64,000 nt of DNA, taken from assembly GCF_016405985.1 (NCBI RefSeq), contig NZ_JAEFCF010000003.1, positions 62,001 to 126,000 on the forward strand. The letters are read 5' to 3'. This document shows, piece after piece, positions 1 to 64,000 of this stretch (position 1 is the stretch's first letter; each line of letters begins with the position of its first letter). Source of the stretch: Paracoccus sp. IB05 (GTDB lineage: Bacteria; Pseudomonadota; Alphaproteobacteria; Rhodobacterales; Rhodobacteraceae). The notes below the pieces were generated by a model. That model worked only from the letters and a program-made list of their open reading frames with translations, did not search any database and was not told the origin of the DNA. The translations under genes were made by a program, and so were the position numbers.

Positions 1-147
1 CGCGATTCCACCGTCGATCTGGTGGCAAAGATCGGCCGCGCCAGCCGGCTGGGCGAACGGTCTCGCGGGGTGCCGGATGCCGGCGCGACCTCTTGCTGCC
101 TGATCCTGACCACGCTGGCGGATGCCGCGCTGAAACGCCTGGCCTGA
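1..147 (+). CDS. DhaL-type kinase domain, C-terminal end only (partial)
   Basis: The first 48 codons of the window read in frame 1 to a TGA at 145-147. They match the C-terminus of DhaL/DAK2 phosphotransfer domains: the segment GRASRLGERS followed by PDAGATSCCLIL resembles the family's conserved lid, normally GRAxYLGERSxGHxDPGATS. The gene begins outside the window, so it may be a stand-alone DhaL or the end of a single-chain DhaK-DhaL kinase. It lies one base before the next gene, which is a second DhaL, so two DhaL domains are encoded in tandem in one operon. Family assignment is fairly secure; the substrate (dihydroxyacetone, erythrulose or another short ketose) is unknown. Confidence 0.75.
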   Translation, partial: RDSTVDLVAKIGRASRLGERSRGVPDAGATSCCLILTTLADAALKRLA

Positions 148-148
148 A

Positions 149-802
149 ATGACCGATCTGAGCGCCGCAGATGTGACCGACCTGTTCCGCACCGTCTCGC
201 TGCGGATCGGCGAGGCACGCGCGGCGCTTGGAGCACTTGATGGCGCCATCGGCGATGGCGACCACGGCAATTCCATGGCCGAAGGCTTTGCCGCCCTGAC
301 CCGGGCGCTCGTCTCCGCAACCCGCGAGGGCAAGGGCGCGGGCGAGCTGTTCCCCATCGCCGCCGAGAGCTTTCTCGACGCGGTGGGCGCCACCACCGGG
401 CCGCTTTACGCCTCGGCCTTCCTGAGCGCCGGGCAGCTTTTCAGCGGCATGGACAGCATTCCCGCCGCCCGCATCCCCGAACTGGTCACCGCCTTCCATG
501 ACGGAATCGCACGGCGCGGCAAGGCGGGCGTCGGCGACAAGACCATGCTCGACGCCTGGCGGCCTGCTGCGCGTGCAGTTGCCGCCGCCGGCCCCGACCC
601 GCTGGCCGCCCTTGCCGCCGCCGAAGCCGCAGCAAGCGAGGGCCGTGATGCCACCCGCGCCATGGTTGCAGCCCTTGGCCGTGCCGCGCGGCTTGGCAGC
701 CGGACACTGGGCCATATCGACCCCGGCGCGGCCTCGGCCGTGATCATCCTCCAGGGCCTGCGCGAAGGCCTCACCGCTCGCCTGGCACGGGGGGCAAGCT
801 GA
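149..802 (+). CDS. DhaL-family subunit of a dihydroxyacetone-type kinase
   Basis: A 217-residue protein with the size and motifs of DhaL, the ADP/nucleotide-binding subunit that phosphorylates a short ketose held by DhaK. The Mg-binding signature IGDGDHG lies at residues 34-40, with aspartates 31, 36 and 38 in the expected pattern. The C-terminal lid reads GRAARLGSRTLGHIDPGAAS. ATG 149 follows the previous DhaL stop by one base. The stop codon overlaps the ATG of the SorC-DhaK fusion (TGATG at 800-804), so the two are probably translationally coupled and form a DhaK-DhaL pair. No PTS DhaM was seen, so whether the phosphate donor is ATP or a PTS protein cannot be told from here. Confidence 0.85.
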   Translation: MTDLSAADVTDLFRTVSLRIGEARAALGALDGAIGDGDHGNSMAEGFAALTRALVSATREGKGAGELFPIAAESFLDAVGATTGPLYASAFLSAGQLFSGMDSIPAARIPELVTAFHDGIARRGKAGVGDKTMLDAWRPAARAVAAAGPDPLAALAAAEAAASEGRDATRAMVAALGRAARLGSRTLGHIDPGAASAVIILQGLREGLTARLARGAS

Positions 803-2853
803 TGGCGGTCAAACCCGAAAGCGGCGTGCTGGCGGAAATGCCGATGCGCTTTGGCGACGATGCGCTCCTCTGGGCCGCCTGGCTTTATTACGAGGACGGG
901 CTGACCCAGAGCGATATCGCGCAGAAGATGGGCCTGTCGCGCGCCTCGGTGAACACCTGGCTGGCCGATGCCCGCGCGCGCGGTCTCGTCAATATCGAGA
1001 TCCAGCCCGAGCACTTTCGGGCGGTCTCTGTTGCGCGCGGTCTGAAGGACCATTTCGGCCTGCATGACTGCCTTGTGATCCCGTCGGAAGGCGACGGAAA
1101 GCCGCTGATCGAACGGCTTGGGCAGGCCGGTGCAATGGTGCTGAAACGGCTGGTGCGGTCGGGCGACACGCTGGCGGTGACCTGGGGGCGGTCGGTGCTG
1201 GCGCTGGCTTCGGCGCTGGATCATCCCGGGCTTGCCGATATCCGCGTGGTTCAGGCCACCGGCTCGACCACGGCACGCATCGCCTGGACGCCCGAAGCCT
1301 GCGCCTCGCGCCTTGCCTCGGCGCTTGGTGCGCGCTGGATCCCGCTGGCAGTGCCCGCGATCGTCTCATCACCCGCGATGCGCGCCATGCTGATGGAAGA
1401 GCCGGTGCTGGCGGAACAGCTTCAGGTTCTCTCCGAGGCCAATCGCATCATCATGGGCATCTCGTCGATGCGACCCGAAAGCACGATCCACAGCTCGGGG
1501 TTCCTCGAAGGCGTCGACCGTCACGCCCATTACCAGGACGCGGTCGGCAGCCTGTTGGGCCGGTTCATCTCGGCCAGGGGCGAGCTGGTCTCGGGGCCGG
1601 TCAATGACCGTACCATCGGGCTGGATCTCGACGGGCTGCGCCGCGTGCCGCAAAAGATCGCGGTGGCGGGCGGTATCGACAAGGTGGCCGCAATCCTTGC
1701 GGCATTGCGCGGCGGGCTGATCGATGTGCTGGTGACCGATGCCGCCACCGCCCGCGGCGTGCTGACCGCCGATGGCTGGCAGGAAAGCAGCCGCCGTCCG
1801 GCCCCTGCTGCGACTGTCCCCACAGCCACCCGCAGCCACGGCAAAAAACTGATAAATGAGGCGCGGAACGCCGTTGATGAAAGCCTCGCCGGCGCGCTGA
1901 TGGCGCATGAGGCGCTGATCAGCCTTGTCCCCGGCACCAGCCGCGCCGTGATGGCGAAGCACGGCCCGCGCCCGGGCAAAGTCGGCATCGTGATCGGCGG
2001 CGGCGCCGGGCATGAGCCGGGCTTCTGGGGCTATGTCGGCCAGGGCCTCGCCGATGCGGCGGTGGTGGGGAATATCTTTGCCGCCCCGCCGCCCGGCCCG
2101 ATCCTGGCCGCCAGCCGCGCCGTCGATGGCGGTGCCGGGCTTTTGTATATCTTCGGCAATTTCTCGGGCGATGTGATGAATTTCGAGATGGCGCGCGAGA
2201 TGGCCGAGGCCGGCGGCATCCCGGTGCGCCAGATCATCACCACCGATGACATTGCCTCGTCAGAACCCGACAGCCGTGGCTCGCGCCGGGGCGTTGCGGG
2301 CAATGTCTTTGTCTTTCGCATCGCGGGCGCGGCCGCGGATCTTGGCGCCTCGCTTGAGGCCTGCGAGGCGGTGACGCGGCGCGCGGCGCAGCGCGTCTAT
2401 ACGATGGGCCTCGCGCTGGAACCCGCCCGCCTGCCCGATACCGGCCGCCCCGGCTACGAGCTGGGCGCGGATGAGATGGAGATCGGCGTCGGTGTCCATG
2501 GCGAGCCCGGGGTGGAGCGGCAGCAGCTGGTCTCTGCCGATGATGCCGCCGATCTGCTGCTGGACCGGATCCTCTCTGAGATGGCGCCGTCGCGCGGTGA
2601 CCGGGTGGCGGTGCTGGTCAATTCGCTGGGCGGGACGCCCGCGATGGAGCTTTACATTCTCACCCGCCGCATCCGGCAGCGCCTGACGGCGCATGGCATC
2701 ACTGTCAGCCACATGCTGGTCGGCCCCTATTACACCTCGCTGGATATGGCGGGCGTCTCGCTCTCGGTCCTGCATCTCGATGATGAGCTGGCGGCGCTGA
2801 TGGACCATCCCTGCGACGCGCCGGCGCTGATGAGCAAAGGGGGCCGCGCATGA
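802..2853 (+). CDS. SorC-family transcriptional regulator fused to a DhaK ketose-kinase subunit
   Basis: This 683-residue protein has two parts. Residues 1-335 are a SorC/DeoR-like sugar-binding regulator with a helix-turn-helix at about 35-56 (TQSDIAQKMGLSRASVNTWL). After a short Pro/Ala-rich linker, residues 347-680 are a complete DhaK domain. It keeps GGGAGHEP with His404, the acid in FSGDVMNFEMA (Asp457) and the ketose-binding histidine in GVGVHGEPG (His566). In DhaK enzymes the last His forms a covalent hemiaminal with dihydroxyacetone. The expected kinase partner DhaL is encoded just upstream with overlapping codons. The fusion may be a kinase, a ketose-sensing repressor/activator, or both. 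Its HTH closely resembles that of the stand-alone SorC at 8853-9827. Similar fusions have been named in genome annotation as bifunctional regulator/DhaK, but I know of no characterised one. Confidence 0.9.
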   Translation: MAVKPESGVLAEMPMRFGDDALLWAAWLYYEDGLTQSDIAQKMGLSRASVNTWLADARARGLVNIEIQPEHFRAVSVARGLKDHFGLHDCLVIPSEGDGKPLIERLGQAGAMVLKRLVRSGDTLAVTWGRSVLALASALDHPGLADIRVVQATGSTTARIAWTPEACASRLASALGARWIPLAVPAIVSSPAMRAMLMEEPVLAEQLQVLSEANRIIMGISSMRPESTIHSSGFLEGVDRHAHYQDAVGSLLGRFISARGELVSGPVNDRTIGLDLDGLRRVPQKIAVAGGIDKVAAILAALRGGLIDVLVTDAATARGVLTADGWQESSRRPAPAATVPTATRSHGKKLINEARNAVDESLAGALMAHEALISLVPGTSRAVMAKHGPRPGKVGIVIGGGAGHEPGFWGYVGQGLADAAVVGNIFAAPPPGPILAASRAVDGGAGLLYIFGNFSGDVMNFEMAREMAEAGGIPVRQIITTDDIASSEPDSRGSRRGVAGNVFVFRIAGAAADLGASLEACEAVTRRAAQRVYTMGLALEPARLPDTGRPGYELGADEMEIGVGVHGEPGVERQQLVSADDAADLLLDRILSEMAPSRGDRVAVLVNSLGGTPAMELYILTRRIRQRLTAHGITVSHMLVGPYYTSLDMAGVSLSVLHLDDELAALMDHPCDAPALMSKGGRA

Positions 2854-2917
2854 GCCGCTGCCGCGCCGGAAACCGGATCAGAAAACTGGCCACACAACAG
2901 GCCACACAACAGGCCCA

Positions 2918-2949
2918 TGACATACGACAGCAAGCATTGACATTTGTCA
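2918..2949 (+). promoter_or_regulatory. Candidate SorC-family operator, paired boxes 20 bp apart, before the transporter operon
   Basis: Two related 12-mers, TGACATACGACA (2918-2929) and TGACATTTGTCA (2938-2949), start 20 bp apart, about two helical turns on the same DNA face. The second is itself an inverted repeat TGACA-TT-TGTCA. The pair lies between the SorC-DhaK gene and the permease start at 3020, where a promoter for the transporter operon would sit. The same two-box layout is found at 9923-9954. The assignment to the SorC regulators is inference from position and shared architecture. Confidence 0.6.
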
Positions 2950-3019
2950 CGGGCCAGTGTCGATATACAGAACCGGATCAGGGCGCGCCGTCTGCCCCTG
3001 CCCCGGCGGGAGGAAGACC

Positions 3020-4003
3020 GTGATCAAGACCGCTGACCGCCAGACCGTGTTTCTGGCCCTGATCAATGTGATTGTGCTGGTGGCAGGCGCCCTGCTGGCC
3101 GGGGCGAATTTCGTTGACAGCTATAATCTGCAGGTGATGGCCGCGCAGGTGCCGGAACTGGGCCTGCTGGCGCTTGGCGTCGCGCTGGCGATGATTTCCG
3201 GCAATGGCGGCATCGACCTTTCCGGGATCGCGCTGGCGAACCTTGCCGGCATCACCGCCTTTCTGGTCGCAAGCCGCATCCTGCCCCCGGGCGATGCGCC
3301 TATGGCTTTCTCCTGGACTTTCGCCGGCATCGCGCTTTGCGTCGGTCTGGCCGGCGGGCTGATCAACGGGCTGATGATCGCCTATACCGGGCTGACGCCG
3401 CTGATCGCGACGCTTGGCACCCAGCTTCTGTTCACCGGGATCGCGGTCTGGCTGACCAATGGCTCTTCTGTGAGCCTCGGCTATATCCCGCCGCTGGATG
3501 ATTTCGGCAATCTGCCGGTGCTGGGTGTGCCGCTGTGTTTCGCGCTGTTCGTGCTGATCGCGGGGCTGATCGGCTATCTGCTGCGCTTCACCCCCTTCGG
3601 CGTCAAGCTGATGCTGCTGGGATCGAATGAGAAAGCCGCCCGCTATGGCGGTATCCCGGTGAAGCGGATGATCGTCATCACCTATGCGATCTGCGGCATC
3701 CTCGCCTCGGTCGCGGGCATCGTGATCGCATCGCGCGCGGGCTCGGTGAAATGGGATTACGGCAGCTCTTACGTGCTGATCGCCATCCTGATCGCGGTCT
3801 TGGGCGGTGTTAAACCCGAAGGCGGATATGGCCGCGTCCTGTGCGTCCTGCTGGCCGCCACCGCATTGCAGATGCTGTCGAGCCTTTTCAACTTCCTCGG
3901 CATCTCGAACTTCTTCCGCGATCTGGCCTGGGGGGTGCTGCTTCTGGCGCTGCTGGCCTCGGCGCGGGTGGATCTGTCGTACTGGTTCCGACCGGCGCGA
4001 TAA
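3020..4003 (+). CDS. Sugar ABC transporter permease (RbsC/LsrC type)
   Basis: A hydrophobic protein of about 327 residues of the ribose/AI-2/xylose permease family, with the helix-rich pattern and the conserved ISGNGGIDLSG, LIATLGTQLLFTG and GSNEKAARYGGIPV segments near cytoplasmic loops. The frame is open from 2957, but a GTG at 3020 preceded by GGGAGGAAG gives a much better start and removes a polar, non-membrane leader. It is the first gene of an operon permease, binding protein, ATPase, second permease, kinase, so the two permeases are separated by the binding protein and ATPase. It forms the inner-membrane channel, probably as a heterodimer with the product of 6754-7773. Confidence 0.88.
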   Translation: MIKTADRQTVFLALINVIVLVAGALLAGANFVDSYNLQVMAAQVPELGLLALGVALAMISGNGGIDLSGIALANLAGITAFLVASRILPPGDAPMAFSWTFAGIALCVGLAGGLINGLMIAYTGLTPLIATLGTQLLFTGIAVWLTNGSSVSLGYIPPLDDFGNLPVLGVPLCFALFVLIAGLIGYLLRFTPFGVKLMLLGSNEKAARYGGIPVKRMIVITYAICGILASVAGIVIASRAGSVKWDYGSSYVLIAILIAVLGGVKPEGGYGRVLCVLLAATALQMLSSLFNFLGISNFFRDLAWGVLLLALLASARVDLSYWFRPAR

Positions 4004-4080
4004 CGGATGCGGCGCCGGCCCCGCAGGGCAGGCCGGATCGCTGCAAGACAAATGCCCCTGAAAACCGGAGGAGGACTACC

Positions 4081-5082
4081 ATGAAAACACTCGCGAAACT
4101 GGCCGGAAGCGCCATGATCGCCGGTGCGATGGTCGCAGGCGCGGCCATGGCCCAGGACAAGCAGTCGATCACCACCGTGGTCAAGATCACCGGCGAAGGC
4201 TGGTTCGTGCGGATGGATGAAGGCGTGAAAGCGTTTGACGCCGACAATGAGGCCATCGACGCGGTTCAGGTCGGCCCGGCTCAGGCCGATGCCGCACAAC
4301 AGGCCCGCATCATCGAAGACCTCGTGGCCAAAGGCGTCTCGGCCATCGCGGTCGTGCCGATGGACCCGGCGGCTCTTGAAGGCGTGCTGCGGCGTGCCCA
4401 GGCCCGTGGCATCAAGGTCATCGCGCATGAAGGCGACAGCATCGTCAACGCCGATGCCGATATCGAAGCCTTCGACAACGCAGCCTTCGGCCGCAAGATC
4501 AATGACGGCCTTGCGGAATGCATGGGCGGTGAGGGCAAATGGACGAGCTTTGTCGGCTCGCTCGGCAGCCTGACCCATAACATCTGGGCCGATGCCGGTG
4601 CTGAAAGCGCCGCAGCAAACCACCCGGGCATGGAGCTGGTCGCAGCCAAGAACGAGTCGTTCAACGACGCGAACAAGGCCTATGACAAGGCAAAAGAAAT
4701 CCTGCGTGCCTATCCGGATATCAAAGGCTTCCAGGGTTCGTCGGCCATCGATGTGATCGGCATCGGCCGTGCGGTTGAAGAGGCCGGCCTTGTCGGCAAG
4801 GTCTGCGTCTATGGCCTCGGCCTTCCGAAAGACACCGGCCCCTATCTCGAATCCGGTGCGGTCAACCGCATCTATTTCTGGGATCCGAAAGATGCGGGCT
4901 ATGTCATGAATGTCGTCGCCGCCAAAGTGCTGGCCGGCGAGGAAATCGCCGATGGCGCCGATCTCGGCGTGCCGGGCTATAACGCCGTCACCGTGACGCA
5001 GGGCCCGGGCAAGGGCATCATCATCCAGGGCGCTGCCTGGGTTGATGTCGGCAAAGACGAATACAAGAACTACCCGTTCTGA
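4081..5082 (+). CDS. Periplasmic sugar-binding protein of ABC transporter (RbsB/LsrB type)
   Basis: A 333-residue binding protein. It starts at ATG 4081 behind a strong GGAGGAGG site and has a signal peptide ending near AGAAMA-QD. The mature protein follows the type I periplasmic-binding-protein fold: KITGEGWFVRMDEG at the N-terminus, DLVAKGVSAIAVVPMDPAAL, then HEGDS and GVPGYNAVTV. These segments resemble proteins annotated as autoinducer-2/LsrB-like binding proteins, but the ligand cannot be read from sequence. Its neighbours suggest a polyol, tetrose or small ketose. A strong hairpin just downstream (5109-5140) may keep its message more abundant than that of the ATPase. Confidence 0.88.
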   Translation: MKTLAKLAGSAMIAGAMVAGAAMAQDKQSITTVVKITGEGWFVRMDEGVKAFDADNEAIDAVQVGPAQADAAQQARIIEDLVAKGVSAIAVVPMDPAALEGVLRRAQARGIKVIAHEGDSIVNADADIEAFDNAAFGRKINDGLAECMGGEGKWTSFVGSLGSLTHNIWADAGAESAAANHPGMELVAAKNESFNDANKAYDKAKEILRAYPDIKGFQGSSAIDVIGIGRAVEEAGLVGKVCVYGLGLPKDTGPYLESGAVNRIYFWDPKDAGYVMNVVAAKVLAGEEIADGADLGVPGYNAVTVTQGPGKGIIIQGAAWVDVGKDEYKNYPF

Positions 5083-5108
5083 TCTGCCCTCCCTGACCGG
5101 ACAACCAG

Positions 5109-5140
5109 GCGAAGGCGCGGCATTCTGCCCGCGCCTTCGC
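5109..5140 (+). terminator. Intra-operon hairpin after the binding-protein gene
   Basis: Perfect 12-bp inverted repeat GCGAAGGCGCGG / CCGCGCCTTCGC with an 8-nt loop, in the 82-nt gap between the binding-protein stop and the ATPase start. It has no T-run, so it looks more like an mRNA-stabilising or partially terminating stem than a full terminator. Such stems are common after periplasmic binding-protein genes, where they adjust stoichiometry. Confidence 0.65.
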
Positions 5141-5164
5141 ATTCCCAAGCTAAGGACGACCGCG

Positions 5165-6757
5165 ATGCAATCGCAGCCAGGCCAGACCAACCAATCCACC
5201 GGCCAGAAGCCCTTTCTGGAAATCCGCAACCTGCGGAAATCCTTCGGCGGCGTGCAGGCGCTGAAAGATGTCAGCCTCACGCTGGAGGCGGGCCAGATTT
5301 ACCATCTGATGGGCGAGAATGGCTGCGGCAAATCCACCCTGATCAAGATCGTCTCGGGCGCACAGAATGCGACCTCGGGGCAGATCTTCATCGATGGCGA
5401 GGCCACCGGCCCGCTGGCCGGCGATATCGGGGCCATTGGTGCGCTGAAGGCCGGGATCGAGACCGTCTACCAGGATCTCTCCCTGTTGCCGAACCTGTCG
5501 GTGGCGGAAAATATCGCGCTGACCGGCCAGCTGGTCGCGGCGGGCGGGCGTCTGGCGCGGCGGCTGAAACGGGCGGAGCTTTTCGCCACTGCCGCCAAAG
5601 CCCTGGCCGAGGTGCATCTGCCGACCGACCCTGCCTTCCTCACACGCCGCACCGATACTTTGCCGCTCGCGACCCGCCAGCTCGTGGCCATTGCCCGCGC
5701 CATCGCGGCCTCGGCGCGGCTGGTCATCATGGATGAACCCACCACCTCGCTGACCCGGCAGGAGGTCGAGAACCTGCTTTCCGTGGTGCGCCGCCTTCTT
5801 GACCAGGGCGTGACGGTGCTCTTCGTGACCCATAAGCTCGACGAGGTGAAATCGCTGGGCGGGCACGCGATCATCATGCGCGACGGCCTGAAAGTGGCGG
5901 AACGCGAGGTCGCCACCACCAATAAATCCGAGATCAGTCAGCTGATGACCGGCCGCGAGATTTCCGAGGCGCGCTACCGGACCGAACCAAAAATCGGCGA
6001 GGGGCTGCTGGAGGTCGAGACCCTCACACAGACAAACGCCTTCCGGAACCTGTCGCTGAGCCTGCGCAAGGGCGAGATCCTCGGCATCACCGGGCTTCTC
6101 GATTCCGGCCGCAATGAACTGGCACTGGCGCTGTCGGGTGTGCGCCCGGCAAGCAGCGGCGCGATCCGGCTGGAAGGCAAATCCGTCTGGCCGAAAACCC
6201 CCGGCGAGGCGATCCGGGACGGCATCGGCTATGTCCCCGAAGACCGCCTGACCGAAGGGCTGTTTCTGGAAAAACCGATCCAGGACAATGTGACCCTGCC
6301 GGTGCTTGACCGGCTGAAAAACGCAATCGGCATGATCAGCCCGAAACGCGCGCGCAAACTGGCCGAAGACCAGATTGCCGGCCTCCAGGTCGTGGCACCG
6401 AATGTCGCGGCCCCGGTGCAGTCGCTCTCGGGTGGCAATCAGCAGCGCGTGCTGATCGGGCGCTGGCTGACGATTGAACCACGCCTTCTGATCCTGCACG
6501 GCCCGACGGTCGGTGTCGATGTCGGGTCGAAAGACACCATCTTCCGCATCATCCAGCGCCTTGCGGATGAGGGGATGGGCGTCATCATCATCTCGGATGA
6601 CCTGCCCGAGCTTTTGCAGAATTGCGACCGCATCGCCGTGATGCGCCAGGGCGCGATTGCCGCAACCTATGACGCGGCGACCACCAGCGAAGATCGCCTC
6701 TATCAGACAATGGCCGGCGCAGCGCCCGCCGTCACAGACCTGGAAATGCCAGCATGA
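5165..6757 (+). CDS. Sugar ABC transporter ATP-binding protein (RbsA type, two domains)
   Basis: A tandem ATPase of 530 residues from ATG 5165 (AAGGAC upstream). The open frame extends to 5042 but that part overlaps the binding protein. The first domain has a canonical Walker A GENGCGKST (residues 50-58), a signature read as LPLATRQLVAIARA, and Walker B VIMDEPTTSL. The second has the degenerate Walker A GLLDSGRNEL, the signature SLSGGNQQRVLIGRWL, and GPTVGVDVGSK in the Walker B region. This one-intact, one-degenerate arrangement is typical of RbsA/XylG/LsrA. It powers the transporter made by the flanking permeases. The stop overlaps the next ATG (ATGA), so translation is coupled. Confidence 0.92.
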   Translation: MQSQPGQTNQSTGQKPFLEIRNLRKSFGGVQALKDVSLTLEAGQIYHLMGENGCGKSTLIKIVSGAQNATSGQIFIDGEATGPLAGDIGAIGALKAGIETVYQDLSLLPNLSVAENIALTGQLVAAGGRLARRLKRAELFATAAKALAEVHLPTDPAFLTRRTDTLPLATRQLVAIARAIAASARLVIMDEPTTSLTRQEVENLLSVVRRLLDQGVTVLFVTHKLDEVKSLGGHAIIMRDGLKVAEREVATTNKSEISQLMTGREISEARYRTEPKIGEGLLEVETLTQTNAFRNLSLSLRKGEILGITGLLDSGRNELALALSGVRPASSGAIRLEGKSVWPKTPGEAIRDGIGYVPEDRLTEGLFLEKPIQDNVTLPVLDRLKNAIGMISPKRARKLAEDQIAGLQVVAPNVAAPVQSLSGGNQQRVLIGRWLTIEPRLLILHGPTVGVDVGSKDTIFRIIQRLADEGMGVIIISDDLPELLQNCDRIAVMRQGAIAATYDAATTSEDRLYQTMAGAAPAVTDLEMPA

Positions 6758-7773
6758 CCGACGTCCCCGCTTCCGCCGCAACCCCGGGTCTGCCCGCGCG
6801 CCTCTGGGATCTGATGGGCCGCCGGCCCGAGCTCTTCACCCTTGCCCTGATCGTGGTGACGGTGATCGGCGTGGCCATTGCGAACCCGAATTTCTTCGCG
6901 ATGAACAATGTCTTCGACATTCTGCGCGCCTCGGTGGTGCGGGGGATCTTTGCGATGGGCGTGCTTGTGGTGCTGGCCGCAGGCGGCATCGACGTCTCCT
7001 TCACTGCCATCGCGGCCTTTGTGATGTATGCGCTGACCATGCTGGTCACCAATATCTTTCCGGGCATGCCGCTTTGGGTGATCCTGCCGCTGGCGGCCCT
7101 GGGCGGCGCGGTCTTTGGCGTGATCAACGGGCTTTTGGTGCATTCCCTGCGCGCACCCTCGCTGATCGTCACCATCGGCACGCAATATATCATCCGCTCG
7201 GCGCTTCTGACCTTTGTCGGGACAGCGCTGTTCATGAACCTGCCCGCCTCGATGGAGGCCTTCGGCAAGGCCTCCCTCATCACCTGGACCGGCGGTACCG
7301 GGGTGATCTCGACCCTGCCTGCGACCGTTCTGGTGCTGGTCGTGGTTGCCTTCGCCACCTGGTTCATCCTTGAACGCACCCTGATGGGCCGCGCGATCTT
7401 TGCCTCGGGCGGCAATCCGGGGATCGCAGAACGCCTTGGCTTCAACCTCTTCCATATCCGGCTGTTCGTGTTCGGCTGGGCGGGACTGCTGGCTGGTATC
7501 GCGGGCATCGTGCATGTTGCCTCGAACCGTCTCGCGAACCCCTTTGACCTTGCCGGGATGGAGCTGGAGATCATCGCAGCCGTGGTGCTTGGCGGCGCGC
7601 GGATCACCGGCGGCTCGGGGACCGTGATCGGCACGCTGCTCGGTGTGCTGCTGATCACGCTGGTGAGCAATGTTCTGGTCTTCGTGGGCATCCCCTCGAC
7701 GCTGCAGCTTGCCATTGTCGGCATCTTCATCCTGATCGCCGGCACCATTTTCGCGCTGCGCCAACGCAACTGA
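6754..7773 (+). CDS. Sugar ABC transporter permease, second subunit
   Basis: A 339-residue hydrophobic permease of the RbsC/LsrD family, overlapping the ATPase gene by four bases. Visible family segments are LAAGGIDVSFTAIAAF, LIVTIGTQYIIRSALL, FASGGNPGIAERLGFN and VVLGGARITGGSGTVIGTLLG. It is divergent from the first permease at 3020, so the pore is probably a heterodimer, as in the Lsr and rhamnose (RhaP/RhaQ) systems. Confidence 0.9.
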   Translation: MTDVPASAATPGLPARLWDLMGRRPELFTLALIVVTVIGVAIANPNFFAMNNVFDILRASVVRGIFAMGVLVVLAAGGIDVSFTAIAAFVMYALTMLVTNIFPGMPLWVILPLAALGGAVFGVINGLLVHSLRAPSLIVTIGTQYIIRSALLTFVGTALFMNLPASMEAFGKASLITWTGGTGVISTLPATVLVLVVVAFATWFILERTLMGRAIFASGGNPGIAERLGFNLFHIRLFVFGWAGLLAGIAGIVHVASNRLANPFDLAGMELEIIAAVVLGGARITGGSGTVIGTLLGVLLITLVSNVLVFVGIPSTLQLAIVGIFILIAGTIFALRQRN

Positions 7774-7811
7774 GCAAGGCGCGGCTGAACAACCTTCCGG
7801 GAGGAACCACC

Positions 7812-8756
7812 ATGAGCCATGATGTTTCGGTCATCGGCCTTTATATCCTTGACGTGCTGGGGCGGCCGGTCGATGCGATCCCGCCCGGCGGCTCGGTCGC
7901 CTTTATCGACGAAATCCGCCTGACCGTGGCCGGTACCGCCGGCGGTACCGTGGTCGATCTGGCGAAACACGGGCTGAACTGCCTTGCGGTCGGTGCGGTT
8001 GGTGACGACGAAAAGGCCGATTTCGTGCTGGCGACGCTGGCGCGGTTCGGGGTCGACACGACCCAGATGCAGCGCCTTGCGGGCGTGCCAACCTCGGCCT
8101 CGATCCTGAATATCCGCCGGAATGGCGAGCGCCCTGCCCTGCATCAGCGCGGCGCGTCGGATCATTTCGACATCATCCCCGAAACGCTGGATGCGGTGCT
8201 GGCCGCCCCGATCATCCATCTCGGCGGCACCGGTCTGCTGGCGAAACTCGATGGGGAGCCGAGCGCGAAGCTTCTGGCCGAGGCCAAGCGGCGCGGGCGG
8301 ACGACCACCTTTGACCTCCTTGGCGCGGATGACAATACGATCAGCCTCGTCGCGCCGCTGTTCCCGCATATCGATTACTTCATGCCCTCGGTCGAAGAAG
8401 CCCAGGCGATTTCCGGCGCGACGACGGTCGAGGGCGCGGGGCGCTTCTTCCTCGATCGCGGGGTGAAACAATGCGTCTTTACGCTTGGCGGGGATGGCGT
8501 CTGTTTCATGGATAACAAGGGCGCCGTGGTTCGCCAGCCGGCATTTGAGATTGAGGTGGTCGATACCACCGGCTGCGGCGATGCCTTCGACGCGGGCTTC
8601 ATCACCGCGCTGCATCATAAAATGGATCTGAAAACCGCGCTGAATTTCGCCCAGGCGACGGCGGCGCTGGTGGCGACCGGGCTCGGGTCAGATGCGGGTG
8701 TGCAGTCGTTCGACCATACGCTTGAGTTCATGAATACGGCGAAAGTCAAGGGCTGA
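7812..8756 (+). CDS. PfkB-family carbohydrate kinase
   Basis: A 314-residue cytoplasmic sugar kinase of the ribokinase/PfkB family, starting at ATG 7812 behind GGGAGG. The N-terminal GG-type region reads TVAGTAGGTVVDLAKHGL. The C-terminal signature DTTGCGDAFDAGF spans residues 251-263, with catalytic base Asp257 in the GxGD motif. It is the last gene of the transporter operon, 38 bp after the permease, and presumably phosphorylates the imported sugar or a derivative. Substrate is unassigned: ribose, fructose-like ketoses and deoxysugars all occur in this family. Confidence 0.88.
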   Translation: MSHDVSVIGLYILDVLGRPVDAIPPGGSVAFIDEIRLTVAGTAGGTVVDLAKHGLNCLAVGAVGDDEKADFVLATLARFGVDTTQMQRLAGVPTSASILNIRRNGERPALHQRGASDHFDIIPETLDAVLAAPIIHLGGTGLLAKLDGEPSAKLLAEAKRRGRTTTFDLLGADDNTISLVAPLFPHIDYFMPSVEEAQAISGATTVEGAGRFFLDRGVKQCVFTLGGDGVCFMDNKGAVVRQPAFEIEVVDTTGCGDAFDAGFITALHHKMDLKTALNFAQATAALVATGLGSDAGVQSFDHTLEFMNTAKVKG

Positions 8757-8778
8757 CGGCAGCGCCCTTTGGCTGGCC

Positions 8779-8803
8779 CCGGAGGGGTTTTGCACCCCTC
8801 CGG
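8779..8803 (+). terminator. Terminator hairpin between convergent kinase and SorC genes
   Basis: Inverted repeat CCGGAGGGG / CCCCTCCGG with a loop TTTTGCA, lying 22 bp after the kinase stop. It is followed by a C-rich stretch and GAGTATTTTGAT rather than a clean T-run. Its position between convergent genes suggests it can serve both. Similar CCGGAGGGG stems recur after genes in this genome. Confidence 0.6.
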
Positions 8804-8852
8804 ACCCCCCCGCAGAGTATTTTGATCAAGCGGAAATGGACAAAGAAACAGG

Positions 8853-9827
8853 TCAGGCGTTCAGAAGCGCCGCGGCTGTTTCGGTGTCGGTTACCAGATG
8901 GCTGACATAGCCGCCCTTCAGAGTGGCGCGCAGCGCGGCGATCTTTCCTGGGCCACCGGCGACGCAGACCCGGCGGGGGATGGCCCGCAGCTCTTCAAGT
9001 TCGATCCCCATCATACGGCTGTCAAAATCACGGCGGATCTGCCGGCCTTCAGCATCGAGGAAACGGCAGATCAGCACCGCTTCGGCGCCATCTGCGGCAT
9101 AGGCGTCGATCTCATCCGTGCCGGCAATGCCGGCGATCCGCATCGTGCTGTCCGGCCCGAGACCGCCGAGACCGAAAACGATGGTGCGCGCCTTGCGGAT
9201 CAGCGCGAATTGCTCGGAAAGCGCCGGCTCCTCGCGCAAGGCGGTGCAGAGCGCGGCACTCGACAGCACCGCCGGTGCATGCATCACCATGCTCAGCGCG
9301 CCGAGATTGCGCGCCATGATCGCGGTGCAGAGCTCGGCGGAGAAATCGCGCCGCCCCATGGCTGCGCCGGTGACCTGGACCACGCTCAGCCCCTCGACGG
9401 GCTGCGAGATCGCATCGGCCACCGCCAGCACGGTGCGGCCCCAGGAGATGCAGAGCGTCTCACCCGGGGTCAGCATCCGCTCAAGCTGCCGCGCCCCGGC
9501 GGCGCCAAGGGCTGCCAGTCGCGTCGCCGCATCGTCTCCGGGCTGCACCGGCACCACCAGCGCCTCTTCGAGGCCAAAGCGCGCGGCGAGGGCCAGCGAC
9601 AGCGAATGCCGCGCCATAACACCCGCATCCATGCTGATCCGCACCGCGCCGCGTTCGCGCGCTTCCTGGAGATAATTGACCACGCTGGCGCGCGAGACGC
9701 CGAGCCGCGCGGCGATATCGCTCTGGTTCAGGCTTTCTTCATAATAGAGCCAGGCGGCCCAGATCACGATATCGTCGAATTCTGCCGGCACGGCCCCCCG
9801 CCCGCGTATCTGCGCCTCTGCCGACAT
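8853..9827 (-). CDS. SorC-family sugar-binding transcriptional regulator
   Basis: A 324-residue regulator with an N-terminal helix-turn-helix (LNQSDIAARLGVSRASVVNYL, about residues 34-54) and a SorC effector domain related to sugar-phosphate isomerase folds (ISWGRTVLAVADAI, VQVTGAAMG, GVCVAGGPGKIAALRATLKGG-like segments). It is clearly paralogous to the regulatory half of the SorC-DhaK fusion: both share the pattern IWAAWLYYEE/D ... QSDIA ... SRASV. It is divergent from the aldolase/dehydrogenase gene, with paired operator boxes in the 162-bp gap. LsrR, DeoR-like sorbitol and glycolytic regulators are relatives; the effector is likely a phosphorylated sugar. Confidence 0.9.
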   Translation of the reverse strand: MSAEAQIRGRGAVPAEFDDIVIWAAWLYYEESLNQSDIAARLGVSRASVVNYLQEARERGAVRISMDAGVMARHSLSLALAARFGLEEALVVPVQPGDDAATRLAALGAAGARQLERMLTPGETLCISWGRTVLAVADAISQPVEGLSVVQVTGAAMGRRDFSAELCTAIMARNLGALSMVMHAPAVLSSAALCTALREEPALSEQFALIRKARTIVFGLGGLGPDSTMRIAGIAGTDEIDAYAADGAEAVLICRFLDAEGRQIRRDFDSRMMGIELEELRAIPRRVCVAGGPGKIAALRATLKGGYVSHLVTDTETAAALLNA

Positions 9828-9922
9828 CAGTCCCCCTGCCCGTCACGCCCTGTCCTGCCATCAGCTTTGCCACGAAACCCAGGCCTTGGCGAGGCTTTCA
9901 CCGATCTCTTTCGTACTCGCAT

Positions 9923-9954
9923 TGACATTTGACACCAATAACTGTCATTTGACA
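9923..9954 (+). promoter_or_regulatory. Candidate SorC-family operator, paired boxes 20 bp apart, before the aldolase/dehydrogenase
   Basis: TGACATTTGACA (9923-9934) and TGTCATTTGACA (9943-9954) start 20 bp apart. The core CATTTGACA is repeated exactly at 9926 and 9946. The second box is an inverted repeat TGTCA-TT-TGACA. It lies in the divergent region between the sorC gene and the aldolase/dehydrogenase ATG (9990). The TTGACA within the boxes could also act as a -35 element. The layout matches 2918-2949. Confidence 0.65.
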
Positions 9955-9989
9955 TAAACTCAGACCTGAATGTCCAAGGAGAAGATCCG

Positions 9990-12038
9990 ATGCAATCCCT
10001 GTGGTCCGATGCGGATTTCGAAAAAACCGTTGCCGCCTATGTTGCGGCCGGTGTGAACCGCGATGTGGCGATCCGCACCTGGACGACGCGGCTGCTGGGC
10101 CAGGTGCCGCAGCTGGTGCTGCATGGCGGCGGCAATACATCGGTGAAAACCGTGATCAATGACCATGACGGCACGCCGGTCGAGGTGCTCTGCGTCAAGG
10201 GGTCGGGCTGGGATATGGGCCAGATCGAGCCTGCGGGCCTGCCGGCGCTGCGTCTGGCCGAGCTGAAGGCGATGGTGAATTACGAGGTGCTGTCGGATGA
10301 CGATATGGTCATGCTGCAGCGCCGCCTCTTGCTGGATCCGGCCTCGCCCAATCCTTCGGTCGAGGCGATCCTGCATGCGATCCTGCCCTTCCGCCATGTC
10401 GATCACACCCATGCCAATGCGATTGTCGCGCTGACCAATCAGCCGAATGGCGAGGCGCTGATCCGCGCGCTTTACCCCGAATATATCGTCATTCCCTATG
10501 TGATGCCGGGCTTTGACCTCTCGAAGGTTTGTCTGAAAGCATATAATGAGCGCCCCGATGCGCCCGGGATGATCCTGATCAAACACGGGATCTTCACCTG
10601 GTCCGACGATCCGCGTGTCGCCTATGAGGCGATGATCGAGGCGATCACCCGCGCCGAAAACCGCATCGCGGAGGGCAATCCGAAACCCTTCGGCACCGCG
10701 CCTGTGCTGAGCGGGCTTGCAGACGCGGCAAAGATCGCGCCGATCCTGCGCGGCGCCATCGCATTGCCGGGCGCGCAGGAAGGCCTGCCCCGCCGTTTCG
10801 TGATCGAACATCGCGTCAACCAGGATATCCTGGACTTCTGCGGCGCGGAAAATGTCGAAAGCCTGACCCGGCGTGGCAATGCGACACCCGAACATGTCAT
10901 CCATATCAAGCGCTTCGGCCTGGCACTGCCCGCGCCAAAAGCGGGTGATCTGAAGTCCTGGGCGGCGCTGGTCCGCGAGAAGATCGCGGGCTATATCGCG
11001 GATTACACTGATTATTTCACCCGCAACAATGCGCGGGCGGGCGGCATCAAGACCATGCTCGACCCGATGCCCCGCGTCTTCTACGTCGAAGGCGTCGGCG
11101 TCTTTGCCGCCGGCCCGACCGCGAAAGCCGCCCGGATCGGGGCCGATGTCGCCGAGGCGACGATCCAGGTGATCCGCGGCGCCGAAGGGATCGACGCTTT
11201 CGAAGCGCTGCCCGAGGCAGACCTTTTTGATCTGGAATACTGGTCGCTGGAACAGGTGAAGCTCAAGAAGGTCGCGGAAAAGCCGCTGACCCGCCAGGTC
11301 GCGGTGATCACCGGCGGTGCCGGTGGTCTGGGCCTTGTCATGGCCGAGGCCCTGCGCGCCGAAGGTGCCGAGATTGCACTGCTGGATATTGACGCCGACA
11401 AGGCCGCAGAGGCGGCGAAGCGGCTGGGCGGCATCGGCATCGGCTGCGATCTGACCGATGCGGTTGCGGTCGATGCGGCGATTGCGCAGGTGGCGCTGCG
11501 CTTTGGCGGCGTTGACATCCTCGTCTCGAATGCCGGGGCGGCCTGGCAGGGCGCGCTTCTCGACGTGTCGGATGATGATTTCCGCGCTGCGTTCGAGCTG
11601 AATTTCTGGGGTCACCACTATGTCGCCCGCGCGGTGGTGCGGGTGATGCAGGCCCAGGGCACCGGCGGTGCGCTCTTGTTCAACGTCTCGAAACAGGCGG
11701 TGAACCCGGGTCCGGACTTCGGCCCCTATGGCACGTCGAAAGCCGCGCTGATGGCCTTGATGAAGCAATATGCGGTGGAACATGCGGCGGATGGCATCAC
11801 CTCGAATGCGGTCAATCCGGACCGGATCCGCACCGGGCTGATGACCGACCAGATGATCGAGGAACGTGCCCGCGCCCGGGGCGTCACGCCCGAGGTCTAT
11901 ATGCGTGGCAACCTGCTGCATCGCGAAGTCACGGCAGAAGATGTGGCCCAGGCCGCGCTCGCACTGATCCGGGCGCGCACCTCGACCGGGGCGGTGATCA
12001 CCGTCGATGGCGGCAATACCGCTGCAATGCTGCGCTGA
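9990..12038 (+). CDS. Bifunctional class II aldolase / short-chain dehydrogenase (RhaEW-like)
   Basis: A 682-residue protein. Residues 1 to about 420 are a class II (zinc) aldolase domain: HGGGNTSVK is the phosphate-binding segment, and HVDHTHANAIVAL carries candidate metal histidines. From about 435 a complete SDR domain begins (VAVITGGAGGLGLVMAEAL, nucleotide-binding Gly motif; NVSKQA serine; YGTSKAA catalytic Tyr-Lys). The family includes the fused L-rhamnulose-1-phosphate aldolase/lactaldehyde dehydrogenase. The SDR would oxidise or reduce the aldehyde or polyol linked to the aldolase reaction. No rhamnose isomerase or FGGY rhamnulokinase is in the window, so the substrate may be another 1-phosphoketose or polyol. 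ATG 9990 follows an AAGGAGAAG site. Confidence 0.88.
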   Translation: MQSLWSDADFEKTVAAYVAAGVNRDVAIRTWTTRLLGQVPQLVLHGGGNTSVKTVINDHDGTPVEVLCVKGSGWDMGQIEPAGLPALRLAELKAMVNYEVLSDDDMVMLQRRLLLDPASPNPSVEAILHAILPFRHVDHTHANAIVALTNQPNGEALIRALYPEYIVIPYVMPGFDLSKVCLKAYNERPDAPGMILIKHGIFTWSDDPRVAYEAMIEAITRAENRIAEGNPKPFGTAPVLSGLADAAKIAPILRGAIALPGAQEGLPRRFVIEHRVNQDILDFCGAENVESLTRRGNATPEHVIHIKRFGLALPAPKAGDLKSWAALVREKIAGYIADYTDYFTRNNARAGGIKTMLDPMPRVFYVEGVGVFAAGPTAKAARIGADVAEATIQVIRGAEGIDAFEALPEADLFDLEYWSLEQVKLKKVAEKPLTRQVAVITGGAGGLGLVMAEALRAEGAEIALLDIDADKAAEAAKRLGGIGIGCDLTDAVAVDAAIAQVALRFGGVDILVSNAGAAWQGALLDVSDDDFRAAFELNFWGHHYVARAVVRVMQAQGTGGALLFNVSKQAVNPGPDFGPYGTSKAALMALMKQYAVEHAADGITSNAVNPDRIRTGLMTDQMIEERARARGVTPEVYMRGNLLHREVTAEDVAQAALALIRARTSTGAVITVDGGNTAAMLR

Positions 12039-12349
12039 GGCGGCCCGACCTGCCCTTTCGCCTGACGCCGGCGGCACGATGTCGCCGGCGCTTTCGTCTG
12101 TGCCACACCTGCGGTCCCCCGGGCCGCAGGATCAGCACCGCCGGTTCAGGCAGTCCCTCTGCTGCTGCCTGAACCGGATCAAGTCGGGTCGCAGACCGGA
12201 ACGCTGCGCGGGAAGCAGTGTTATCCTTCTGTGGCTGACGGGCCGTCATTCTCCCGATCACTGGTCATTGCCAGCCTTCGCCGCAACAACGGCCCTTATC
12301 CCGCTGCGGCGGCCTGTTCCGGCGTCGCGCCGGACGGCAGCGGCGGTCC
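12039..12349. other. Intergenic region without a gene; one perfect inverted repeat
   Basis: Convergent space between the aldolase/dehydrogenase and bluB. Besides the stem at 12065 it contains a perfect 13-bp inverted repeat at 12141-12153 / 12164-12176 (CCGGTTCAGGCAG and its complement, 10-nt loop) without a T-run on either side. No open frame here has a start site or recognisable product. Confidence 0.6.
12065..12090 (+). terminator. Possible terminator stem after the aldolase/dehydrogenase gene
   Basis: CGCCGGCG (12067-12074) pairs with CGCCGGCG (12083-12090) around GCACGATGT, followed by CTTTCG. The stem is strong but the T-run is weak. Confidence 0.45.
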
Positions 12350-13381
<1,032 letters not shown>

Positions 13382-13714
13382 GACAGCCGCACTATCAGAG
13401 AAGTCCGGCCAGAACGCAACCGCGCCGCCCCCTGATTCGCGGCGACAGGATGCGCCCTGCGATCCGCCCCCGACCGGCAACGCCGCCCGCAGCGGACAGG
13501 AGGCCCCGCCCCAAAAGAGCGCGTCTCTCTGTTTCACGCGCCTTTTCACCGGCTTTAGGATGCCGGAAGGATGCCGGACGCCGCCCCGTCCCGTCGTGAT
13601 CATTGAGTTTCGGCAGAAAACCGGCTTTCCCCGGCCTCGCCGGTCGCAGTCCACTTGACCCTCGCGCCGCAATTCCGCCTTATCGCCCTCGAGACGCTTT
13701 CAGAAAGATCCCCC
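13382..13714. other. Intergenic region between riboswitch and bactofilin; nothing recognised
   Basis: About 330 bp that should hold the divergent promoters for bluB (minus) and the bactofilin (plus). Several short open frames cross it but none has a plausible start, codon pattern or known motif. Confidence 0.5.
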
Positions 13715-14116
13715 ATGTTCTCGAAAACTGCCGCTCCGAATGGCGAGCCCGGACAGGCTGGCTCCCAGGCGACCACGCCTTCCGCCGGCGCCAGCCGCAG
13801 CAATGCGACCCGCTCTGTGCTTGGCTCTGACCTGAAGATCACCGGCGAGATCAGCTCGACCGGCGCGCTTGAGGTTCTGGGCGAGGTCGATGGCAATATC
13901 ACCGCCGACGCGCTGGCGGTCGGGCAGCATGGCCGCATCTCCGGCTCGGTCAGCGCGAAATCGGTCGAGGTGCATGGCCGGCTCGACGGCAAGGTCGACA
14001 GCCAGCATTTCATCATGCGCGCCACCGCCCAGGTGACCGCCGATATCACTTATGACACCCTGGTGATCGAGAGCGGCGCGACGATCGAAGGCCGCTTCAC
14101 CCGCGGTCGCGGCTGA
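13715..14116 (+). CDS. Bactofilin-family polymer-forming cytoskeletal protein
   Basis: A 133-residue protein with a disordered Ala/Ser/Thr-rich N-terminus (about 1-38) followed by one bactofilin beta-helix domain: SVLGSDLKITGEISSTGALEV, DGNITADALAVGQHGRISG, SVEVHGRLDGKVDSQHF, DTLVIESGATIEGRFTRG. The repeating hydrophobic/Gly pattern is characteristic. Bactofilins assemble nucleotide-free filaments at the inner membrane and influence cell shape, stalks or peptidoglycan. ATG 13715 has AGAAAGATCC upstream; a frame from 13655 adds 20 unlikely residues. No M23 peptidase, the common partner, is adjacent. Confidence 0.9.
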   Translation: MFSKTAAPNGEPGQAGSQATTPSAGASRSNATRSVLGSDLKITGEISSTGALEVLGEVDGNITADALAVGQHGRISGSVSAKSVEVHGRLDGKVDSQHFIMRATAQVTADITYDTLVIESGATIEGRFTRGRG

Positions 14117-14205
14117 TCACCCGCATCTGAAATGGCCGCTCTGAACCGGCCCCGGTCGGCAGTGCGGATCGGGGAGTTCAGATCGGGCCGGTTGCGCAAA
14201 ACGCG

Positions 14206-14634
14206 TCAGCGCAGGCCGATCTCGGCCAAAGCGCGTTCCAGGTCCGGCGGCAGGCTGTCATCGCCGGCCCGGCTCAGCGTCAGATCGCGCGGCACGTCCT
14301 CCGGACCGATATAGCGCCAGCCCTGAAACGGGCGGCGCGGCGCGGGTTCGGTGCGGATGATCTCGCGGTCCATCACGATGGCGCAGCGGCTGATGCCATC
14401 ACCGGTCTCGACCCGTTCCAGCGCGGTGATGCGCTGCCGGCAGAGGATCACCCCCTTGATCACCCAGTAAAGCGAGCCGCCTGCCAGCACCTCGGCCTCG
14501 CGTTTGGGCCACATGCGGGTGACATGCACCGCCTGCCCCGCCGGCCAGCGTGCCGCATTTTCCTCTTGCCAGGTCGCAAGATCCCCGATGCTTTCGGCAC
14601 CGACGCAAAGCTTGAGTATGTTCACGAATCCCAT
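14206..14634 (-). CDS. DUF1489-family protein
   Basis: A 142-residue cytoplasmic protein beginning MGFVNILKLCVGAESIGDLATWQ, a pattern I associate with the alphaproteobacterial DUF1489 family. It has TRMWPKREAEVLAGGSLYWVIKG in the middle and ALAEIGLR at the end. The frame extends to 14736, but ATG 14634 matches the family N-terminus. Function is unknown. It is divergent from nrdJ, with about 145 bp between, and convergent with the bactofilin. Confidence 0.8.
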   Translation of the reverse strand: MGFVNILKLCVGAESIGDLATWQEENAARWPAGQAVHVTRMWPKREAEVLAGGSLYWVIKGVILCRQRITALERVETGDGISRCAIVMDREIIRTEPAPRRPFQGWRYIGPEDVPRDLTLSRAGDDSLPPDLERALAEIGLR

Positions 14635-14779
14635 GGCCGGATCATAGGCGCCTGCCCCGCCACCGCAAGATTGACCGAAGGCCTCCGCCCCCCTATCCTG
14701 TGGGTCTGGCCGGATCCGGCGCAAAAGCTGGCCCATTCCTCGCGCCGCTGACGGCCCTCTTTGCCGGAGGGTCTGCGCC

Positions 14780-17125
14780 TTGCCCGATACTGCACCCGAT
14801 ACTGCCGCCGCCGACCGCCTGACCGGCCCCGCCGATCAGACCGGTTCTGTCGCGCAGGCCGGCTTTGCCATGCCCGTCGCGGCCCGGATCTGGGATATGA
14901 AATACCGGCTGAAAGACGCGGATGGCACGCCCATCGACCTGACGGTCGCCGACAGCTGGCGTCGCGTCGCCCGCGCCCTTGCGGTGGACGAGCCTGACCC
15001 TGCCGCCGCCGAGGCCCGGTTCATGGCGGCGCTGGAAGGATTCCACTTTCTGCCCGCCGGTCGCATCCTGGCCGGAGCCGGCACCGGTCGCGCCGTCACG
15101 CTGTTCAACTGTTTCGTCATGGGCACGATCCCCGATTCCATGGAAGGGATTTTCCAGGCCCTGAAAGAGGCTGCGCTGACGCTGCAACAGGGCGGCGGCA
15201 TCGGCTATGATTTCTCGACCATCCGGCCGAAAGGCGCATTGGTAGCGTCTGTGGCGGCGGATGCTTCGGGGCCTTTGTCCTTCATGGATGTCTGGGATGC
15301 GATGTGCCGCACCATCATGTCCGCCGGCGCGCGGCGCGGCGCGATGATGGCCACACTGCGCTGCGATCACCCTGATATCCTTGACTTTATCAGTGCCAAA
15401 CAGGATGCGGCGCGGCTGAGGATGTTCAATCTCTCGGTGCTGATCACCGATGCGTTCATGGCAGCGGTGAACGCGGATCAAAACTGGGATCTGGTCTTTG
15501 GCGGCAGGGTTTATCACAGCCTGCCCGCCCGCGCGCTCTGGGACCGGATCATGCGCGCGACCTATGATTATGCCGAGCCGGGCGTGATCTTCATCGACCG
15601 CATCAACCGGATGAACAACCTCCATTATGCCGAGCTGATCAGCGCCACCAACCCTTGCGGCGAACAGCCCCTGCCGCCCTATGGCGCCTGCCTGCTCGGG
15701 TCGGTCAACCTGGCCGCGCTGGTTCGTGACCCTTTCACCGAAACGGCCCGGATCGCGGGCGACGAGCTTGCCGACCTGGTCACGACCGCCGTGCGGATGC
15801 TGGATAATGTGATCGACCAGTCGCGTTTTCCCCTGCCCGAACAGGAGGCCGAGGCCCGGGCCAAGCGGCGGATCGGCCTTGGCGTCACCGGGCTTGCCGA
15901 TGCGCTGTTGATGTGCGGGCTGCGCTATGGCGCGGATGAAGCGGTGGCCCAGACCGATGCCTGGCTCAAAGCGCTGTCACGGGCGGCTTACCTCGCCTCG
16001 GTCGATCTCGCGAAAGAGCGCGGCCCCTTCCCTCTGTTCGAGGCTGAGGCCTTTCTCAAAGGCGGCACCATGGCGGCGATGGACAAGGATATCCGCGACG
16101 CCATCCGCAGCCATGGCATCCGCAATGCGCTGGTGACCTCCATCGCGCCCACGGGAACGATCTCGCTTTATGCGGGCAATGTGTCGTCGGGGATCGAGCC
16201 GGTCTTCGCCTGGAGCACAAGGCGCAGGGTATTGCAAAAGGATGGCAGCGCGCGCGAGGAGGAGGTCGGGGATTACGCGCTGATGCGCTGGCGTGCGCTT
16301 TATGGTGACGCGCCCCTGCCAGCGCATTTCGTAACCGCGCAGGAGCTGGCGCCAATGGACCATCTGCGGATGCAGGCGGCGGCGCAGCGCCATATCGACA
16401 GCTCGATCTCGAAAACGATCAACTGCCCGGCGGATATCCCGTTCGAGGCCTTCCGCGATGTCTACCTTGCCGCCTGGGATATGGGTTGCAAGGGTTGCAC
16501 CACATACCGGCCCAATGCGGTCACAGGATCGGTGCTGAGCGTCGCGCCCGCCCCCGGGGACAGCGATACGCCCCGGGATGCGCCGCTGCCGCGCCCCGCC
16601 ACGCTTTCGGGCGAGACCTATAAGATCCGCTGGCCGGGTTCGGAACATGCGCTTTACATCACCGTGAATGATATCGTCTCGGCCGGGCGCCGCCGCCCCT
16701 TCGAGGTCTTCATCAACTCGAAAAACATGGAGCATTTTGCCTGGACGGTGGCGCTGACGCGAATGATCTCGGCGGTGTTCCGGCGGGGGGGCGATGTGTC
16801 TTTCGTGGTGGGCGAACTCAAGGCGGTGTTCGACCCGAGGGGGGGCGCCTGGATTGACGGACGCTACATCCCCTCGATCCTTGCGGCGATCGGCGGTGTG
16901 ATCGAACGCCACCTGATCGCGACCGGCTTCATCGCGGGCGAAGGAATGGGGCTGAACTCCGACCCCGGCGCCCCGCCGCCGGGCGAGGCCCCCGGGTGCG
17001 GAACGGGAACCGGGTCCGGAGAGCCCGGACCGCAGGCCATCTGCCCCAGTTGCGGATCCTTTGATCTGCGCAGGGAAGAGGGCTGCCTGATCTGCGCCAG
17101 TTGCGGCTTTTCACAATGCAGCTGA
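14780..17125 (+). CDS. nrdJ: Adenosylcobalamin-dependent (class II) ribonucleoside-diphosphate reductase
   Basis: A 781-residue protein starting at TTG 14780 behind GGAGG. It has the class II pattern: GRILAGAG and FNCFVMGTIPDSM near the N-terminus, QQGGGIGYDFSTIRPKGA, the catalytic loop NPCGEQPLPPYGACLLGSVN, LGVTGLADAL, SIAPTGTISLYAGNVSSGIEP and KGCTTYRPN. The C-terminus carries a CPSCGSFDLR ... CLICASCG zinc ribbon. It reduces ribonucleotides with B12 instead of a di-iron or glycyl radical, giving an oxygen-independent dNTP supply. Closeness to bluB gives a B12-linked neighbourhood, though the two are not one operon. Confidence 0.94.
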   Translation: MPDTAPDTAAADRLTGPADQTGSVAQAGFAMPVAARIWDMKYRLKDADGTPIDLTVADSWRRVARALAVDEPDPAAAEARFMAALEGFHFLPAGRILAGAGTGRAVTLFNCFVMGTIPDSMEGIFQALKEAALTLQQGGGIGYDFSTIRPKGALVASVAADASGPLSFMDVWDAMCRTIMSAGARRGAMMATLRCDHPDILDFISAKQDAARLRMFNLSVLITDAFMAAVNADQNWDLVFGGRVYHSLPARALWDRIMRATYDYAEPGVIFIDRINRMNNLHYAELISATNPCGEQPLPPYGACLLGSVNLAALVRDPFTETARIAGDELADLVTTAVRMLDNVIDQSRFPLPEQEAEARAKRRIGLGVTGLADALLMCGLRYGADEAVAQTDAWLKALSRAAYLASVDLAKERGPFPLFEAEAFLKGGTMAAMDKDIRDAIRSHGIRNALVTSIAPTGTISLYAGNVSSGIEPVFAWSTRRRVLQKDGSAREEEVGDYALMRWRALYGDAPLPAHFVTAQELAPMDHLRMQAAAQRHIDSSISKTINCPADIPFEAFRDVYLAAWDMGCKGCTTYRPNAVTGSVLSVAPAPGDSDTPRDAPLPRPATLSGETYKIRWPGSEHALYITVNDIVSAGRRRPFEVFINSKNMEHFAWTVALTRMISAVFRRGGDVSFVVGELKAVFDPRGGAWIDGRYIPSILAAIGGVIERHLIATGFIAGEGMGLNSDPGAPPPGEAPGCGTGTGSGEPGPQAICPSCGSFDLRREEGCLICASCGFSQCS

Positions 17126-17134
17126 GGCGCGTCC

Positions 17135-17878
17135 TCAGCCCTGCCGGTATTTCCAGAGCGCCGGCAGCGCCATCGCCAGCAACAGGCATCCCAGCGGCAG
17201 CGAGAACCCGAACCCGACCCGCGCATAGCCAAGCGCCCCGGTCACCCCGCCCAGAAAGAAGGTGAAAACCAGCTGCGCCATCAGCCGCATCCGGTGCCAG
17301 TCGACCCTGTGGACCGCGTCGGGCGCATGGCGGCGATACAGGGCGCGGCCGAGACCAATGCCAATATCGGTGATCATCGCCGTGGCATGGGTGGCGCGCA
17401 GCCTGCCGCCTGAGATTTTGGTCACGGTGGCGTTCTGCATCCCCATGGTGAAACAGAGACACGCCATGCACCAGAGCCGCCAGGCCACGCCCTCATACCA
17501 GCCGCCGGTGGCGAACAGCATCAGGCAAACGCCCTGCACCGCCACGCTCACCGCATATTGGCGCCCCGGCAGATGCAGCCGCGCCCAGTGGATCAGGGCC
17601 GAACAAAAGGCGGCGCCACTGACAAAGGCGCCGATGGCGATCACGGCGACAAGGCAGATCCACCACTCAGCCACCACCAGGTGATCGGCCAGCTGCGACA
17701 GATAGCCGGTCACATGCGAGGTATATTGACCAAGCGCGAAAAACCCGCCCGCATTGGCGGCGCCGGCGGTGAAGGCGATGACCGTGGCCAGCAGCAGATC
17801 CGCCCCGGCAGATCGCCGATGCCCCAGAATGACCCGCGCCGATTGCAGCGGATGCAGAATATGACGGTGCCGTTTCAC
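17135..17878 (-). CDS. DUF1275 (YoaK-like) membrane protein
   Basis: A 247-residue polytopic membrane protein with about six helices and the DUF1275 landmarks: AGAANAGGFFALGQYTSHVTGYLSQ near the N-terminus, MGMQNATVTKISGGRLRATHATAMITDIG in the middle. Start is GTG 17878 with AAAGG upstream. Function is unknown; the family is often listed as a permease of unknown substrate. It is convergent with nrdJ, nine bases after its stop. Confidence 0.88.
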   Translation of the reverse strand: MKRHRHILHPLQSARVILGHRRSAGADLLLATVIAFTAGAANAGGFFALGQYTSHVTGYLSQLADHLVVAEWWICLVAVIAIGAFVSGAAFCSALIHWARLHLPGRQYAVSVAVQGVCLMLFATGGWYEGVAWRLWCMACLCFTMGMQNATVTKISGGRLRATHATAMITDIGIGLGRALYRRHAPDAVHRVDWHRMRLMAQLVFTFFLGGVTGALGYARVGFGFSLPLGCLLLAMALPALWKYRQG

Positions 17879-18129
17879 AGCAATGCCTTTCGGGAATGCC
17901 TCTCTGGCAATTTGCCCGCCGGGACCGGATCAGGCTCCGGGGCGAGGCCTCACTGCCATAGCGCGGCTGCTCTGGCGGGAAAAGCCTTGGCAATACCGTA
18001 ACGGATACCGGCCGCCCGGCGCCGGCGCATGCATGCCGGTATCTGAACGGCGATTATGGTGAAAACCGCCATAATCGCAGCCGCGATGCCGATCCTTATG
18101 ACCCTCGGTAAAGGTGCCCGGGCTGAAAA

Positions 18130-18455
18130 CGGGGGGAAGGTGCAGGTTTCTGTTGCCAGGTACCTGCGAACCCCGCCTTACGCGGCTAAGCGCAAGGACT
18201 TAGGTTTGGTATTGAGAGCTGCTTACGCAGCCATCGCCACCGGAGCACTGTTGTCATTGGCAACTGTGATCATGGACCGATAACGGTGGTACCTTACCGA
18301 GCGAAAGCTGGCCTCTTTGAACGTCCGTCGATCCTGTTTCGGCCCCACACGCCCGCAATGAACGGGAGATTTGGTGGAGCCGCCGGGTACCGCCCCCGGG
18401 TCCGAGCCGCCTATTACAGGTGCGTTTATCGCCATAGTCCGGGTTGCCCCGGACA
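18130..18455 (-). ncRNA. ssrA: Transfer-messenger RNA, alphaproteobacterial circularly permuted two-piece form
   Basis: On the minus strand the order is acceptor piece, intervening segment, coding piece. The acceptor piece ends CGGCTCCACCA (CCA at 18374-18372). After about 25 nt the coding piece begins GGGGCCG at 18346, which pairs with CGGCTCC to form the acceptor stem, including one G-U pair. The tag frame runs GCC AAT GAC AAC ... GCG TAA (18261-18223) and encodes ANDNSAPVAMAA, a typical degradation tag. Pseudoknot-like pairing GCAGGT/ACCTGC follows. It rescues stalled ribosomes with SmpB. The outer ends of both mature pieces are approximate. Confidence 0.93.
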
Positions 18456-18806
18456 AGAAGGAATATAGGACCACACCCGACCGGGCGCAAGCGGCGGCAG
18501 AGACCGGTGCGATGAAATCCCGGACCCCCGGCATTTATGACCCGGACCTGTCTTTTATCCGGGCTTTATGGCCCGGCACGCGACGATCCGAAGCCTCAGC
18601 CTGTGGCGCGTAGGACATTCCGGATCTGCCCGGCGGCTGAGGTCTTTCCGGCACAGGCGGCGGACATTTCAAATTCGGCGGTTCGCAGGACGCCCGCGGG
18701 CGAGCCGCCTGCTTTCCGGCACAAACCAGGACCTCAGCCCGTCAATTTCAGCCCCCTGTTAAGGGCCTGGCGCCTTAAAGGTGGCAGGCAAGAAACCTGT
18801 TGCCGA

Positions 18807-18828
18807 TTACATACCAAACGGTATGTAA
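18807..18828 (+). promoter_or_regulatory. TetR-family operator, perfect inverted repeat
   Basis: TTACATACC-AAAC-GGTATGTAA is a perfect 9-bp inverted repeat ending 8 bp before the regulator's ATG. Its form is typical of QacR/EmrR-like TetR operators. It very probably mediates autoregulation of the TetR-SMR operon. Confidence 0.8.
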
Positions 18829-18836
18829 TTGCCGGT

Positions 18837-19460
18837 ATGACCGCAGCCCCACCCTCGCCTTCCCCACCCTCGCCTTCCCCGGCCTCGCTTTCGCCGCCCG
18901 AGCTTTCCCCGGCGTCGCCCCGTCGCCGCCAGCCCGAGATTCTGCGGCGCCGGCTGCTTGATGCGGCTGCGGCGCTGGCGGTCGCAGGCGGGCTCCAGGC
19001 GATGACCATCGCGGCGGTGGCCCGGGCCGCCGGGGTGACCAAGGGCGGGCTTTTTCACCATTTCCCCGATAAAGAGGCGCTGATCACCGCGCTGTTGCGC
19101 GATCTCCTCGATCATTTCGATGCGGCCATCGACCTCGGCATGGCGGCTGATCCCGAGCCGCAGGGCAGTTTTACCCGCGCCTGGATTGCCGCCACGCTTG
19201 ACCCCCGGCTGGCGGCTTCGGCGCCGCTGAACGCGGTCCTGCTGATGAATCCCGGGATGCGCGGCCTCTGGTCAGACTGGCTGCGGGCCCGGCTTTCGTG
19301 CCATGCCGCAACCGATTCCGGCCCCTGGTACGAGATCCTGCGCCACGCGGCGGATGGCTTCTGGCTTGCCGATCTCTGGCAGGTCGAACCCGATCTGCGC
19401 CAGCCGATGGCAGACTTATGCGCAACATTGCTTGACCTGACCCGAAGGAATCCCGGCTGA
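18837..19460 (+). CDS. TetR-family transcriptional regulator
   Basis: A 207-residue regulator. Residues 1-30 are a low-complexity Pro/Ser repeat (PPSPSPPSPSPASLSPP). The TetR helix-turn-helix follows at about 35-80: RRRLLDAAAALAVAGGLQAMTIAAVARAAGVTKGGLFHHFPDKEALI. ATG 18837 is chosen because the operator lies immediately upstream; the frame is open to 18537 but that part overlaps the operator. No clear ribosome site precedes it, and a start after the Pro/Ser stretch is possible. Its stop overlaps the ATG of the SMR transporter, so it is likely the local repressor of that pump. Confidence 0.88.
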   Translation: MTAAPPSPSPPSPSPASLSPPELSPASPRRRQPEILRRRLLDAAAALAVAGGLQAMTIAAVARAAGVTKGGLFHHFPDKEALITALLRDLLDHFDAAIDLGMAADPEPQGSFTRAWIAATLDPRLAASAPLNAVLLMNPGMRGLWSDWLRARLSCHAATDSGPWYEILRHAADGFWLADLWQVEPDLRQPMADLCATLLDLTRRNPG

Positions 19461-19804
19461 TGAACCCCACGCTGACAACCTATGTCACGCTCCTCCTCGC
19501 GGTCTCGCTGGAGGTGATGGCGACCTCGCTTCTGCCCCAGACACGGCAATTCACCAAAGCGGTGCCGACCATCCTCATGCTCTGCCTCTATGGCGGCGCC
19601 TTTTTCTTCCTGTCGCAGGCGCTTAAGACCCTGCCGGTGGGGATCGCCTATGCGATCTGGTCAGGATTTGGCATCGTGCTGATCTCGATGATCGGCTGGA
19701 TCTGGCTGAAACAATCGCTTGATCTCGCGGCGGTGATCGGGATTGGGCTGATCCTTGCCGGTGTGCTGGTGATCAACCTGTTTTCCCAGGCCGCTCCGCA
19801 TTGA
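19460..19804 (+). CDS. Small multidrug resistance (SMR/EmrE family) transporter
   Basis: A 114-residue protein with four predicted membrane helices. The essential SMR glutamate lies in helix 1 (LLLAVSLEVMATSLL), with family segments GGAFFFLSQALKTLPVGIAYAIWSGFGIVLI and IGLILAGVLVINLFS. It would act as a proton-coupled dimer exporting cationic compounds; guanidinium exporters are an alternative subfamily. It overlaps the TetR gene by one base (TGATG) and is therefore co-expressed with it under the 18807 operator. Confidence 0.9.
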   Translation: MNPTLTTYVTLLLAVSLEVMATSLLPQTRQFTKAVPTILMLCLYGGAFFFLSQALKTLPVGIAYAIWSGFGIVLISMIGWIWLKQSLDLAAVIGIGLILAGVLVINLFSQAAPH

Positions 19805-19885
19805 TTTCCGTCACCGGAGCGTCATGCTTCCGTTACGCTCTGCTGCCATTGAGATCCTGAACTCCCCTCACGCGCGACGGATGCC

Positions 19886-20794
19886 ATGAACGAACAGACC
19901 CCGATGGACTGGCTGGAAGCCGAACTCTCGGATTCCTTCGACGAGGATTATGAGCTTGAGCTGGAAGATGCCGAGCTGTCCGAAGAAATCGCAAAGATCT
20001 ACAAGAAACGCCACGGGCCCGGGATGGAGCGCCGCGAATACCTGCGCGCGCTGATCCGCCTTCAGGCCGAGCTGATCCGGCTGCAATCCTGGGTGCAATA
20101 TCACAAGGAACGCGTGGTCGTGATCTTCGAGGGCCGCGATTCCGCCGGCAAAGGCGGCGCGATCAAGCGCATCACCCAGCGGCTGAACCCGCGTGTCGCG
20201 CGCACCGTGGCACTGCCGGCCCCCTCGGACCGCGAGAAAACCCAGTGGTATTTCCAGCGCTATGTGCCGCATCTGCCGGCCGGCGGCGAAATGGTGCTGT
20301 TTGACCGCTCCTGGTACAACCGTGCCGGGGTCGAGCGGGTGATGGGCTTTGCCTCGGAAGACCAGGTGGAACAGTTCTTCCAGGACGTGCCGGAATTCGA
20401 GCGGATGCTGGTGCGCTCGGGCATCAAAGTGGTGAAATACTGGTTTTCGATCACCGATGAAGAACAGCAGATGCGCTTCCTGATGCGGATCCATGATCCG
20501 ATGAAACAGTGGAAGCTTTCGCCGATGGATCTGCAAAGCCGGGTGCGGTGGGAGCAATATACCAAGGCGAAGGAAGAGATGCTGGCGCGCACCAATATCC
20601 CCGAGGCGCCCTGGTATATTGTCGAGGGCACCGACAAGAAACGCGCCCGGCTGAACTGCATCGACCATCTCCTCAGCCTCTTCCCCTATGAGGATGTGCC
20701 GCATGAGGACATCCAGCTGCCCGAACGCGTCTTCAACCCCGATTATGAGCGTGCCGTTCTGCCGCCCGAGCTCTACGTGCCGCTGAAATACTGA
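19886..20794 (+). CDS. ppk2: Polyphosphate kinase 2
   Basis: A 302-residue PPK2-family enzyme, which transfers phosphate between polyphosphate and nucleoside diphosphates. Walker A lies in FEGRDSAGKGGAIKRI, and Walker B/lid in FDRSWYNRAGVERVMGF. Further conserved stretches are KYWFSITDEEQQMRF and WYIVEGTDKKRARLNCI. The acidic N-terminus (LEAELSDSFDEDYELELEDAEL) is usual in alphaproteobacterial members. Length fits the one-domain class I group. It is monocistronic; a stem-loop follows at 20806. Confidence 0.93.
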   Translation: MNEQTPMDWLEAELSDSFDEDYELELEDAELSEEIAKIYKKRHGPGMERREYLRALIRLQAELIRLQSWVQYHKERVVVIFEGRDSAGKGGAIKRITQRLNPRVARTVALPAPSDREKTQWYFQRYVPHLPAGGEMVLFDRSWYNRAGVERVMGFASEDQVEQFFQDVPEFERMLVRSGIKVVKYWFSITDEEQQMRFLMRIHDPMKQWKLSPMDLQSRVRWEQYTKAKEEMLARTNIPEAPWYIVEGTDKKRARLNCIDHLLSLFPYEDVPHEDIQLPERVFNPDYERAVLPPELYVPLKY

Positions 20795-20805
20795 GGCATC
20801 TGTTG

Positions 20806-20829
20806 TTCCGGCGTCTTGCGACGCCGGAA
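20806..20829 (+). terminator. Stem-loop after ppk2
   Basis: Perfect 10-bp inverted repeat TTCCGGCGTC-TTGC-GACGCCGGAA, 12 bp after the ppk2 stop, directly followed by one copy of the GCCTCCGGCGGGGATATTTA repeat. No T-run follows. Confidence 0.65.
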
Positions 20830-20830
20830 T

Positions 20831-20862
20831 GCCTCCGGCGGGGATATTTAAGGACAGAAAAT
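20831..20862 (+). repeat. Intergenic repeat copy (GATATTTAAGGACAGAAAAT family)
   Basis: GCCTCCGGCGGGGATATTTA then AGGACAGAAAAT. It is a single-arm copy of a dispersed element also found at 32521, 32561, 36613, 38255, 38304, 42102 (reverse) and 44458 (divergent). Confidence 0.75.
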
Positions 20863-21038
20863 ATTGGGGGTATGATGGGGAGCCGCTGAGCCGGGATGAT
20901 CGGCTGGCGACCAGAGGCGCCCTGCGCGGCGGTCATTTCCCGCCGCTTCCGGGTGCTGTTCGATATTCCATTTGCCTTTCGGGAGGATCAGCCGGAGCAT
21001 GAGCGCAGACCGCAACCTGAGATCCGGAGGAGCAGATC

Positions 21039-21416
21039 ATGGCAAAGCAGTCTCCCGGCTATATTGATGGTTTTCTGATCCCGGTCCGCAATGAGGATCG
21101 TGAGACCTACCGCGCCCATGAGGCGAAATGGTGGGGCGCGTTCAGGGCGCTCGGGGCGCTGACCCTGGTCGTGGGCTGGGGGGATGACGTGCCGCCCGGA
21201 AAGCAGACCGACTTTTTGCGCGCGGTGGATCTTCAGGACGGCGAAAGCGTGGTGTTTTGCTGGATGACCTGGCCCGACAAGGCGACCCGTGACAAGGCCT
21301 ATGCTGCCATGGAGGCGCGGTCAGAAAGCGATCCCGAAATGAAGCCCGAAGCCATGCCCTTTGACGGCAAGCGCATGATCTATGGCGGCTTCGTGCCGCT
21401 TTTGGTCGAAGAATGA
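21039..21416 (+). CDS. DUF1428-family protein
   Basis: A 125-residue protein with the DUF1428 pattern: YIDGFLIPVRNEDRETYRAH near the start, VVFCWMTWPDKATRDKAY, and a closing PFDGKRMIYGGFVPLLV. These are small dimeric alpha-beta-barrel-like proteins of unknown role. ATG 21039 has a good GGAGGAG site. Twelve bases separate it from the VOC protein, so they form an operon. Confidence 0.85.
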   Translation: MAKQSPGYIDGFLIPVRNEDRETYRAHEAKWWGAFRALGALTLVVGWGDDVPPGKQTDFLRAVDLQDGESVVFCWMTWPDKATRDKAYAAMEARSESDPEMKPEAMPFDGKRMIYGGFVPLLVEE

Positions 21417-21427
21417 GGATCTGAGCC

Positions 21428-22183
21428 ATGACATTGCAAGGAACCCCCTGCTGGTACGAGCTCTGCACCATGGATGCCGGGGCGGCGCGCGGCTTTTACG
21501 GCCCATTGCTGGGCTGGACCTTCCAGGATGCCGGAATGGAGGGGTTTGACTATGGTCTTGCCACCAAAGACGGGGCGATGATTGCCGGGTTGATGACGCC
21601 CGACAGCCCGATGCCGGAATTCTGGATGGTCTATTTCGCGGTTGACCATTGCGATCACCTGGTCGCGAAAGCCAAGGCGCTCGGGGCCAATGTGCATCGC
21701 GCGCCCGAGGACATCCCCGGCACCGGCCGTTTCGCGATCCTGGCCGATCCTCAGGGCGCCGCCTTTGGCCTGTTGCAGCCCGAAGACGGCACTCCGGGCC
21801 ATGCCTTTGATCAGGCCAGAACCGGTCATGGCAACTGGCTTGAGCTGCACTCTTCGGACCCCGAGGCCGGGTTCCAGTTCTACGCCGCCCTGTTCGGCTG
21901 GAGCGCGACCGATGCGATGGATATGGGGCCGGATGGCAAATACCAGCTTTTTGCCCATGATGGCCGCGATATCGGTGGCATGATGGGGATGCTGGGCGTG
22001 GAAGGCGCGCCGCCGCACTGGCTGCCCTATTTCGGCGTGCCGGGCATTGACGCGGCAACGGCCGGGATCACTTCGCTGGGGGGCAAGGTGCTGCATGGCC
22101 CTGTCGAAGTGCCGGGCGGCGCCTGGATCACCATGGCAAGCGACCCGCGCGGCGCGGGTTTTGCGGTGGTCGGGCCGCGGTGA
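21428..22183 (+). CDS. VOC-family (glyoxalase/bleomycin-resistance fold) protein with two domains
   Basis: A 251-residue protein with two tandem VOC modules. The first spans about 1-120 (CWYELCTMDAGAARGFYGPLLGWTF ... HRAPEDIPGTGRFAILADPQGAAFGL). The second spans 128-250 (NWLELHSSDPEAGFQFYAALFGWSATD ... WITMASDPRGAGFAVVG). Such proteins bind a metal and small molecules; most two-domain members of this type are uncharacterised hydroxylase- or isomerase-like proteins. It is the second gene after DUF1428. Function unassigned. Confidence 0.85.
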   Translation: MTLQGTPCWYELCTMDAGAARGFYGPLLGWTFQDAGMEGFDYGLATKDGAMIAGLMTPDSPMPEFWMVYFAVDHCDHLVAKAKALGANVHRAPEDIPGTGRFAILADPQGAAFGLLQPEDGTPGHAFDQARTGHGNWLELHSSDPEAGFQFYAALFGWSATDAMDMGPDGKYQLFAHDGRDIGGMMGMLGVEGAPPHWLPYFGVPGIDAATAGITSLGGKVLHGPVEVPGGAWITMASDPRGAGFAVVGPR

Positions 22184-22224
22184 GACAGCCTTCACGCCGC
22201 AGCTGACGGGATGAGACAAAGACC

Positions 22225-22250
22225 AAAGCCGCGCTTTTCAGCGCGGCTTT
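22225..22250 (+). terminator. Bidirectional terminator between VOC and OmpA-family genes
   Basis: AAAGCCGCGC-TTTTCA-GCGCGGCTTT: a perfect 10-bp stem with flanking A and T tracts, placed between convergent genes. It fits a rho-independent terminator working in both directions. Confidence 0.85.
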
Positions 22251-22307
22251 GTCGTTTAAGTCAGACCCTTATCCGGGCAAGTCAGACCTTTTTCCGGGTC
22301 GGGCGTC

Positions 22308-24215
22308 TCAGCCCGCATTGCGCAGCAGCGGTGTGATCAGCCGCACGAGCACCCGGCGATTGGAGCGTTCTGCCGCTTCGGTCCGGATCTTCAGCTCGGC
22401 CTCGCCATAGCCCTGCACCACCAGGTTTTCCGGCGGAACGCCGAAATATTCGGTCAGCGCCAGCGCGAGGCTCTCTGCCCGACGGTCCGACAACAGCAGG
22501 TTGGAACTTGCCGAGCCCACCGCGTCGGTATGGCCTTCGATCAGGAAGACATGACCCGGGTTCGATGCCAGCAGCTGCTGCATGAGCCGGCCAAGATCGG
22601 CGAGCTTCTTCGCTTCGGTCGCATTGATCACCGAAGAGCCTGTGTCAAAGGTGATACTGTCCACCTCGACCGTGGCCGCCAGCGCCCGCACCTGCGGAAT
22701 GTCACGCACCTGGCGCAGACTGAACTTGCGGCCAAGGCCCTCGACCTCCAGCGCCGCCATTTCCGCCTTCAGCGCCGCGTTCTGGTCTGAGGTTGAGATC
22801 ACCACCCGGTCCGGGCGCGGCTTGGGCAGCTGCGTCACGATGATCGGCTGTTCCGGCTCCAGATCGTTGATCAGAAGCATCTCCTGGCCATATTGGTCAT
22901 AGGCGGCGCGGCGCAGCACCCTGCCGGAGGCGTCGCGGATCGTCACCACCTGGGTGCCATCGGCGCGGCTGACCACCGTGCGGGTCGAGCCGTCATTAAA
23001 GCTCTCGGTCTGGGTGCGCACGCCGGGACGGCGCAGCACGGCATCGTCATCCTTATAGACGACGTAAGAGCCATCCGCATTCTCGACCACCACCCGGTCG
23101 CCGGAATTGCTGACAACGCGGCGTTCATCTTTTTTGCCGCCATTGATGATCGTGCCCACCGCCAGCGCCCCAAGCGCCAGCAACCCGACTTTCTCGAGGT
23201 CCGAGAGGCCGGATTTCTTGCCTTTGCCGACCGCGACCGGGGCGGCGGCAAATTCATTGACCGAGGTCCGGGTATTGGCTTCGGTGATGATCGTATCAAC
23301 CACCGAGACCGGTGCAACACCCGTCCCAGGAGTGGTCGCTTCCCCTGCGCCCGGCGCAGCAGTTGCCGTGTCCGTGCCGGTTGCCAGGCCGGGGACATCG
23401 ACCCCGCCCGGGACGCCTTCAAGGAAGGACGCCGCCGCCACAGCGGGCACCGCAAGGACTGTCGCATCCGCATTCGTGCCGGCCTCGGATTCCGCACCCG
23501 CACCCGCACCCGCATCGGCCTGGGCCTCCGGCATTCCCAGAATATCCGCGAGGCTGCTGACCGCCTCCTCTTCCGGCACCGGGACATCGATCGCATTGGC
23601 GAGGTCCTCGGGGGAGACCTCTGCCGCAACGGCATCGGCTGGCTCAAGCGCATCCGCGACATCCGCCGGCACAGCAGGGTCAGGCGTTTCGATATCCGAG
23701 GTCGCGGCGTCCGCTGCTGCGGCTTCCGCGGCTGCGGCGCTGGCGGCTGCGGCTTCGGCCGCAGCTGTCTCGGCCGCCGCTGCGGCCGCTGCCGCCTGCG
23801 CCGCGGCATCCGCAGTTGCCTGAGCGTCTGCCTCAGCTGCCGCATCCGCTTTCGTGGCCGCCGCCTGAGCTTCCGCCGCCGCCTGAGCTTCCGCTGCCGC
23901 CTGAGCCTCCGCTGCCGCCTGAGCCTCCGCTGCGGCCTGAGCCTCCGCTGCCGCCTGAGCTTCCGCTGCGGCCTGAGCTTCCGCTGCCGCCTGAGCCTCT
24001 GCCGCTGCCTGAGCTTCCTCTGCCGCCTGAGCTTCCGCTGCGGCCTGAGCTTCTGCTGCCGCCTGAGCCTCCGCTGCTGCCTGAGCTTCCGCTGCGGCCT
24101 GAGCTTCTATCTCAGCCTGTGTCTCTGTCCCATTTTCCTGCGCATAGACCGGCAGCGTGTGAAACGAGCTCAGCGCGACCGAGAGTGCGGTCGAGGAGAT
24201 GAGTAATTTGCGCAT
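22308..24215 (-). CDS. OmpA-family peptidoglycan-anchoring protein with a long Ala/Glu/Gln repeat
   Basis: A 635-residue secreted protein. Signal peptide residues 1-25 end VYA-QE. From about 36 to 118 it consists of roughly 14 copies of a six-residue unit AEAQAA, encoded by an 18-nt tandem repeat, followed by an Ala-rich stretch to about 180 that would be helical. A Gly-containing linker and a hydrophobic segment GLLALGALAVGTIING follow near residue 340. The C-terminus (about 510-632) is a complete OmpA/MotB domain: ITFDTGSSVINATEAKKL, FLIEGHTDAVGSASSNLLLSDRRAESL, VVQGYGEAELKI, RSNRRVLVRL. It should span or line the periplasm and bind peptidoglycan. The repeat number may vary between strains. 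Confidence 0.9.
   Translation of the reverse strand: MRKLLISSTALSVALSSFHTLPVYAQENGTETQAEIEAQAAAEAQAAAEAQAAAEAQAAAEAQAAEEAQAAAEAQAAAEAQAAAEAQAAAEAQAAAEAQAAAEAQAAAEAQAAAEAQAAATKADAAAEADAQATADAAAQAAAAAAAAETAAAEAAAASAAAAEAAAADAATSDIETPDPAVPADVADALEPADAVAAEVSPEDLANAIDVPVPEEEAVSSLADILGMPEAQADAGAGAGAESEAGTNADATVLAVPAVAAASFLEGVPGGVDVPGLATGTDTATAAPGAGEATTPGTGVAPVSVVDTIITEANTRTSVNEFAAAPVAVGKGKKSGLSDLEKVGLLALGALAVGTIINGGKKDERRVVSNSGDRVVVENADGSYVVYKDDDAVLRRPGVRTQTESFNDGSTRTVVSRADGTQVVTIRDASGRVLRRAAYDQYGQEMLLINDLEPEQPIIVTQLPKPRPDRVVISTSDQNAALKAEMAALEVEGLGRKFSLRQVRDIPQVRALAATVEVDSITFDTGSSVINATEAKKLADLGRLMQQLLASNPGHVFLIEGHTDAVGSASSNLLLSDRRAESLALALTEYFGVPPENLVVQGYGEAELKIRTEAAERSNRRVLVRLITPLLRNAG
23866..24117 (-). 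repeat. 18-nt tandem repeat inside the OmpA-family gene
   Basis: About 14 consecutive copies of an 18-nt unit (plus strand GCCTGAGCCTCCGCTGCC with third-position variants such as TTC/TCT), each encoding AEAQAA. Drift between copies is mostly synonymous, with one copy giving an extra Glu. Exact limits are approximate. Confidence 0.88.
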
Positions 24216-24434
24216 TGGTCTTCCTCTGAGATCCTGGCCGTGATTCTGACGCCGCGTCCCGGGGTGCTTGCGGGCCTCTTCGCCCGCGCAAGGCCCGGAA
24301 CACTTCTCCGGTTACTGCTGCGGGCAATGCCCCGAACAAGGTCCGGGAATCGCGGTGTCTTCAGCCCCTGACCCTGCACCGGACAGGGCGTGCTATGCGA
24401 TAGCAACGCAGATCCCGGAGCGGGGTTCCGCCTG

Positions 24435-25376
24435 TCATCGGATATCAGTCGCCCCGGCAACGGCTCCCGGCCCCTCGCCCGCGCCGCCCCCCGCAGCCAG
24501 CCAGCGGCGAAACGAGGTGAGCGGCGCGCGTTCCGGGCGCGTGGCGGGCCAGACCAGGTAATAGGCGCCCGAGGCCGCGACCGCGCCGCCCCAGGCCGGC
24601 ACAAGCCGCCCCGAGGCGAGATCCCCCGCCGCAAGAAAGGTTGGCAACAGCGCCACCCCCATCCCATGCACCGCCGCCTGGGCCATGGTGGCGAACTGGT
24701 CGAACAGCATCGCGGGCGGGCGCTGACCCGGCAGATCATGGCTGGCGAACCAGCGCCCCCAGTCGCCCATCCGGCTTTCCAGCTGCAAAAGCGGCAGCGC
24801 CAGCAGATCCGCCGCCCCGGTCAGCGGGCGTGTGAGCAGCGCAGGCGCCGCCAGCGCGATCACCTCTTCCTCCATGAGTTTCATGTAATTCACCCCGGGC
24901 CAGTCCTCGCGGCCATAATGGATGGCGGCATCGAAAGAGGTGCCGTCGAAATCAAAGGGCCGGAGCCGGGTCGAGAGGTTCACCGTCACCTCCGGATGCC
25001 CCGCTGCAAACCCTGCGAGGCGCGGCGCCAGCCAATGCATGCCAAAGGCCGGCAGGATCGACAGATGCAGCGTGCCGCCCGATGGGTTTGCCCTGAGCGT
25101 CAGCGAGGCATCTGACAGCAATTTCATAGCCTTGCGAACCTCTGCCACATAATCTCGCGCGGCAGGTGTCAAAACCAGCCGCTGACGTTCGCGCGTGACA
25201 AGGGGGGCGCCCAGCTGCCCTTCAAGCAGCTGGATCTGCCGCGAGACCGCGCCCTGGGTCAGCGACAGCTCTGCCGCCGCCGCCGAGGCGGTGCCCAGCC
25301 GCTCCAGCGCCTCAAGCGCGGTGAGCGAAGCGATCGACGGCAGATAACGACGCGGCAGCATATGAGTTTTCCTCAT
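24435..25376 (-). CDS. LysR-family regulator (GcvA-like; probable regulator of glutaryl-CoA dehydrogenase)
   Basis: A 313-residue LysR regulator. The N-terminal winged HTH reads LPSIASLTALEALERLGTASAAAAELSLTQGAVSRQIQLLEGQLGAPLVTRERQRLVLT. The substrate-binding domain (about 100-300) contains RLRPFDFDGTSFDAAIHYGREDWPG, a pattern seen in GcvA-like members. It is divergently transcribed from the acyl-CoA dehydrogenase at 25456 with only 79 bp between. A T-N11-A inverted repeat at 25362-25376 overlaps its start codon. Control of the neighbouring gene is inferred from position. Confidence 0.9.
   Translation of the reverse strand: MRKTHMLPRRYLPSIASLTALEALERLGTASAAAAELSLTQGAVSRQIQLLEGQLGAPLVTRERQRLVLTPAARDYVAEVRKAMKLLSDASLTLRANPSGGTLHLSILPAFGMHWLAPRLAGFAAGHPEVTVNLSTRLRPFDFDGTSFDAAIHYGREDWPGVNYMKLMEEEVIALAAPALLTRPLTGAADLLALPLLQLESRMGDWGRWFASHDLPGQRPPAMLFDQFATMAQAAVHGMGVALLPTFLAAGDLASGRLVPAWGGAVAASGAYYLVWPATRPERAPLTSFRRWLAAGGGAGEGPGAVAGATDIR
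25362..25376 (+). promoter_or_regulatory. Candidate LysR binding site (T-N11-A)
   Basis: ATGAG-TTTTC-CTCAT is a perfect inverted repeat with the T-N11-A form of LysR operators. It covers the first codons of the lysR gene and lies 80 bp before the acyl-CoA dehydrogenase ATG, consistent with autorepression plus activation of the divergent gene. Confidence 0.45.
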
Positions 25377-25455
25377 GATCCGGTGACAGAGTTTCGATAC
25401 CCTGGCCGTGCCCTTCCATGCAATATGGCGACAGATGATTCCGGAGGATCAGCCC

Positions 25456-26688
25456 ATGTCAGATGCCAGCAGCAGCCGCCCGAAACTGAAAGCCAAGGAC
25501 GCCCCCGACCTTTCGCGCTTTGACTGGGAGGATCCCTTCCGCCTGGAAGACCAGCTTTCGGAGGAAGAACGCGCGATCCGCGACGCCGCCCGCGCCTATG
25601 CCGAAGGCAAGCTGCAGCCCCGCGTGATTGAAGCCTTCCGCAATGAAGAAACCGACCCGTCGATCTTCCGCGAAATGGGCGAGATGGGCCTTCTCGGTGT
25701 CACCATTCCCGAGGAATATGGCGGGCTTGGCGCCTCTTATGTGTCCTATGGTCTGGTCGCGCGCGAGGTCGAGCGCGTCGACAGCGGCTATCGTTCGATG
25801 ATGTCGGTGCAGTCGAGCCTCGTCATGTACCCGATCTACGCTTACGGGTCCGAAGAGCAGCGCCGGAAATACCTGCCGAAACTGGCCTCGGGCGAATGGA
25901 TCGGCTGTTTCGGCCTGACCGAGCCCGATGCCGGGTCCGACCCCGCCGGGATGAAGACCACCGCCAAGAAAACCGCGAATGGCTATGTGCTGCATGGGTC
26001 CAAAATGTGGATCTCGAACGCGCCGATTGCTGATGTTTTCGTGGTCTGGGCGAAATCCGAGGCGCATGGCGGCAAGATCCGGGGCTTCGTGCTCGACAAG
26101 GGCGCCAAAGGCCTGACGGCGCCGAAGGTGGGCGGCAAGATCAGCCTGCGCGCCTCGATCACCGGTGAGATCGTGATGGATCAGGTCGAGGTCGGTGAAG
26201 ATGCTTTGCTGCCGCATGTCGAGGGTCTGAAAGGGCCGTTCGGCTGTCTCAACCGCGCGCGCTATGGCATTTCCTGGGGCGTTCTGGGCGCGGCAGAATT
26301 CTGTCTCCATGCCTCGCGCCAATATGGTCTGGACCGTAAGCAATTCGGCAAGCCCCTTGCCCAGACCCAGCTTTATCAGCTGAAACTGGCGAATATGCTG
26401 ACGCAGATCAGCCTTGGCCTTCAGGCCAGCCTGCGCGTCGGGCGGCTTTTGGATGAGGCCAATGCCGCGCCCGAGATGATCTCGCTGATCAAGCGCAACA
26501 ATTGCGGCATCGCGCTGGAGGCCGCCCGCCACGCCCGCGACATGCATGGCGGCAATGGCATTTCCGAGGAATTTCAGGTCATCCGCCATATGGTGAACCT
26601 TGAAACCGTCAACACCTATGAGGGCACGCATGACATCCATGCGCTGATCCTTGGCCGCGCCATCACCGGACTACAGGCGTTTTTCTGA
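25456..26688 (+). CDS. gcdH: Glutaryl-CoA dehydrogenase (acyl-CoA dehydrogenase family)
   Basis: A 410-residue flavoprotein. Its closest match by eye is glutaryl-CoA dehydrogenase, which oxidises and decarboxylates glutaryl-CoA to crotonyl-CoA in lysine/tryptophan breakdown. Landmarks: [22 protein letters not shown] at the N-terminus, [37 protein letters not shown], and the C-terminal [20 protein letters not shown], where the Glu is the catalytic base. ATG 25456 follows CCGGAGGAT; an in-frame start at 25408 would overlap the regulatory region. It is divergent from a LysR gene, a pairing common for gcdH. A terminator follows at 26716. Confidence 0.9.
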
Positions 26689-27011
26689 TCCCGGCGCGGG
26701 CGCGTCGGTGACATCAAAGGGCGGATCCTGACGGATCTGCCCTTTTCATTTGCCTTTTCCCGGCGCGACAGGACCTGCCCTGCGCCTTGCGCGCCACATT
26801 GCGCACCCGTCCGATAACAGATTGTTCACGAATGCAGAGTTCACATTCCGGCGTGATCCCTTGCAGCAGCCGTCCCGACTGCCGATACTGGACAGCACGT
26901 GGTTCGCTGCGATGCCAGCGGCGTCGCAATGGCCTGCCCATTCGCCGGACCTGACCCCGATATCCAGGCCAGAGCCCGACAAAATGAAGCTTAATGCTTA
27001 CAGGAGTGACA
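26689..27011. other. Intergenic region (323 bp) with gcdH terminator and a likely promoter
   Basis: After the terminator the DNA is AT-richer than its surroundings (CCGATAACAGATTGTTCACG near 26810 and AAAATGAAGCTTAATGCTTA near 26981). It probably carries the promoter of the gene at 27012. No further gene is supported. Confidence 0.5.
26716..26744 (+). terminator. Rho-independent terminator after gcdH
   Basis: AAAGGGCGGATC-CTGAC-GGATCTGCCCTTTT: a 12-13 bp stem with one wobble followed by TTTTCATTT, 28 bp after the stop. Confidence 0.85.
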
Positions 27012-27947
27012 ATGTCCTTCCCCGACAGTGCCGATCACCTTCCGGCACATCCCGGCACCGAATGGCTGGCGGCGATGGAGAGTGTCGCCGACGAGGATGG
27101 CTATCTTGATCCGCTTGGCCCGAACCACTGGGCGTTTTTTGCCGAAACCGGCACGACACTGCTGGTGACCTTTGAACGTGCCGAACAGATCGAGGCCAAT
27201 GACGGCAATATGCCAGGCGCCTGGGATCTCGCAAAGCGCAATGGCTGGTCGCTGCTGTGTCTGATCGCGCGCGGCGAGACCTTCTGGCGCGCGCCCGAGG
27301 TCTGGGGCTATTTCGACCGCCTCGTCGATGACGCCTTTTTTGACGATTTCGACCAGGTGCTGTTTTACGGCTCGGGCCCGGCAGGCTATGCCGCCGCCTC
27401 GTATGTCGTGGCGGCCCCCGGGGCCCGGGCGCTTTTGCTGGCGCCGCGCGCCACACTCGCGCCCGCCATCGCCGGCTGGGACCGCCGTCACCTGGCGCAG
27501 CGGCGGCTCGATTTCTCCAGCCGCTATGGCTACGCCCCCGACATGACCGAGGGCGCCGACCATGTCTGGCTGATCCATGATCCGCTTTCGCCCGGCGATA
27601 ACGCCCATGCGGCGCTGTTCCGGCGCGACTGGACCACCATGCTCCACACCCGCTGGGGCGGCGAGCAGCCCGAGCGCAGCATGCCCGCCACAGTCCTCGA
27701 TCAGGTGATCCAGGCGGCGATGGCCGGCACCCTGACCCCTGCCGGTTTCGCCGCCCTGTGGCGCGCGCGCCGCCGGTCTCCGGCCTGGGTACGCTCCCTC
27801 CTGACCGCTATATCGGTCAAGGGCAATCGCCAGCGGCAGATCCGCGTATTGCGTCAGGTGCTGTCCGAACAGCCGATCCCGCGATTCGAGCGGCGCCTCG
27901 CCGCGCTCCTCGCACAGGACGAGCCAGAGGGTACGGCCGAAGACTGA
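27012..27947 (+). CDS. Conserved hypothetical protein of a Rhodobacterales-type family
   Basis: A 311-residue cytoplasmic protein from ATG 27012 (CAGGAGTGAC upstream). It resembles a family present in many Rhodobacterales that is sometimes labelled phosphoadenosine phosphosulfate reductase, a label its sequence does not support since no reductase Cys motif is seen. Visible features: an N-terminal domain with DGYLDPLGPNHWAFFAETGTTLLVTFE, then RLVDDAFFDDFDQVLFYGSGPAGYAAASY, whose GSGPAGYAA turn suggests an alpha/beta fold with a small-ligand or nucleophile-elbow loop. The C-terminus is Arg-rich (WRARRRSP ... RQRQIRVLRQVL). Function unknown. Confidence 0.75.
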   Translation: MSFPDSADHLPAHPGTEWLAAMESVADEDGYLDPLGPNHWAFFAETGTTLLVTFERAEQIEANDGNMPGAWDLAKRNGWSLLCLIARGETFWRAPEVWGYFDRLVDDAFFDDFDQVLFYGSGPAGYAAASYVVAAPGARALLLAPRATLAPAIAGWDRRHLAQRRLDFSSRYGYAPDMTEGADHVWLIHDPLSPGDNAHAALFRRDWTTMLHTRWGGEQPERSMPATVLDQVIQAAMAGTLTPAGFAALWRARRRSPAWVRSLLTAISVKGNRQRQIRVLRQVLSEQPIPRFERRLAALLAQDEPEGTAED

Positions 27948-27988
27948 GCCAAAGACCTCAGAACGGGCAGCTCAGATCGGGCTGCCGC

Positions 27989-28028
27989 ATACCCCGGACC
28001 ACTGCCAAATACCCCGGACCACTGCCAA
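27989..28028 (+). repeat. Perfect 20-bp tandem duplication
   Basis: ATACCCCGGACCACTGCCAA occurs twice head to tail (27989-28008, 28009-28028) in the short convergent gap between the genes ending at 27947 and 28035. Confidence 0.9.
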
Positions 28029-28034
28029 ACCCGG

Positions 28035-28442
28035 TCAGTGCTCGCCATATTCGATCAGCCCTTCGAGATCTTCGGTCCTCGCCTCGGTCAGCCGCGCCTT
28101 GCAGCCATAGACGAGCAGCGGCTCTGCACTGCCGCCACGCATCGCGTAGCCCTCGGCGGCACAGGCGGCATCGCGATAGGTGATCCAGGCGCGCTGCGCC
28201 GCGCGCAGCTCCGCCGGCCCGCCCTTCAGCGCCGCAGGCAGATCCGCGTCCCAGGTCTGCAACAGCGTCATCGCCTCTTTATAGCGCTGGTTCAGCAGCG
28301 CATCCGCCGCCTCCCAGTCCGCAGCGGCGCATTCGTTCAGATCGGCCTGCACCATGGCATTCGCGCAATCGGCATCCTGCGCCGCCGCCTGCCCGGCCTG
28401 CCCCGCCAGAGCCATCAGAACAATCAGTGCAAATCGTGTCAT
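28035..28442 (-). CDS. Secreted LprI/DUF1311-family protein
   Basis: A 135-residue exported protein. Signal peptide residues 1-21 end AAA-QD. The mature part has the DUF1311/LprI pattern: DCANAMVQADLNECAAADWEAADALLNQRYKEAM, LRAAQRAWITYRDAACAAEGYAMRGGSAEPLLVYGCKARLTEARTEDL. Four cysteines are positioned for two disulfides. Some relatives inhibit lysozyme; most are unstudied. Its start overlaps the stop of the GFA-family gene (ATGA at 28439-28442), so the two form an operon. Confidence 0.88.
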   Translation of the reverse strand: MTRFALIVLMALAGQAGQAAAQDADCANAMVQADLNECAAADWEAADALLNQRYKEAMTLLQTWDADLPAALKGGPAELRAAQRAWITYRDAACAAEGYAMRGGSAEPLLVYGCKARLTEARTEDLEGLIEYGEH

Positions 28443-28795
28443 CGGGAAGCTCCATCCACCAGTTTCGCCCGCGCCGCCAGCGCATGGCCATCCACCCCGT
28501 CGAGGCAGCGCGCATTGACCGCCACAATCTCGCTGCCATCCGGCATCGCGCCGAGGGAATAGCTCTGCACCCCGCAGGTCTTACAAAAGTAATGCCGGAT
28601 GACATGATCATGGAAAAGATATTCCGTGCTGGCGCCGGCGCCCTTTTCCAGCGTGAACCCGGCCGCCGGCGCGAACACCAGCACCGACCCGATCCGGCTG
28701 CACCGCGAGCAATTGCAGATCAGCGGCGCCTCCAGTGAGACATCGACACTGTAGCGCACGGCCCCGCACTGACATCCGCCCATATGGCTGGCCAT
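28439..28795 (-). CDS. GFA-family (glutathione-dependent formaldehyde-activating-like) zinc protein
   Basis: A 118-residue protein with the GFA zinc ligands: GGCQCGAVRY (5-14), CNCSRCSR (about 29-36) and CKTCGVQSYSLG (about 70-81). Its length is that of a single GFA domain. Start at ATG 28795 (MASHMGGCQCG) behind GGAGAGA; the open frame to 28852 adds 19 residues not seen in the family. Few members have proven formaldehyde chemistry, so the activity is not assigned. First gene of a two-gene operon with the LprI-like protein; divergent from pyrC. Confidence 0.88.
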   Translation of the reverse strand: MASHMGGCQCGAVRYSVDVSLEAPLICNCSRCSRIGSVLVFAPAAGFTLEKGAGASTEYLFHDHVIRHYFCKTCGVQSYSLGAMPDGSEIVAVNARCLDGVDGHALAARAKLVDGASR

Positions 28796-28875
28796 CGGAT
28801 TCTCTCCTCTACGATGCAGCCTGATCCTGGCGGAAGTCTCTGGCAAAGACACGCGGTTTCGGCTAGCTGCGGGGT

Positions 28876-29919
28876 ATGGAAAACAGCTTTGAGATCCGCC
28901 GCCCCGACGACTGGCATCTGCATCTGCGCGATGGCGCGATGCTGGAAGGCGTATTGCCCGAATCTGCGCGCGATTTCGCCCGCGCGATCATCATGCCCAA
29001 CCTGGTGCCGCCGGTTGTGACCGCGAAAGACGCGCGCGCTTACCGCGACCGCATCCTGAGCGCCCTGCCCGAAGGCATGGCGTTCGAGCCGCTGATGACC
29101 CTTTACCTGACCGAGGAAACCGACCCCGCCGATGTGGCGCAGGCGGCGGCTTCGGGGCTGGTCAAAGCGGTCAAGCTTTACCCTGCGGGCGCCACGACCA
29201 ATTCCCATTCCGGGGTGCGGGATTTCGACAAGGTTATGCCGGTGCTCGAGAAAATGGCCGAGATCGGCCTGCCGCTCTGCACCCATGGCGAGGTGACGAC
29301 AGCCGAGGTCGATATTTTCGACCGCGAGGCGGTGTTCATTGACACGGTGCTCGATCCGCTGCGCAAACGTCTGCCGGGGCTGCGGGTGGTGATGGAACAT
29401 ATCACCACCGAAGAAGGTGTCGCCTATGCGGGTGAAGGCGGCGAGACGCTGGCGGCGACAATCACCACGCATCACCTGATCATCAATCGCAACCATATCC
29501 TCGTCGGCGGTATCAAACCGCATTACTACTGCCTGCCGGTTGCCAAGCGCGAGAAGCACCGCCTCGCCCTGCGCCGTGCCGCCACATCCGGCAGCCCGCG
29601 CTATTTCCTTGGCACCGACTCGGCACCCCATATCGACGCGCTGAAAGAACATGCCTGCGGCTGCGCCGGCTGCTTCACCGCGACGAATACGATGCCGCTC
29701 CTGGCGCATGTCTTCGAGGAAGAGGAGGCGCTCGACCGGCTCGAGGCCTTCACCTCGCTGAATGGCCCCGCCTTCTACCGGCTGCCGGTCAATGAGGCGA
29801 AGCTGCGCCTCGTCAAACGCGCAGCCGCCACCGCTTTCCCGGAAAAAATCGAGACCGGCGCTGGCCCGGTTACCGTCTTCAACCCCGGCTTTCCCGTCCA
29901 TTGGTCGGTCGAAAGCTGA
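28876..29919 (+). CDS. pyrC: Dihydroorotase (class II)
   Basis: A 347-residue amidohydrolase for the third step of pyrimidine biosynthesis. Metal ligands are visible in [13 protein letters not shown]; the carbamylated lysine lies in [16 protein letters not shown]. Histidines appear in LCTHGEV and [14 protein letters not shown], and the C-terminal substrate-binding Asp lies in FLGTDSAPH. Length fits the E. coli type. It is followed by a large hairpin and then pyrE, giving a pyrimidine gene pair. Confidence 0.94.
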
Positions 29920-29921
29920 TT

Positions 29922-30003
29922 TCCTCTTGACTTAAATACTCCCGCCGGAGGCTCCTTTGGCCAGCCGGGGACGCCTCCGGCGGGAGTATTTTTCTCAAGA
30001 GGA
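29922..30003 (+). terminator. Large extended inverted repeat between pyrC and pyrE
   Basis: The inner arms 29934-29952 and 29973-29991 (AAATACTCCCGCCGGAGGC and its exact complement) form a 19-bp perfect stem with a 20-nt loop. Outer arms TCCTCTTGA / TCAAGAGGA (29922-29930, 29995-30003) extend it. The right side has a T-run (ATTTTTCTC), so it can terminate pyrC. AAGGAG for pyrE begins a few bases after it. Confidence 0.85.
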
Positions 30004-30022
30004 AGCTGCAAAGGAGCACAGA

Positions 30023-30700
30023 ATGATCCCCGCCGCCTTCCCGTCAAAAGAAGAGATCGCCCGTCTCACCGCCCGCGCCTTCCTTGAGATTGGCGCGGTG
30101 CATTTCAACGCGCGCGAGCCCTTCACGCTGGCGTCCGGCCTGCCTTCGCCAACCTATATCGATTGCCGCAAGCTGATCTCTTATCCGCGCATCCGCTCGA
30201 TGCTGATGGATTTCATGGCGGTGACCGTAATGCGCGAGGCCGGGTTCGAAGCCTTCGACAATATCGCAGGCGGCGAGACGGCGGGTATTCCTTTCGCAGC
30301 ACTGGTGGCCGAGCGGCTCGCTTTGCCGATGACCTATGTGCGCAAGAAGCCGAAGGGGTATGGGCGCAATGCCCGCATTGAAGGCACCATGACCGAGGGC
30401 CAGCGCGTGCTGCTGGTCGAAGACCTGACCACCGATGGCGGATCAAAACTCAGCTTTGTCGATGCGATCCGCGAGACCGGCGCCACCTGCAACCATACGA
30501 CCGTGATCTTCTATTACGGTATTTTCAAAGAGACCGAGGCGCGGCTGGCTGATCATGGCGTGAGCCTCTCTTACCTCTGCACCTGGTGGGATATGCTGGC
30601 AGAGGCGAAGACTCAGGGGATTTTTGACGCCGAAACGCTGACCGGAGTCGAGGAGTTCCTCAACGACCCACGCGGCTGGCAGGCGGCCCGCGCGAAGTAA
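30023..30700 (+). CDS. pyrE: Orotate phosphoribosyltransferase
   Basis: A 225-residue enzyme joining orotate and PRPP to give OMP. The PRPP-binding motif is [15 protein letters not shown]; other signatures are [39 protein letters not shown] and [20 protein letters not shown] 30023 with AAGGAG upstream is chosen over in-frame 29957, which lies in the hairpin. Follows pyrC. Confidence 0.94.
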
Positions 30701-30969
30701 GGCGGGAAACCGCCGGTTGGACAGGCGGCCGGTCGGGGGAGTGGAGAAACTTTCACCACTCTTCCCCTTCTCCCCGGTGCAAGTCTGGGCACGAATCGCG
30801 AATTCAGCGCATCCGTCTGACAAAATCCGCAAGATATGGTATCCTCTGCATCCTGGACCCCAGGCCGCGTGACCAGAACCGGCTTATCCATTCACTTTTC
30901 CACAGACCTGTGCAGCGGTTGCTCTGAGGCACTCTGACAGGCTAAAGCTGATCCCTTGATGGGGCGCAG

Positions 30970-32481
30970 GTGAGCATGAACGAAGTCGCGAAAATCCGCA
31001 GCGATCTGCCGGCGCCGGCCGTGACCGAGGCGCTGCCGCAAAATATCGAAGCCGAACAGCAATTGCTGGGCGCGATTCTGGTCAATAATGACATCTATGA
31101 CCGCATCGCCAGCGTGGTGAAGACCGAGCATTTCTATGACCCGGTGCATCGCCGCATCTTCGATATTGCGGCCTCGAGGATCCAGCGCAACGCGCTGGCC
31201 TCGCCGGTGACACTGAAGGCGTTTCTCGAAGAGGACGAAGGGCTGAAGGAGCTCGGCGGCGCCGCCTATCTGGTGCGTCTGGCGGGCGCGGCGATCTCGG
31301 CCTTTGCCGCGCGCGACTATGCGCAGATGATCTATGATCTGGCGGTGCGGCGCGAGCTGATCCAGCTGGGCAAAGACATCGCCGACCGCGCCGGCAAGGT
31401 CGATATCGATTCGGAACCGCGCGCCCAGATCACCGAGGCCGAACAGAGGCTTTACAAACTGGGCGAGCAGGGCGTGGCCGAGCGCGGCTTCCAGAGCTTC
31501 CTCAAGGCCGCAACTGATGCGGTTAATGTGGCGAATGCGGCCTATCAGCGCGGTGGCGGTCTGGCAGGGATTTCGACCGGGCTGGTCGATCTCGACAAGA
31601 AGATGGGCGGGCTGCATGAGAGCGACCTGATCATCCTTGCCGGGCGCCCCTCGATGGGGAAGACCTCGCTCGCGACCAATATCGCCTTCAACGTGGCCAA
31701 GGCCTATAAACGCGGCCGCAAGCCCGACGGGCATGAGGGCGCGGTCGAGGGGGGCGTGGTCGGGTTCTTCTCGCTTGAGATGTCGGCCGAGCAGCTGGCG
31801 GCGCGGATCCTGTCCGAGGCCTCCGAGGTGCCATCCGAGCAGATCCGGCGCGGCGATATGACCGAGCCCGAGTTCCGCCGCTTTGTTGATGCTGCGAAAT
31901 CGCTGGAGAGCTGCCCGCTTTATATCGACGACACGCCGGCGCTTCCGATCAGCCAGGTCGCAGCGCGGGCGCGGCGGCTGAAGCGGACGCATGGGCTGGA
32001 TGTGCTGATGATCGACTACCTTCAGCTCCTGAAAGGCTCGTCGAAAAGCTCAGAGGCAAACCGGGTCCAGGAGGTCTCCGAGATCACGCAAGGCCTGAAG
32101 GCCATCGCGAAAGAGCTGAACGTGCCGGTGATCGCGCTGTCGCAGCTGTCGCGCCAGGTCGAAAGCCGGGAAGACAAGCGGCCGCAGCTTTCGGATCTGC
32201 GCGAATCGGGATCGATTGAGCAGGACGCGGACGTGGTGATGTTCGTCTATCGCGAGGAATATTACAAAGAACGCGAAAAGCCCGGCGATCACGAGCTGGA
32301 GAAAATGGCGGCCTGGCAGCAGATCATGGAACAATGCCATGGCAAGGCCGAGGTGATCCTCGGCAAGCAGCGTCACGGGCCAATCGGTTCGGTAGAGCTT
32401 TCCTTCGAGGGCCGCTTCACCCGCTTTGGCAACCTCGCGCGGCCCTGGGATGGCGGTGCAGGACCCGATGGCGGTTTTTGA
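30970..32481 (+). CDS. dnaB: Replicative DNA helicase DnaB
   Basis: A hexameric helicase of about 503 residues. The N-terminal domain starts PQNIEAEQQLLGAILVNNDIYDRI. The ATPase core has Walker A GRPSMGKTS, ISTGLVDLDKKMGGLHESDLIILAG before it, Walker B MIDYLQLL, and the arginine-finger region ALSQLSRQVESREDKRPQLSDLRESGSIEQDADVV. Either GTG 30970 or ATG 30976 can start it; both lie behind GGGGCG. An unusual run of charged residues (KRGRKPDGHEGAVEGG) lies between Walker A and FFSLEMSAEQL, as seen in alphaproteobacterial DnaB. Confidence 0.95.
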   Translation: MSMNEVAKIRSDLPAPAVTEALPQNIEAEQQLLGAILVNNDIYDRIASVVKTEHFYDPVHRRIFDIAASRIQRNALASPVTLKAFLEEDEGLKELGGAAYLVRLAGAAISAFAARDYAQMIYDLAVRRELIQLGKDIADRAGKVDIDSEPRAQITEAEQRLYKLGEQGVAERGFQSFLKAATDAVNVANAAYQRGGGLAGISTGLVDLDKKMGGLHESDLIILAGRPSMGKTSLATNIAFNVAKAYKRGRKPDGHEGAVEGGVVGFFSLEMSAEQLAARILSEASEVPSEQIRRGDMTEPEFRRFVDAAKSLESCPLYIDDTPALPISQVAARARRLKRTHGLDVLMIDYLQLLKGSSKSSEANRVQEVSEITQGLKAIAKELNVPVIALSQLSRQVESREDKRPQLSDLRESGSIEQDADVVMFVYREEYYKEREKPGDHELEKMAAWQQIMEQCHGKAEVILGKQRHGPIGSVELSFEGRFTRFGNLARPWDGGAGPDGGF

Positions 32482-32520
32482 TGGCTGATGTCGCAAAGGG
32501 GGCTCTGCCCCCTCACCCCC

Positions 32521-32584
32521 GGGATATTTAGAGACAGAAAATGAAGGGAGAGGCGCTTCCTCATTTTCTGTCTCTAAATATCCC
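32521..32584 (+). repeat. Intergenic repeat, complete inverted pair between dnaB and alr
   Basis: A 24-bp arm at 32521-32544 (GGGATATTTAGAGACAGAAA + ATGA) has its exact complement at 32561-32584, with a 16-nt loop AGGGAGAGGCGCTTCC. GCCGGAGGC follows. It is the most perfect pair of the dispersed family and could act as a transcript-end hairpin. Confidence 0.9.
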
Positions 32585-32664
32585 CGCCGGAGGCAGCCGA
32601 CATTACCACGCTCACGACAATTCTCCCTTGACCCCAGATTTCCAGATGCCAGGAAGTTGCTATC

Positions 32665-33714
32665 ATGGCCACATCGTCCCTTACCATTGACCTCGACGCC
32701 ATCGCTGCCAACTGGCGGGCGCTGGACCGTCTTTCCGCGCCCGAAGTGCAGACCGCTGCGGTGGTCAAGGCGGATGCCTATGGGCTGGGGGCCGGCAAAG
32801 TGGCGCGGGCTTTGGCCTGGGCCGGGGCACGGCGGTTTTTTGTTGCAGCCGCCGAAGAGGGCGCGGCGGTGCGGCAGGCGCTTGGGCCCGGGCCGCAGAT
32901 CAATATCCTTTCGGGCCATATGGCCGGCGATACTGAGATGCTCAATGATCTTGAGCTGACGCCGATGCTCAACAGCCTCGAGCAGATCACCCGCCATCTG
33001 GAGGCCCTGCCGGGCCATCCGTTCGGGGTGCAGCTTGATACCGGGATGAACCGGCTCGGCGTTGAGCCGGTGGAATGGCAGGCGGTGGCGCCGATCATCA
33101 TCGAGGCCGGCCCGGTGATGCTGATGAGCCATCTCGCCTGCGCCGACGAGCCGGACCATCCCATGAACCAGGAGCAGTTGCAGGCCTTCCATGAGATGAC
33201 CGATGGCACCGGCCTGCCGCGCAGCTTTGCCGCCACGGGGGGCATCCTGCTGGGGCCGAAATATCATTTCGACCTGACCCGCGCCGGGATCGGGCTTTAT
33301 GGCGGGCGGCCGTTTGAGATGGCCGAGCGCGTTGTCACCCTGTCTTTGCCGGTGATCCAGACCCGCGACGTGATGCCCGGCGAAGTGGTCGGCTATGCCG
33401 CGTCATGGGAGCCGGACGCGCCCTCGGTCATCGCCACGGTGGCTGCCGGCTATGCCGACGGGCTGCCGCGCACGCTTTCGAACAATGCGGTCTTGTGGGA
33501 TGGCGATACGCCCTGCCCGCTGATCGGCCGGGTCTCGATGGATCTGATCACCGTCGATGTCACCCATCTGAAAGAGATCCCGAAAAGCCTCGACATTCTC
33601 GGGCCGCATCAGACGGTGGATGATCTGGCCGATGCGGCCGGCACCATCGGCTATGAGATCCTCACCGGGCTCGGCAAGCGCTACAGCCGCCGTTATCTCG
33701 AGACGCGCGGGTGA
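32665..33714 (+). CDS. alr: Alanine racemase
   Basis: A 349-residue PLP enzyme making D-alanine for peptidoglycan. The PLP lysine lies in [16 protein letters not shown] (Lys about 37). Other family segments: [56 protein letters not shown] and [16 protein letters not shown]. No strong ribosome site precedes ATG 32665. The stop overlaps the GTG start of the MlaE-like gene. Confidence 0.94.
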
Positions 33715-34511
33715 CGGGGATGCTGAACGGACGGCCAGTGGCTTTTCTGGCGGCACTCGGGCGGCCGGTGCTGGAACTGCTCGCGGCGATCGGGCGGGTG
33801 GCGCTTTTCGCGATGGTGGCGGTGAGCCATATCTTCCGGCCGCCGTTTTACTGGCGCGAATTCGGCCAGGCGGTGATGCAGATCGGCTGGTTCTCGCTGC
33901 CGGTTGTGGGCATGACCGCGATTTTCACCGGTGGCGCGCTGGCGCTTCAGATCTATGCCGGCGGCAACCGTTTCGGGGCCGAGGCGGTGGTGCCGCAAAT
34001 TGTCGCCATCGGCATGGCGCGCGAGCTTGGGCCGGTCCTGGGCGGGCTGATGGTGGCGGCGCGGGTGGCGTCTTCTATTGCCGCCGAGATCGGCACGATG
34101 AAAGTGACCGAGCAGATCGACGCGCTGACCACGCTTTCGACCGATCCGATGAAATATCTGACCGTGCCGCGCCTGCTGGCTGCGGTGCTGACGTTGCCGG
34201 TGCTGGTCGCGGTCGGCGATTCCATCGGGATCATGGGCGGCTGGCTTGTGGGCGTGACGCGGCTTGATTTCAACTCGGCCACCTATATCAGGAACACGGT
34301 CGATTTCCTCCAGGTCTGGGATATCGGCTCGGGCCTGGTGAAGGGCGCGGCCTTTGGCTTCATCGTCGCGCTGATGGGCTGCTGGCATGGGATGAATTCC
34401 GGGCGTGGCGCCCAGGGCGTGGGGGCGGCGACCAAATCTGCCGTGGTCTCGGCCTCGGTGCTGATCCTTGCCGCCAATTACCTGCTTACAGAGGCCTTCT
34501 TCTCGGCATGA
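33711..34511 (+). CDS. mlaE: MlaE-family ABC transporter permease
   Basis: A 266-residue membrane protein of the MlaE/YrbE family, part of the phospholipid transport ABC system keeping outer-membrane asymmetry. Segments: [105 protein letters not shown] 33711 overlaps the alr stop (GTGA); ATG 33720 is an alternative. The ATPase follows with ATGA overlap. The usual MlaD and MlaB partners are not adjacent. Confidence 0.92.
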
Positions 34512-35254
34512 TAGAGCTCAGCGGCGTATATAAGGCCTTTGGCAGCAATCAGGTGCTGAACGGCGTCGGTCTGAGCATCGCGCGCGGCGAGAGCATGGTG
34601 ATCATTGGCGGGTCCGGCACCGGCAAATCGGTGATGCTGAAATCGGTGCTGGGGCTGGTGACGCCGGATCGCGGCACGATCACGCTCGACGGCCAGGATG
34701 TGGCGCGTCACGAGCGCGACGCTTTTCTGGCCCGGTTCGGGATGCTGTTCCAGGGCGCGGCTTTGTTCGATTCGATGCCGGTCTGGGAGAATGTCGCCTT
34801 CCGCCTGCTGCGCGGCCGCCTGAAACGCCCCAAACACGAGGCGCGGGAAATCGCGGTCGAAAAACTGCGCCGCGTGGGTCTCGGCCCCCAGGTCGCCGAC
34901 CTCTTCCCGGCCGAGCTTTCGGGGGGCATGCAAAAGCGTGTCGGCCTCGCCCGCGCCATCGCCGCCAATCCGGAGATCATCTTCTTCGATGAGCCGACCA
35001 CTGGCCTCGACCCGATCATGGCAGGCGTCATCAATGAGTTGATCCGCGAGATCGTGACCGAAATGGGCGCGACCGCAATGACGATCACCCATGATATGAC
35101 CAGCGTGCGCGCCATTGCCGACAAGGTTGCGATGCTGCATGGAGGCATCGTGCGCTGGACAGGGACTGTCACCGAAATGGATGAGACATCAGACCCTTAC
35201 GTGCAACAGTTCATCCATGGTCGCGCCGAAGGCCCGATCCCTTCCGTGCGCTGA
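34508..35254 (+). CDS. mlaF: MlaF-family ABC transporter ATP-binding protein
   Basis: A 248-residue ATPase with Walker A GGSGTGKSVMLKSVLGL, signature ELSGGMQKRVGLARAIA, Walker B IIFFDEPTTGLDPIMAGVI and the H-loop MTITHDMTSVRAIADKVAMLHGG. The GMQKR signature is typical of MlaF. Its start overlaps mlaE by four bases, so it is the energy-coupling subunit of the same complex. Confidence 0.94.
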   Translation: MIELSGVYKAFGSNQVLNGVGLSIARGESMVIIGGSGTGKSVMLKSVLGLVTPDRGTITLDGQDVARHERDAFLARFGMLFQGAALFDSMPVWENVAFRLLRGRLKRPKHEAREIAVEKLRRVGLGPQVADLFPAELSGGMQKRVGLARAIAANPEIIFFDEPTTGLDPIMAGVINELIREIVTEMGATAMTITHDMTSVRAIADKVAMLHGGIVRWTGTVTEMDETSDPYVQQFIHGRAEGPIPSVR

Positions 35255-35261
35255 GGCTGTG

Positions 35262-35639
35262 ATGGAAAGCGATTTTCTCAACCGGCTCCTGACGCCGTCG
35301 CCAGTGATGCAATGGCTCTTGCTGCTTTTCCCGGCGGTGGTTCTGGTGGCCGGGCTGACGGGGATACGGCGGCGCCATAACGGCGCGTTCCGCCTGACGG
35401 GGCTTGCGCTGATCACGCTGGTCTGGCTGGCGCTGCCACTGCAGTTCGCTGATCCGTCGGGCCATGCCATATCGGTGCTGGTCTCGACCCTGCTATGGGT
35501 CTCGGTGCTGGCCGCCTGGGGTGCCCATGTCTGGAACCGCTGGCCCAGCCCGGTCTGGGCACATGGCTGGGTGGTGTCGCATCTGGTGACCCTCATGATC
35601 GCCTGTGCGGTGGCGCTGGTGCGCGCGCTGTCGCACTGA
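35262..35639 (+). CDS. Small membrane protein, hypothetical
   Basis: A 125-residue protein with about four hydrophobic segments (MQWLLLLFPAVVLVAGL, LALITLVWLALPL, ISVLVSTLLWVSVLAAWGAHV, VVSHLVTLMIACAVALV). It starts at ATG 35262, eight bases after mlaF, with a GAGGCTGTG context. I do not recognise the family. Its position at the end of the alr-mlaEF operon suggests a membrane or envelope role, which is only inference. Confidence 0.65.
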   Translation: MESDFLNRLLTPSPVMQWLLLLFPAVVLVAGLTGIRRRHNGAFRLTGLALITLVWLALPLQFADPSGHAISVLVSTLLWVSVLAAWGAHVWNRWPSPVWAHGWVVSHLVTLMIACAVALVRALSH

Positions 35640-35795
35640 GCCAGTTACAACCACACCGCGCAGAACGTTGACAGGATGGAAACAGTCCCGGCTTTCCACA
35701 GGATTCAGTTTCTCACTCGCCCGTAAATTCTGGTTTTTCCTTGCAAATTTAAGATGTTCAGCCTTTGCCTGAAAAGGCCGTAACGGGGGTTGGGC

Positions 35796-36608
35796 ATGTT
35801 TTCAGATGATCGCGCAGCTTTGCGCAGGGTTTTTGCTGCCGGCCAGGTCTGTGCCCATGCCGTGATTTTCGGGGCCAGCCTGATCCTTATGGGCGCCAGT
35901 CTTTTCGCAGCCCTCGGCTGGAGCTCCTGGCCGGAAATCGGACTGTCGCTGGGCGGGGTGCCAGTCGCGAATGCAGGCATGTGGCTGCAGATCGGCCTGA
36001 CCGCGCTGCTGGCGATGCTGGTCTTCTGGTTGCCCGCAAACAGCCGCATGGCGCGGCTCGAGGCCGGGCATCGCAGCTTTGCGATGGGCGTCTCGGATGT
36101 CGCCCGCGCCTCTCGGATGTCGCATGAGGCCGACCGTACCGGGCTCTTCGGTCTGTCCGCGGAATTCGACTCGATCCGCGAGCGGATGGAAGAGCTGCGC
36201 CGCCACCCCGATTTCGCCGGGCTGGAGCCGGAGCTGCTGCAACTTGCGGCACAGATGAGCCATGAAACCCGCGCCCTGGCCCAGACCTATTCCGATGCGA
36301 AAGTGGCGCGGGCCAAAGGCTTCCTGGAACAGCGCCAGCAAGAGATCGACGCGCTGAACGAGCGCCTGCGGCTCGCGCGCGGCATCTGCGACGAAATGCG
36401 CCGCTGGCTTGCCGCCATCGAGGCCGAGGAACAGCACGCCCGGATCCAGCTCAAACGGCTTGAGGCCGATCTGCGCGAGATCCTGCCCGGGCTCGGTTAT
36501 GCCGTCGATATCGAAGACCGCAACGAGCCCGAAGGCAATGTCGTTCCCCTGCCGAAACCCGGCCCCCTCCGGCCAGATCCCCGCAGCCAGACGCCCCTGG
36601 CTGATTGA
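35796..36608 (+). CDS. Membrane-anchored coiled-coil protein, hypothetical
   Basis: A 270-residue protein with two N-terminal transmembrane helices (about 20-45, VCAHAVIFGASLILMGASLFAAL; and 65-85, LQIGLTALLAMLVFWLP) followed by a cytoplasmic or periplasmic region. From about 165 to 235 this is charged and heptad-like (FLEQRQQEIDALNERLRLARGICDEMRRWLAAIEAEEQHARIQLKRLEADL). The C-terminus is proline-rich. ATG 35796 with GGGGG upstream is used rather than TTG 35790. Not recognised. The upstream 150 bp are AT-rich and likely hold its own promoter. Confidence 0.7.
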   Translation: MFSDDRAALRRVFAAGQVCAHAVIFGASLILMGASLFAALGWSSWPEIGLSLGGVPVANAGMWLQIGLTALLAMLVFWLPANSRMARLEAGHRSFAMGVSDVARASRMSHEADRTGLFGLSAEFDSIRERMEELRRHPDFAGLEPELLQLAAQMSHETRALAQTYSDAKVARAKGFLEQRQQEIDALNERLRLARGICDEMRRWLAAIEAEEQHARIQLKRLEADLREILPGLGYAVDIEDRNEPEGNVVPLPKPGPLRPDPRSQTPLAD

Positions 36609-36612
36609 GGAA

Positions 36613-36646
36613 GCCTCCGGCGGGGATATTTAAAAGACAGAAAATA
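36613..36646 (+). repeat. Intergenic repeat copy
   Basis: GCCTCCGGCGGGGATATTTA then AAAGACAGAAAATATG, a few bases after the stop at 36608. A single-arm member of the dispersed family. Confidence 0.75.
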
Positions 36647-36775
36647 TGCGGGACCGCGCCCGCTTTCTGCCCCCGAAAGCCTCCCGGGCTGAGACCAAGA
36701 AAGGCCCGGGCAGCCGCGCCCTCCTCGCGGCGCTGCCCCTTGACCCGGGGCTGTCAGGGTGCCAGCAGTCGCCTC

Positions 36776-37225
36776 ATGCGCTGGCTCAATCTCTCGCTCC
36801 TGATCCTGTTTCCCGTCGCCTGGTTTGCGCCCCTGATGCGGGCCGCCCTGCTCCCGCTTTTCGGGATGGATGAGATTTCGGTCATCAGCGGGCTGCAATC
36901 CCTCTGGGGCACCGATCCCGGACTTGCGCTGCTGGTCACCTTCCTCGCCGTCTTCGCGCCCTATCTGAAAACGATTGGCCTTGCCTTGCTGCAATTCGGG
37001 CTGCTGGCACCGTCGGTCCTGCCGGTGCTGCAGTTCCTTGGCAAGCTGGCCATGGCAGATGTTTTCCTGATCGCGCTCTCTATCCTGGTCGCCAAAGGCG
37101 CCGGCTGGGTCACAATAGAAACCGCCTGGGGCCTCTGGCTTTTCACCCTTTGCGTGCTTACCTCGATCCTGATCGCCTGGGATGCCGGGCGCCGTCCCGG
37201 CAAGGAGCGACCTGCAAATGACTGA
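36776..37225 (+). CDS. Paraquat-inducible protein A (PqiA)-like membrane protein
   Basis: A 149-residue protein with four predicted helices and the PqiA landmarks WFAPLMRAALLPLFGMDEISVISGLQSLW and TFLAVFAPYLKTIGLALLQFG ... LGKLAMADVFLIALSI. It is a single short module and lacks the Cys-rich zinc ribbons of E. coli PqiA, as do other short alphaproteobacterial members. ATG 36776 starts directly at the hydrophobic domain; the frame is open from 36605 through the repeat copy, which is not plausible coding. It overlaps the next gene by eight bases. Confidence 0.78.
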   Translation: MRWLNLSLLILFPVAWFAPLMRAALLPLFGMDEISVISGLQSLWGTDPGLALLVTFLAVFAPYLKTIGLALLQFGLLAPSVLPVLQFLGKLAMADVFLIALSILVAKGAGWVTIETAWGLWLFTLCVLTSILIAWDAGRRPGKERPAND

Positions 37226-38219
37226 TAATATTACACTTTCTCTTCTTGATCTTGTCCGGGTGCGCGAGGGGTTTGATGCAGCCAATGCGCTGTCCGAGGC
37301 CCAGAGTATTGCGACGGTTGCCGACCGGCTGGGCTATCATCGCTATTGGGTGGCCGAGCATCACAATATGGAAAGCATTGCCTCGGCCGCGACCGCGGTG
37401 GTGCTGGCCCATGCCGGGCAGCACACAAAGCGGATCCGGATCGGATCGGGCGGCATCATGTTGCCCAATCACTCGCCCTATATCATCGCCGAGCAATTCG
37501 GCACGCTGGCCTCGCTTTTCCCCGGCCGCGTCGATCTGGGCCTTGGCCGCGCGCCGGGAACCGATCAGGCGACCTTGCGCGCCATCCGCACCCCGGTCGG
37601 AGCCGCCGAACGCTTCCCGCAAGAGGTGATGGAGCTGATGCACTGGTTCGCACCTGCCGATGAGCCGGGCTATATCCGCGCCTGGCCCGCCGCCGGAACC
37701 GAGGTGGATTTCTGGATCCTCGGCTCGTCGGAATTCGGTGCCATGCTGGCGGCAAAACTGGGCCTGCCTTATGGCTTCGCCTCGCATTTCGCGCCCGATT
37801 ACCTTGATGAGGCGCTGCATATCTACCGCTCGCGTTTCAAACCCTCGGCGCAACGGAACACGCCCTGGGCCATGGTCGGCGTCAATGTGATCTGCGCCGA
37901 GACCTCCGCCGAAGCCCGCCGCCTCTTCACCACCGCTCAGATGAGCTTTACCGGCATCTTCCGCGGCGCACGCGGCCTCTCCCAGCCGCCGATCGACGAT
38001 ATTTCAACCTATTGGAACATCCGCGAAGAAAGCCAGGTCTCCCGCATGCTTGGCTGCGCTGTCGTCGGCACTCCGGATGAGGTCAAAGCCGGGCTGAAGG
38101 CCTTGCAACTGCGGACACTGGCCGATGAATTCATCATCGTCTCCGATATCTGGGACCCTGCGGCCCGCCGGCGCTCGCTGGAACTGACCGCTCAGGCCTG
38201 GGGGCTGTCTGCGGCCTGA
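37218..38219 (+). CDS. LLM-class flavin-dependent oxidoreductase (luciferase-like)
   Basis: A 333-residue TIM-barrel monooxygenase of the MsnO8 type: LSLLDLVRVREGFDAANALSEAQSIATVADRLGYHRYWVAEHHNM at the start, IRIGSGGIMLPNHSPYIIAEQFGTLASLFPGRVDLGLGRAPGTDQATLRAIR in the middle, and GTPDEVKAGLKALQLRTLADEFIIVSDIWD near the end. It would use FMNH2 and oxygen; the substrate is unknown. ATG 37218 follows AAGGAGCG and overlaps the PqiA-like gene, so the two are co-translated. Confidence 0.88.
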   Translation: MTDNITLSLLDLVRVREGFDAANALSEAQSIATVADRLGYHRYWVAEHHNMESIASAATAVVLAHAGQHTKRIRIGSGGIMLPNHSPYIIAEQFGTLASLFPGRVDLGLGRAPGTDQATLRAIRTPVGAAERFPQEVMELMHWFAPADEPGYIRAWPAAGTEVDFWILGSSEFGAMLAAKLGLPYGFASHFAPDYLDEALHIYRSRFKPSAQRNTPWAMVGVNVICAETSAEARRLFTTAQMSFTGIFRGARGLSQPPIDDISTYWNIREESQVSRMLGCAVVGTPDEVKAGLKALQLRTLADEFIIVSDIWDPAARRRSLELTAQAWGLSAA

Positions 38220-38254
38220 CCGGTCAGCCGGTCTCCTCTGGCACCCCGGCGGAA

Positions 38255-38329
38255 GCCTCCGGCGGGGATATTTAAAAGACAGAAAATGAGCCTCTCTTCT
38301 GCTCTCATTTTCTGTCCCTCAAATATCCC
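38255..38329 (+). repeat. Intergenic repeat, inverted pair between LLM oxidoreductase and radA
   Basis: Left arm GCCTCCGGCGGGGATATTTA + AAAGACAGAAAATGAG (38255-38290). Right arm 38304-38329 reads CTCATTTTCTGTCCCTCAAA + TATCCC, the complement with about three mismatches. The loop is CCTCTCTTCTGCT. It follows the LLM gene and may act as its transcript end. Confidence 0.85.
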
Positions 38330-38415
38330 GGGGGTGAGGCCCTGAAAGGGCCGAGGGGGCTGGCCCCCTCTTGCCCCCTCTTGCCCCCGCCTGCCCCGCC
38401 ATGCGAGGTCAGAGC

Positions 38416-39774
38416 ATGAGCAAATCCGCCCCCTCTTTCACCTGCACCGCCTGCGGCGCGAGTTCGCGCAAATGGGCCGGACGCTGCGATGCCTGTGGCG
38501 CCTGGAATTCGATCATCGAGGAGGCGCCGCTCTCCTCGGGTCCGAAACCGCTGGGCCCCAGGGGCAAGCAGGTCGCGCTGACGGATCTTGCGACAGAAGA
38601 AGCGCCGCCGCCCCGCGCCACCTCGGGCATATCCGAGCTGGATCTCGTGCTGGGGGGGGGCCTCGTGCCGGCCTCGGCCATTCTGGTCGGCGGCGATCCG
38701 GGGATCGGGAAATCGACCCTTCTGTTGCAGGCCGCCGCCAGTTTCGCAAAGACCGGGCTGAAATGCATTTATATCTCCGGCGAGGAGGCGGCAGCCCAGG
38801 TCCGGATGCGGGCACAGCGCCTTGGCCTCACCGATGCGCCGGTCATGCTCGGCACCGAGACCAGCCTGAGGGATATCCTCACCACGCTGGATGCCGAGCG
38901 CCCGGGCCTTGCCATCATCGATTCGATCCAGACCATGTGGCTCGACACGGTCGCGGCGGCGCCAGGCTCGGTCTCTCAGGTCCGTGCCGCCGCGCATGAG
39001 CTGGTGAACTTCGCCAAACGGTGCGGCGTCGCCATCATCATCGTGGGCCATGTCACCAAAGAGGGCCAGATCGCCGGCCCGCGTGTGGTCGAGCATATGG
39101 TCGATACCGTGCTGTATTTCGAAGGCGAGCGTGGCCATCAGTTCCGTATCTTACGCGCCGTCAAGAACCGCTTTGGCGCCTCGGACGAGATCGGCGTTTT
39201 CGAGATGACCGGCCGGGGGCTTTCCGAGGTCACCAACCCTTCGGCGCTGTTTCTCGCGAACCGCGATGCGCCCGCCCCCGGTTCCGCCGTCTTCGCCGGG
39301 ATCGAGGGCACAAGGCCGGTCCTGACCGAAATCCAGGCCCTTGTCGCGCCCTCGCCTCTGGGCACGCCGCGGCGCACGGTGGTCGGGCTTGATTCGGGCA
39401 GGCTCTCGACCATTCTCGCCGTGCTGGAGGCGCGGGTCGGCATCCCTTTCACCGGGCTTGATGTTTTCCTCAATGTCGCGGGCGGCATGCGCGTGACCGA
39501 GCCCGCCGCCGATCTGGCCGTTGCCGCCGCGCTTTTGTCGGCGCGCGAAGATGTGGCGATCCCGCGTGACATGGTGCTTTTCGGGGAAATCTCGCTTTCG
39601 GGCGCGTTGCGTCCGGTGTCCCAGACCGAAAACAGGTTGAAAGAAGCGGCGAAACTTGGTTTCACACAGGCGGCACTGCCCAAGGGATCGAAACCCGGCG
39701 CGCAGGGTGGGTTGAAACTGCGCGAAATGGCCGATCTCACGGCCTTTACGGGCGAGATGTTCGGGGCGGGCTGA
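38416..39774 (+). CDS. radA: DNA repair protein RadA
   Basis: A 452-residue RecA-like branch-migration protein. It has an N-terminal C4 zinc finger (CTACGASSRKWAGRCDACGAW, residues 9-29), Walker A VGGDPGIGKSTLLLQ, Walker B LAIIDSIQTMW, the RadA-specific VKNRFGASDEIGVFEM motif, and a C-terminal Lon-like domain (LNVAGGMRVTEPAADLAVAAALLSA, LFGEISLSGALRPV, LPKG). ATG 38416 follows AGGTCAGAG. It leads the radA-cvpA cluster with purF nearby. Confidence 0.95.
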   Translation: MSKSAPSFTCTACGASSRKWAGRCDACGAWNSIIEEAPLSSGPKPLGPRGKQVALTDLATEEAPPPRATSGISELDLVLGGGLVPASAILVGGDPGIGKSTLLLQAAASFAKTGLKCIYISGEEAAAQVRMRAQRLGLTDAPVMLGTETSLRDILTTLDAERPGLAIIDSIQTMWLDTVAAAPGSVSQVRAAAHELVNFAKRCGVAIIIVGHVTKEGQIAGPRVVEHMVDTVLYFEGERGHQFRILRAVKNRFGASDEIGVFEMTGRGLSEVTNPSALFLANRDAPAPGSAVFAGIEGTRPVLTEIQALVAPSPLGTPRRTVVGLDSGRLSTILAVLEARVGIPFTGLDVFLNVAGGMRVTEPAADLAVAAALLSAREDVAIPRDMVLFGEISLSGALRPVSQTENRLKEAAKLGFTQAALPKGSKPGAQGGLKLREMADLTAFTGEMFGAG

Positions 39775-39799
39775 GGCGCGTCCGGCAGGAGAGAGCGGA

Positions 39800-40447
39800 A
39801 TGGACAATTTCACCTGGGTCGATGGCGGCGCGGCCCTGATCATCCTGCTCTCGGCGGTTCTCGCCTATTCGCGCGGCCTTGTCCGCGAAGGCATGGCGAT
39901 TGTCGGCTGGATCGGCGCGGCCATCGTGGCCTTCATCTTCGCTCCCTCGGCCATGCCCATCGTGCGCGAGATCCCGATGGTCGGCCAGTTCCTCGCCGAC
40001 AGCTGCGAGCTTTCGGTCGTCGCCTCCTTTGCAGCGGTCTTTGCCATCGGGCTGATCGTGGCGGCTTTGTTCACGCCCCTGTTCTCGTCGATTGTGCAGC
40101 GCTCGGCGCTTGGCGGCATCGACCAGGCGCTTGGCTTCGTCTTCGGCGTGGCGCGCGGCGTGCTGCTGATCGCAGTCGCCTTCATCGTCTATGACCGCGC
40201 TTTGGCGAATCACTCGGTCGCGGCGATCGACAATTCCCGCACGGCGAAGGTCTTCGCGAATTTCCAGGCCTCGATCGACAATGCGATCCCCACCGATGCG
40301 CCTGGCTGGATCGTGGCACGCTATAATGACCTGACCAATGTCTGTTCGGCCGAAACCGCCCAGCCAGTGAGCCCGCCGCCCGCAAATGGCGAAACCGCGC
40401 CCGCACAAGACCCGGCAGCGGCGCCCATTCCCGCTCCGGCGCCCTGA
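39800..40447 (+). CDS. cvpA: CvpA-family membrane protein
   Basis: A 215-residue protein with four helices of the colicin V production protein family: DGGAALIILLSAVLAYSRGLVREGMAIVGWIGAAIVAFIFAP, IVQRSALGGIDQALGFVFGVARGVLLIAVAFIVYDR. A Pro/Ala-rich tail follows (about 190-215). CvpA affects envelope maintenance and biofilm in other bacteria. It lies between radA and purF, a common arrangement. GGAGAGA precedes ATG 39800. Confidence 0.9.
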   Translation: MDNFTWVDGGAALIILLSAVLAYSRGLVREGMAIVGWIGAAIVAFIFAPSAMPIVREIPMVGQFLADSCELSVVASFAAVFAIGLIVAALFTPLFSSIVQRSALGGIDQALGFVFGVARGVLLIAVAFIVYDRALANHSVAAIDNSRTAKVFANFQASIDNAIPTDAPGWIVARYNDLTNVCSAETAQPVSPPPANGETAPAQDPAAAPIPAPAP

Positions 40448-40568
40448 TCCGCGCCGGCTGTGCATTTGCGCAGCGCCCGACCTGCAACATATGCATGACA
40501 ACGGGGGGTGACTCTGGCACTCTCAGCGACTACATCAGCCGCGAAGAAGCAGCCGGATCGGAGGCCAC

Positions 40569-42044
40569 ATGCGCCGTTTTCCCGCCCACCCGTTTGAACC
40601 CCTGAATGACGGGGACAAGCTGAAGGAAGAATGCGGGATTTTCGGGGTGATCGGCCTCGCCGATGCCGCGAATTTCGTGGCGCTCGGGCTGCATGCCCTG
40701 CAGCACCGCGGCCAGGAGGCCGGTGGCATCGTCACCTATGAGGCCGAAACCGGATTCCATTCCGAGCGCCGTTTCGGCTATGTGCGCGACAAATTCACCT
40801 CTTCCGCCGTGATGAAGCTGCTGCCCGGCGATCTGGGCATCGGCCATGTGCGCTATTCCACCGCCGGATCGAAAGGCACCGCCCAGATCCGCGATGTGCA
40901 GCCCTTCTTCGGCGAATTTGCCATTGGTGGCTGCGCCATTGCCCATAACGGCAACCTGACCAATGCGGCGCGGCTGCGAAAAGACCTGATCGCGCGCGGC
41001 GCCATCTTCCAGTCTTCCTCTGATTCGGAATGCATCATCCATCTGATGGCGCGCTCCCTGCAGAAAACCCAGGCCGAACGTCTGAAAGACGCGCTGCGTC
41101 TGGTCGAAGGCGCCTTTTCCGTCATCGCCATGACCCGCACGAAACTGATGGGCGTGCGCGACGCGCTTGGCGTCCGCCCGCTGGTCCTTGGCCGTCTGGG
41201 CGAAGGCTATGTGCTGGCGTCAGAGACCTGCGCGCTCGACATTATCGGCGCTGAGTTCATCCGCGAGATCGAGCCGGGTGAAATGGTCGTGATCGAGAAC
41301 GGCAAGATCGAAAGCTCGCGCCCCTTCCCGCATGCCAAGGGCCGCTCCTGCATCTTTGAACAGGTCTATTTCTCGCGCCCCGACTCGATCGTCGGCGGCC
41401 GCTCGGTCTATGAGACCCGCCGCCAGATCGGTGTTGAACTCGCGCTGGAATCTCCGGTCGATGCCGATCTCGTCTGCCCGGTCCCGGATTCTGGCACCCC
41501 CGCCGCCATCGGCTTCGCGGCGCAATCGGGCATTCCCTTCGGCCTCGGCATCACCCGCAACCAGTATATGGGCCGCACTTTCATCGAGCCGACCGAGCAG
41601 ATCCGCAATATGGGCGTGCGCCTCAAGCTCAATGTAAACCGCGCCCTGATCCGCGGCAAACGCGTGATCCTCGTCGACGATTCGGTCGTGCGCGGCACCA
41701 CGTCGCGCAAGATCAAAGACATGATCATCGATGCAGGCGCGGCCGAAGTTCACTTCCGCATCGCGTCCCCCCCCACCGCCTGGCCCTGTTTCTACGGCGT
41801 AGACACGCCCGAGCGCTCGAAGCTTCTCGCCGCCACCATGACCGAAGATGAGATGCGCGACTGGATCGGCGTCGACAGTCTGAAATTCATCTCGCTGGAC
41901 GGGCTCTACCGCGCGGCAGGCGAGGCGAAGGGCCGCGACAACCGCAGCCCGCAATATTGCGACGCCTGCTTCTCCGGCGAATATCCCGTCATCCCCGCCG
42001 ACAAGCTGGATGAAGGGTTCGAGATGAAAACCGCCGCCGAATAA
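40569..42044 (+). CDS. purF: Amidophosphoribosyltransferase
   Basis: A 491-residue enzyme for the first committed step of purine synthesis. A propeptide of about 21 residues precedes the catalytic Cys22 (EECGIFGVIG). The glutaminase domain has ALQHRGQEAGGIV and GIGHVRYSTAG. The PRTase domain has the PRPP loop VILVDDSVVRGTTS and PVPDSGTPAAIGFA. Cysteine-rich residues near the end (CDACFSGEYP) match the Fe-S type seen in alphaproteobacteria and Bacillus. It probably shares transcription with the SDR at 42187 or ends at the repeat at 42102. Confidence 0.95.
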   Translation: MRRFPAHPFEPLNDGDKLKEECGIFGVIGLADAANFVALGLHALQHRGQEAGGIVTYEAETGFHSERRFGYVRDKFTSSAVMKLLPGDLGIGHVRYSTAGSKGTAQIRDVQPFFGEFAIGGCAIAHNGNLTNAARLRKDLIARGAIFQSSSDSECIIHLMARSLQKTQAERLKDALRLVEGAFSVIAMTRTKLMGVRDALGVRPLVLGRLGEGYVLASETCALDIIGAEFIREIEPGEMVVIENGKIESSRPFPHAKGRSCIFEQVYFSRPDSIVGGRSVYETRRQIGVELALESPVDADLVCPVPDSGTPAAIGFAAQSGIPFGLGITRNQYMGRTFIEPTEQIRNMGVRLKLNVNRALIRGKRVILVDDSVVRGTTSRKIKDMIIDAGAAEVHFRIASPPTAWPCFYGVDTPERSKLLAATMTEDEMRDWIGVDSLKFISLDGLYRAAGEAKGRDNRSPQYCDACFSGEYPVIPADKLDEGFEMKTAAE

Positions 42045-42101
42045 ACGCGCGCCCCAGAGGCGCCCCACAGGCGCCCCGTTTCGGGCCGTGCGCTGGCCTC
42101 T

Positions 42102-42133
42102 TTCATTTTCTGTCCATAAATATCCTCTGGGGG
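42102..42133 (-). repeat. Intergenic repeat copy, reverse orientation
   Basis: TCATTTTCTGTCCATAAATA then TCCTCTGGGGG on the plus strand, the reverse complement of the dispersed element, between purF and the SDR gene. Confidence 0.75.
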
Positions 42134-42186
42134 TCCGGGGGGCGAAGCGCCCCCGGCTTACCGCCATCAGCCATCGGAGCCAGCTC

Positions 42187-42846
42187 ATGTCCAGAACAGC
42201 CCTTGTGACAGGTGCCTCCCGCGGTCTTGGTGCCGGCCTCGCCGAACAGCTGGCGCTGCGCGGCTGGCATGTCGTCGCGGTCGCGCGCACCACCGGCGGG
42301 CTGGAAGATCTCGATGACCGGGTCAAGGCCCAGGGCCTGCCCGGCGCAGGCAGCCTGACGCTGGCGCCGATGGATGTCACCAATGAAGACGCGATGCGCC
42401 ATCTGACCGACTCGATCGCCGCCCGCTGGGGCAGTCTCGGCTTCTGGGCCCATACCGCGATCCATGCGACCGCCCTTGCCCCGGCCTCCTCGGTCGATCT
42501 GAAAGACCTCGATAAATCCATCGCCACCAATCTGCGCGCGACCTCGCAGCTGATCACCCTGGTCGAGCCGCTGTTGCGCGCGGGCAAGGGCACTGCCCTG
42601 ATCCCCGATGACCCCTTCCCCGGCACGGCCAATTCCGCCGCTTACGGCGCCACCAAAGCCGCACAGCTGGCGCTCGCCCGCGCCTGGGCGGCCGAGACAC
42701 AGCGCATCGGCCCGAAAGTGGTGATCGCCGCCCCTGCCCCGATGCCGACCGCTTTGCGCGCCCGCTTCCATCCCGGCGAAGACCGCGCACCCCTTGCCGA
42801 CCCGAAGGCCGAGGCCGCGCGCCTCCTCGATCTCGCGCTCAGCTGA
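42187..42846 (+). CDS. Short-chain dehydrogenase/reductase family protein
   Basis: A 219-residue SDR. The nucleotide-binding motif is ALVTGASRGLGAGLAEQLALRG (4-25), with NLRATSQ and an AAYGATKAAQLALARAWA segment holding the Tyr-Lys pair. The usual catalytic Ser region is altered (TALIPDDPFPGTANSAAYG), so activity may be weak or different. ATG 42187 has AGCCAGCTC upstream. It runs tail to tail with the MocR gene, overlapping its end by eight bases. Confidence 0.82.
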   Translation: MSRTALVTGASRGLGAGLAEQLALRGWHVVAVARTTGGLEDLDDRVKAQGLPGAGSLTLAPMDVTNEDAMRHLTDSIAARWGSLGFWAHTAIHATALAPASSVDLKDLDKSIATNLRATSQLITLVEPLLRAGKGTALIPDDPFPGTANSAAYGATKAAQLALARAWAAETQRIGPKVVIAAPAPMPTALRARFHPGEDRAPLADPKAEAARLLDLALS

Positions 42847-44329
42847 CCGAAGCCATAGCCCGTGCGATCTTCTGGATCCCCTCGGGGATCCGCGCCGGCT
42901 GGATCGAGGAATAAGCCAGCCGGTAGTAATTCCGCGCCACACGTTCCGGGTCGAAAAAGCTCTGCCCCGGCTCGATCAGCACGCCCTCCTTGCGCAGATC
43001 CTGCGCCACCCGGGCGGTATCTACTCCCGCGCCCGCGCGCATCCAGAACGAAGATCCGCCATAGCCGCCCTGGCCCGCAATGGTCAGCCCCTCGGCCTGG
43101 ATCGCCTCTTCCATCCCCTGGCGGCGGCGGCGGAACGCAGAGCGCATCCGGTTGATCAGCGCATCATAATGGCCCTCGGCCAGGAAATAGGCGACGGTGC
43201 GCTGAATGTGACCCGGCGGATGTTTCAGCGCCATCGACCGCAAAGCCCGCGCCTCGGCGATAAACCCCGGCGGTGCCACCAGATATCCCAGCCGCATCCC
43301 CGGAAAAATCGACTTGGAAAACGAGCCCGCATAGATCACCCGCCCCGCCTTGTCCAAAGACTTCAGCGCCGGTGAAACCGGCTTCAGAAAGCTCATCTCG
43401 AATTCGTAATCATCTTCGATGATGATGAAATCCTCGCGGCTCGCAGCCTCCAGCAGCTTCAGCCGCCGCTCCAGCGCCATGGTCGCATTGGTCGGCGCCT
43501 GGTGCGAGGGCGTGACATAGACCACATCGCCGCGCCGCACCTGACCACCGGGCGAAAAGCCCGCCAAAGGCAGCCCGCCCTCATCGACATCAAGCGAGAC
43601 CACCTCGGCGCCCGAGACCTCCAGCACCCGACGGATCCCCTGATAACACGGGTTCTCGATCACGGCGCGATGGCCCCGCGCGGGCTCGCCCAGCAAGATC
43701 TCGGTCGCGATCCAGAGCGCGTTCTGCGCCCCCATTGTCAGCAGCACCTCATCCGGCCCCGCTGCGATGCCGCGCCGTGGCAGGATCACCCGCAGGACCT
43801 GTTCGATCAGCGCAGGATCGTCACGCTCATAGAAATCCGAGGTGAGGGTCGAAAAATCCCGCCGCCCCAAAGCCCGCAACGCGCAGGCCCGCCAGTTCTG
43901 ATGGTCAAACAGCGTGGGATCGGTCTGGCCATAGATAAAGGGCCAGGGATAGCGCTCCCAGTCATCCGGGCGCTCGACACCCTGCATCGCGCGGGTAAAG
44001 CGCCCGCCCGAAAACGCATGATAATCAACCTCTTCGGCAGGGCGGGCGGGGCTTGGAAAATCCGGCGCGCGGGGGGCATTGTCCGAAACATAATAGCCCG
44101 AGCGCCCGCGGGAGGTGAGGTAATCGGAGGACACCAGATCGCCATAGGCCAGGGTGACGGTGATACGCGAGATCCCCAGATGTGCCGCAAGCCCGCGCGA
44201 GGAGGGCATCTTCTGCCCCGGCCGGAAGCGCCCCGAAAGGATTCCCTCGGTCACCATGGCCCGGATCCGGCTTTGCAGCGTCCCCGCCGCGCCGGAAGCC
44301 AGAAAGAATGCCTCAACCGGAATCGCCAT
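42839..44329 (-). CDS. MocR-type regulator (GntR HTH fused to an aminotransferase domain)
   Basis: A 496-residue protein. Residues 15-85 are a GntR winged helix (SRIRAMVTEGILSGRFRPGQKMPSSRGLAAHLGISRITVTLAYGDL). Residues 120-490 are a fold-type I aminotransferase domain with the PLP lysine in VIYAGSFSKSIFPGMRLGYLV, plus TMGAQNALWI and EDDYEFE. MocR proteins such as PdxR and GabR sense PLP or amino compounds. No metabolic gene is divergent from it, since empty DNA follows, so its target is not evident. Confidence 0.92.
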   Translation of the reverse strand: MAIPVEAFFLASGAAGTLQSRIRAMVTEGILSGRFRPGQKMPSSRGLAAHLGISRITVTLAYGDLVSSDYLTSRGRSGYYVSDNAPRAPDFPSPARPAEEVDYHAFSGGRFTRAMQGVERPDDWERYPWPFIYGQTDPTLFDHQNWRACALRALGRRDFSTLTSDFYERDDPALIEQVLRVILPRRGIAAGPDEVLLTMGAQNALWIATEILLGEPARGHRAVIENPCYQGIRRVLEVSGAEVVSLDVDEGGLPLAGFSPGGQVRRGDVVYVTPSHQAPTNATMALERRLKLLEAASREDFIIIEDDYEFEMSFLKPVSPALKSLDKAGRVIYAGSFSKSIFPGMRLGYLVAPPGFIAEARALRSMALKHPPGHIQRTVAYFLAEGHYDALINRMRSAFRRRRQGMEEAIQAEGLTIAGQGGYGGSSFWMRAGAGVDTARVAQDLRKEGVLIEPGQSFFDPERVARNYYRLAYSSIQPARIPEGIQKIARAMASVS

Positions 44330-46154
44330 CTGACACCCCTGCGACTGGACCGAAACCCACGACAGGACTGGCCATATACGACACGGGTTACAATGAAAAG
44401 TGGCTTGCCCCGGACCCGGGTTACGAGGGGGCGCGGCCCCCGTCCGCCGTCCCGGCGGCCTCCCTTGGAATATTTAAGGACAGATGAAAGACGCTGGTGA
44501 TCTGATCTGGTGCTAATCTGTGCTGGCAAAGAGGCCAGAGGATCGCCTGGACCTTATTGAAATCACTTCCCCTGATCTGCGAATTCAACTGTTGCGCCAG
44601 GGCCCTCCGCCTCGGGTGATGCATGGGGAGGATGGCCCGCGGCATTTGCCAATCAGGCCTTGATCGGACGCCGCTCAGCATTCCTCACGCAGCCGGAAGC
44701 CATGCCTTTCCAGGGCCGCACCGCCGCTCCGTCACTGCGCTTCGGCCAGAGCAAACAGATGAACTCCACCGCGGGGGTGGCTGCCGCAGTGGTCCCGGTG
44801 CAATGGCTGCGCTTCGGTCTTTGCCTCCGCGATGCGCCCCCCAAGGCCGCCGGCGCGTTCTCATTTGCCGCCAATGTCGTCTTCACCGGCATCCGTCAGT
44901 CCCTCGCGCGTGAGATGGCCCAGAGGTCTGTCGCAATCGCAGCGATGGCGCGCGCCCGCCCGGCGCAACAACGGGCGCGGTCCTTCCCCGATACACACAT
45001 CGGCGGCGTTTCGGCCGACATCGGCAGATCGAAGGCCGGGATCGGTCCTGGCATTTCAGTTCTGCTCCGGAACGGCATTGCGCAAAAACTGCGCGGCGAT
45101 GTTGCAGAGGCCGATCTCGCCGCCGCCGAAGCCCAGGTCGATCGGCTGCGCCGCCGCGCCCAAGGCGAGACCATCGCCGGTTTTGAGGCTTTCAGGCCGC
45201 ACTGCCGCAGTGCGCCTTGCATTGGCGACCGGTCAGATTGCGGCCAGGCTTTAGCGCAGCGAGGCCAAGCCGCGCCTTCCGCTGATCTGCAAAATGGCAG
45301 GTGTCGCGCGCGCAGCTCTCCGGCATCGGTCCGGACCGCGCGCTGGCTTTGGACCGGTGATGCATCAAAGCTCAGCCGCGCTGCATATCGCCCGGGATCA
45401 GGGCGGGACACGGCAACATGCGCATGGTCCTGACATTCTGCCTCAACCAGCCAAAGGGGTTCATGTTGCCTCCCCGCCGGACAGGATCCGAAAATGCGGC
45501 AGACGGCCCTGAAGACCCCGGCCTCCCTCTGGTCCTGCAAGCTGTCCGATCAGATGCAGGGGCCGGGCCTTCGGACATGAACCGAAAGGGGAACAGGCCA
45601 CTGGCCGCCCAGGGGTCGGGAAAACGCGTTCAGCACTCTCCGGATGGACCACAAAAGCCCGCTGATCCGGGTCACATGCGGCGGATCCGGGACCGATACT
45701 CTTGCCGGGGGCCAGGTCACAGCCCAATGTCCTGCATGCCTTTCTGCCCGCCGAAAGCTCGCCCTGATGCAGGCTCAGGATACAGAGCGCGCTGTTGCAG
45801 CGACGCGCCGGTGCCAATTCGCGGGCAACGTTGTGCCGGCCCCCGGCAATTGCGCGTGCGGCCGGCCAGCAGATCTTCGACGCGCCCCGGAACTGACGGC
45901 GCCGTATGCGATCTGCTCTGCGACAAAGATCCCACATCGCCCGGCCAGAGCGACCGGTCTGGTAAGCCCATTCATCATCCAGGACGCGCCGCCTTTGTCT
46001 GAAAGACCCATGCATTTGTGGTCCGGGATGCCGGGCTTCCCAGATCCGCGCTGACGCCCGGACCTGAAATCTCTGCCCCAAAGCCCCGAAGCCGCAGCCG
46101 CAAGACAATGCCACCCGGGTCCGGATGGCATTGTCGCCGGATCAACAGCTCAGA
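44330..46154. other. 1.8-kb region with no supportable gene
   Basis: Between the MocR start and the end of the sugar-binding-protein gene no frame has a credible start, ribosome site and recognisable product together. The longest frames (plus 44660-45433; minus 44896-45540 and 45461-46114) are rich in Arg/Ser/Ala/Pro, as expected of shadow frames, and overlap one another. Fragments such as WMMNGLTRPVALAGRCGIFVAEQIA on the minus strand (about 45900-46020) look protein-like, so this may be a decayed gene, but I could not assign it. The MocR promoter should lie in 44330-44420. Confidence 0.5.
44458..44488 (+). repeat. Divergent copy of the intergenic repeat
   Basis: GCCTCCCTTGGAATATTTAA then GGACAGATGAA, upstream of the MocR gene. 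It matches the family core with several changes. Confidence 0.6.
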
Positions 46155-47288
46155 TCAGTCGCTGCCGCCCCAGCGCGCGGGATAGCCGGGCAGATCCTGG
46201 CAGCCGCAAAGGCTGTAATGCAGCGGCGGCAGCTTCTCGTCGATATAGCCATCGCGGGTTTCGGCGGTGATCGCGGGCTGTGGCAGCACCCATTCCGGGC
46301 CAGGAACCGGCTTGCCGTCAAGAATATCAAGCGCGGCAATGATCGGGGTGCGCCATTGATATGTCGGATAGGACGGCGCGATCGCGGTCAGATTCTCATC
46401 GCGCCATTTGCGCAGGAAATCCTGCTGATCCTCGCCCGAGATCACCGGATAGGGCAGACCGGCATCCTCGAAAGCCTCAAGTGCAGCGGTCGCGGTATCG
46501 CCCGCATCCATCCAGATCGCATCGATCTGAATGCCACGGTTCAGATAATCCTCGACCACGGATTTCGTCTTTGCCCGGTCGGAGCCGGTGAATTCAGACC
46601 CGACCACATTGAGGCCGGCCTCATCAAAGATGTTCTTTGCCGCCGAATAGCGGGTCTCGAGCACATCGACGCCTGGCACGATGCGGAGCGCCAGAACATT
46701 GGCGCCCTTTTCCAGATTGGCCGCGATGAACTCGCCCGAGGAAATCCCGAAACCGTAGCCGCCGACCGGGTGGATATAGGTCACCGGCGCGGTGGTATTG
46801 ACGCCCCGGTCAAAGACCACGACCGGCAGCTTCGTTGCCGCCGCTTCGACCGCCGGGGTCAGGGCCGCGGTCGTATTCGGCGAGACGATCAGCACATCGC
46901 ATTTGCCGCCCGCCACCAGCGCCTCGATATCGGCGATCTGCTTTTCATCCTTGCCCTCGGCATCGACGACGATCAGTTCTTTGATCCTGTCGCCCTGCGC
47001 CTCGGCTTCGGCCTGGAAGTTGTGCATCCCCACCACGCGCCAGGGGTTGAAGATCCCGGCATTCGAGAAACAGATCGTGGCCGGGCCGTCCTTTTTCCAT
47101 TTGGCGGTATCGACCATACTGTCGCCCAGATGCTGGGCCCAGGGCTGGCCTTCGGGGCCTTGTGGGGTCATCGAGAGCTGCGCGCGCTGTCTGGCGAATT
47201 CTGCCGGATCGTTGAACTCCTGGGCGCCTGCGGCACCGGCCAGGGCAAACAGCGCCACGGTGGTGGCAAGCATTGCTTTCTTCTGCAT
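46155..47288 (-). CDS. Periplasmic sugar-binding protein of a second ABC transporter
   Basis: A 377-residue binding protein. Signal peptide MQKKAMLATTVALFALAGAAGAQ (cut near AGA-QE). The fold follows the ribose-binding type: TICFSNAGIFNPWRVVGMHNF, QIADIEALVAGGKCDVLIVSPNTTAAL, PVVVFDRGVNTT, IWMDAGDTATAALEAFEDAG. The C-terminus has an unusual CGCQD. ATG 47288 is preceded by GAGGAGAGA. It is the last gene of a minus-strand operon running epimerase, ATPase, permease, permease, binding protein. Ligand unknown. Confidence 0.88.
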   Translation of the reverse strand: MQKKAMLATTVALFALAGAAGAQEFNDPAEFARQRAQLSMTPQGPEGQPWAQHLGDSMVDTAKWKKDGPATICFSNAGIFNPWRVVGMHNFQAEAEAQGDRIKELIVVDAEGKDEKQIADIEALVAGGKCDVLIVSPNTTAALTPAVEAAATKLPVVVFDRGVNTTAPVTYIHPVGGYGFGISSGEFIAANLEKGANVLALRIVPGVDVLETRYSAAKNIFDEAGLNVVGSEFTGSDRAKTKSVVEDYLNRGIQIDAIWMDAGDTATAALEAFEDAGLPYPVISGEDQQDFLRKWRDENLTAIAPSYPTYQWRTPIIAALDILDGKPVPGPEWVLPQPAITAETRDGYIDEKLPPLHYSLCGCQDLPGYPARWGGSD

Positions 47289-47323
47289 TATGTCTCTCCT
47301 CCTCATTGGTCCGAAATAAGAAC

Positions 47324-48301
47324 TCAGCTGCGGCGACGGGTTCGCCATGCGGTCAGGCCGACCGCCAGGATCAGGATCAGCCCCTGGATGCTGTCGCGCA
47401 GCGCCTGCGGCAGCCCCATCAGGTTCAAAAGCGTGAACAGCGCGAACAGCGACAGCGCCCCCCAGATCGCGCACCAGATCGTGCCGCGCCCGCCCAGGAG
47501 CATCGCACCACCGATCACGCAGGCCGCAATCGACTGCAGCTCCAGCCCGCTACCGGCATTGACCGAGACGCCCGAAAAACCACCCAGCAAGATGCCCGCC
47601 GTCACCGCCGCCAGCGACGAGATGACAAAGGCGGTGATCCGGGTGCGGGCGACGGGGATGCCCGCCAGTTCGGCCGCGCGCGGGTTGTCACCCACGGCCA
47701 GCGCGCGCTTGCCATATCCCATGCCATGCAGCCCCCACCACAGAAGCGCGCAGACCACGACCAGCACCAGCGCCGCCATCGGCAGCGTGCCGATCAGCGG
47801 CACATCACGCCATTGGAACCGCCCCAGATCACGGAAATTTTCGGGCAGATCACCGCGGGCAGCCCCTCCGGACCAGGCAAGCGCCAGCCCGTTCAGCCAG
47901 AGCATCGTGCCAAGCGTCGCGATGATCGAAGGCACTTTCAGATATGCGACAACCAGCCCGTTAAAGAGCCCGATCGCCGCTCCCATCAGGTATAAAAGTG
48001 CGATCACGCTCCAGGTTGCTCCTGGATCTCCGTTGATCAAAAGCGCCGCCGCCGTGACGGTAAAGGTGACCACCGCCCCCACCGAAAGGTCAAACCCGCC
48101 GGTCAGGATCACATAAATCTGCCCCGAGGCGAGGATCACCAGCGGTGCCGCCCGGCGCAGGAAATTCATGAAAAGCCCGGGTTCCAGATAATTCGGCTGG
48201 ATCAGCACAATCACCGCATAAAGCCCGAAGAACAGGACAAGGCCTGCATTCACGGCAATCCGTGCCGCCTCTACGCGGGGGGTGTTCAGGGTCTCGCTCA
48301 T
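47324..48301 (-). CDS. Sugar ABC transporter permease (second system, subunit B)
   Basis: A 325-residue RbsC-type permease with about nine helices: LVILASGQIYVILTGGFDLSVGAVVTFT, VPSIIATLGTMLWLNGLAL, AVGDNPRAAELAGIPVARTRI and IGGAMLLGGRGTIWCAIWGAL. Its start overlaps the end of the previous permease (48298-48301). Confidence 0.88.
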   Translation of the reverse strand: MSETLNTPRVEAARIAVNAGLVLFFGLYAVIVLIQPNYLEPGLFMNFLRRAAPLVILASGQIYVILTGGFDLSVGAVVTFTVTAAALLINGDPGATWSVIALLYLMGAAIGLFNGLVVAYLKVPSIIATLGTMLWLNGLALAWSGGAARGDLPENFRDLGRFQWRDVPLIGTLPMAALVLVVVCALLWWGLHGMGYGKRALAVGDNPRAAELAGIPVARTRITAFVISSLAAVTAGILLGGFSGVSVNAGSGLELQSIAACVIGGAMLLGGRGTIWCAIWGALSLFALFTLLNLMGLPQALRDSIQGLILILAVGLTAWRTRRRS

Positions 48302-49260
48302 GCCACATGCCCCCTGCCGCGTATCGCATGTACCGCGACCGCCACGATGATGATAAAGCCGCGCAGCACCTGTTTCAGGAAGGCGTCGATCCCCAGCATG
48401 TTGAAGCTCGCGTCGAGGCTGGCGAAGAGAAACACGCCGGCAAGGGTTCCCGCGATGCCGCCTTTGCCTCCGGCCAGCAAAGTGCCGCCGATCACCGTCA
48501 CCGCGATGGATTCGAGATCATAAATGCCGTCGCGGCCCAGCCAGGGCGTGCCCGCCTGCACCCGTGCCGCGAGGTAAAGCCCGGCCAGACCCGCGAAAAG
48601 GCTGCAGATCACATGGGCGGTCAGGATGACCCAGCCGGTTCGGATACCCGCCAGCCGCGCGCCTTCGGGGTTGCCACCCACGGCAAAGATCCGCGCGCCA
48701 AGGACCGTGCGGTTCAGCACGAAGGCCATGGCCAGACCAAGACCGAACAGCGCCAGCACCGACCAGGGAATGCCGAAAAGGCTGCCATAGGCCAGGTGCT
48801 GGAATGCCGGCGCGACCGAGCCGCCGAGGAGACCGTAGCCGGCCGAGAGCACGCCTTGCAGGATCAGCCCGGTGCCCAGCGTCGCGATCAGTGGATTGAT
48901 GCCCCCGAACGCCACCAGCGCGCCATTGACCAGCCCGACCGCCAGCGCAAACCCCAGGCACAGCAGAACCGCAGGTACGATCATCGCCGGATCGCCGCCC
49001 ATCATCCAGGACGCCAGCACCGCCGTGCCGGAAATCACCGCCGCGACCGACAGGTCGATCGAAGCCACCAGGATCACGAAGGTCTGGCCGACCGCCACCA
49101 GACCGAGCGCCACCATGCGCTGCAAAAGCCCGGTGATCCCCTGAAGGGAAAACTGCGCCATCTCGCCGGTCGCGACAGCCGTTACGACGAAAATCACCAG
49201 TGAGATCAGCAAAAGCACCGCAGCCACCGAAAATTGCGGCCTGATCTTCCCCATTTTCAT
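48298..49260 (-). CDS. Sugar ABC transporter permease (second system, subunit A)
   Basis: A 320-residue RbsC-type permease: VAVGQTFVILVASIDLSVAAVISG, INPLIATLGTGLILQGVLS, AVGGNPEGARLAGIRTGW and VIGGTLLAGGKGGIAGTLAGVFL. It overlaps the ATPase gene by four bases, and the next permease likewise, so the three are tightly coupled. Confidence 0.88.
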   Translation of the reverse strand: MKMGKIRPQFSVAAVLLLISLVIFVVTAVATGEMAQFSLQGITGLLQRMVALGLVAVGQTFVILVASIDLSVAAVISGTAVLASWMMGGDPAMIVPAVLLCLGFALAVGLVNGALVAFGGINPLIATLGTGLILQGVLSAGYGLLGGSVAPAFQHLAYGSLFGIPWSVLALFGLGLAMAFVLNRTVLGARIFAVGGNPEGARLAGIRTGWVILTAHVICSLFAGLAGLYLAARVQAGTPWLGRDGIYDLESIAVTVIGGTLLAGGKGGIAGTLAGVFLFASLDASFNMLGIDAFLKQVLRGFIIIVAVAVHAIRGRGHVA

Positions 49261-50756
49261 GCCGCCACCCCCAGCGAGAGACGCATGATCTCCTGCTCGC
49301 TGGCGCCGCGGGGCAATTCCCCCTGGATCGTGCCGCGATGCATCACGAGAATGCGGTCGGAAATCCCGATCAGCTCGGGCAGATCAGAGGAGACCACGAT
49401 GATGCCGCGCCCCTGATCGGCAGTGTCGCGCATGGTCTGATAGATCGCCGCCTTGGCCGCGATGTCGATGCCCCGCGTCGGCTCGACGAATAAAAGCACC
49501 GCCGGGTCCAGCGCCAGCCAGCGGGCGATGATCGCCTTTTGCTGATTGCCGCCGGACAGCGCCCCGATGTCCTGGCCGTAATGGGCCGCGCGCACATCCA
49601 TCCGCGAAAGCCCCGCGTCGAGTGCCTCTTTGGCAAAGACCCCTGCCCCGGGCCGGGCCCAGGCGGGCCGCATGGCGCGCAGCGCAAGCGCCGCATTGTC
49701 GCGCACTGACTGGCGCAGCGTCAGCCCCTCGCGCTTGCGGTCCGCCGGCAGATAGCCCAGCCCCGCCGCAATCACCCGGCGCGGATTGCCCAGCGGCATC
49801 GGCTCGCCCGCCAGCCGGGCGGTCCCCCCCTCGGGGCGCAGATCGCCTGCAAGCAGCCGCGCCAGCTGGCCCTTGCCGGAATCCTCCAGCCCGGCCACGC
49901 CGAGGATCTCGCCCCGCCGCAGGCTCAGGCTGATGCCGGGCAGACCCGCAGCCCGCACATCCTGAAGCTGCAAGACGGTCTCTCCCGGTGCGCTGGCCGG
50001 GGCGGCAGGGTAGAAATCCTTCAGATCGCGCCCGACCATGGCGGAAACGATGGCGGGGATCGTGGCTTCCGCCTGCGGACGGGTCCAGACCAGGCGGCCG
50101 TCTTTCAGCACCGTCACCCGGTCGGCAATCGCCGCCACTTCTGGCATCCGGTGCGAGATATAGACCAGCGCCACCCCCTGCCCGCGCAGCGCGCGGATCA
50201 GATCCAGCAAATGCCGCGCATCGCGGTCGTCCAGCGCGGCGGTCGGCTCGTCCAGCACCAGAATCCGCGCGTCAAGCAGCAGCGCCTTGGCAATTTCGAC
50301 CAGCTGCTGTTCCGCGATGGAAAGCTCTGCCACGATATCATCCGGGCTGATCCGCGCGCCCACACGCTGCAGCAGCGCCACGGCCCTCCCCCGCATCGCT
50401 GCACGGTCCAGCAGCATCCCGGCAAAGCCCTTCCGCACCAGCTCATGCCCCATGAAGATATTCTCGGTCACCGAGCGATGCGGCAGCAGGCTGAGTTCCT
50501 GATGGATGATCGCGATCCCGGCCTGCGCCGCCTCACGCGGATGGGTGAGGCGCATCACCGAGCCGCCGATGCGGATCTCGCCCGCATCGGGGCGGTAGCT
50601 GCCGCCCAGCACTTTCATCAGCGTGGATTTTCCGGCGCCATTTTCGCCGCAGATCGCATGAACCTCGCCAGGCAGACAGTCGAAACTCACCGCATCCAGC
50701 GCCCTGACGCCGGGAAATTCCTTCGAGATTTCGCGCATTTCAAGGGCCGGGTTCAT
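49257..50756 (-). CDS. Sugar ABC transporter ATP-binding protein (second system, two domains)
   Basis: A 499-residue RbsA-type tandem ATPase. Domain 1 has GENGAGKSTLMKVLGG, AELSIAEQQLVEIAKALL and ILVLDEPTAALDD. Domain 2 has the degenerate Walker A GLEDSGKGQLARLL, signature ALSGGNQQKAIIARWLA and LLFVEPTRGIDI. ATG 50756 (MNPALEMREISKEFPG) overlaps the epimerase stop (ATGA); a longer frame to 50786 lies inside the upstream gene. Confidence 0.92.
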   Translation of the reverse strand: MNPALEMREISKEFPGVRALDAVSFDCLPGEVHAICGENGAGKSTLMKVLGGSYRPDAGEIRIGGSVMRLTHPREAAQAGIAIIHQELSLLPHRSVTENIFMGHELVRKGFAGMLLDRAAMRGRAVALLQRVGARISPDDIVAELSIAEQQLVEIAKALLLDARILVLDEPTAALDDRDARHLLDLIRALRGQGVALVYISHRMPEVAAIADRVTVLKDGRLVWTRPQAEATIPAIVSAMVGRDLKDFYPAAPASAPGETVLQLQDVRAAGLPGISLSLRRGEILGVAGLEDSGKGQLARLLAGDLRPEGGTARLAGEPMPLGNPRRVIAAGLGYLPADRKREGLTLRQSVRDNAALALRAMRPAWARPGAGVFAKEALDAGLSRMDVRAAHYGQDIGALSGGNQQKAIIARWLALDPAVLLFVEPTRGIDIAAKAAIYQTMRDTADQGRGIIVVSSDLPELIGISDRILVMHRGTIQGELPRGASEQEIMRLSLGVAA

Positions 50757-51616
50757 GCCGTGAGGCCCTCCCCGGCAAGCGCCCATTCGCGACGGATGAA
50801 AGCCGCACTATCGGCAAAAAGCGCATCGAGATCGTCAAACAGATCGCGCCAGACCCGGGTCGCTCCGGCCAGTTCCGGCAAAGCGCGGCCAAAGGCTTCG
50901 ACCGTCAGCCAGCCGTCATAGTTGCAGCGGCGCAGGGCCTGGAAATGCGCCCGGAACGGCACATGGCCGGTGCCAGGCACGCCGCGGTCATTTTCCGAGA
51001 CATGGAAGTGGTTGATTTCGCGGTGATACCGCTCATAGGTCGCGGGCGCGTCCTTTTCCTCGATATTGGCGTGGAAGGTGTCGAACATATAGCCGTAATT
51101 CGGGTGATCCACCTCGTGGAAGATGCGCGAGGCCTCGGCCATGGTGGACATCATATAGCATTCAAAGCGGTTCACCGCCTCGGCGGACACCCTGATGCCG
51201 GCGTCGCCCGCATAATCGGCCAGCGCCCGCATGGCGTCCACACAATGGCCGCGCTCGGTGTCGGTCGGACCAAGGCCGGTAAAGACCCCGACCGGCGAAT
51301 GCAGCGGGCCTGCGATGATCTCGCCGCCCATCGCATGGGTGCAATCAACGATCCAGCGGTGATGATCGCGGGCCCTGGCGCGAATGGCGGGATCGGGGCT
51401 GACCGGGTTCGCCTCGGGCGTGGCCACGGCGGCGGCCCCGGGCGTGATGCCGAGATCGGCAAGGATGCGCCCGATGTCACGATACTGCGCCGGATTTCCC
51501 GAAAAAACCGGGATCTCCAGCGCGTCATAGCCATGCGCCTTCAGCCGCGCCAGCTGCGGCGCATGGGCCGGGGTGATCCCGGCCCCGATCACCAGCAGAT
51601 TGAAGGCAAGCTTCAT
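50753..51616 (-). CDS. Ketose 3-epimerase-like TIM-barrel protein (sugar phosphate isomerase/epimerase family)
   Basis: A 287-residue protein resembling D-tagatose/D-psicose 3-epimerases. The four expected catalytic residues are visible: Glu in SAEAVNRFECY, Asp in YMFDTFHANIEE, His in FHVSENDRGVPGTGH and Glu in WLTVEAFG. It would interconvert C3-epimers of a free ketose in the cytoplasm. It is the first gene of the transporter operon and the only catabolic enzyme there, which suggests the imported sugar is epimerised before entering a pathway encoded elsewhere. Start ATG 51616 with AGGAGTTG nearby. Confidence 0.87.
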   Translation of the reverse strand: MKLAFNLLVIGAGITPAHAPQLARLKAHGYDALEIPVFSGNPAQYRDIGRILADLGITPGAAAVATPEANPVSPDPAIRARARDHHRWIVDCTHAMGGEIIAGPLHSPVGVFTGLGPTDTERGHCVDAMRALADYAGDAGIRVSAEAVNRFECYMMSTMAEASRIFHEVDHPNYGYMFDTFHANIEEKDAPATYERYHREINHFHVSENDRGVPGTGHVPFRAHFQALRRCNYDGWLTVEAFGRALPELAGATRVWRDLFDDLDALFADSAAFIRREWALAGEGLTA

Positions 51617-51644
51617 CGTCAACTCCTCTTCCCGGCGGACAAGG

Positions 51645-51670
51645 TGACAGACTTGACAGAAGCTGACTTG
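51645..51670 (+). promoter_or_regulatory. Candidate direct-repeat operator between epimerase operon and AraC-type gene
   Basis: TGACAGACT, TGACAGA and TGACTTG place three TGAC cores at 51645, 51654 and 51664, spaced 9-10 bp, in the 111-bp divergent promoter region. Direct repeats are typical of AraC/XylR sites. Low-moderate support. Confidence 0.4.
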
Positions 51671-51727
51671 CACGGATGATCACTGGTAAAAATCTTAAGT
51701 CATATTTCTGCGGGGAGGCGGAACGCC

Positions 51728-52771
51728 ATGAATGAGATCAGCCCGTTCCGGGAGGCGCCGCCTTGCGGAAACCGCCGTCCAACCGTGTTTCGCCAGCCGG
51801 ATTCGATGATGTATGCCGATAATTGCCGCGACTTGCAGGCCGCCGCGCGCCGGGGCGAATGCGAGCTGCATGCCTGGACCCGTGGCAGCTATCCCGGCAC
51901 GGGGCTCGGGGATCTTCTGCCCGGGATCTGCACGGTCGGCTTCTGGGATGCCCGGCACAATCAGACCTGGGGGCTTGCGCGGCATTGCAATGAAGGGTTC
52001 AAGATCGCATGGCTTGCCCGCGGGCGGCTGGATCTGGTGGTTGACGACAGAAGTTACGATCTGCGGCAAGGCCAGTTCATCGTGATCCGGCCCTGGCAGC
52101 AGCACGCCATCGGCGCGCCGCATGTCGGTGCCAGCCGCCTCGTATGGATCCTGCTGGATGCCGGTTTGCGCCGCCCGTCCGAGCAATGGCACTGGCCGGG
52201 CTGGATGCTGTTTTCCGACGCGGAAGCCCATCACCTTGGCCAGCTTCTGACCCAGAACATGCGGCCGGTCTGGGATGGCAATCCCGACCTCGCGCGCGGC
52301 TTTGAGGCCCTGCCCCAGATCCTGACCACCCGCAGCCCCGAAGAGGGCGAAAGCCGGCTGAAGCTTGCGATCAACGCCGTGATGCTGTCGCTGATCGAGC
52401 GGATGGCCGCCCAATCTCCGGAACTGGACCCGCAGCTTTCCACCTCACAGCATACGGTGGCGATCTTTTTGCGCCGCCTGCCCGATGCCCTGGCCGAAGA
52501 CTGGACGCTGGATGGCATGGCCGAGGAATGCGGCCTGTCGCGCACCCGCTTTGCCGATCTGTGCCGCCAACTGACCAACAGGACCCCGCGCCAGTATCTG
52601 CAGCATCTGCGGCTGGACCATGCGCGGGGCCTCTTGTCCGGCAAATATCCCGCCAGCGTCACCGATATCGCCTTTGCCTGCGGGTTCAATTCCAGCCAGT
52701 ATTTCTCGAACGCCTATCGCAAGCGATTTGGCGAGGCGCCCCGCAATACCGGGCAGGTGGCGGCGCAATGA
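51728..52771 (+). CDS. AraC-family transcriptional regulator
   Basis: A 347-residue regulator. The N-terminal half is a cupin-like sensing domain (KIAWLARGRLDLVVDDRSYDLRQGQFIVIRPWQQHAIG, about 95-135). The C-terminal AraC double HTH (about 240-340) reads LDGMAEECGLSRTRFADLCRQLTNRTPRQYLQHLRLDHARGLL ... SVTDIAFACGFNSSQYFSNAYRKRFGEAP. It is divergent from the second sugar operon and likely its activator. GGGGAGG precedes ATG 51728. Confidence 0.9.
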   Translation: MNEISPFREAPPCGNRRPTVFRQPDSMMYADNCRDLQAAARRGECELHAWTRGSYPGTGLGDLLPGICTVGFWDARHNQTWGLARHCNEGFKIAWLARGRLDLVVDDRSYDLRQGQFIVIRPWQQHAIGAPHVGASRLVWILLDAGLRRPSEQWHWPGWMLFSDAEAHHLGQLLTQNMRPVWDGNPDLARGFEALPQILTTRSPEEGESRLKLAINAVMLSLIERMAAQSPELDPQLSTSQHTVAIFLRRLPDALAEDWTLDGMAEECGLSRTRFADLCRQLTNRTPRQYLQHLRLDHARGLLSGKYPASVTDIAFACGFNSSQYFSNAYRKRFGEAPRNTGQVAAQ

Positions 52772-53117
52772 AGCCGGCCATGCAGGCCCGTGTAAGTCCC
52801 TTTAGGCCAGGCCTTTGCCGCAATTCTTTTGAAAGGGTCGGCGAGCATTTGCGATGAGCGCTGGTATCTGCCCGTCAGACCAGCCACGGCTGATGTGAGG
52901 TCAGCACCGTGACTTTCGCGGCGTCACCACCGATCCGCCTCATGCGGCAACACCCCCTGCAAACGCGTCGCTGTACCGACCAACAGCTCCGGGCCATCGC
53001 GTCACGCGGTGCCTTCCTTCTTGGGGGGCCGGTCACTTTGTCGGCGAGCCTGCTCCTCCCTTGGGCGCAGATATAGCAGCTGACTGCGGCAAATGGGGCA
53101 AATGGGGCAACGGGCCG
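52772..53117. other. Intergenic region (346 bp), nothing recognised
   Basis: Convergent space between the AraC-type gene and the MFS gene. Only short overlapping frames occur, and no clear terminator stem with a T-run was seen. Confidence 0.5.
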
Positions 53118-54143
53118 TCAGCGCCTGTCGGGCTCTGGCGGGACGGCTTTCGCCAGCAGCACGGGCGACAGAAAACCCGCCAGTGCCACCAGCCCGCTGA
53201 CCACGCCCATCGCCACAAAAAGCCAGCGGATGCCGATCCGCTCGCCCACCGGCGTGGCACTGGCCAGGCCGACCGGGGCGGCAAGCCCCATCATCGTCGC
53301 CATCAGCGACAGGGCGCGGCCCTGCAACTGGTTCGGGACCCGGGTCTGGATCAGGACGGTCAGCGGCGCATTGCCGAGAATGAAGGCCACGCTGCTGACG
53401 ACCCAGAATACCACGGCCAGCCAGAACATCCTCCCCGGCATCAGCGCGGCCAGCGCGAAGGCAAAGCAGGACAGCGCAAACCCCCAGAGGATCCACAGCA
53501 CCAGCCGTTTCGGCGCCAGCGCAGTGACGATGATGCCGCCAAGGATCATGCCCGCACTGCCCAGACCCTCACGGAACTCGGCCCAGAGGCTGCTGCGCTG
53601 GTCTTTCGGCATACGGGCCTGCGGGATCGCATAGACCAGCAGCGGCACAATGCCCAGGACGGCAGTAACAACGTCGACAGACAGCGCATATCCGATGGGC
53701 ATGACGCTGATCGCCAGCGCTCCCAAAGGCGCGGCGGCGATGGTGATGATCCCCATCAGCGTCTGGTTCAGCCCCGCCGCGCGCGGCAAAAAACTGGCCG
53801 GCACCAGCATGCACAGGGCACTGATCAGATCGGCGGCGATCATGATCACGCGGCGGCTGTAGCGATCCGCGAGCGTTCCGCCCAGGGGTCCCAGCAATGC
53901 CTGCGGCAACAGCGCGACCAACCCCGCCAGGGCCAGCGCCGAGACAGAGCCCGTGCTGTCGGTGATCCACCAGATCAGCGCGAATTGCGTCATGGCAGAG
54001 CCGATCAGCGAGACTGCCTGCCCGCCGAAGATCGCCCGGAACCGACATTCCCAGCCGGGGCCGGGATGATCGTGGGCGGCGCTCAGACCAGCATCCGTCA
54101 TGGCTGCGCCCCGCCTGGTCGCGACATCAGCAAACTCTCTCAC
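53118..54143 (-). pseudogene. MFS exporter, apparently with an internal in-frame deletion
   Basis: An open frame of 341 residues resembling DHA3-type (macrolide/drug efflux) MFS transporters, normally about 400-430 residues with 12 helices. Helices 1-3 are intact (FGGQAVSLIGSAMTQFALIWWI; LVALLPQALLGPLGGTLADRYSRR; VIMIAADLISALC). The sequence then passes directly into MLVPASFLPRAAGLNQTL, which in relatives follows helix 4 and a WPAMQAS-type segment. About 45-50 residues including helix 4 appear missing near 53800-53830, without frame loss. It may be non-functional or an odd variant. The start could also be the inner Met of AAMTDAGLSAAH. Confidence 0.65.
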
Positions 54144-54251
54144 GGCATTTTGTCAGCCACCCACCGTCGCTGACGCAAAACGATGGCGGGGATATCCCGC
54201 AGGCGCATCAGACACCGAAAACCTGATCTCCGGAGAAAATCCCCCATTCTA

Positions 54252-54278
54252 TGTCACATTCCGCTATGCTGCCTCGTC
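54252..54278 (+). promoter_or_regulatory. ECF41-type promoter
   Basis: TGTCACA at 54252-54258, then 16 bp, then CGTC at 54275-54278. This fits the known ECF41 promoter pattern. It lies 32 bp before the ATG of the carboxymuconolactone decarboxylase-like gene, which is followed by an ECF41 sigma gene, so the pair is very probably autoregulated. Confidence 0.82.
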
Positions 54279-54309
54279 ATGCAGGTGTCTGATCAAAGAG
54301 GAGAGACCG

Positions 54310-54783
54310 ATGATACCCCGCATGACCGATTACTTCAAACGCGCCGAAGCCGGGTTCAGGCCGCTCTATGCGCTGGAAGCCGCGCTGAAGGCCGGCCCGC
54401 TGGAGGCGCCGCTCCTGCATCTGATCAAACTGCGCGCCAGCCAGATCAACGGCTGCGCCTATTGCATCCACATGCACACGGCCGAGGCGCTGAGAGATGG
54501 CGAGACATCGCTGCGCCTGCATATGCTGGTCGCATGGCGCGAAAGCCCACTCTATTCCCCGCGCGAACGCGCAGCCCTCGCCTGGACCGAAGCGCTGACG
54601 CTGCTGGCTGAAACCGGGGCGCCGGATGCCGACTGGGAGGCGGTGACGGCCGCCTTCAATGAAGATGAGCGCGCCTGGCTCTCGATGGCCGTCGCCGCGA
54701 TCAATATGTGGAACCGGGTGCAGGTCGGCTTCCGCGCCGCCCATCCGACCGAACTGCCCGGCGAACAGAGCCATGCCGCCTGA
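54310..54783 (+). CDS. Carboxymuconolactone decarboxylase/AhpD-like protein (ECF41 partner)
   Basis: A 157-residue all-helical protein of the CMD family. The redox CxxC with proton-relay residues is in INGCAYCIHMHTAEALRDGE (about 48-67), after LIKLRASQ. AhpD-like proteins can act as peroxidases or disulfide reductants. Genes of this family are the classic neighbours of ECF41 sigma factors. ATG 54310 follows AGGAGAGACC. The end overlaps the sigma gene by 11 bases. Confidence 0.9.
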   Translation: MIPRMTDYFKRAEAGFRPLYALEAALKAGPLEAPLLHLIKLRASQINGCAYCIHMHTAEALRDGETSLRLHMLVAWRESPLYSPRERAALAWTEALTLLAETGAPDADWEAVTAAFNEDERAWLSMAVAAINMWNRVQVGFRAAHPTELPGEQSHAA

Positions 54784-55627
54784 CCGCCACACCGAAATCT
54801 TCGAGACGCAGCGGCCCCGGCTGCTGCGTCTTGGCTACCGTATGCTCGGCTCGCGCCATGACGCCGAGGATGTGGTGCAGGAAGCATTCCTGCGCTGGCA
54901 CCACAGCGATCAGGGGGCAGTGCTTGAACCCGCCGCCTGGCTGACCCGGGTGGTGTCGCGCCTCTGCCTTGACCAGATGAAATCCGCCCGCGCCCGGCGC
55001 GAGGCCTATCCAGGCACCTGGCTGCCGGAGCCGCTGATCGAGCCGGAGGAGGACGCGATGCGCCCCGACAATCTGACGCTGACCCTGATGATGGCGCTGG
55101 AGCGGCTCTCCCCGCTGGAGCGCGCGGCGTTCCTGCTGCATGACGTCTTTGGCCAGCCCCTCGATGAGGTCGCCACCACAATCGGGCGCAGCCCCGCCGC
55201 CACGCGCCAGCTGGCAAGCCGGGCACGGGCGCATGTGAAACTCGACCGGCCCCGGCAGGAGATCCCGCGCGAAAGGCGCGACAGCCTGGCCCGCGCCTTC
55301 TTTGACGCCTGCCTGTCGGGCGATGCCGAAAGCCTTGGCGCGATGCTGGCAAGCGATGTCAGCGTGCAATCCGACGGCGGCGGCAAGATCCGCGCCTTCG
55401 ACATCATCCGCGGCAGCGACCGGGTCAGACGGCTGTTCCAGGGCATCACGCGCAAGTTCGGCCCGATCGAGCTTTTGCGGATGGTCAGCATCGACGGATT
55501 GCCGGGCTACCTCACCCGCGTCGGCGGCATCTTGCAGACCACCGCGCTGGAATTCGACGGCGAGCGCATCGCCAATATCTATATCACCCGCAACCCCGAC
55601 AAACTCGACGGGGTTGCGCTGCACTGA
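54773..55627 (+). CDS. ECF41-family RNA polymerase sigma factor with SnoaL-like C-terminal domain
   Basis: A 284-residue ECF sigma factor. Sigma-2 (about 6-75): RPRLLRLGYRMLGSRHDAEDVVQEAFLRWH. Sigma-4 (about 105-165): LSPLERAAFLLHDVFGQPLDEVATTIGRSPAATRQLASRARAHV. The fused C-terminal domain (about 175-284) has the two ECF41 hallmarks DGGGK and NPDKL, which in studied members mediate internal regulation instead of an anti-sigma factor. Start ATG 54773 (MPPDRHTEIFE) overlaps the CMD gene. The inducing signal is unknown. Confidence 0.93.
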   Translation: MPPDRHTEIFETQRPRLLRLGYRMLGSRHDAEDVVQEAFLRWHHSDQGAVLEPAAWLTRVVSRLCLDQMKSARARREAYPGTWLPEPLIEPEEDAMRPDNLTLTLMMALERLSPLERAAFLLHDVFGQPLDEVATTIGRSPAATRQLASRARAHVKLDRPRQEIPRERRDSLARAFFDACLSGDAESLGAMLASDVSVQSDGGGKIRAFDIIRGSDRVRRLFQGITRKFGPIELLRMVSIDGLPGYLTRVGGILQTTALEFDGERIANIYITRNPDKLDGVALH

Positions 55628-55657
55628 CGGGAAACGGCTCCGGTCACCGGATCAGTC

Positions 55658-56665
55658 TCACCAGGTCAGGCAGATCTTACCAAAATGCCGGCCCGCCTGC
55701 TGCCAGGCGAAGGCCCCGGCGATCTCTTCCAGCTTCAGGCTGCGGTCAATCACCGGCCGCCAGCTGAACGCCTCCAGCGCGCGGACCATGTCGCGCTGGT
55801 CTTCGCGGCTGCCGACGATCAGGCCTTGCAGCTTTTGCTGCCGCGCCATCAGTTCCACCGTCGCCACCTCGCCGGAATACCCGGTCAGCACGCCGATCAG
55901 GGCGATATGGCCACCCACCCGGCAGGACCGGATCGACTGGGTCAATGTGGCCGGGCCGCCGACTTCGATCACGATATCCACGCCGCGCCCGGCTGTGGCT
56001 TCCATCACCGCCACGCTCCAGTCGGGGTTTGCGACATAGTCAATGACCGCATCGGCCCCGAGGTCGCGCAGACGTTCCGCTTTGGCAGCGTCTGAGGTGG
56101 TGGCGATCACCCGCGCGCCCATCGATCTGGCCATTTGCAGCGCGAGGATCGAAACACCACCGCTGCCCAGGACCAGCACGGTATCGCCCGCTTTGATCCG
56201 GCCATCGACCACCAGTGCCCGCCAGGCGGTCAGGCCCGCCGTGGTCAGGGTTGCCGCCTCAGTATGGCTGTAGCCTTTGGGAGCATGCGTGAAGGCGCTT
56301 GCCGGCAGCGTCACGCTTTCGCGGGCAAAGCCATCAATACCATCCCCGGGAACCGTGGCGAAGCTGCCGGGCATGTCACGGCCCGTTTGCCATTCGGGAA
56401 AGAAGCAGGAGACCACCGCATCGCCCGGCGCGAATTCGGTGACATCTGCACCAATGGCCGTCACGACGCCCGCGCCATCCGCCATCGGAATCAGGGCGCC
56501 ATCTGCCTTGCGCGGCCGGGTCACCACCAGCAGATCATGGTAATTGAGCGAGCTTGCATGCAGGCGCACGGTGATCTCGCCGACACCCGGCGCGGCAGGT
56601 TCGGGCAGATCGACCAGCCGCAGATTCTCAAGGCCGCCCGGAAAGGCAAGCTGGATCGCTTTCAT
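55658..56665 (-). CDS. Alcohol dehydrogenase/quinone oxidoreductase-like MDR protein
   Basis: A 335-residue medium-chain dehydrogenase/reductase. N-terminal GroES-like domain MKAIQLAFPGGLENLRLVDLPEP ... LNYHDLLVV; NAD(P) motif VLVLGSGGVSILALQMARSMGARVIATT; C-terminal GGPATLTQSIRSCRVGGHIALIGV. It lacks the Cys ligands of zinc enzymes. Start at ATG 56665; a longer frame to 57010 runs through the promoter region. It is divergent from an HxlR-type regulator (disrupted), with an inverted repeat at 56767 between. Probable reductase of an electrophilic or quinone substrate. Confidence 0.88.
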   Translation of the reverse strand: MKAIQLAFPGGLENLRLVDLPEPAAPGVGEITVRLHASSLNYHDLLVVTRPRKADGALIPMADGAGVVTAIGADVTEFAPGDAVVSCFFPEWQTGRDMPGSFATVPGDGIDGFARESVTLPASAFTHAPKGYSHTEAATLTTAGLTAWRALVVDGRIKAGDTVLVLGSGGVSILALQMARSMGARVIATTSDAAKAERLRDLGADAVIDYVANPDWSVAVMEATAGRGVDIVIEVGGPATLTQSIRSCRVGGHIALIGVLTGYSGEVATVELMARQQKLQGLIVGSREDQRDMVRALEAFSWRPVIDRSLKLEEIAGAFAWQQAGRHFGKICLTW

Positions 56666-56766
56666 GAAACTCACTCCGGTTTGGGGCAGGCTTTGTAACC
56701 CTGCCATTGCCCGACAGATTAAAGCGCTGTAGTCAATTCTCGCAAGAACGTACAAATCTCGCATAT

Positions 56767-56784
56767 ACTTACAAAAATGTAAGT
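56767..56784 (+). promoter_or_regulatory. Candidate HxlR operator
   Basis: ACTTACA-AAAA-TGTAAGT is a perfect 7-bp inverted repeat in the AT-rich divergent region between the dehydrogenase and the HxlR gene. It lies 20 bp before the HxlR ATG, a usual site for HxlR/MarR-type regulation of the divergent gene. Confidence 0.7.
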
Positions 56785-56804
56785 TACGGACGACCGGGGG
56801 AAAG

Positions 56805-57155
56805 ATGCGCAAGCTGAACAGCAAAAGCGGTTGTGCGGTCGAGGTGACGCTTTCGGTTATGGGCGGCACCTGGAAGCCGATCATCCTGTTCCATCTTCTG
56901 CGTGGCCGCATGCGCTTCAGCGATCTGGGGCGGGCGATCCCGTCTGTCACCCAGCGGATGCTGACCCTGTAGCTGCGCGAGCTGGAGGAGGCCGCGATCA
57001 TCACCCGCACCGTCTATCCCGAGGTACCGCCACGGGTGGAATACGACCTCACCCCCCTTGGCCAGACGCTGGAGCCGATCCTTGTCTCGATGCGGGACTG
57101 GGGGCTGAGTTACGCGGGCGCGGCAACGGCAGCGGAAGCCTGCGCGGCCTCCTGA
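56805..57155 (+). pseudogene. HxlR-family regulator interrupted by an in-frame TAG
   Basis: Reading from ATG 56805 gives a normal HxlR start (CAVEVTLSVMGGTWKPIILFHLLRG, RFSDLGRAIPSVTQRMLTL). TAG follows at 56970-56972 (codon 56), where relatives have Gln before LRELE (CAG to TAG is one change). The frame then continues without a shift through [37 protein letters not shown] to TGA 57153-57155, the full usual length of about 116 residues. It is therefore a recent nonsense mutation, or a sequencing error, in the regulator of the divergent dehydrogenase. Confidence 0.88.
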
Positions 57156-58168
57156 AAAGGCGGCAGCGCCCGGCCATTTCCTTCGATGGAATGTGGGGAA
57201 TACGATGCCCAGGGGTCTCGGGCCCAGGGGAAGGTTTCCCCGCGCCGGCACCTCCCGCCCCCCATGTCGACTTTGATATCCGGCAGCTTGCAAGCGCCGA
57301 CCCGCATAAGGATGTCTTGCAGCAAGAGGCCGGGTATCGGCCCCGGGATCTGAATATCCTACCGCTTTGCGGTTGTGCGGCCCAGACCCCATGTTCCACG
57401 GAAGGTCAGAAGGCATGGCGGGCGGCGCGGCGGCGCCCCCCTCTCATCTCGATGCCGATGCAACTGATCTGGCCTGCGTGAACAGGCGGGCTGTGACCTG
57501 GCCGCGCCCTGACATGGGATCTGAGACCGGGGGGGTCTTCCCGAGAAAGGCGACGCGCCTCCTGAAGGCAGATCTCCGGCCGCGCCGCAGTCAGGTGCCT
57601 GGAGGCCGCATATGGCACCGCCGCGCCAGTCTTTGACAACGGGCGAAACGGGGGAGCGGCCAAAGGCGCGGGCGCGGGCACGGGCACGGGCCGAACCAGA
57701 TCCGCTTCAGCAAGAGGCCGCGAAGGCGGCCGCGAACCGCCGCACCAGATCTTCAGCACTCATTGGTTCCACCGGCAGCACGGCCTCCCGCAGCACATCG
57801 GCCGCCGCACTGCACCCGGCCAGCCGCCGACGCAGAAGCAGAAGCAGAAGCAGGGGCAAGAGCGGGCAAGCGGTGCCCCATCCAAGGCAGGTGCCCCCGG
57901 TCACCGCCCGGATGCCGGATGCGATCCTTCTCGACACTCCGTTTCCGGGCGAGCCCTCAGGTTCTTGCCCGCATCCCGCGCCGCAAGAATTGCTGCTATT
58001 CTAACGACAATTGTGGGCAACCCGATCACCTGCCTGCGCGAGTACAAGCCCCCGCCGCGCGGGAAAGGGTGAGGATACTTTCCCATCCACACCGTCAGGT
58101 GCGGTCCCGGGAATCCAGGATCGGGAAAGAGTGACTGGCGCCTTCAACACGTGGCAAGGCGGCCAGTG
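57156..58168. other. 1-kb region without a supportable gene
   Basis: Between the broken HxlR gene and the GntR gene. Frames here are short, mutually overlapping and compositionally odd. A short GCAGAA-type direct repeat lies at about 57834-57856 (AGAAGCAGAAGCAGAAGCAG). A minus-strand frame at 57707-57937 contains LLPLLLLLLLRRR, the translation of that repeat. No known motif was found, and it may be remnant DNA. Confidence 0.5.
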
Positions 58169-58828
58169 TCAGAACGCCCCTTCAGCAAGCGCCAGCCGCA
58201 CCTGATCCATGCCCTGGCCGATATCCTGCGCAATCGCGGCGGCAAGGGCCTCGGCATTGCCCGCCTCCATCGCCGCCAGCGCCTCGACATGCTGATCCGG
58301 CAGCCCTGCCCCTCCAAGCCGCCCCATCACGAGACGCAGGGACGGCCCGGCGCGCAGCCACAGGGATTGCGCGATATCCAGCAGAACCGGCGCATCCGCC
58401 GCCTCGTAAAGCGCGAAATGGAAGGCATGATTGAACCGCAGATAGGCGGCGATATCGCCCTCGCTGATCGCGGTGTTGATGCGGTCGTCCAAAAGCCGCA
58501 GCCGCCGGATCAGCGCCGGTTCCATCGCCCGCATCGCAAGCCGCGCCAGCTGTGGCTCGATCGCAAAACGCGCCCAACCCAGCTGATCAAGCACCGATTC
58601 CGTCATCTGCGGCACCGAGACCCGGCGATTGCCCTGGGGCATCAGCGCGCCCTCGGCCGCGAGCCGCCGGATCGCCTCGCGCACCGGCGTCATGCCGGCG
58701 TCGAGTTCGCCGATCAGCCCCTGGATCGTCACCGGCTGCCCCGGCGCCAGCGCGCCAAAGAGGATCATGTCGCGCAGCCGCGAATAGGTGACCTCATGGG
58801 TCGGGATCTTGCGGCTATCTGCATCCAT
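58169..58828 (-). CDS. GntR-family (FCD) transcriptional regulator
   Basis: A 219-residue regulator. GntR winged helix at about 8-72: TYSRLRDMILFGALAPGQPVTIQGLIGELDAGMTPVREAIRRLAAEGAL. The FCD sensing domain (about 80-215) has HAFHFALYEAADAPVLLDIAQSLWLRAGP, with the usual metal/ligand histidines partly kept (H in FNHAFH and in DQHVEAL). ATG 58828 (MDADSRKIPTHEV) is preferred to the longer frame from 58876. Neighbours give no target. Confidence 0.88.
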   Translation of the reverse strand: MDADSRKIPTHEVTYSRLRDMILFGALAPGQPVTIQGLIGELDAGMTPVREAIRRLAAEGALMPQGNRRVSVPQMTESVLDQLGWARFAIEPQLARLAMRAMEPALIRRLRLLDDRINTAISEGDIAAYLRFNHAFHFALYEAADAPVLLDIAQSLWLRAGPSLRLVMGRLGGAGLPDQHVEALAAMEAGNAEALAAAIAQDIGQGMDQVRLALAEGAF

Positions 58829-59038
58829 CTCGGTCAATCCGGCCCTGAAATCCCCGGCATTGCACCGGAGCCGCACCCATCAACCCACCCCATGGCGGCC
58901 TCCCCGGCGACTGAGGCAGAGTTATGACCAGCCGCCAGGTCCGGATCAAGTGTAACAGGCATGAAACCTGAGCCTGCGTGGCAAAACACGCAGCTTTCCC
59001 GCCCCGGGCGCGGCTCATATGCCGCCTCGGGCCCCTGG

Positions 59039-59962
59039 TCAGCCCTGGCCCGCAGCCGCGCGCAAGGCAGGCCGCTGCCGCGCCAGCCAGAACAGCGACA
59101 GGATCAGCGGCGCATTGGCCAGCCGGCCCTCGGTGAGCCAGGCCATCGCGGTGTCAAAGGGGATCACATGGGTGCGGATATCCTCGCCCTCGGTCGCAAG
59201 GCCAAAGAGCCCGCCGCTTTTTTCAGGCAGATCCGCCAGCCCGACCAGTGACCAGATATATTCGGTCAGGGCGCCGGGCGACGGGTAATAATCGCTGACA
59301 TGCAAAAGCTGGCCGATGGTCAGGCCGGCCTCTTCCTGCGCCTCGCGCCGCGCGGCCTCTTCCGGGGTCTCGCCAGCGTCGATCCGGCCCGCGATCGCCT
59401 CAATCAGCCAGGGGCGCGCCTCGCCCCTGATCCAGGGGCCCATGCGAAACTGTTCCACCAGCAGCACATGATCGCGCAGCGGATCATAGGGCAGCACCGT
59501 CACCGCATCGGTCGCGACAAAGGCCTCGCGGATAAGCCCCCCGCTCATGCCGCCGGCAAAGCGCCGGTGCCTGAGCCCGGCCCGCGCCACGGCAAAGAAG
59601 CCGCGAAACGGGTGGTCCATGCTGTCGGTCTCGACCCGGGCATCTTCGGGGCCATTGGCGCGGGTTTGCCCGGCCGCACGCAAAGCAGAGGCCGCACAGG
59701 ACAGCATCGGCCCGCGCAAGGCATAAAGCCGCTCTGCCGACGCGGCCCCCTGCTGCGCCAGGATATCCTGTGCAAGCCGCAGCTCCAGCGCCGGATCGCC
59801 GGCCTCTGCGCCGCGGGTGGCCGCCTGCCAGAAGGCGAGGCGCGCGTCCCCTTCAGCACCGCCTGGCCCGGCGATCAGATCGCGCAGCCCCGGGCATTTC
59901 GCGAAACGGGGATCCCCGCCCGGCAGATCCGCCGCGCTCACCGCCAGCGCCGCCTGGTCCAT
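59039..59962 (-). CDS. trgB: NUDIX hydrolase, TrgB type (ADP-ribose pyrophosphatase-like)
   Basis: A 307-residue protein with an N-terminal gamma-glutamylcyclotransferase-like extension (about 1-125) and a C-terminal NUDIX domain. The NUDIX box is GRIDAGETPEEAARREAQEEAGL (all key Glu residues present), with EAIAG before it and YPSPGALTEYIWSLVG after, as in ADP-ribose pyrophosphatases. Together with the overlapping TrgA gene this matches the trgAB tellurite-resistance operon of Rhodobacter. The start overlaps the end of trgA by 25 bases. Confidence 0.88.
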   Translation of the reverse strand: MDQAALAVSAADLPGGDPRFAKCPGLRDLIAGPGGAEGDARLAFWQAATRGAEAGDPALELRLAQDILAQQGAASAERLYALRGPMLSCAASALRAAGQTRANGPEDARVETDSMDHPFRGFFAVARAGLRHRRFAGGMSGGLIREAFVATDAVTVLPYDPLRDHVLLVEQFRMGPWIRGEARPWLIEAIAGRIDAGETPEEAARREAQEEAGLTIGQLLHVSDYYPSPGALTEYIWSLVGLADLPEKSGGLFGLATEGEDIRTHVIPFDTAMAWLTEGRLANAPLILSLFWLARQRPALRAAAGQG

Positions 59963-60384
59963 TCGGCAAGCGGTCCGCCAAAGACCCCCGCCACGATCAG
60001 CACGCCCAGCACGCCGACCGTCAGCATATCCCGGCCGTTTTCCATCATTTTGGTGAACCAGCCCAGCATGGCATCCATCGGCCCTTCATAGCGCATCTTC
60101 AACGAATCGGTGACCATCTGCCGCCCCGAAAACACCATAAGCGCGAAAAACGCCATTACAATCGAGGTCTTGAGCCCTGTGCCGAGGGAATCGGCATAGC
60201 TGGACCCAACGCCATTTCCCATGATCTTCCAGCCGCAAATAAGGCCAATCGCCGCCGAAACCCCGCGAAAGACCATGGTGCCGCCGGCCCCGGAATCGGG
60301 AAGCGCGGGGATATGGGCATTGGCCGCAAGCCAGCCCATCAGGGCAAACCAGAGCGCGGCCACCAGTTTTGCGGATGTCGGCAT
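59938..60384 (-). CDS. trgA: TrgA-family membrane protein
   Basis: A 148-residue membrane protein with about four helices: LVAALWFALMGWLAANAHIP, FRGVSAAIGLICGWKIMG, LKTSIVMAFFALMVFSGRQMV and DMLTVGVLGVLIVAGVFGGPLAEW. It corresponds to TrgA of the Rhodobacter trgAB locus, linked to tellurite resistance; the mechanism is unknown. Start ATG 60384 (MPTSAKLVAALWF); the extra 14 residues from 60426 are unlikely. Confidence 0.85.
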   Translation of the reverse strand: MPTSAKLVAALWFALMGWLAANAHIPALPDSGAGGTMVFRGVSAAIGLICGWKIMGNGVGSSYADSLGTGLKTSIVMAFFALMVFSGRQMVTDSLKMRYEGPMDAMLGWFTKMMENGRDMLTVGVLGVLIVAGVFGGPLAEWTRRRWR

Positions 60385-60604
60385 GTCACTCCTCAGACCC
60401 CGGAAGGCCCATCCAGACTGTTTCACTACAACCGCAAACTCACGCGGGATTTTGTCAATTTGCGGGACGAGTTAAGACAATCTTTGACACATCCGCACTC
60501 CGGGCGCGAAAAACATCACCGCACAGCCAGCCGCTTCTGCCCTCTTCCTCATGACCCAAATACTCCGGGGGTCCGGGGGCTGGCCCCCGGCGACCCTGGC
60601 TGTC

Positions 60605-61837
60605 TCAAAGCACCTGATCCAGCGCCCGGATCAGCCGCGCCACATCATCGGCGCTGGTATAATGCGCCGCCGACAGCCGCAGCACCCCCTTCTCGCGCGC
60701 AATCCCAAGTGCCTCCAGCGGCCTGACCGCGTAGAAATCCCCGGCCCAGCAGGCGATCCCGTGCCGGCCAAGCTCTTCCGAGACCGGCTCTGCCGCTCCT
60801 GACAGCTCCACCGCCACCGTCGGCGCGCGCCGCGCCGCGTCACGGGGGCCAATCAGCCGCAGGTCGTTGCGCGCGGCAAAATAGTCCAGCAAGGGCTGGA
60901 TCACCTGTATTTCCTGGGCGCGCATCAGATCATGGACGCCGCGCCCCTTTGCGCCCGCATCGCCGGTGATGCCGTGATGCGCCGCCAGGGCATCGACATA
61001 ATCCGCCATCCCCGCACAGGCCGCGACCTGGGCGTGATCTGGCCCGGCGGGCGTATGCCGCTTGTAAAGCGTGCCATGATTGAAAAAATGCCCCTGCCCC
61101 GGCAACTCCATCCCGAAGGCCTCGTCCAGCACCATGATCCCCTGATGCGGGCCATAGGTCTTATAGGCGGAAAACAGATAGGCGTCGCAGCCAAGCGCCG
61201 GGAAATCCGGGAAGCCATGCGGCGCGTAAGACACGCCATCGACCACCACTTTCGCCCCCGCCGCATGGGCCAGCGCAGAGATTGCCGCCACATCATTCAC
61301 TTCGGCAATCACATTTGAGCAATGCGGAAACGCGACCAGCCGCACCTGCCCATCCGCCAGCAGCGCGCTCAGATTTGCCGGATCGAGCGCGCCGGTTTCC
61401 GGATCGAGCCGCCATTCCCGGACCTCGATCCCCTCATCGGCCAGACGCCGCCAGACGCCGCTATTGGCCTCGTGATCCTGGTTTGTCACCACGATCGCGG
61501 CCTTCGCATCCCCCTTCAGCCAGGCCCGCACCGCCTGGGCCAGCACATAGGTATTGGCGCTGGTCGAAGGGCCGAACGAGACCTGCGCCGGCCTGACCGC
61601 CATCATGGCGGCAAGCTTTACCCGCGCCTCATCCATCTCGGCGCCCGCCGCCTGACCGCCCGGATAGGGCCCGTAAGGCTGCACCTTGCGGTCATGGTAG
61701 AACCGCGTCAGCCGGTCGATCACCTGGATACAGGGATAGCTGCCGCCGGCATTCTCGAAAAACGCATGTGAGGACAGGACCGGCGAGGCAAAGGCCGGAA
61801 ACTGTTTGCGGGTAAAGTCCAGATCAAGTGCGGTCAT
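60605..61837 (-). CDS. Class V aminotransferase (cysteine desulfurase-like family)
   Basis: A 410-residue PLP enzyme. Landmarks: FENAGGSYPCIQVIDRLTRF, FGPSTSANTYVLAQAVRAWL, TNQDHEANSGVWRRLADEG, HCSNVIAEVNDVAAI, VVDGVSYAPHGFPDFPALGCDAYLFSAYKTYGPHQGIM (PLP Lys in SAYKTYG). The C-terminal catalytic Cys loop of true NifS/SufS enzymes is not evident. It probably acts as another class V enzyme, such as an isopenicillin epimerase-like or kynureninase-like protein, substrate unknown. ATG 61837 has GGGGAAATGGG upstream. Confidence 0.85.
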   Translation of the reverse strand: MTALDLDFTRKQFPAFASPVLSSHAFFENAGGSYPCIQVIDRLTRFYHDRKVQPYGPYPGGQAAGAEMDEARVKLAAMMAVRPAQVSFGPSTSANTYVLAQAVRAWLKGDAKAAIVVTNQDHEANSGVWRRLADEGIEVREWRLDPETGALDPANLSALLADGQVRLVAFPHCSNVIAEVNDVAAISALAHAAGAKVVVDGVSYAPHGFPDFPALGCDAYLFSAYKTYGPHQGIMVLDEAFGMELPGQGHFFNHGTLYKRHTPAGPDHAQVAACAGMADYVDALAAHHGITGDAGAKGRGVHDLMRAQEIQVIQPLLDYFAARNDLRLIGPRDAARRAPTVAVELSGAAEPVSEELGRHGIACWAGDFYAVRPLEALGIAREKGVLRLSAAHYTSADDVARLIRALDQVL

Positions 61838-61904
61838 CCCATTTCCCCAGTCATTATAATCTCTGTCATTCCGGGCCCGGTTACTTTGGACCCCGTCTTC
61901 AGAT

Positions 61905-61977
61905 CTGCGGAAAAAAGGGGGCGGCATAAACCTGCGGCCCAGGGCGCATCCGGTCTCCCGGCCCCCCTTTTTCGCAG
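61905..61977 (-). terminator. Long terminator-like stem after the methyltransferase gene
   Basis: Arms CTGCGGAAAAAAGGGGGC (61905-61922) and GCCCCCCTTTTTCGCAG (about 61960-61976) pair with few mismatches around a 37-nt loop. Located between the methyltransferase and aminotransferase genes, both on the minus strand, it probably ends the first transcript. Confidence 0.6.
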
Positions 61978-62121
61978 CAGGTCTTCCAGCCAGAGCCGGC
62001 GATGTCTCCCGCCGGCCCAGATCCCGTGTCGGCGCATATTTGCCACCTGGGATCGCTGCCGAGATTTATCCGGCGCCTCCTGAAAGACAAGCCCCCTCTT
62101 GGGGGGCGGCAGGAACAGCGC

Positions 62122-62919
62122 TCAGGCCCGGGTCGCGACAAAGAAGGCGCGCGGGAAGGGCAGGAGAACACGCCCGCCCCGGTCGGGATAGTAAGGCGCG
62201 ATCCGCGCGCGGAATGCGTCGAGGAACTCCGCGCGTTCCGCTTCGGTCAAAGGCGCGAGCAAAGGCCGCAGCGCCGAGCCGAGGAGCCATTGCGTCACCG
62301 CATCCGCGCCGGTCAGCTCCACCTGGTAGACCGTCCGCCAGATATCAAGCTGCCGGCAGTCCGCGCGCAAAAGCGCGTGCAGCTCCGCGGGGGTCAGAAG
62401 CGGCACGCGCCGCGCCCGTGCCGCCGTCAGCCGCTCGGCCCAGCGGGGATCGGCCGAGATTTCGCGCATGGCGATATGGGTCGGCTCGTCAAGATTATCG
62501 GGCATCTGCACCGCAAGCACGCCGCCCGGGCTCAGCTGCGCCAGAAGCCGGGGAAAGAGCTGCCGGTGATCCGGGATCCATTGCAGCGAGGCATTGGCAT
62601 AGACCAGGTCCTGCGGCCGCGCCGCCGTCCAGGTCGCAATATCCGCTGCCTCGAAATCGCAATCCGGCAGTGCCTCGCGCGCCGTCCGCAGCATATCCGC
62701 ATCTGTATCGGTCCCGGTGATCCGCGCCGCACCGAACCGCGCGCGCAAAAGCGCGGTGGAATTGCCCGGGCCAGAGCCAAGATCGGTTACCTCCCGCGCC
62801 GTCTCCAGCGGGACCGCCGCCAGCAGATCGCGGGCCGGGCGCGTGCGCGCATCAAGGAATTTCGCATATTGGCCCGCAGACCATCCGCTTGCCGTCTGTT
62901 CTGCCCCGGTCACTGCCAT
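62122..62919 (-). CDS. tam: Trans-aconitate 2-methyltransferase-like SAM enzyme
   Basis: A 265-residue class I methyltransferase. SAM motif VTDLGSGPGNSTALLRARFG, acidic loop TGTDTDADML, then DLVYANASLQWIPDHRQLFPRLLAQLSPGGVLAVQMPDNLDEPTHIAMRE, which is the segment typical of Tam. It methylates spontaneously formed trans-aconitate in E. coli. The tail DRGGRVLLPFPRAFFVATRA also matches. Divergent from the polyamine-binding-protein gene with a 286-bp gap. Confidence 0.9.
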   Translation of the reverse strand: MAVTGAEQTASGWSAGQYAKFLDARTRPARDLLAAVPLETAREVTDLGSGPGNSTALLRARFGAARITGTDTDADMLRTAREALPDCDFEAADIATWTAARPQDLVYANASLQWIPDHRQLFPRLLAQLSPGGVLAVQMPDNLDEPTHIAMREISADPRWAERLTAARARRVPLLTPAELHALLRADCRQLDIWRTVYQVELTGADAVTQWLLGSALRPLLAPLTEAERAEFLDAFRARIAPYYPDRGGRVLLPFPRAFFVATRA

Positions 62920-63205
62920 TCTCGCACTCGTTTCTCTGCAGATCTGGCCCCCTGTCTTCGCCCGGGGCGCCTCTCACGCGTAAATCAGGCAGCCAGAATT
63001 CAGCCGCCCTCAGATCAGCCGCCCAAAAGTCAGCTGCGGGAATTCTTTCCCATATCCGGGACGGCGGAAAGCCGGTTTTGGGTGTCAAAGATGCTTGTGA
63101 GAGAATTTCACCTGTCATAGCCTCAGAGAGATCACCCGTGCCCGGATCTGCCCCAGGGGCCAGACCGACGGCACCTGCCTGATATCAACCGCCAGAGGAG
63201 TCACG

Positions 63206-64000
63206 ATGACCCGTTGCCTTTCTTACCTTGCCGGAGCCGCTTCGGCCATCGCGATTGCCACCGCAGCGCAGGCCGCAGACCCCGAGCTGACCGTTTTCGA
63301 CTGGGCTGGCTGGGAAATTGACGGCGCGCTCGCCCCCTATGTCGCAAAACACGGCCAGAAGCCGACCTATGCGTTCTACGCCGATGACGATGAGGCGTTC
63401 CAGAAGGTCTCTTCGGGGTTCAAGGCCGATGTTGTCCACCCCTGCCCCGGCGCCGTGCCGAATTACCGCGAAGCCGGGCTGATCGAGCCCTGGGATACCT
63501 CGAAAATCGAGGCTTTCGCCAATATCGACCCGGAATTGCTGGAATCGCATCACATCAAGGATGCTGAGGGCGTCTGGTTCATCCCCTATGATTTTGCCTA
63601 TACGGCCATCGCCTATAACAAAGACAAAGTCTCCGAGGACAAGGTCGCCTCGCTGAATGTTTTCCTCAACCCCGAGTTCAAGGGCAAGATCGCGATTTCG
63701 GACAATTCCGATGACGCCTGGGCGCTTGGTTTCCTCGCCACCGGCACCACCTCCTGGGATGGGGTGACCGATGAGCAGATCGAGAAAGCCGCCGCCTGGC
63801 TGCGCGAAGCCGCGCCGAATGTGCGCTCCTGGTGGTCGGATCCGTCGGAACTGGCGCAGCTGATGGCGAGCGGAGAGGTCGAGGTTGCCTGGTCCTGGAA
63901 TGACCCGGTTGCCATTTTGCAGGCCGATGGTTTCCCGGTGGGCTTCAACCGCGCGCCGGCCGAGGGTTCTACCACCTTCTTCTGCGGTTTCGTCAATATG
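63206..64000 (+). CDS. Spermidine/putrescine-type periplasmic binding protein (3' end outside window)
   Basis: An open frame of 265 codons from ATG 63206 (AGAGGAG upstream) reaching the window end without a stop. Signal peptide residues 1-23 end AQA-AD. The mature part follows PotD/PotF-like proteins: LTVFDWAGWEIDGALAPYVAKHG, FQKVSSGFKADVVHPC, WFIPYDFAYTAIAYNKDKV, NPEFKGKIAISDNSDDAWALGFL, EVEVAWSWNDPVAIL. It would feed a polyamine or related amine ABC transporter whose other genes lie downstream. Confidence 0.9.
   Translation, partial: MTRCLSYLAGAASAIAIATAAQAADPELTVFDWAGWEIDGALAPYVAKHGQKPTYAFYADDDEAFQKVSSGFKADVVHPCPGAVPNYREAGLIEPWDTSKIEAFANIDPELLESHHIKDAEGVWFIPYDFAYTAIAYNKDKVSEDKVASLNVFLNPEFKGKIAISDNSDDAWALGFLATGTTSWDGVTDEQIEKAAAWLREAAPNVRSWWSDPSELAQLMASGEVEVAWSWNDPVAILQADGFPVGFNRAPAEGSTTFFCGFVNM

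Follow-up and report, generated by a model that had tools for sequence, protein, structure and literature searches.

A SorC-type regulator joined to a DhaK ketose kinase subunit in Paracoccus sp. IB05 and its relatives: a possible trigger enzyme with a candidate operator

Some enzymes are known to act as regulators as well, and in the dihydroxyacetone pathway they do so through separate partners, Escherichia coli DhaR being controlled by DhaK and DhaL. In Lactococcus lactis DhaQ-DhaS, as in E. coli DhaR-DhaK-DhaL, a DhaK-like protein governs transcription of a ketose operon, and both systems consist of separate proteins with regulators from families other than SorC. A regulator-kinase fusion is known in NadR, a trigger enzyme with an HTH and a small-molecule kinase in one chain, although its domains and pathway are unrelated to those described here. 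Within the SorC family, the effector is phospho-AI-2 for LsrR according to PDB titles and, in the available text of PMC11229326, deoxyribose-5-phosphate for DeoR and both FBP and DHAP for CggR, which they release. The 64,000-nucleotide stretch of Paracoccus sp. IB05 DNA analyzed here (the window; genes lie on its forward strand unless otherwise stated) carries a gene that shares an HTH and an effector domain with Bacillus subtilis DeoR, E. coli LsrR and Klebsiella pneumoniae SorC but, unlike regulators of the SorC/DeoR type, bears a complete DhaK at its C terminus, and that differs from the DhaQ and DhaR systems in having SorC and DhaK in a single chain.

The fusion gene (positions 802 to 2853; ORF, Pfam, alignment, and AlphaFold) encodes 683 amino acids with zero internal stops. 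The proposal of the earlier note that regulator and enzyme are joined in one gene holds, with an HTH, a SorC effector domain, a linker, and a complete DhaK following one another in a single reading frame. The short homeodomain-like HTH (SorC/DeoR type, about residues 20-71, positions 859 to 1014), which had been read as intact, is confirmed by profile models that match at about residues 25-71, by alignment, AlphaFold, and structure comparison, and its R47 aligns with DeoR R34 (DeoR base contacts from the available text of PMC11229326, assuming a numbering offset of 5). The SorC effector-binding domain PF04198 (residues 75-321, positions 1024 to 1764; alignment and structure agree with Pfam) matches with 5e-59 and 200 bits against a cut-off of 27; it was omitted from the earlier note and is a ready-made sensor. 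A flexible linker at about residues 327-345 (positions 1780 to 1836; junction alignment and AlphaFold) leads into the ketose-binding kinase domain DhaK at about residues 346-680 (positions 1837 to 2841; Pfam, alignment, and structure), where the Dak1 model PF02733 matches residues 364-675 with 3.5e-113 and 378 bits against a cut-off of 31.4. Across 49 fusions the linker varies from 18 to 29 residues, and the mean pairwise identity is 0.64 in the SorC effector domain and 0.27 in the linker. The AlphaFold model has a mean pLDDT of 82 and a pTM of 0.52, with residues 329-345 under 50, indicating that the domains fold and that their mutual placement is not fixed by the model. Purifying selection acts on both halves, with dN/dS values against five relatives of 0.04-0.24 for SorC and 0.07-0.38 for DhaK. 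A frameshift or an assembly or sequencing artefact near positions 1800 to 1860, listed earlier as a way for the reading to fail, is ruled out, its probability being practically negligible: the ORF is unbroken in 41 of 42 loci, and thus in 40 other assemblies, the junction is a linker in all 49 fusions, and 102 plasmid records each match at least 80% of the query at a single location, to which the dN/dS values can be added.

Structural comparison of the fusion model places its N-terminal half close to the effector domain of DeoR (PDB code 4oqp; Z 32.7, rmsd 2.4 over 251 residues). The full-length structures of SorC (2w48; Z 34.4, rmsd 8.7) and DeoR (8r7y; Z 31.8, rmsd 10.9) also match, the domains being swung in the former. 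The C-terminal half shares its fold with the DhaK proteins of E. coli and L. lactis (3pnl; Z 45.8, rmsd 2.0 over 331), along with the catalytic triad and a nearby DhaL gene, and is close to the DhaK-like co-activator DhaQ of L. lactis (2iu4; Z 43.6, rmsd 2.1, 320 aligned). The fusion scores below the cut-offs of the equivalog models for DeoR (NF053881, 187.7 against 420), LsrR (NF011947, 141 against 486), DhaQ (TIGR02362, 237.4 against 413.25), and DhaK (TIGR02363, 370.6 against 406.25); an unfused DhaK from a related locus, L113, also falls under the last of these, at 374.

The same architecture and its neighbors, which the earlier note had suggested looking for in other genomes, were found in 49 fusions of the same class, made up of 41 of the 42 loci in a first set that includes the IB05 locus (the 42nd, L047, ends at a contig edge) and eight more. 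The fusion is kept in Rhizobium, Ensifer, Shinella, Aureimonas, Paracoccus, and others, and is scarce in the family sample, with 5 of 149 genomes. A DhaK tree that sampled 29 of the 49 fused halves unites these with ten unfused DhaKs in a single clade (SH-aLRT 98); it calls for two changes of the fused state, with loci L043 and L125 standing apart. A SorC tree was built from 44 of the 52 gathered rows, eight solo rows being left out as unaligned in the chosen frame; it samples 29 of the 49 fused halves, and the fused rows lie on one side of a branch with a support of 74. Each tree comes from a quick search, long branches were flagged in both, and the fusion may have arisen twice, as the DhaK tree would have it, one event being also compatible. 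The earlier statement that the name exists in genome annotation is correct, as RefSeq gives exactly this architecture the product name "bifunctional sugar-binding transcriptional regulator/dihydroxyacetone kinase subunit DhaK". The architecture is already named, and a search of the openly licensed literature, mainly at title and abstract level, found no functional study to go with the name. Sinorhizobium meliloti 1021 has an orthologue of the fusion gene on pSymB (312533-314557, minus strand), and the openly licensed literature, including passages of PMC12780249 and PMC10433430 and the main text of PMC5929573, yielded no Sinorhizobium phenotype for the gene. A covalent repressor-kinase in rhizobia, pSymB included, would make it possible to test directly whether a repressor responds to the product of its own catalysis; with it come a candidate operator motif and, for plant-associated bacteria, a candidate regulon serving the use of short ketoses or tetritols.

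The likely DNA target of the fusion, judged from sequence comparison, is the palindrome TTGACA-WW-TGTC(A/G)A, which often occurs in pairs at a spacing of 20-23 bp and resembles the DeoR half-operator ATTGAACAAAATTTCAAT given in the available text of PMC11229326. With at most one mismatch, 42 intergenic and 0 coding matches occur in 59 loci, a split that depends on gene calls from a simple codon-usage script. When the second half was rearranged in 180 ways, the median number of matches was 0, compared with 82 for the palindrome itself. The fusion loci contain it in 34 of 49 cases at up to one mismatch and in 41 of 49 at up to two, and by the rule used it is absent within two mismatches in the other eight, which include L043 and L125. 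Pairs spaced 21-23 bp apart at up to two mismatches are present in eight loci, and the spacing at the IB05 locus is 20-21 bp with weak second copies. There, the palindrome TTGACATTTGTCAC (positions 2937 to 2950; motif match and matrix score 21.4) stands before the ABC transporter genes with a possible, weak second copy at positions 2917 to 2930 (matrix score 5.6, within background), and TTGACATTTGACAC (positions 9922 to 9935; motif match and matrix score 16.1) lies between a stand-alone SorC gene and an aldolase gene with a possible second copy at positions 9942 to 9955 (matrix score 6.9, within background). The operator sites proposed earlier, at positions 2918 to 2949 and 9923 to 9954, coincide with the sites at 2937 and 9922, which were derived from other genomes. 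A matrix built without the IB05 locus and run over 32 kb of its contig places its four top-scoring sites in the regions upstream of the kinase operon, the transporter genes, and the aldolase gene, the kinase-operon pair scoring 12.9 and 11.9. Top matrix scores in four Markov-resampled windows were 8.2, 13.9, 15.4, and 16.0, so that only the site at 2937 is clearly beyond chance and that at 9922 is at the edge, whereas the kinase-operon pair and the second copies are within the random scores and rest on their position. The two palindrome matches in the window, taken alone, are no surprise: 0.78 are expected, and as many turned up in 22 of 100 shuffles. As a genome-wide marker the plain palindrome was rejected: of 149 family genomes, 39 contain exact TTGACANNTGTCAA, and the full fusion occurs in just two of these 39, while the genome of IB05 has 29 one-mismatch matches of the 13-mer compared with 10 for a reversed control. 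Promoter prediction gave no sigma-70-like call at the operator-like sites. The stand-alone SorC regulator of the IB05 locus could be the owner of the candidate sites; 46 fusion loci lack a clustered solo SorC in their stretch, and 32 of these contain the palindrome at up to one mismatch.

Downstream of the fusion gene, profile models and gene calls define a sugar ABC permease (positions 3020 to 4003) and a sugar ABC ATPase (positions 5165 to 6757), and profile models a sugar-binding protein with RhaS and LsrB as its nearest models, both below their cut-offs (positions 4081 to 5082), a further sugar ABC permease (positions 6754 to 7773), and a PfkB-family sugar kinase (positions 7812 to 8756). 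The stand-alone SorC regulator follows on the reverse strand (positions 8853 to 9827; profile models and alignment) and is 39-41% identical to the fused SorC half. Next, on the forward strand again, is a bifunctional class II aldolase/short-chain dehydrogenase (SDR) (positions 9990 to 12038; profile models). A PADLOC search gave no match to a defense system. At locus L043 the fusion adjoins ApnL and OiaX, both over the cut-off, and an OiaK-like gene. One unfused DhaK that groups with the fused halves sits in an apionate/erythrulose-type locus: L113 has an unfused DhaK-DhaL with DerI, triose-phosphate isomerase, ApnL, and OiaX, and its DhaK is a near relative of the fused one. The neighbor genes of this relative recall the tetritol pathway, in which LerK is the L-erythrulose 1-kinase (available text of PMC10733421), a likeness that comes from gene context. 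The ketose substrate is probably a C3-C4 compound, with erythrulose first for the rhizobial operons and less certain in the IB05 locus.

The three DhaK residues to which the earlier note had pointed, His404, Asp457, and His566 (positions 2011 to 2013, 2170 to 2172, and 2497 to 2499), are present and align with H56, D109, and H218 of E. coli DhaK, and the triad is invariant in all 49 fusions. His566, like H218 of E. coli, is presumably the covalent ketose ligand. A difference from E. coli DhaK is found at K104, where glycine is present in 49 of 49 fusions and in 53 of 53 grouped unfused relatives, the rows L047, L090, and L114 standing outside the groups counted. The gene for the partner DhaL (positions 149 to 802; profile models and alignment), with D31, D36, and D38 intact, does overlap the fusion gene as had been noted, its stop codon sharing one base with the fusion start codon, and a DhaL gene with an intact Asp triad lies within two genes of the fusion at all 49 loci. 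The DhaM model TIGR02364 has no match in the IB05 genome, which makes the kinase presumably of the ATP type. The window opens with the 3' end of a gene that starts upstream of it and encodes a 576-amino acid DhaK-DhaL fusion (positions 1 to 147; profile models on the IB05 contig), so that the SorC-DhaK fusion is not the sole kinase subunit in the locus. A further, separate DhaK occurs in the fetched stretch at 45 of the 49 loci, and at the other four (L038, L043, L044, and L125) the fetched DNA contains no DhaK besides the fusion. The four loci, and the clustering of the DhaK half with unfused DhaKs, suggest that the fusion is probably a working kinase subunit.

Our leading reading, held at somewhat short of an even chance, is that the fusion is a trigger enzyme that would repress its own ketose regulon, help DhaL phosphorylate a short ketose, and sense the phosphoketose in its SorC pocket. 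The HTH, presented by the dimer of dimers typical of SorC, would bind the palindromes identified by comparative genomics, and the bound protein would presumably repress the genes behind them, which are the kinase operon and the sugar-transporter genes, joined in the window by the aldolase/SDR gene. The DhaK half, given its residues and partner gene, could hold a short ketose on His566 and phosphorylate it with ATP-carrying DhaL. By analogy with the family, the SorC effector pocket would take up the resulting phosphoketose, the tetramer would loosen and the genes would be expressed, and the switch would thereby report the flux through the active site of the fusion itself. The effectors named for solved SorC members are phosphorylated, which makes it more economical to assume induction by the kinase product than by the free ketose. 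Against product sensing counts the alignment of T153 of the fusion with DeoR Lys141, which we take to be the covalent effector site. EryD, also COG2390, is described in the available text of PMC3522698 as responding to erythritol; a non-phosphorylated inducer is therefore not foreign to the SorC family, and this also counts against the product model. A more elaborate version, in which the four kinase subunits of the DNA-bound tetramer would make the releasing phosphoketose within tethering distance, so that DhaL-ATP and ketose jointly gate transcription and flux, not concentration, is measured, seems to us rather unlikely.

A switch of the DhaQ or DhaR kind, driven by ketose occupancy or DhaL interaction as the earlier note suggested, is possible, if on the doubtful side; here DNA binding would change when ketose occupies the DhaK half or when DhaL, loaded with ATP or ADP, makes contact, with the SorC pocket secondary. 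The DhaR-DhaK complexes of E. coli (structure entries 4lrx and 4lry), the close fold of DhaQ, and the fact that DhaK follows immediately after the SorC domain in all 49 fusions speak for it, but a DhaK-driven switch would not need the complete and conserved SorC effector domain, the linker is predicted to be disordered and its poor conservation gives no sign of a rigid relay, and the fusion scores below the cut-off of the DhaQ model. The flexible linker and independent folding in the AlphaFold model would fit a passive fusion that would keep repressor and kinase subunit in fixed ratio without cross-talk, the inducer coming from elsewhere in the pathway; unfused equivalents are also known, locus L115 having a solo SorC beside DhaK-DhaL. 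The retention of the fusion across the genera listed above argues against this reading, which we judge unlikely, yet its presence in so few of the family genomes tempers the point. That the DhaK half is a catalytically dead sensor is very unlikely: the separate second DhaK at most loci would allow it, but the triad and the nearby DhaL are kept in every fusion, four loci have no other DhaK in the stretch, and selection on this half is purifying.

A separate DhaK could in principle be made from an internal start. The IB05 gene has no in-frame ATG, GTG, or TTG at aligned residues 322-352; such codons are present there in 30 of the 41 fusions examined, and a separate DhaK may be made from them elsewhere than in this gene.

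The fusion gene (window 802-2853, + strand) is a single open frame of 683 residues in which Pfam places an HTH at about residues 25-71, the SorC sugar-binding effector domain (PF04198) at residues 75-321 and Dak1 (PF02733) at residues 364-675. An AlphaFold model built from 43 fusions (mean pLDDT 82) shows the SorC and DhaK parts both folded and the linker (residues 329-345) unfolded, and its pTM of 0.52 means that the mutual placement of the two parts is not fixed by the model. The DhaK part superposes onto E. coli DhaK (3pnl) with Z 45.8 and rmsd 2.0 over 331, the SorC part onto the DeoR effector domain (4oqp) with Z 32.7 and rmsd 2.4 over 251, and the model onto full-length SorC (2w48) with Z 34.4 and rmsd 8.7 over 302. 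Judged by alignment, the fused SorC domain retains the core of its family, for example K294, common to DeoR, LsrR, SorC and Lmo0547, and with an inferred numbering offset R47 is the predicted counterpart of the DNA-contacting DeoR Arg-34. The dN/dS values against five relatives are low in both halves (SorC 0.04-0.24, DhaK 0.07-0.38). A frameshift or sequencing artefact between the two parts had been considered in the earlier note; the fusion is real, with a single uninterrupted ORF in 41 of 42 loci examined, own locus counted.

A scan of 84,980 species genomes by short peptide patterns, from which the best 80 loci were kept as a lower bound, gives 40 full-length fusions, one cut by a contig end and 39 loci matching the DhaK part only; the full-length and cut fusions are all from Alphaproteobacteria by name. 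Full-length fusions occur in 1/385, 5/398 and 5/149 genomes of the class, phylum and family samples, each of which includes the genome studied here; it is the sole carrier in the class sample, and the other carriers all belong to the same class. This sparse occurrence indicates a widespread but patchy distribution. At least 80% of the fusion is held in one place by 102 of 72,556 plasmid records, S. meliloti 1021 pSymB being among the records with the fusion, and Sinorhizobium accounts for 66 of 103 matching plasmid records. Many of these matches already carry the RefSeq name 'bifunctional sugar-binding transcriptional regulator/dihydroxyacetone ...', so the architecture is named in annotation, as had been remarked; no functional study or mechanism of a SorC-DhaK fusion was found in the open-licence literature. 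Regulator-enzyme fusions are known as such, e.g. NadR.

His-404, Asp-457 and His-566 align with E. coli DhaK His-56, Asp-109 and His-218, and the triad, read as intact from the single sequence, is invariant in 49/49 fusions, 10/10 near unfused DhaKs and 43/43 partner-type DhaKs (separate DhaKs in the same operon as a fusion), counts that omit three rows (L047, L090 and L114). A DhaL gene lies at most two genes from the fusion in 49/49 loci, with its Asp triad intact in every case. The overlap with the partner DhaL gene (149-802, + strand) noticed earlier is confirmed, one base being common to its stop and the fusion start codon, and overlaps of 1 or 4 bases between an upstream DhaL and the fusion are present in 14/49 loci. 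Another DhaK is present in the fetched stretch in 45/49 fusion loci and is missing from the 18-19 kb fetched in four (L038, L043, L044 and L125). A profile search of own genome gave no DhaM match, and the phosphoryl donor is therefore presumably ATP. The DhaK half is probably a living kinase subunit.

In a DhaK tree of 81 rows, the 29 fused DhaK halves included form one clade (support 98) with ten unfused DhaKs, of which eight come from loci without a fusion (L109-L113 and L115-L117) and two are the partners in L022 and L030. A second clade (support 100) holds the partner DhaKs of the remaining operons in the tree, own DhaK-DhaL among them. Neighbors of the unfused kin were tested by profile for one locus, L113, where the D-apionate lactonase ApnL, the 3-oxo-isoapionate-4-phosphate decarboxylase OiaX, the D-erythrulose-4-phosphate isomerase DerI and a triose-phosphate isomerase lie above NCBIfam cut-offs and an OiaK-like kinase below; some gene clusters of L113 recur in L109, L111 and L112 and not in L116 or L117. 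The fusion of L043 lies in an ApnL-OiaX-OiaK neighborhood without a separate DhaK. The order ABC ATPase, permease, binding protein, SDR, DhaK, DhaL, fusion, DhaL is present in 27/49 fusion loci (hand count). The L013 SDR is a member of the GolD/DthD family (400 bits against a cut-off of 286), and the L029 RpiB is DerI (242.1, cut-off 240). LerK, LerI and DerI are described as tetritol enzymes (PMC10733421), and the neighboring genes point to short ketoses, erythrulose first, as likely substrates.

In the locus studied here a DhaK-DhaL fusion gene of 576 residues (C42:60417-62147 of own contig, the window starting inside its 3' end and the gene ending at window 147) precedes the DhaL/SorC-DhaK pair, so two ketose-kinase lineages are encoded. 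Downstream of the fusion are a sugar ABC transporter (3020-7773), a PfkB kinase (7812-8756) and a bifunctional aldolase/short-chain dehydrogenase (9990-12038). These neighbors, with no GolD/DthD-type SDR, make the substrate less certain here; DerI is present elsewhere in the genome (240.4 bits). A stand-alone SorC gene (8853-9827, strand opposite to the fusion) separates the PfkB gene from the aldolase/SDR gene and is preceded by an operator-like site; its product shares 39-41% identity with the SorC half of the fusion.

Comparison of intergenic stretches reveals a 14-bp palindrome, TTGACA-WW-TGTC(A/G)A. Over 59 loci, matches to TTGACANNTGTCAA with at most one mismatch number 42 in intergenic DNA (137 kb) versus 0 in coding DNA (902 kb), and those with exactly two mismatches 22 versus 7. 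Sites upstream of an operon-type gene are present in 34/49 fusion loci at one mismatch and 41/49 at two; under this upstream rule 8/49 have none at two mismatches (L017, L022, L028, L030, L035, L043, L124 and L125), L028 having sites ~500 bp upstream, outside the positional rule. Since the -35 consensus is TTGACA too, the second half was rearranged as a control: the true half gives 82 matches (both strands, each palindrome counted twice), compared with a median of 0 for 180 arrangements and 27 for the next best of them. Two copies 21-23 bp apart (at most two mismatches) occur in eight loci (L019, L021, L024, L026, L028, L032, L041 and L045). DeoR and CggR sit on DNA as a dimer-of-dimers, and the DeoR half-operator ATTGAACAAAATTTCAAT is similar to the palindrome (PMC11229326); by analogy, copies about two helical turns apart would fit this type of assembly.

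Applied to 32 kb of own contig, a matrix from 40 sites of other loci predicts as its four best sites 2937 (21.4) before the transporter genes, 9922 (16.1) before the aldolase gene, and C42:60254 (12.9) and 60233 (11.9) before the DhaK-DhaL/DhaL/fusion operon, with weak second copies at 2917 (5.6) and 9942 (6.9), 20 bp from the stronger ones. Top scores in four Markov-resampled control windows are 8.2, 13.9, 15.4 and 16.0, so only 2937 is clearly above chance by score and the other sites rest on position; in the window alone, two palindrome matches versus 0.78 expected mean little. Three results speak against the assignment: own genome has 29 one-mismatch matches of the 13-mer versus 10 with the reversed control, although its sole exact match is site 2937; promoter prediction gave no sigma-70-like promoter at own operator-like sites; and the exact palindrome is found in 39/149 family genomes, two of these with a full fusion.

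Of the 46 fusion loci whose stretch shows no clustered solo SorC gene, 32 have the palindrome, which makes the fusion the natural candidate binder there; a SorC encoded elsewhere in the genome may bind it instead, and within the window the solo SorC (8853-9827) may recognize these sites as well. What the analysis shows is how the fusion is built and conserved, its partner gene and the enriched palindrome. We infer DNA binding and a sign of control by which the fusion would repress its own ketose regulon, an enzyme activity by which the DhaK half with DhaL would phosphorylate the incoming ketose, and an effector, the phosphorylated product, which would enter the SorC pocket and lift repression.

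This economical reading, release of the repressor by the phosphoketose that it makes, is put forward tentatively as a testable in-cis sensing model offered by this joining of a SorC repressor with a DhaK subunit. Effectors described in the family include fructose-1,6-bisphosphate and dihydroxyacetone phosphate, which release CggR, and deoxyribose-5-phosphate for DeoR (PMC11229326); phospho-AI-2 is bound by LsrR according to PDB titles. Erythritol is described as the signal for EryD, a member of the same COG (PMC3522698), so inducer phosphorylation is usual, not certain. The earlier note had suggested that ketose occupancy or DhaL contact could be the signal; this mechanism, for which DhaR and DhaQ are parallels, is a less likely alternative. 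Less probable still is a passive fusion of repressor and kinase subunit.

A GC-centered palindrome, TTGACAGCTGTCAA, recurs in own-family genomes, at times in tight clusters (e.g. G821 and G829), and 39/74 exact palindrome sites of family genomes have a GC center (hand count). In rhizobial loci a recurring block, TTGCAAAC..ATTGCTTCCATCTTC, with a GC-rich hairpin lies between DhaL and the fusion (L013, about 7796-7928); it differs from the TTGACA palindrome and is possibly a promoter of its own. A further SorC gene of own genome (C31:205394-207563, the match having one internal TGA) adjoins a D-erythrulose-4-phosphate isomerase gene, perhaps in an erythritol locus. L115 (G849:C50) contains the same parts unfused, with DhaK-DhaL beside a solo SorC, aldolase/SDR, PfkB, TIM and RpiB and an exact TTGACATGTGTCAA site at 15677, and its genome has a fusion too, on another contig (L121).
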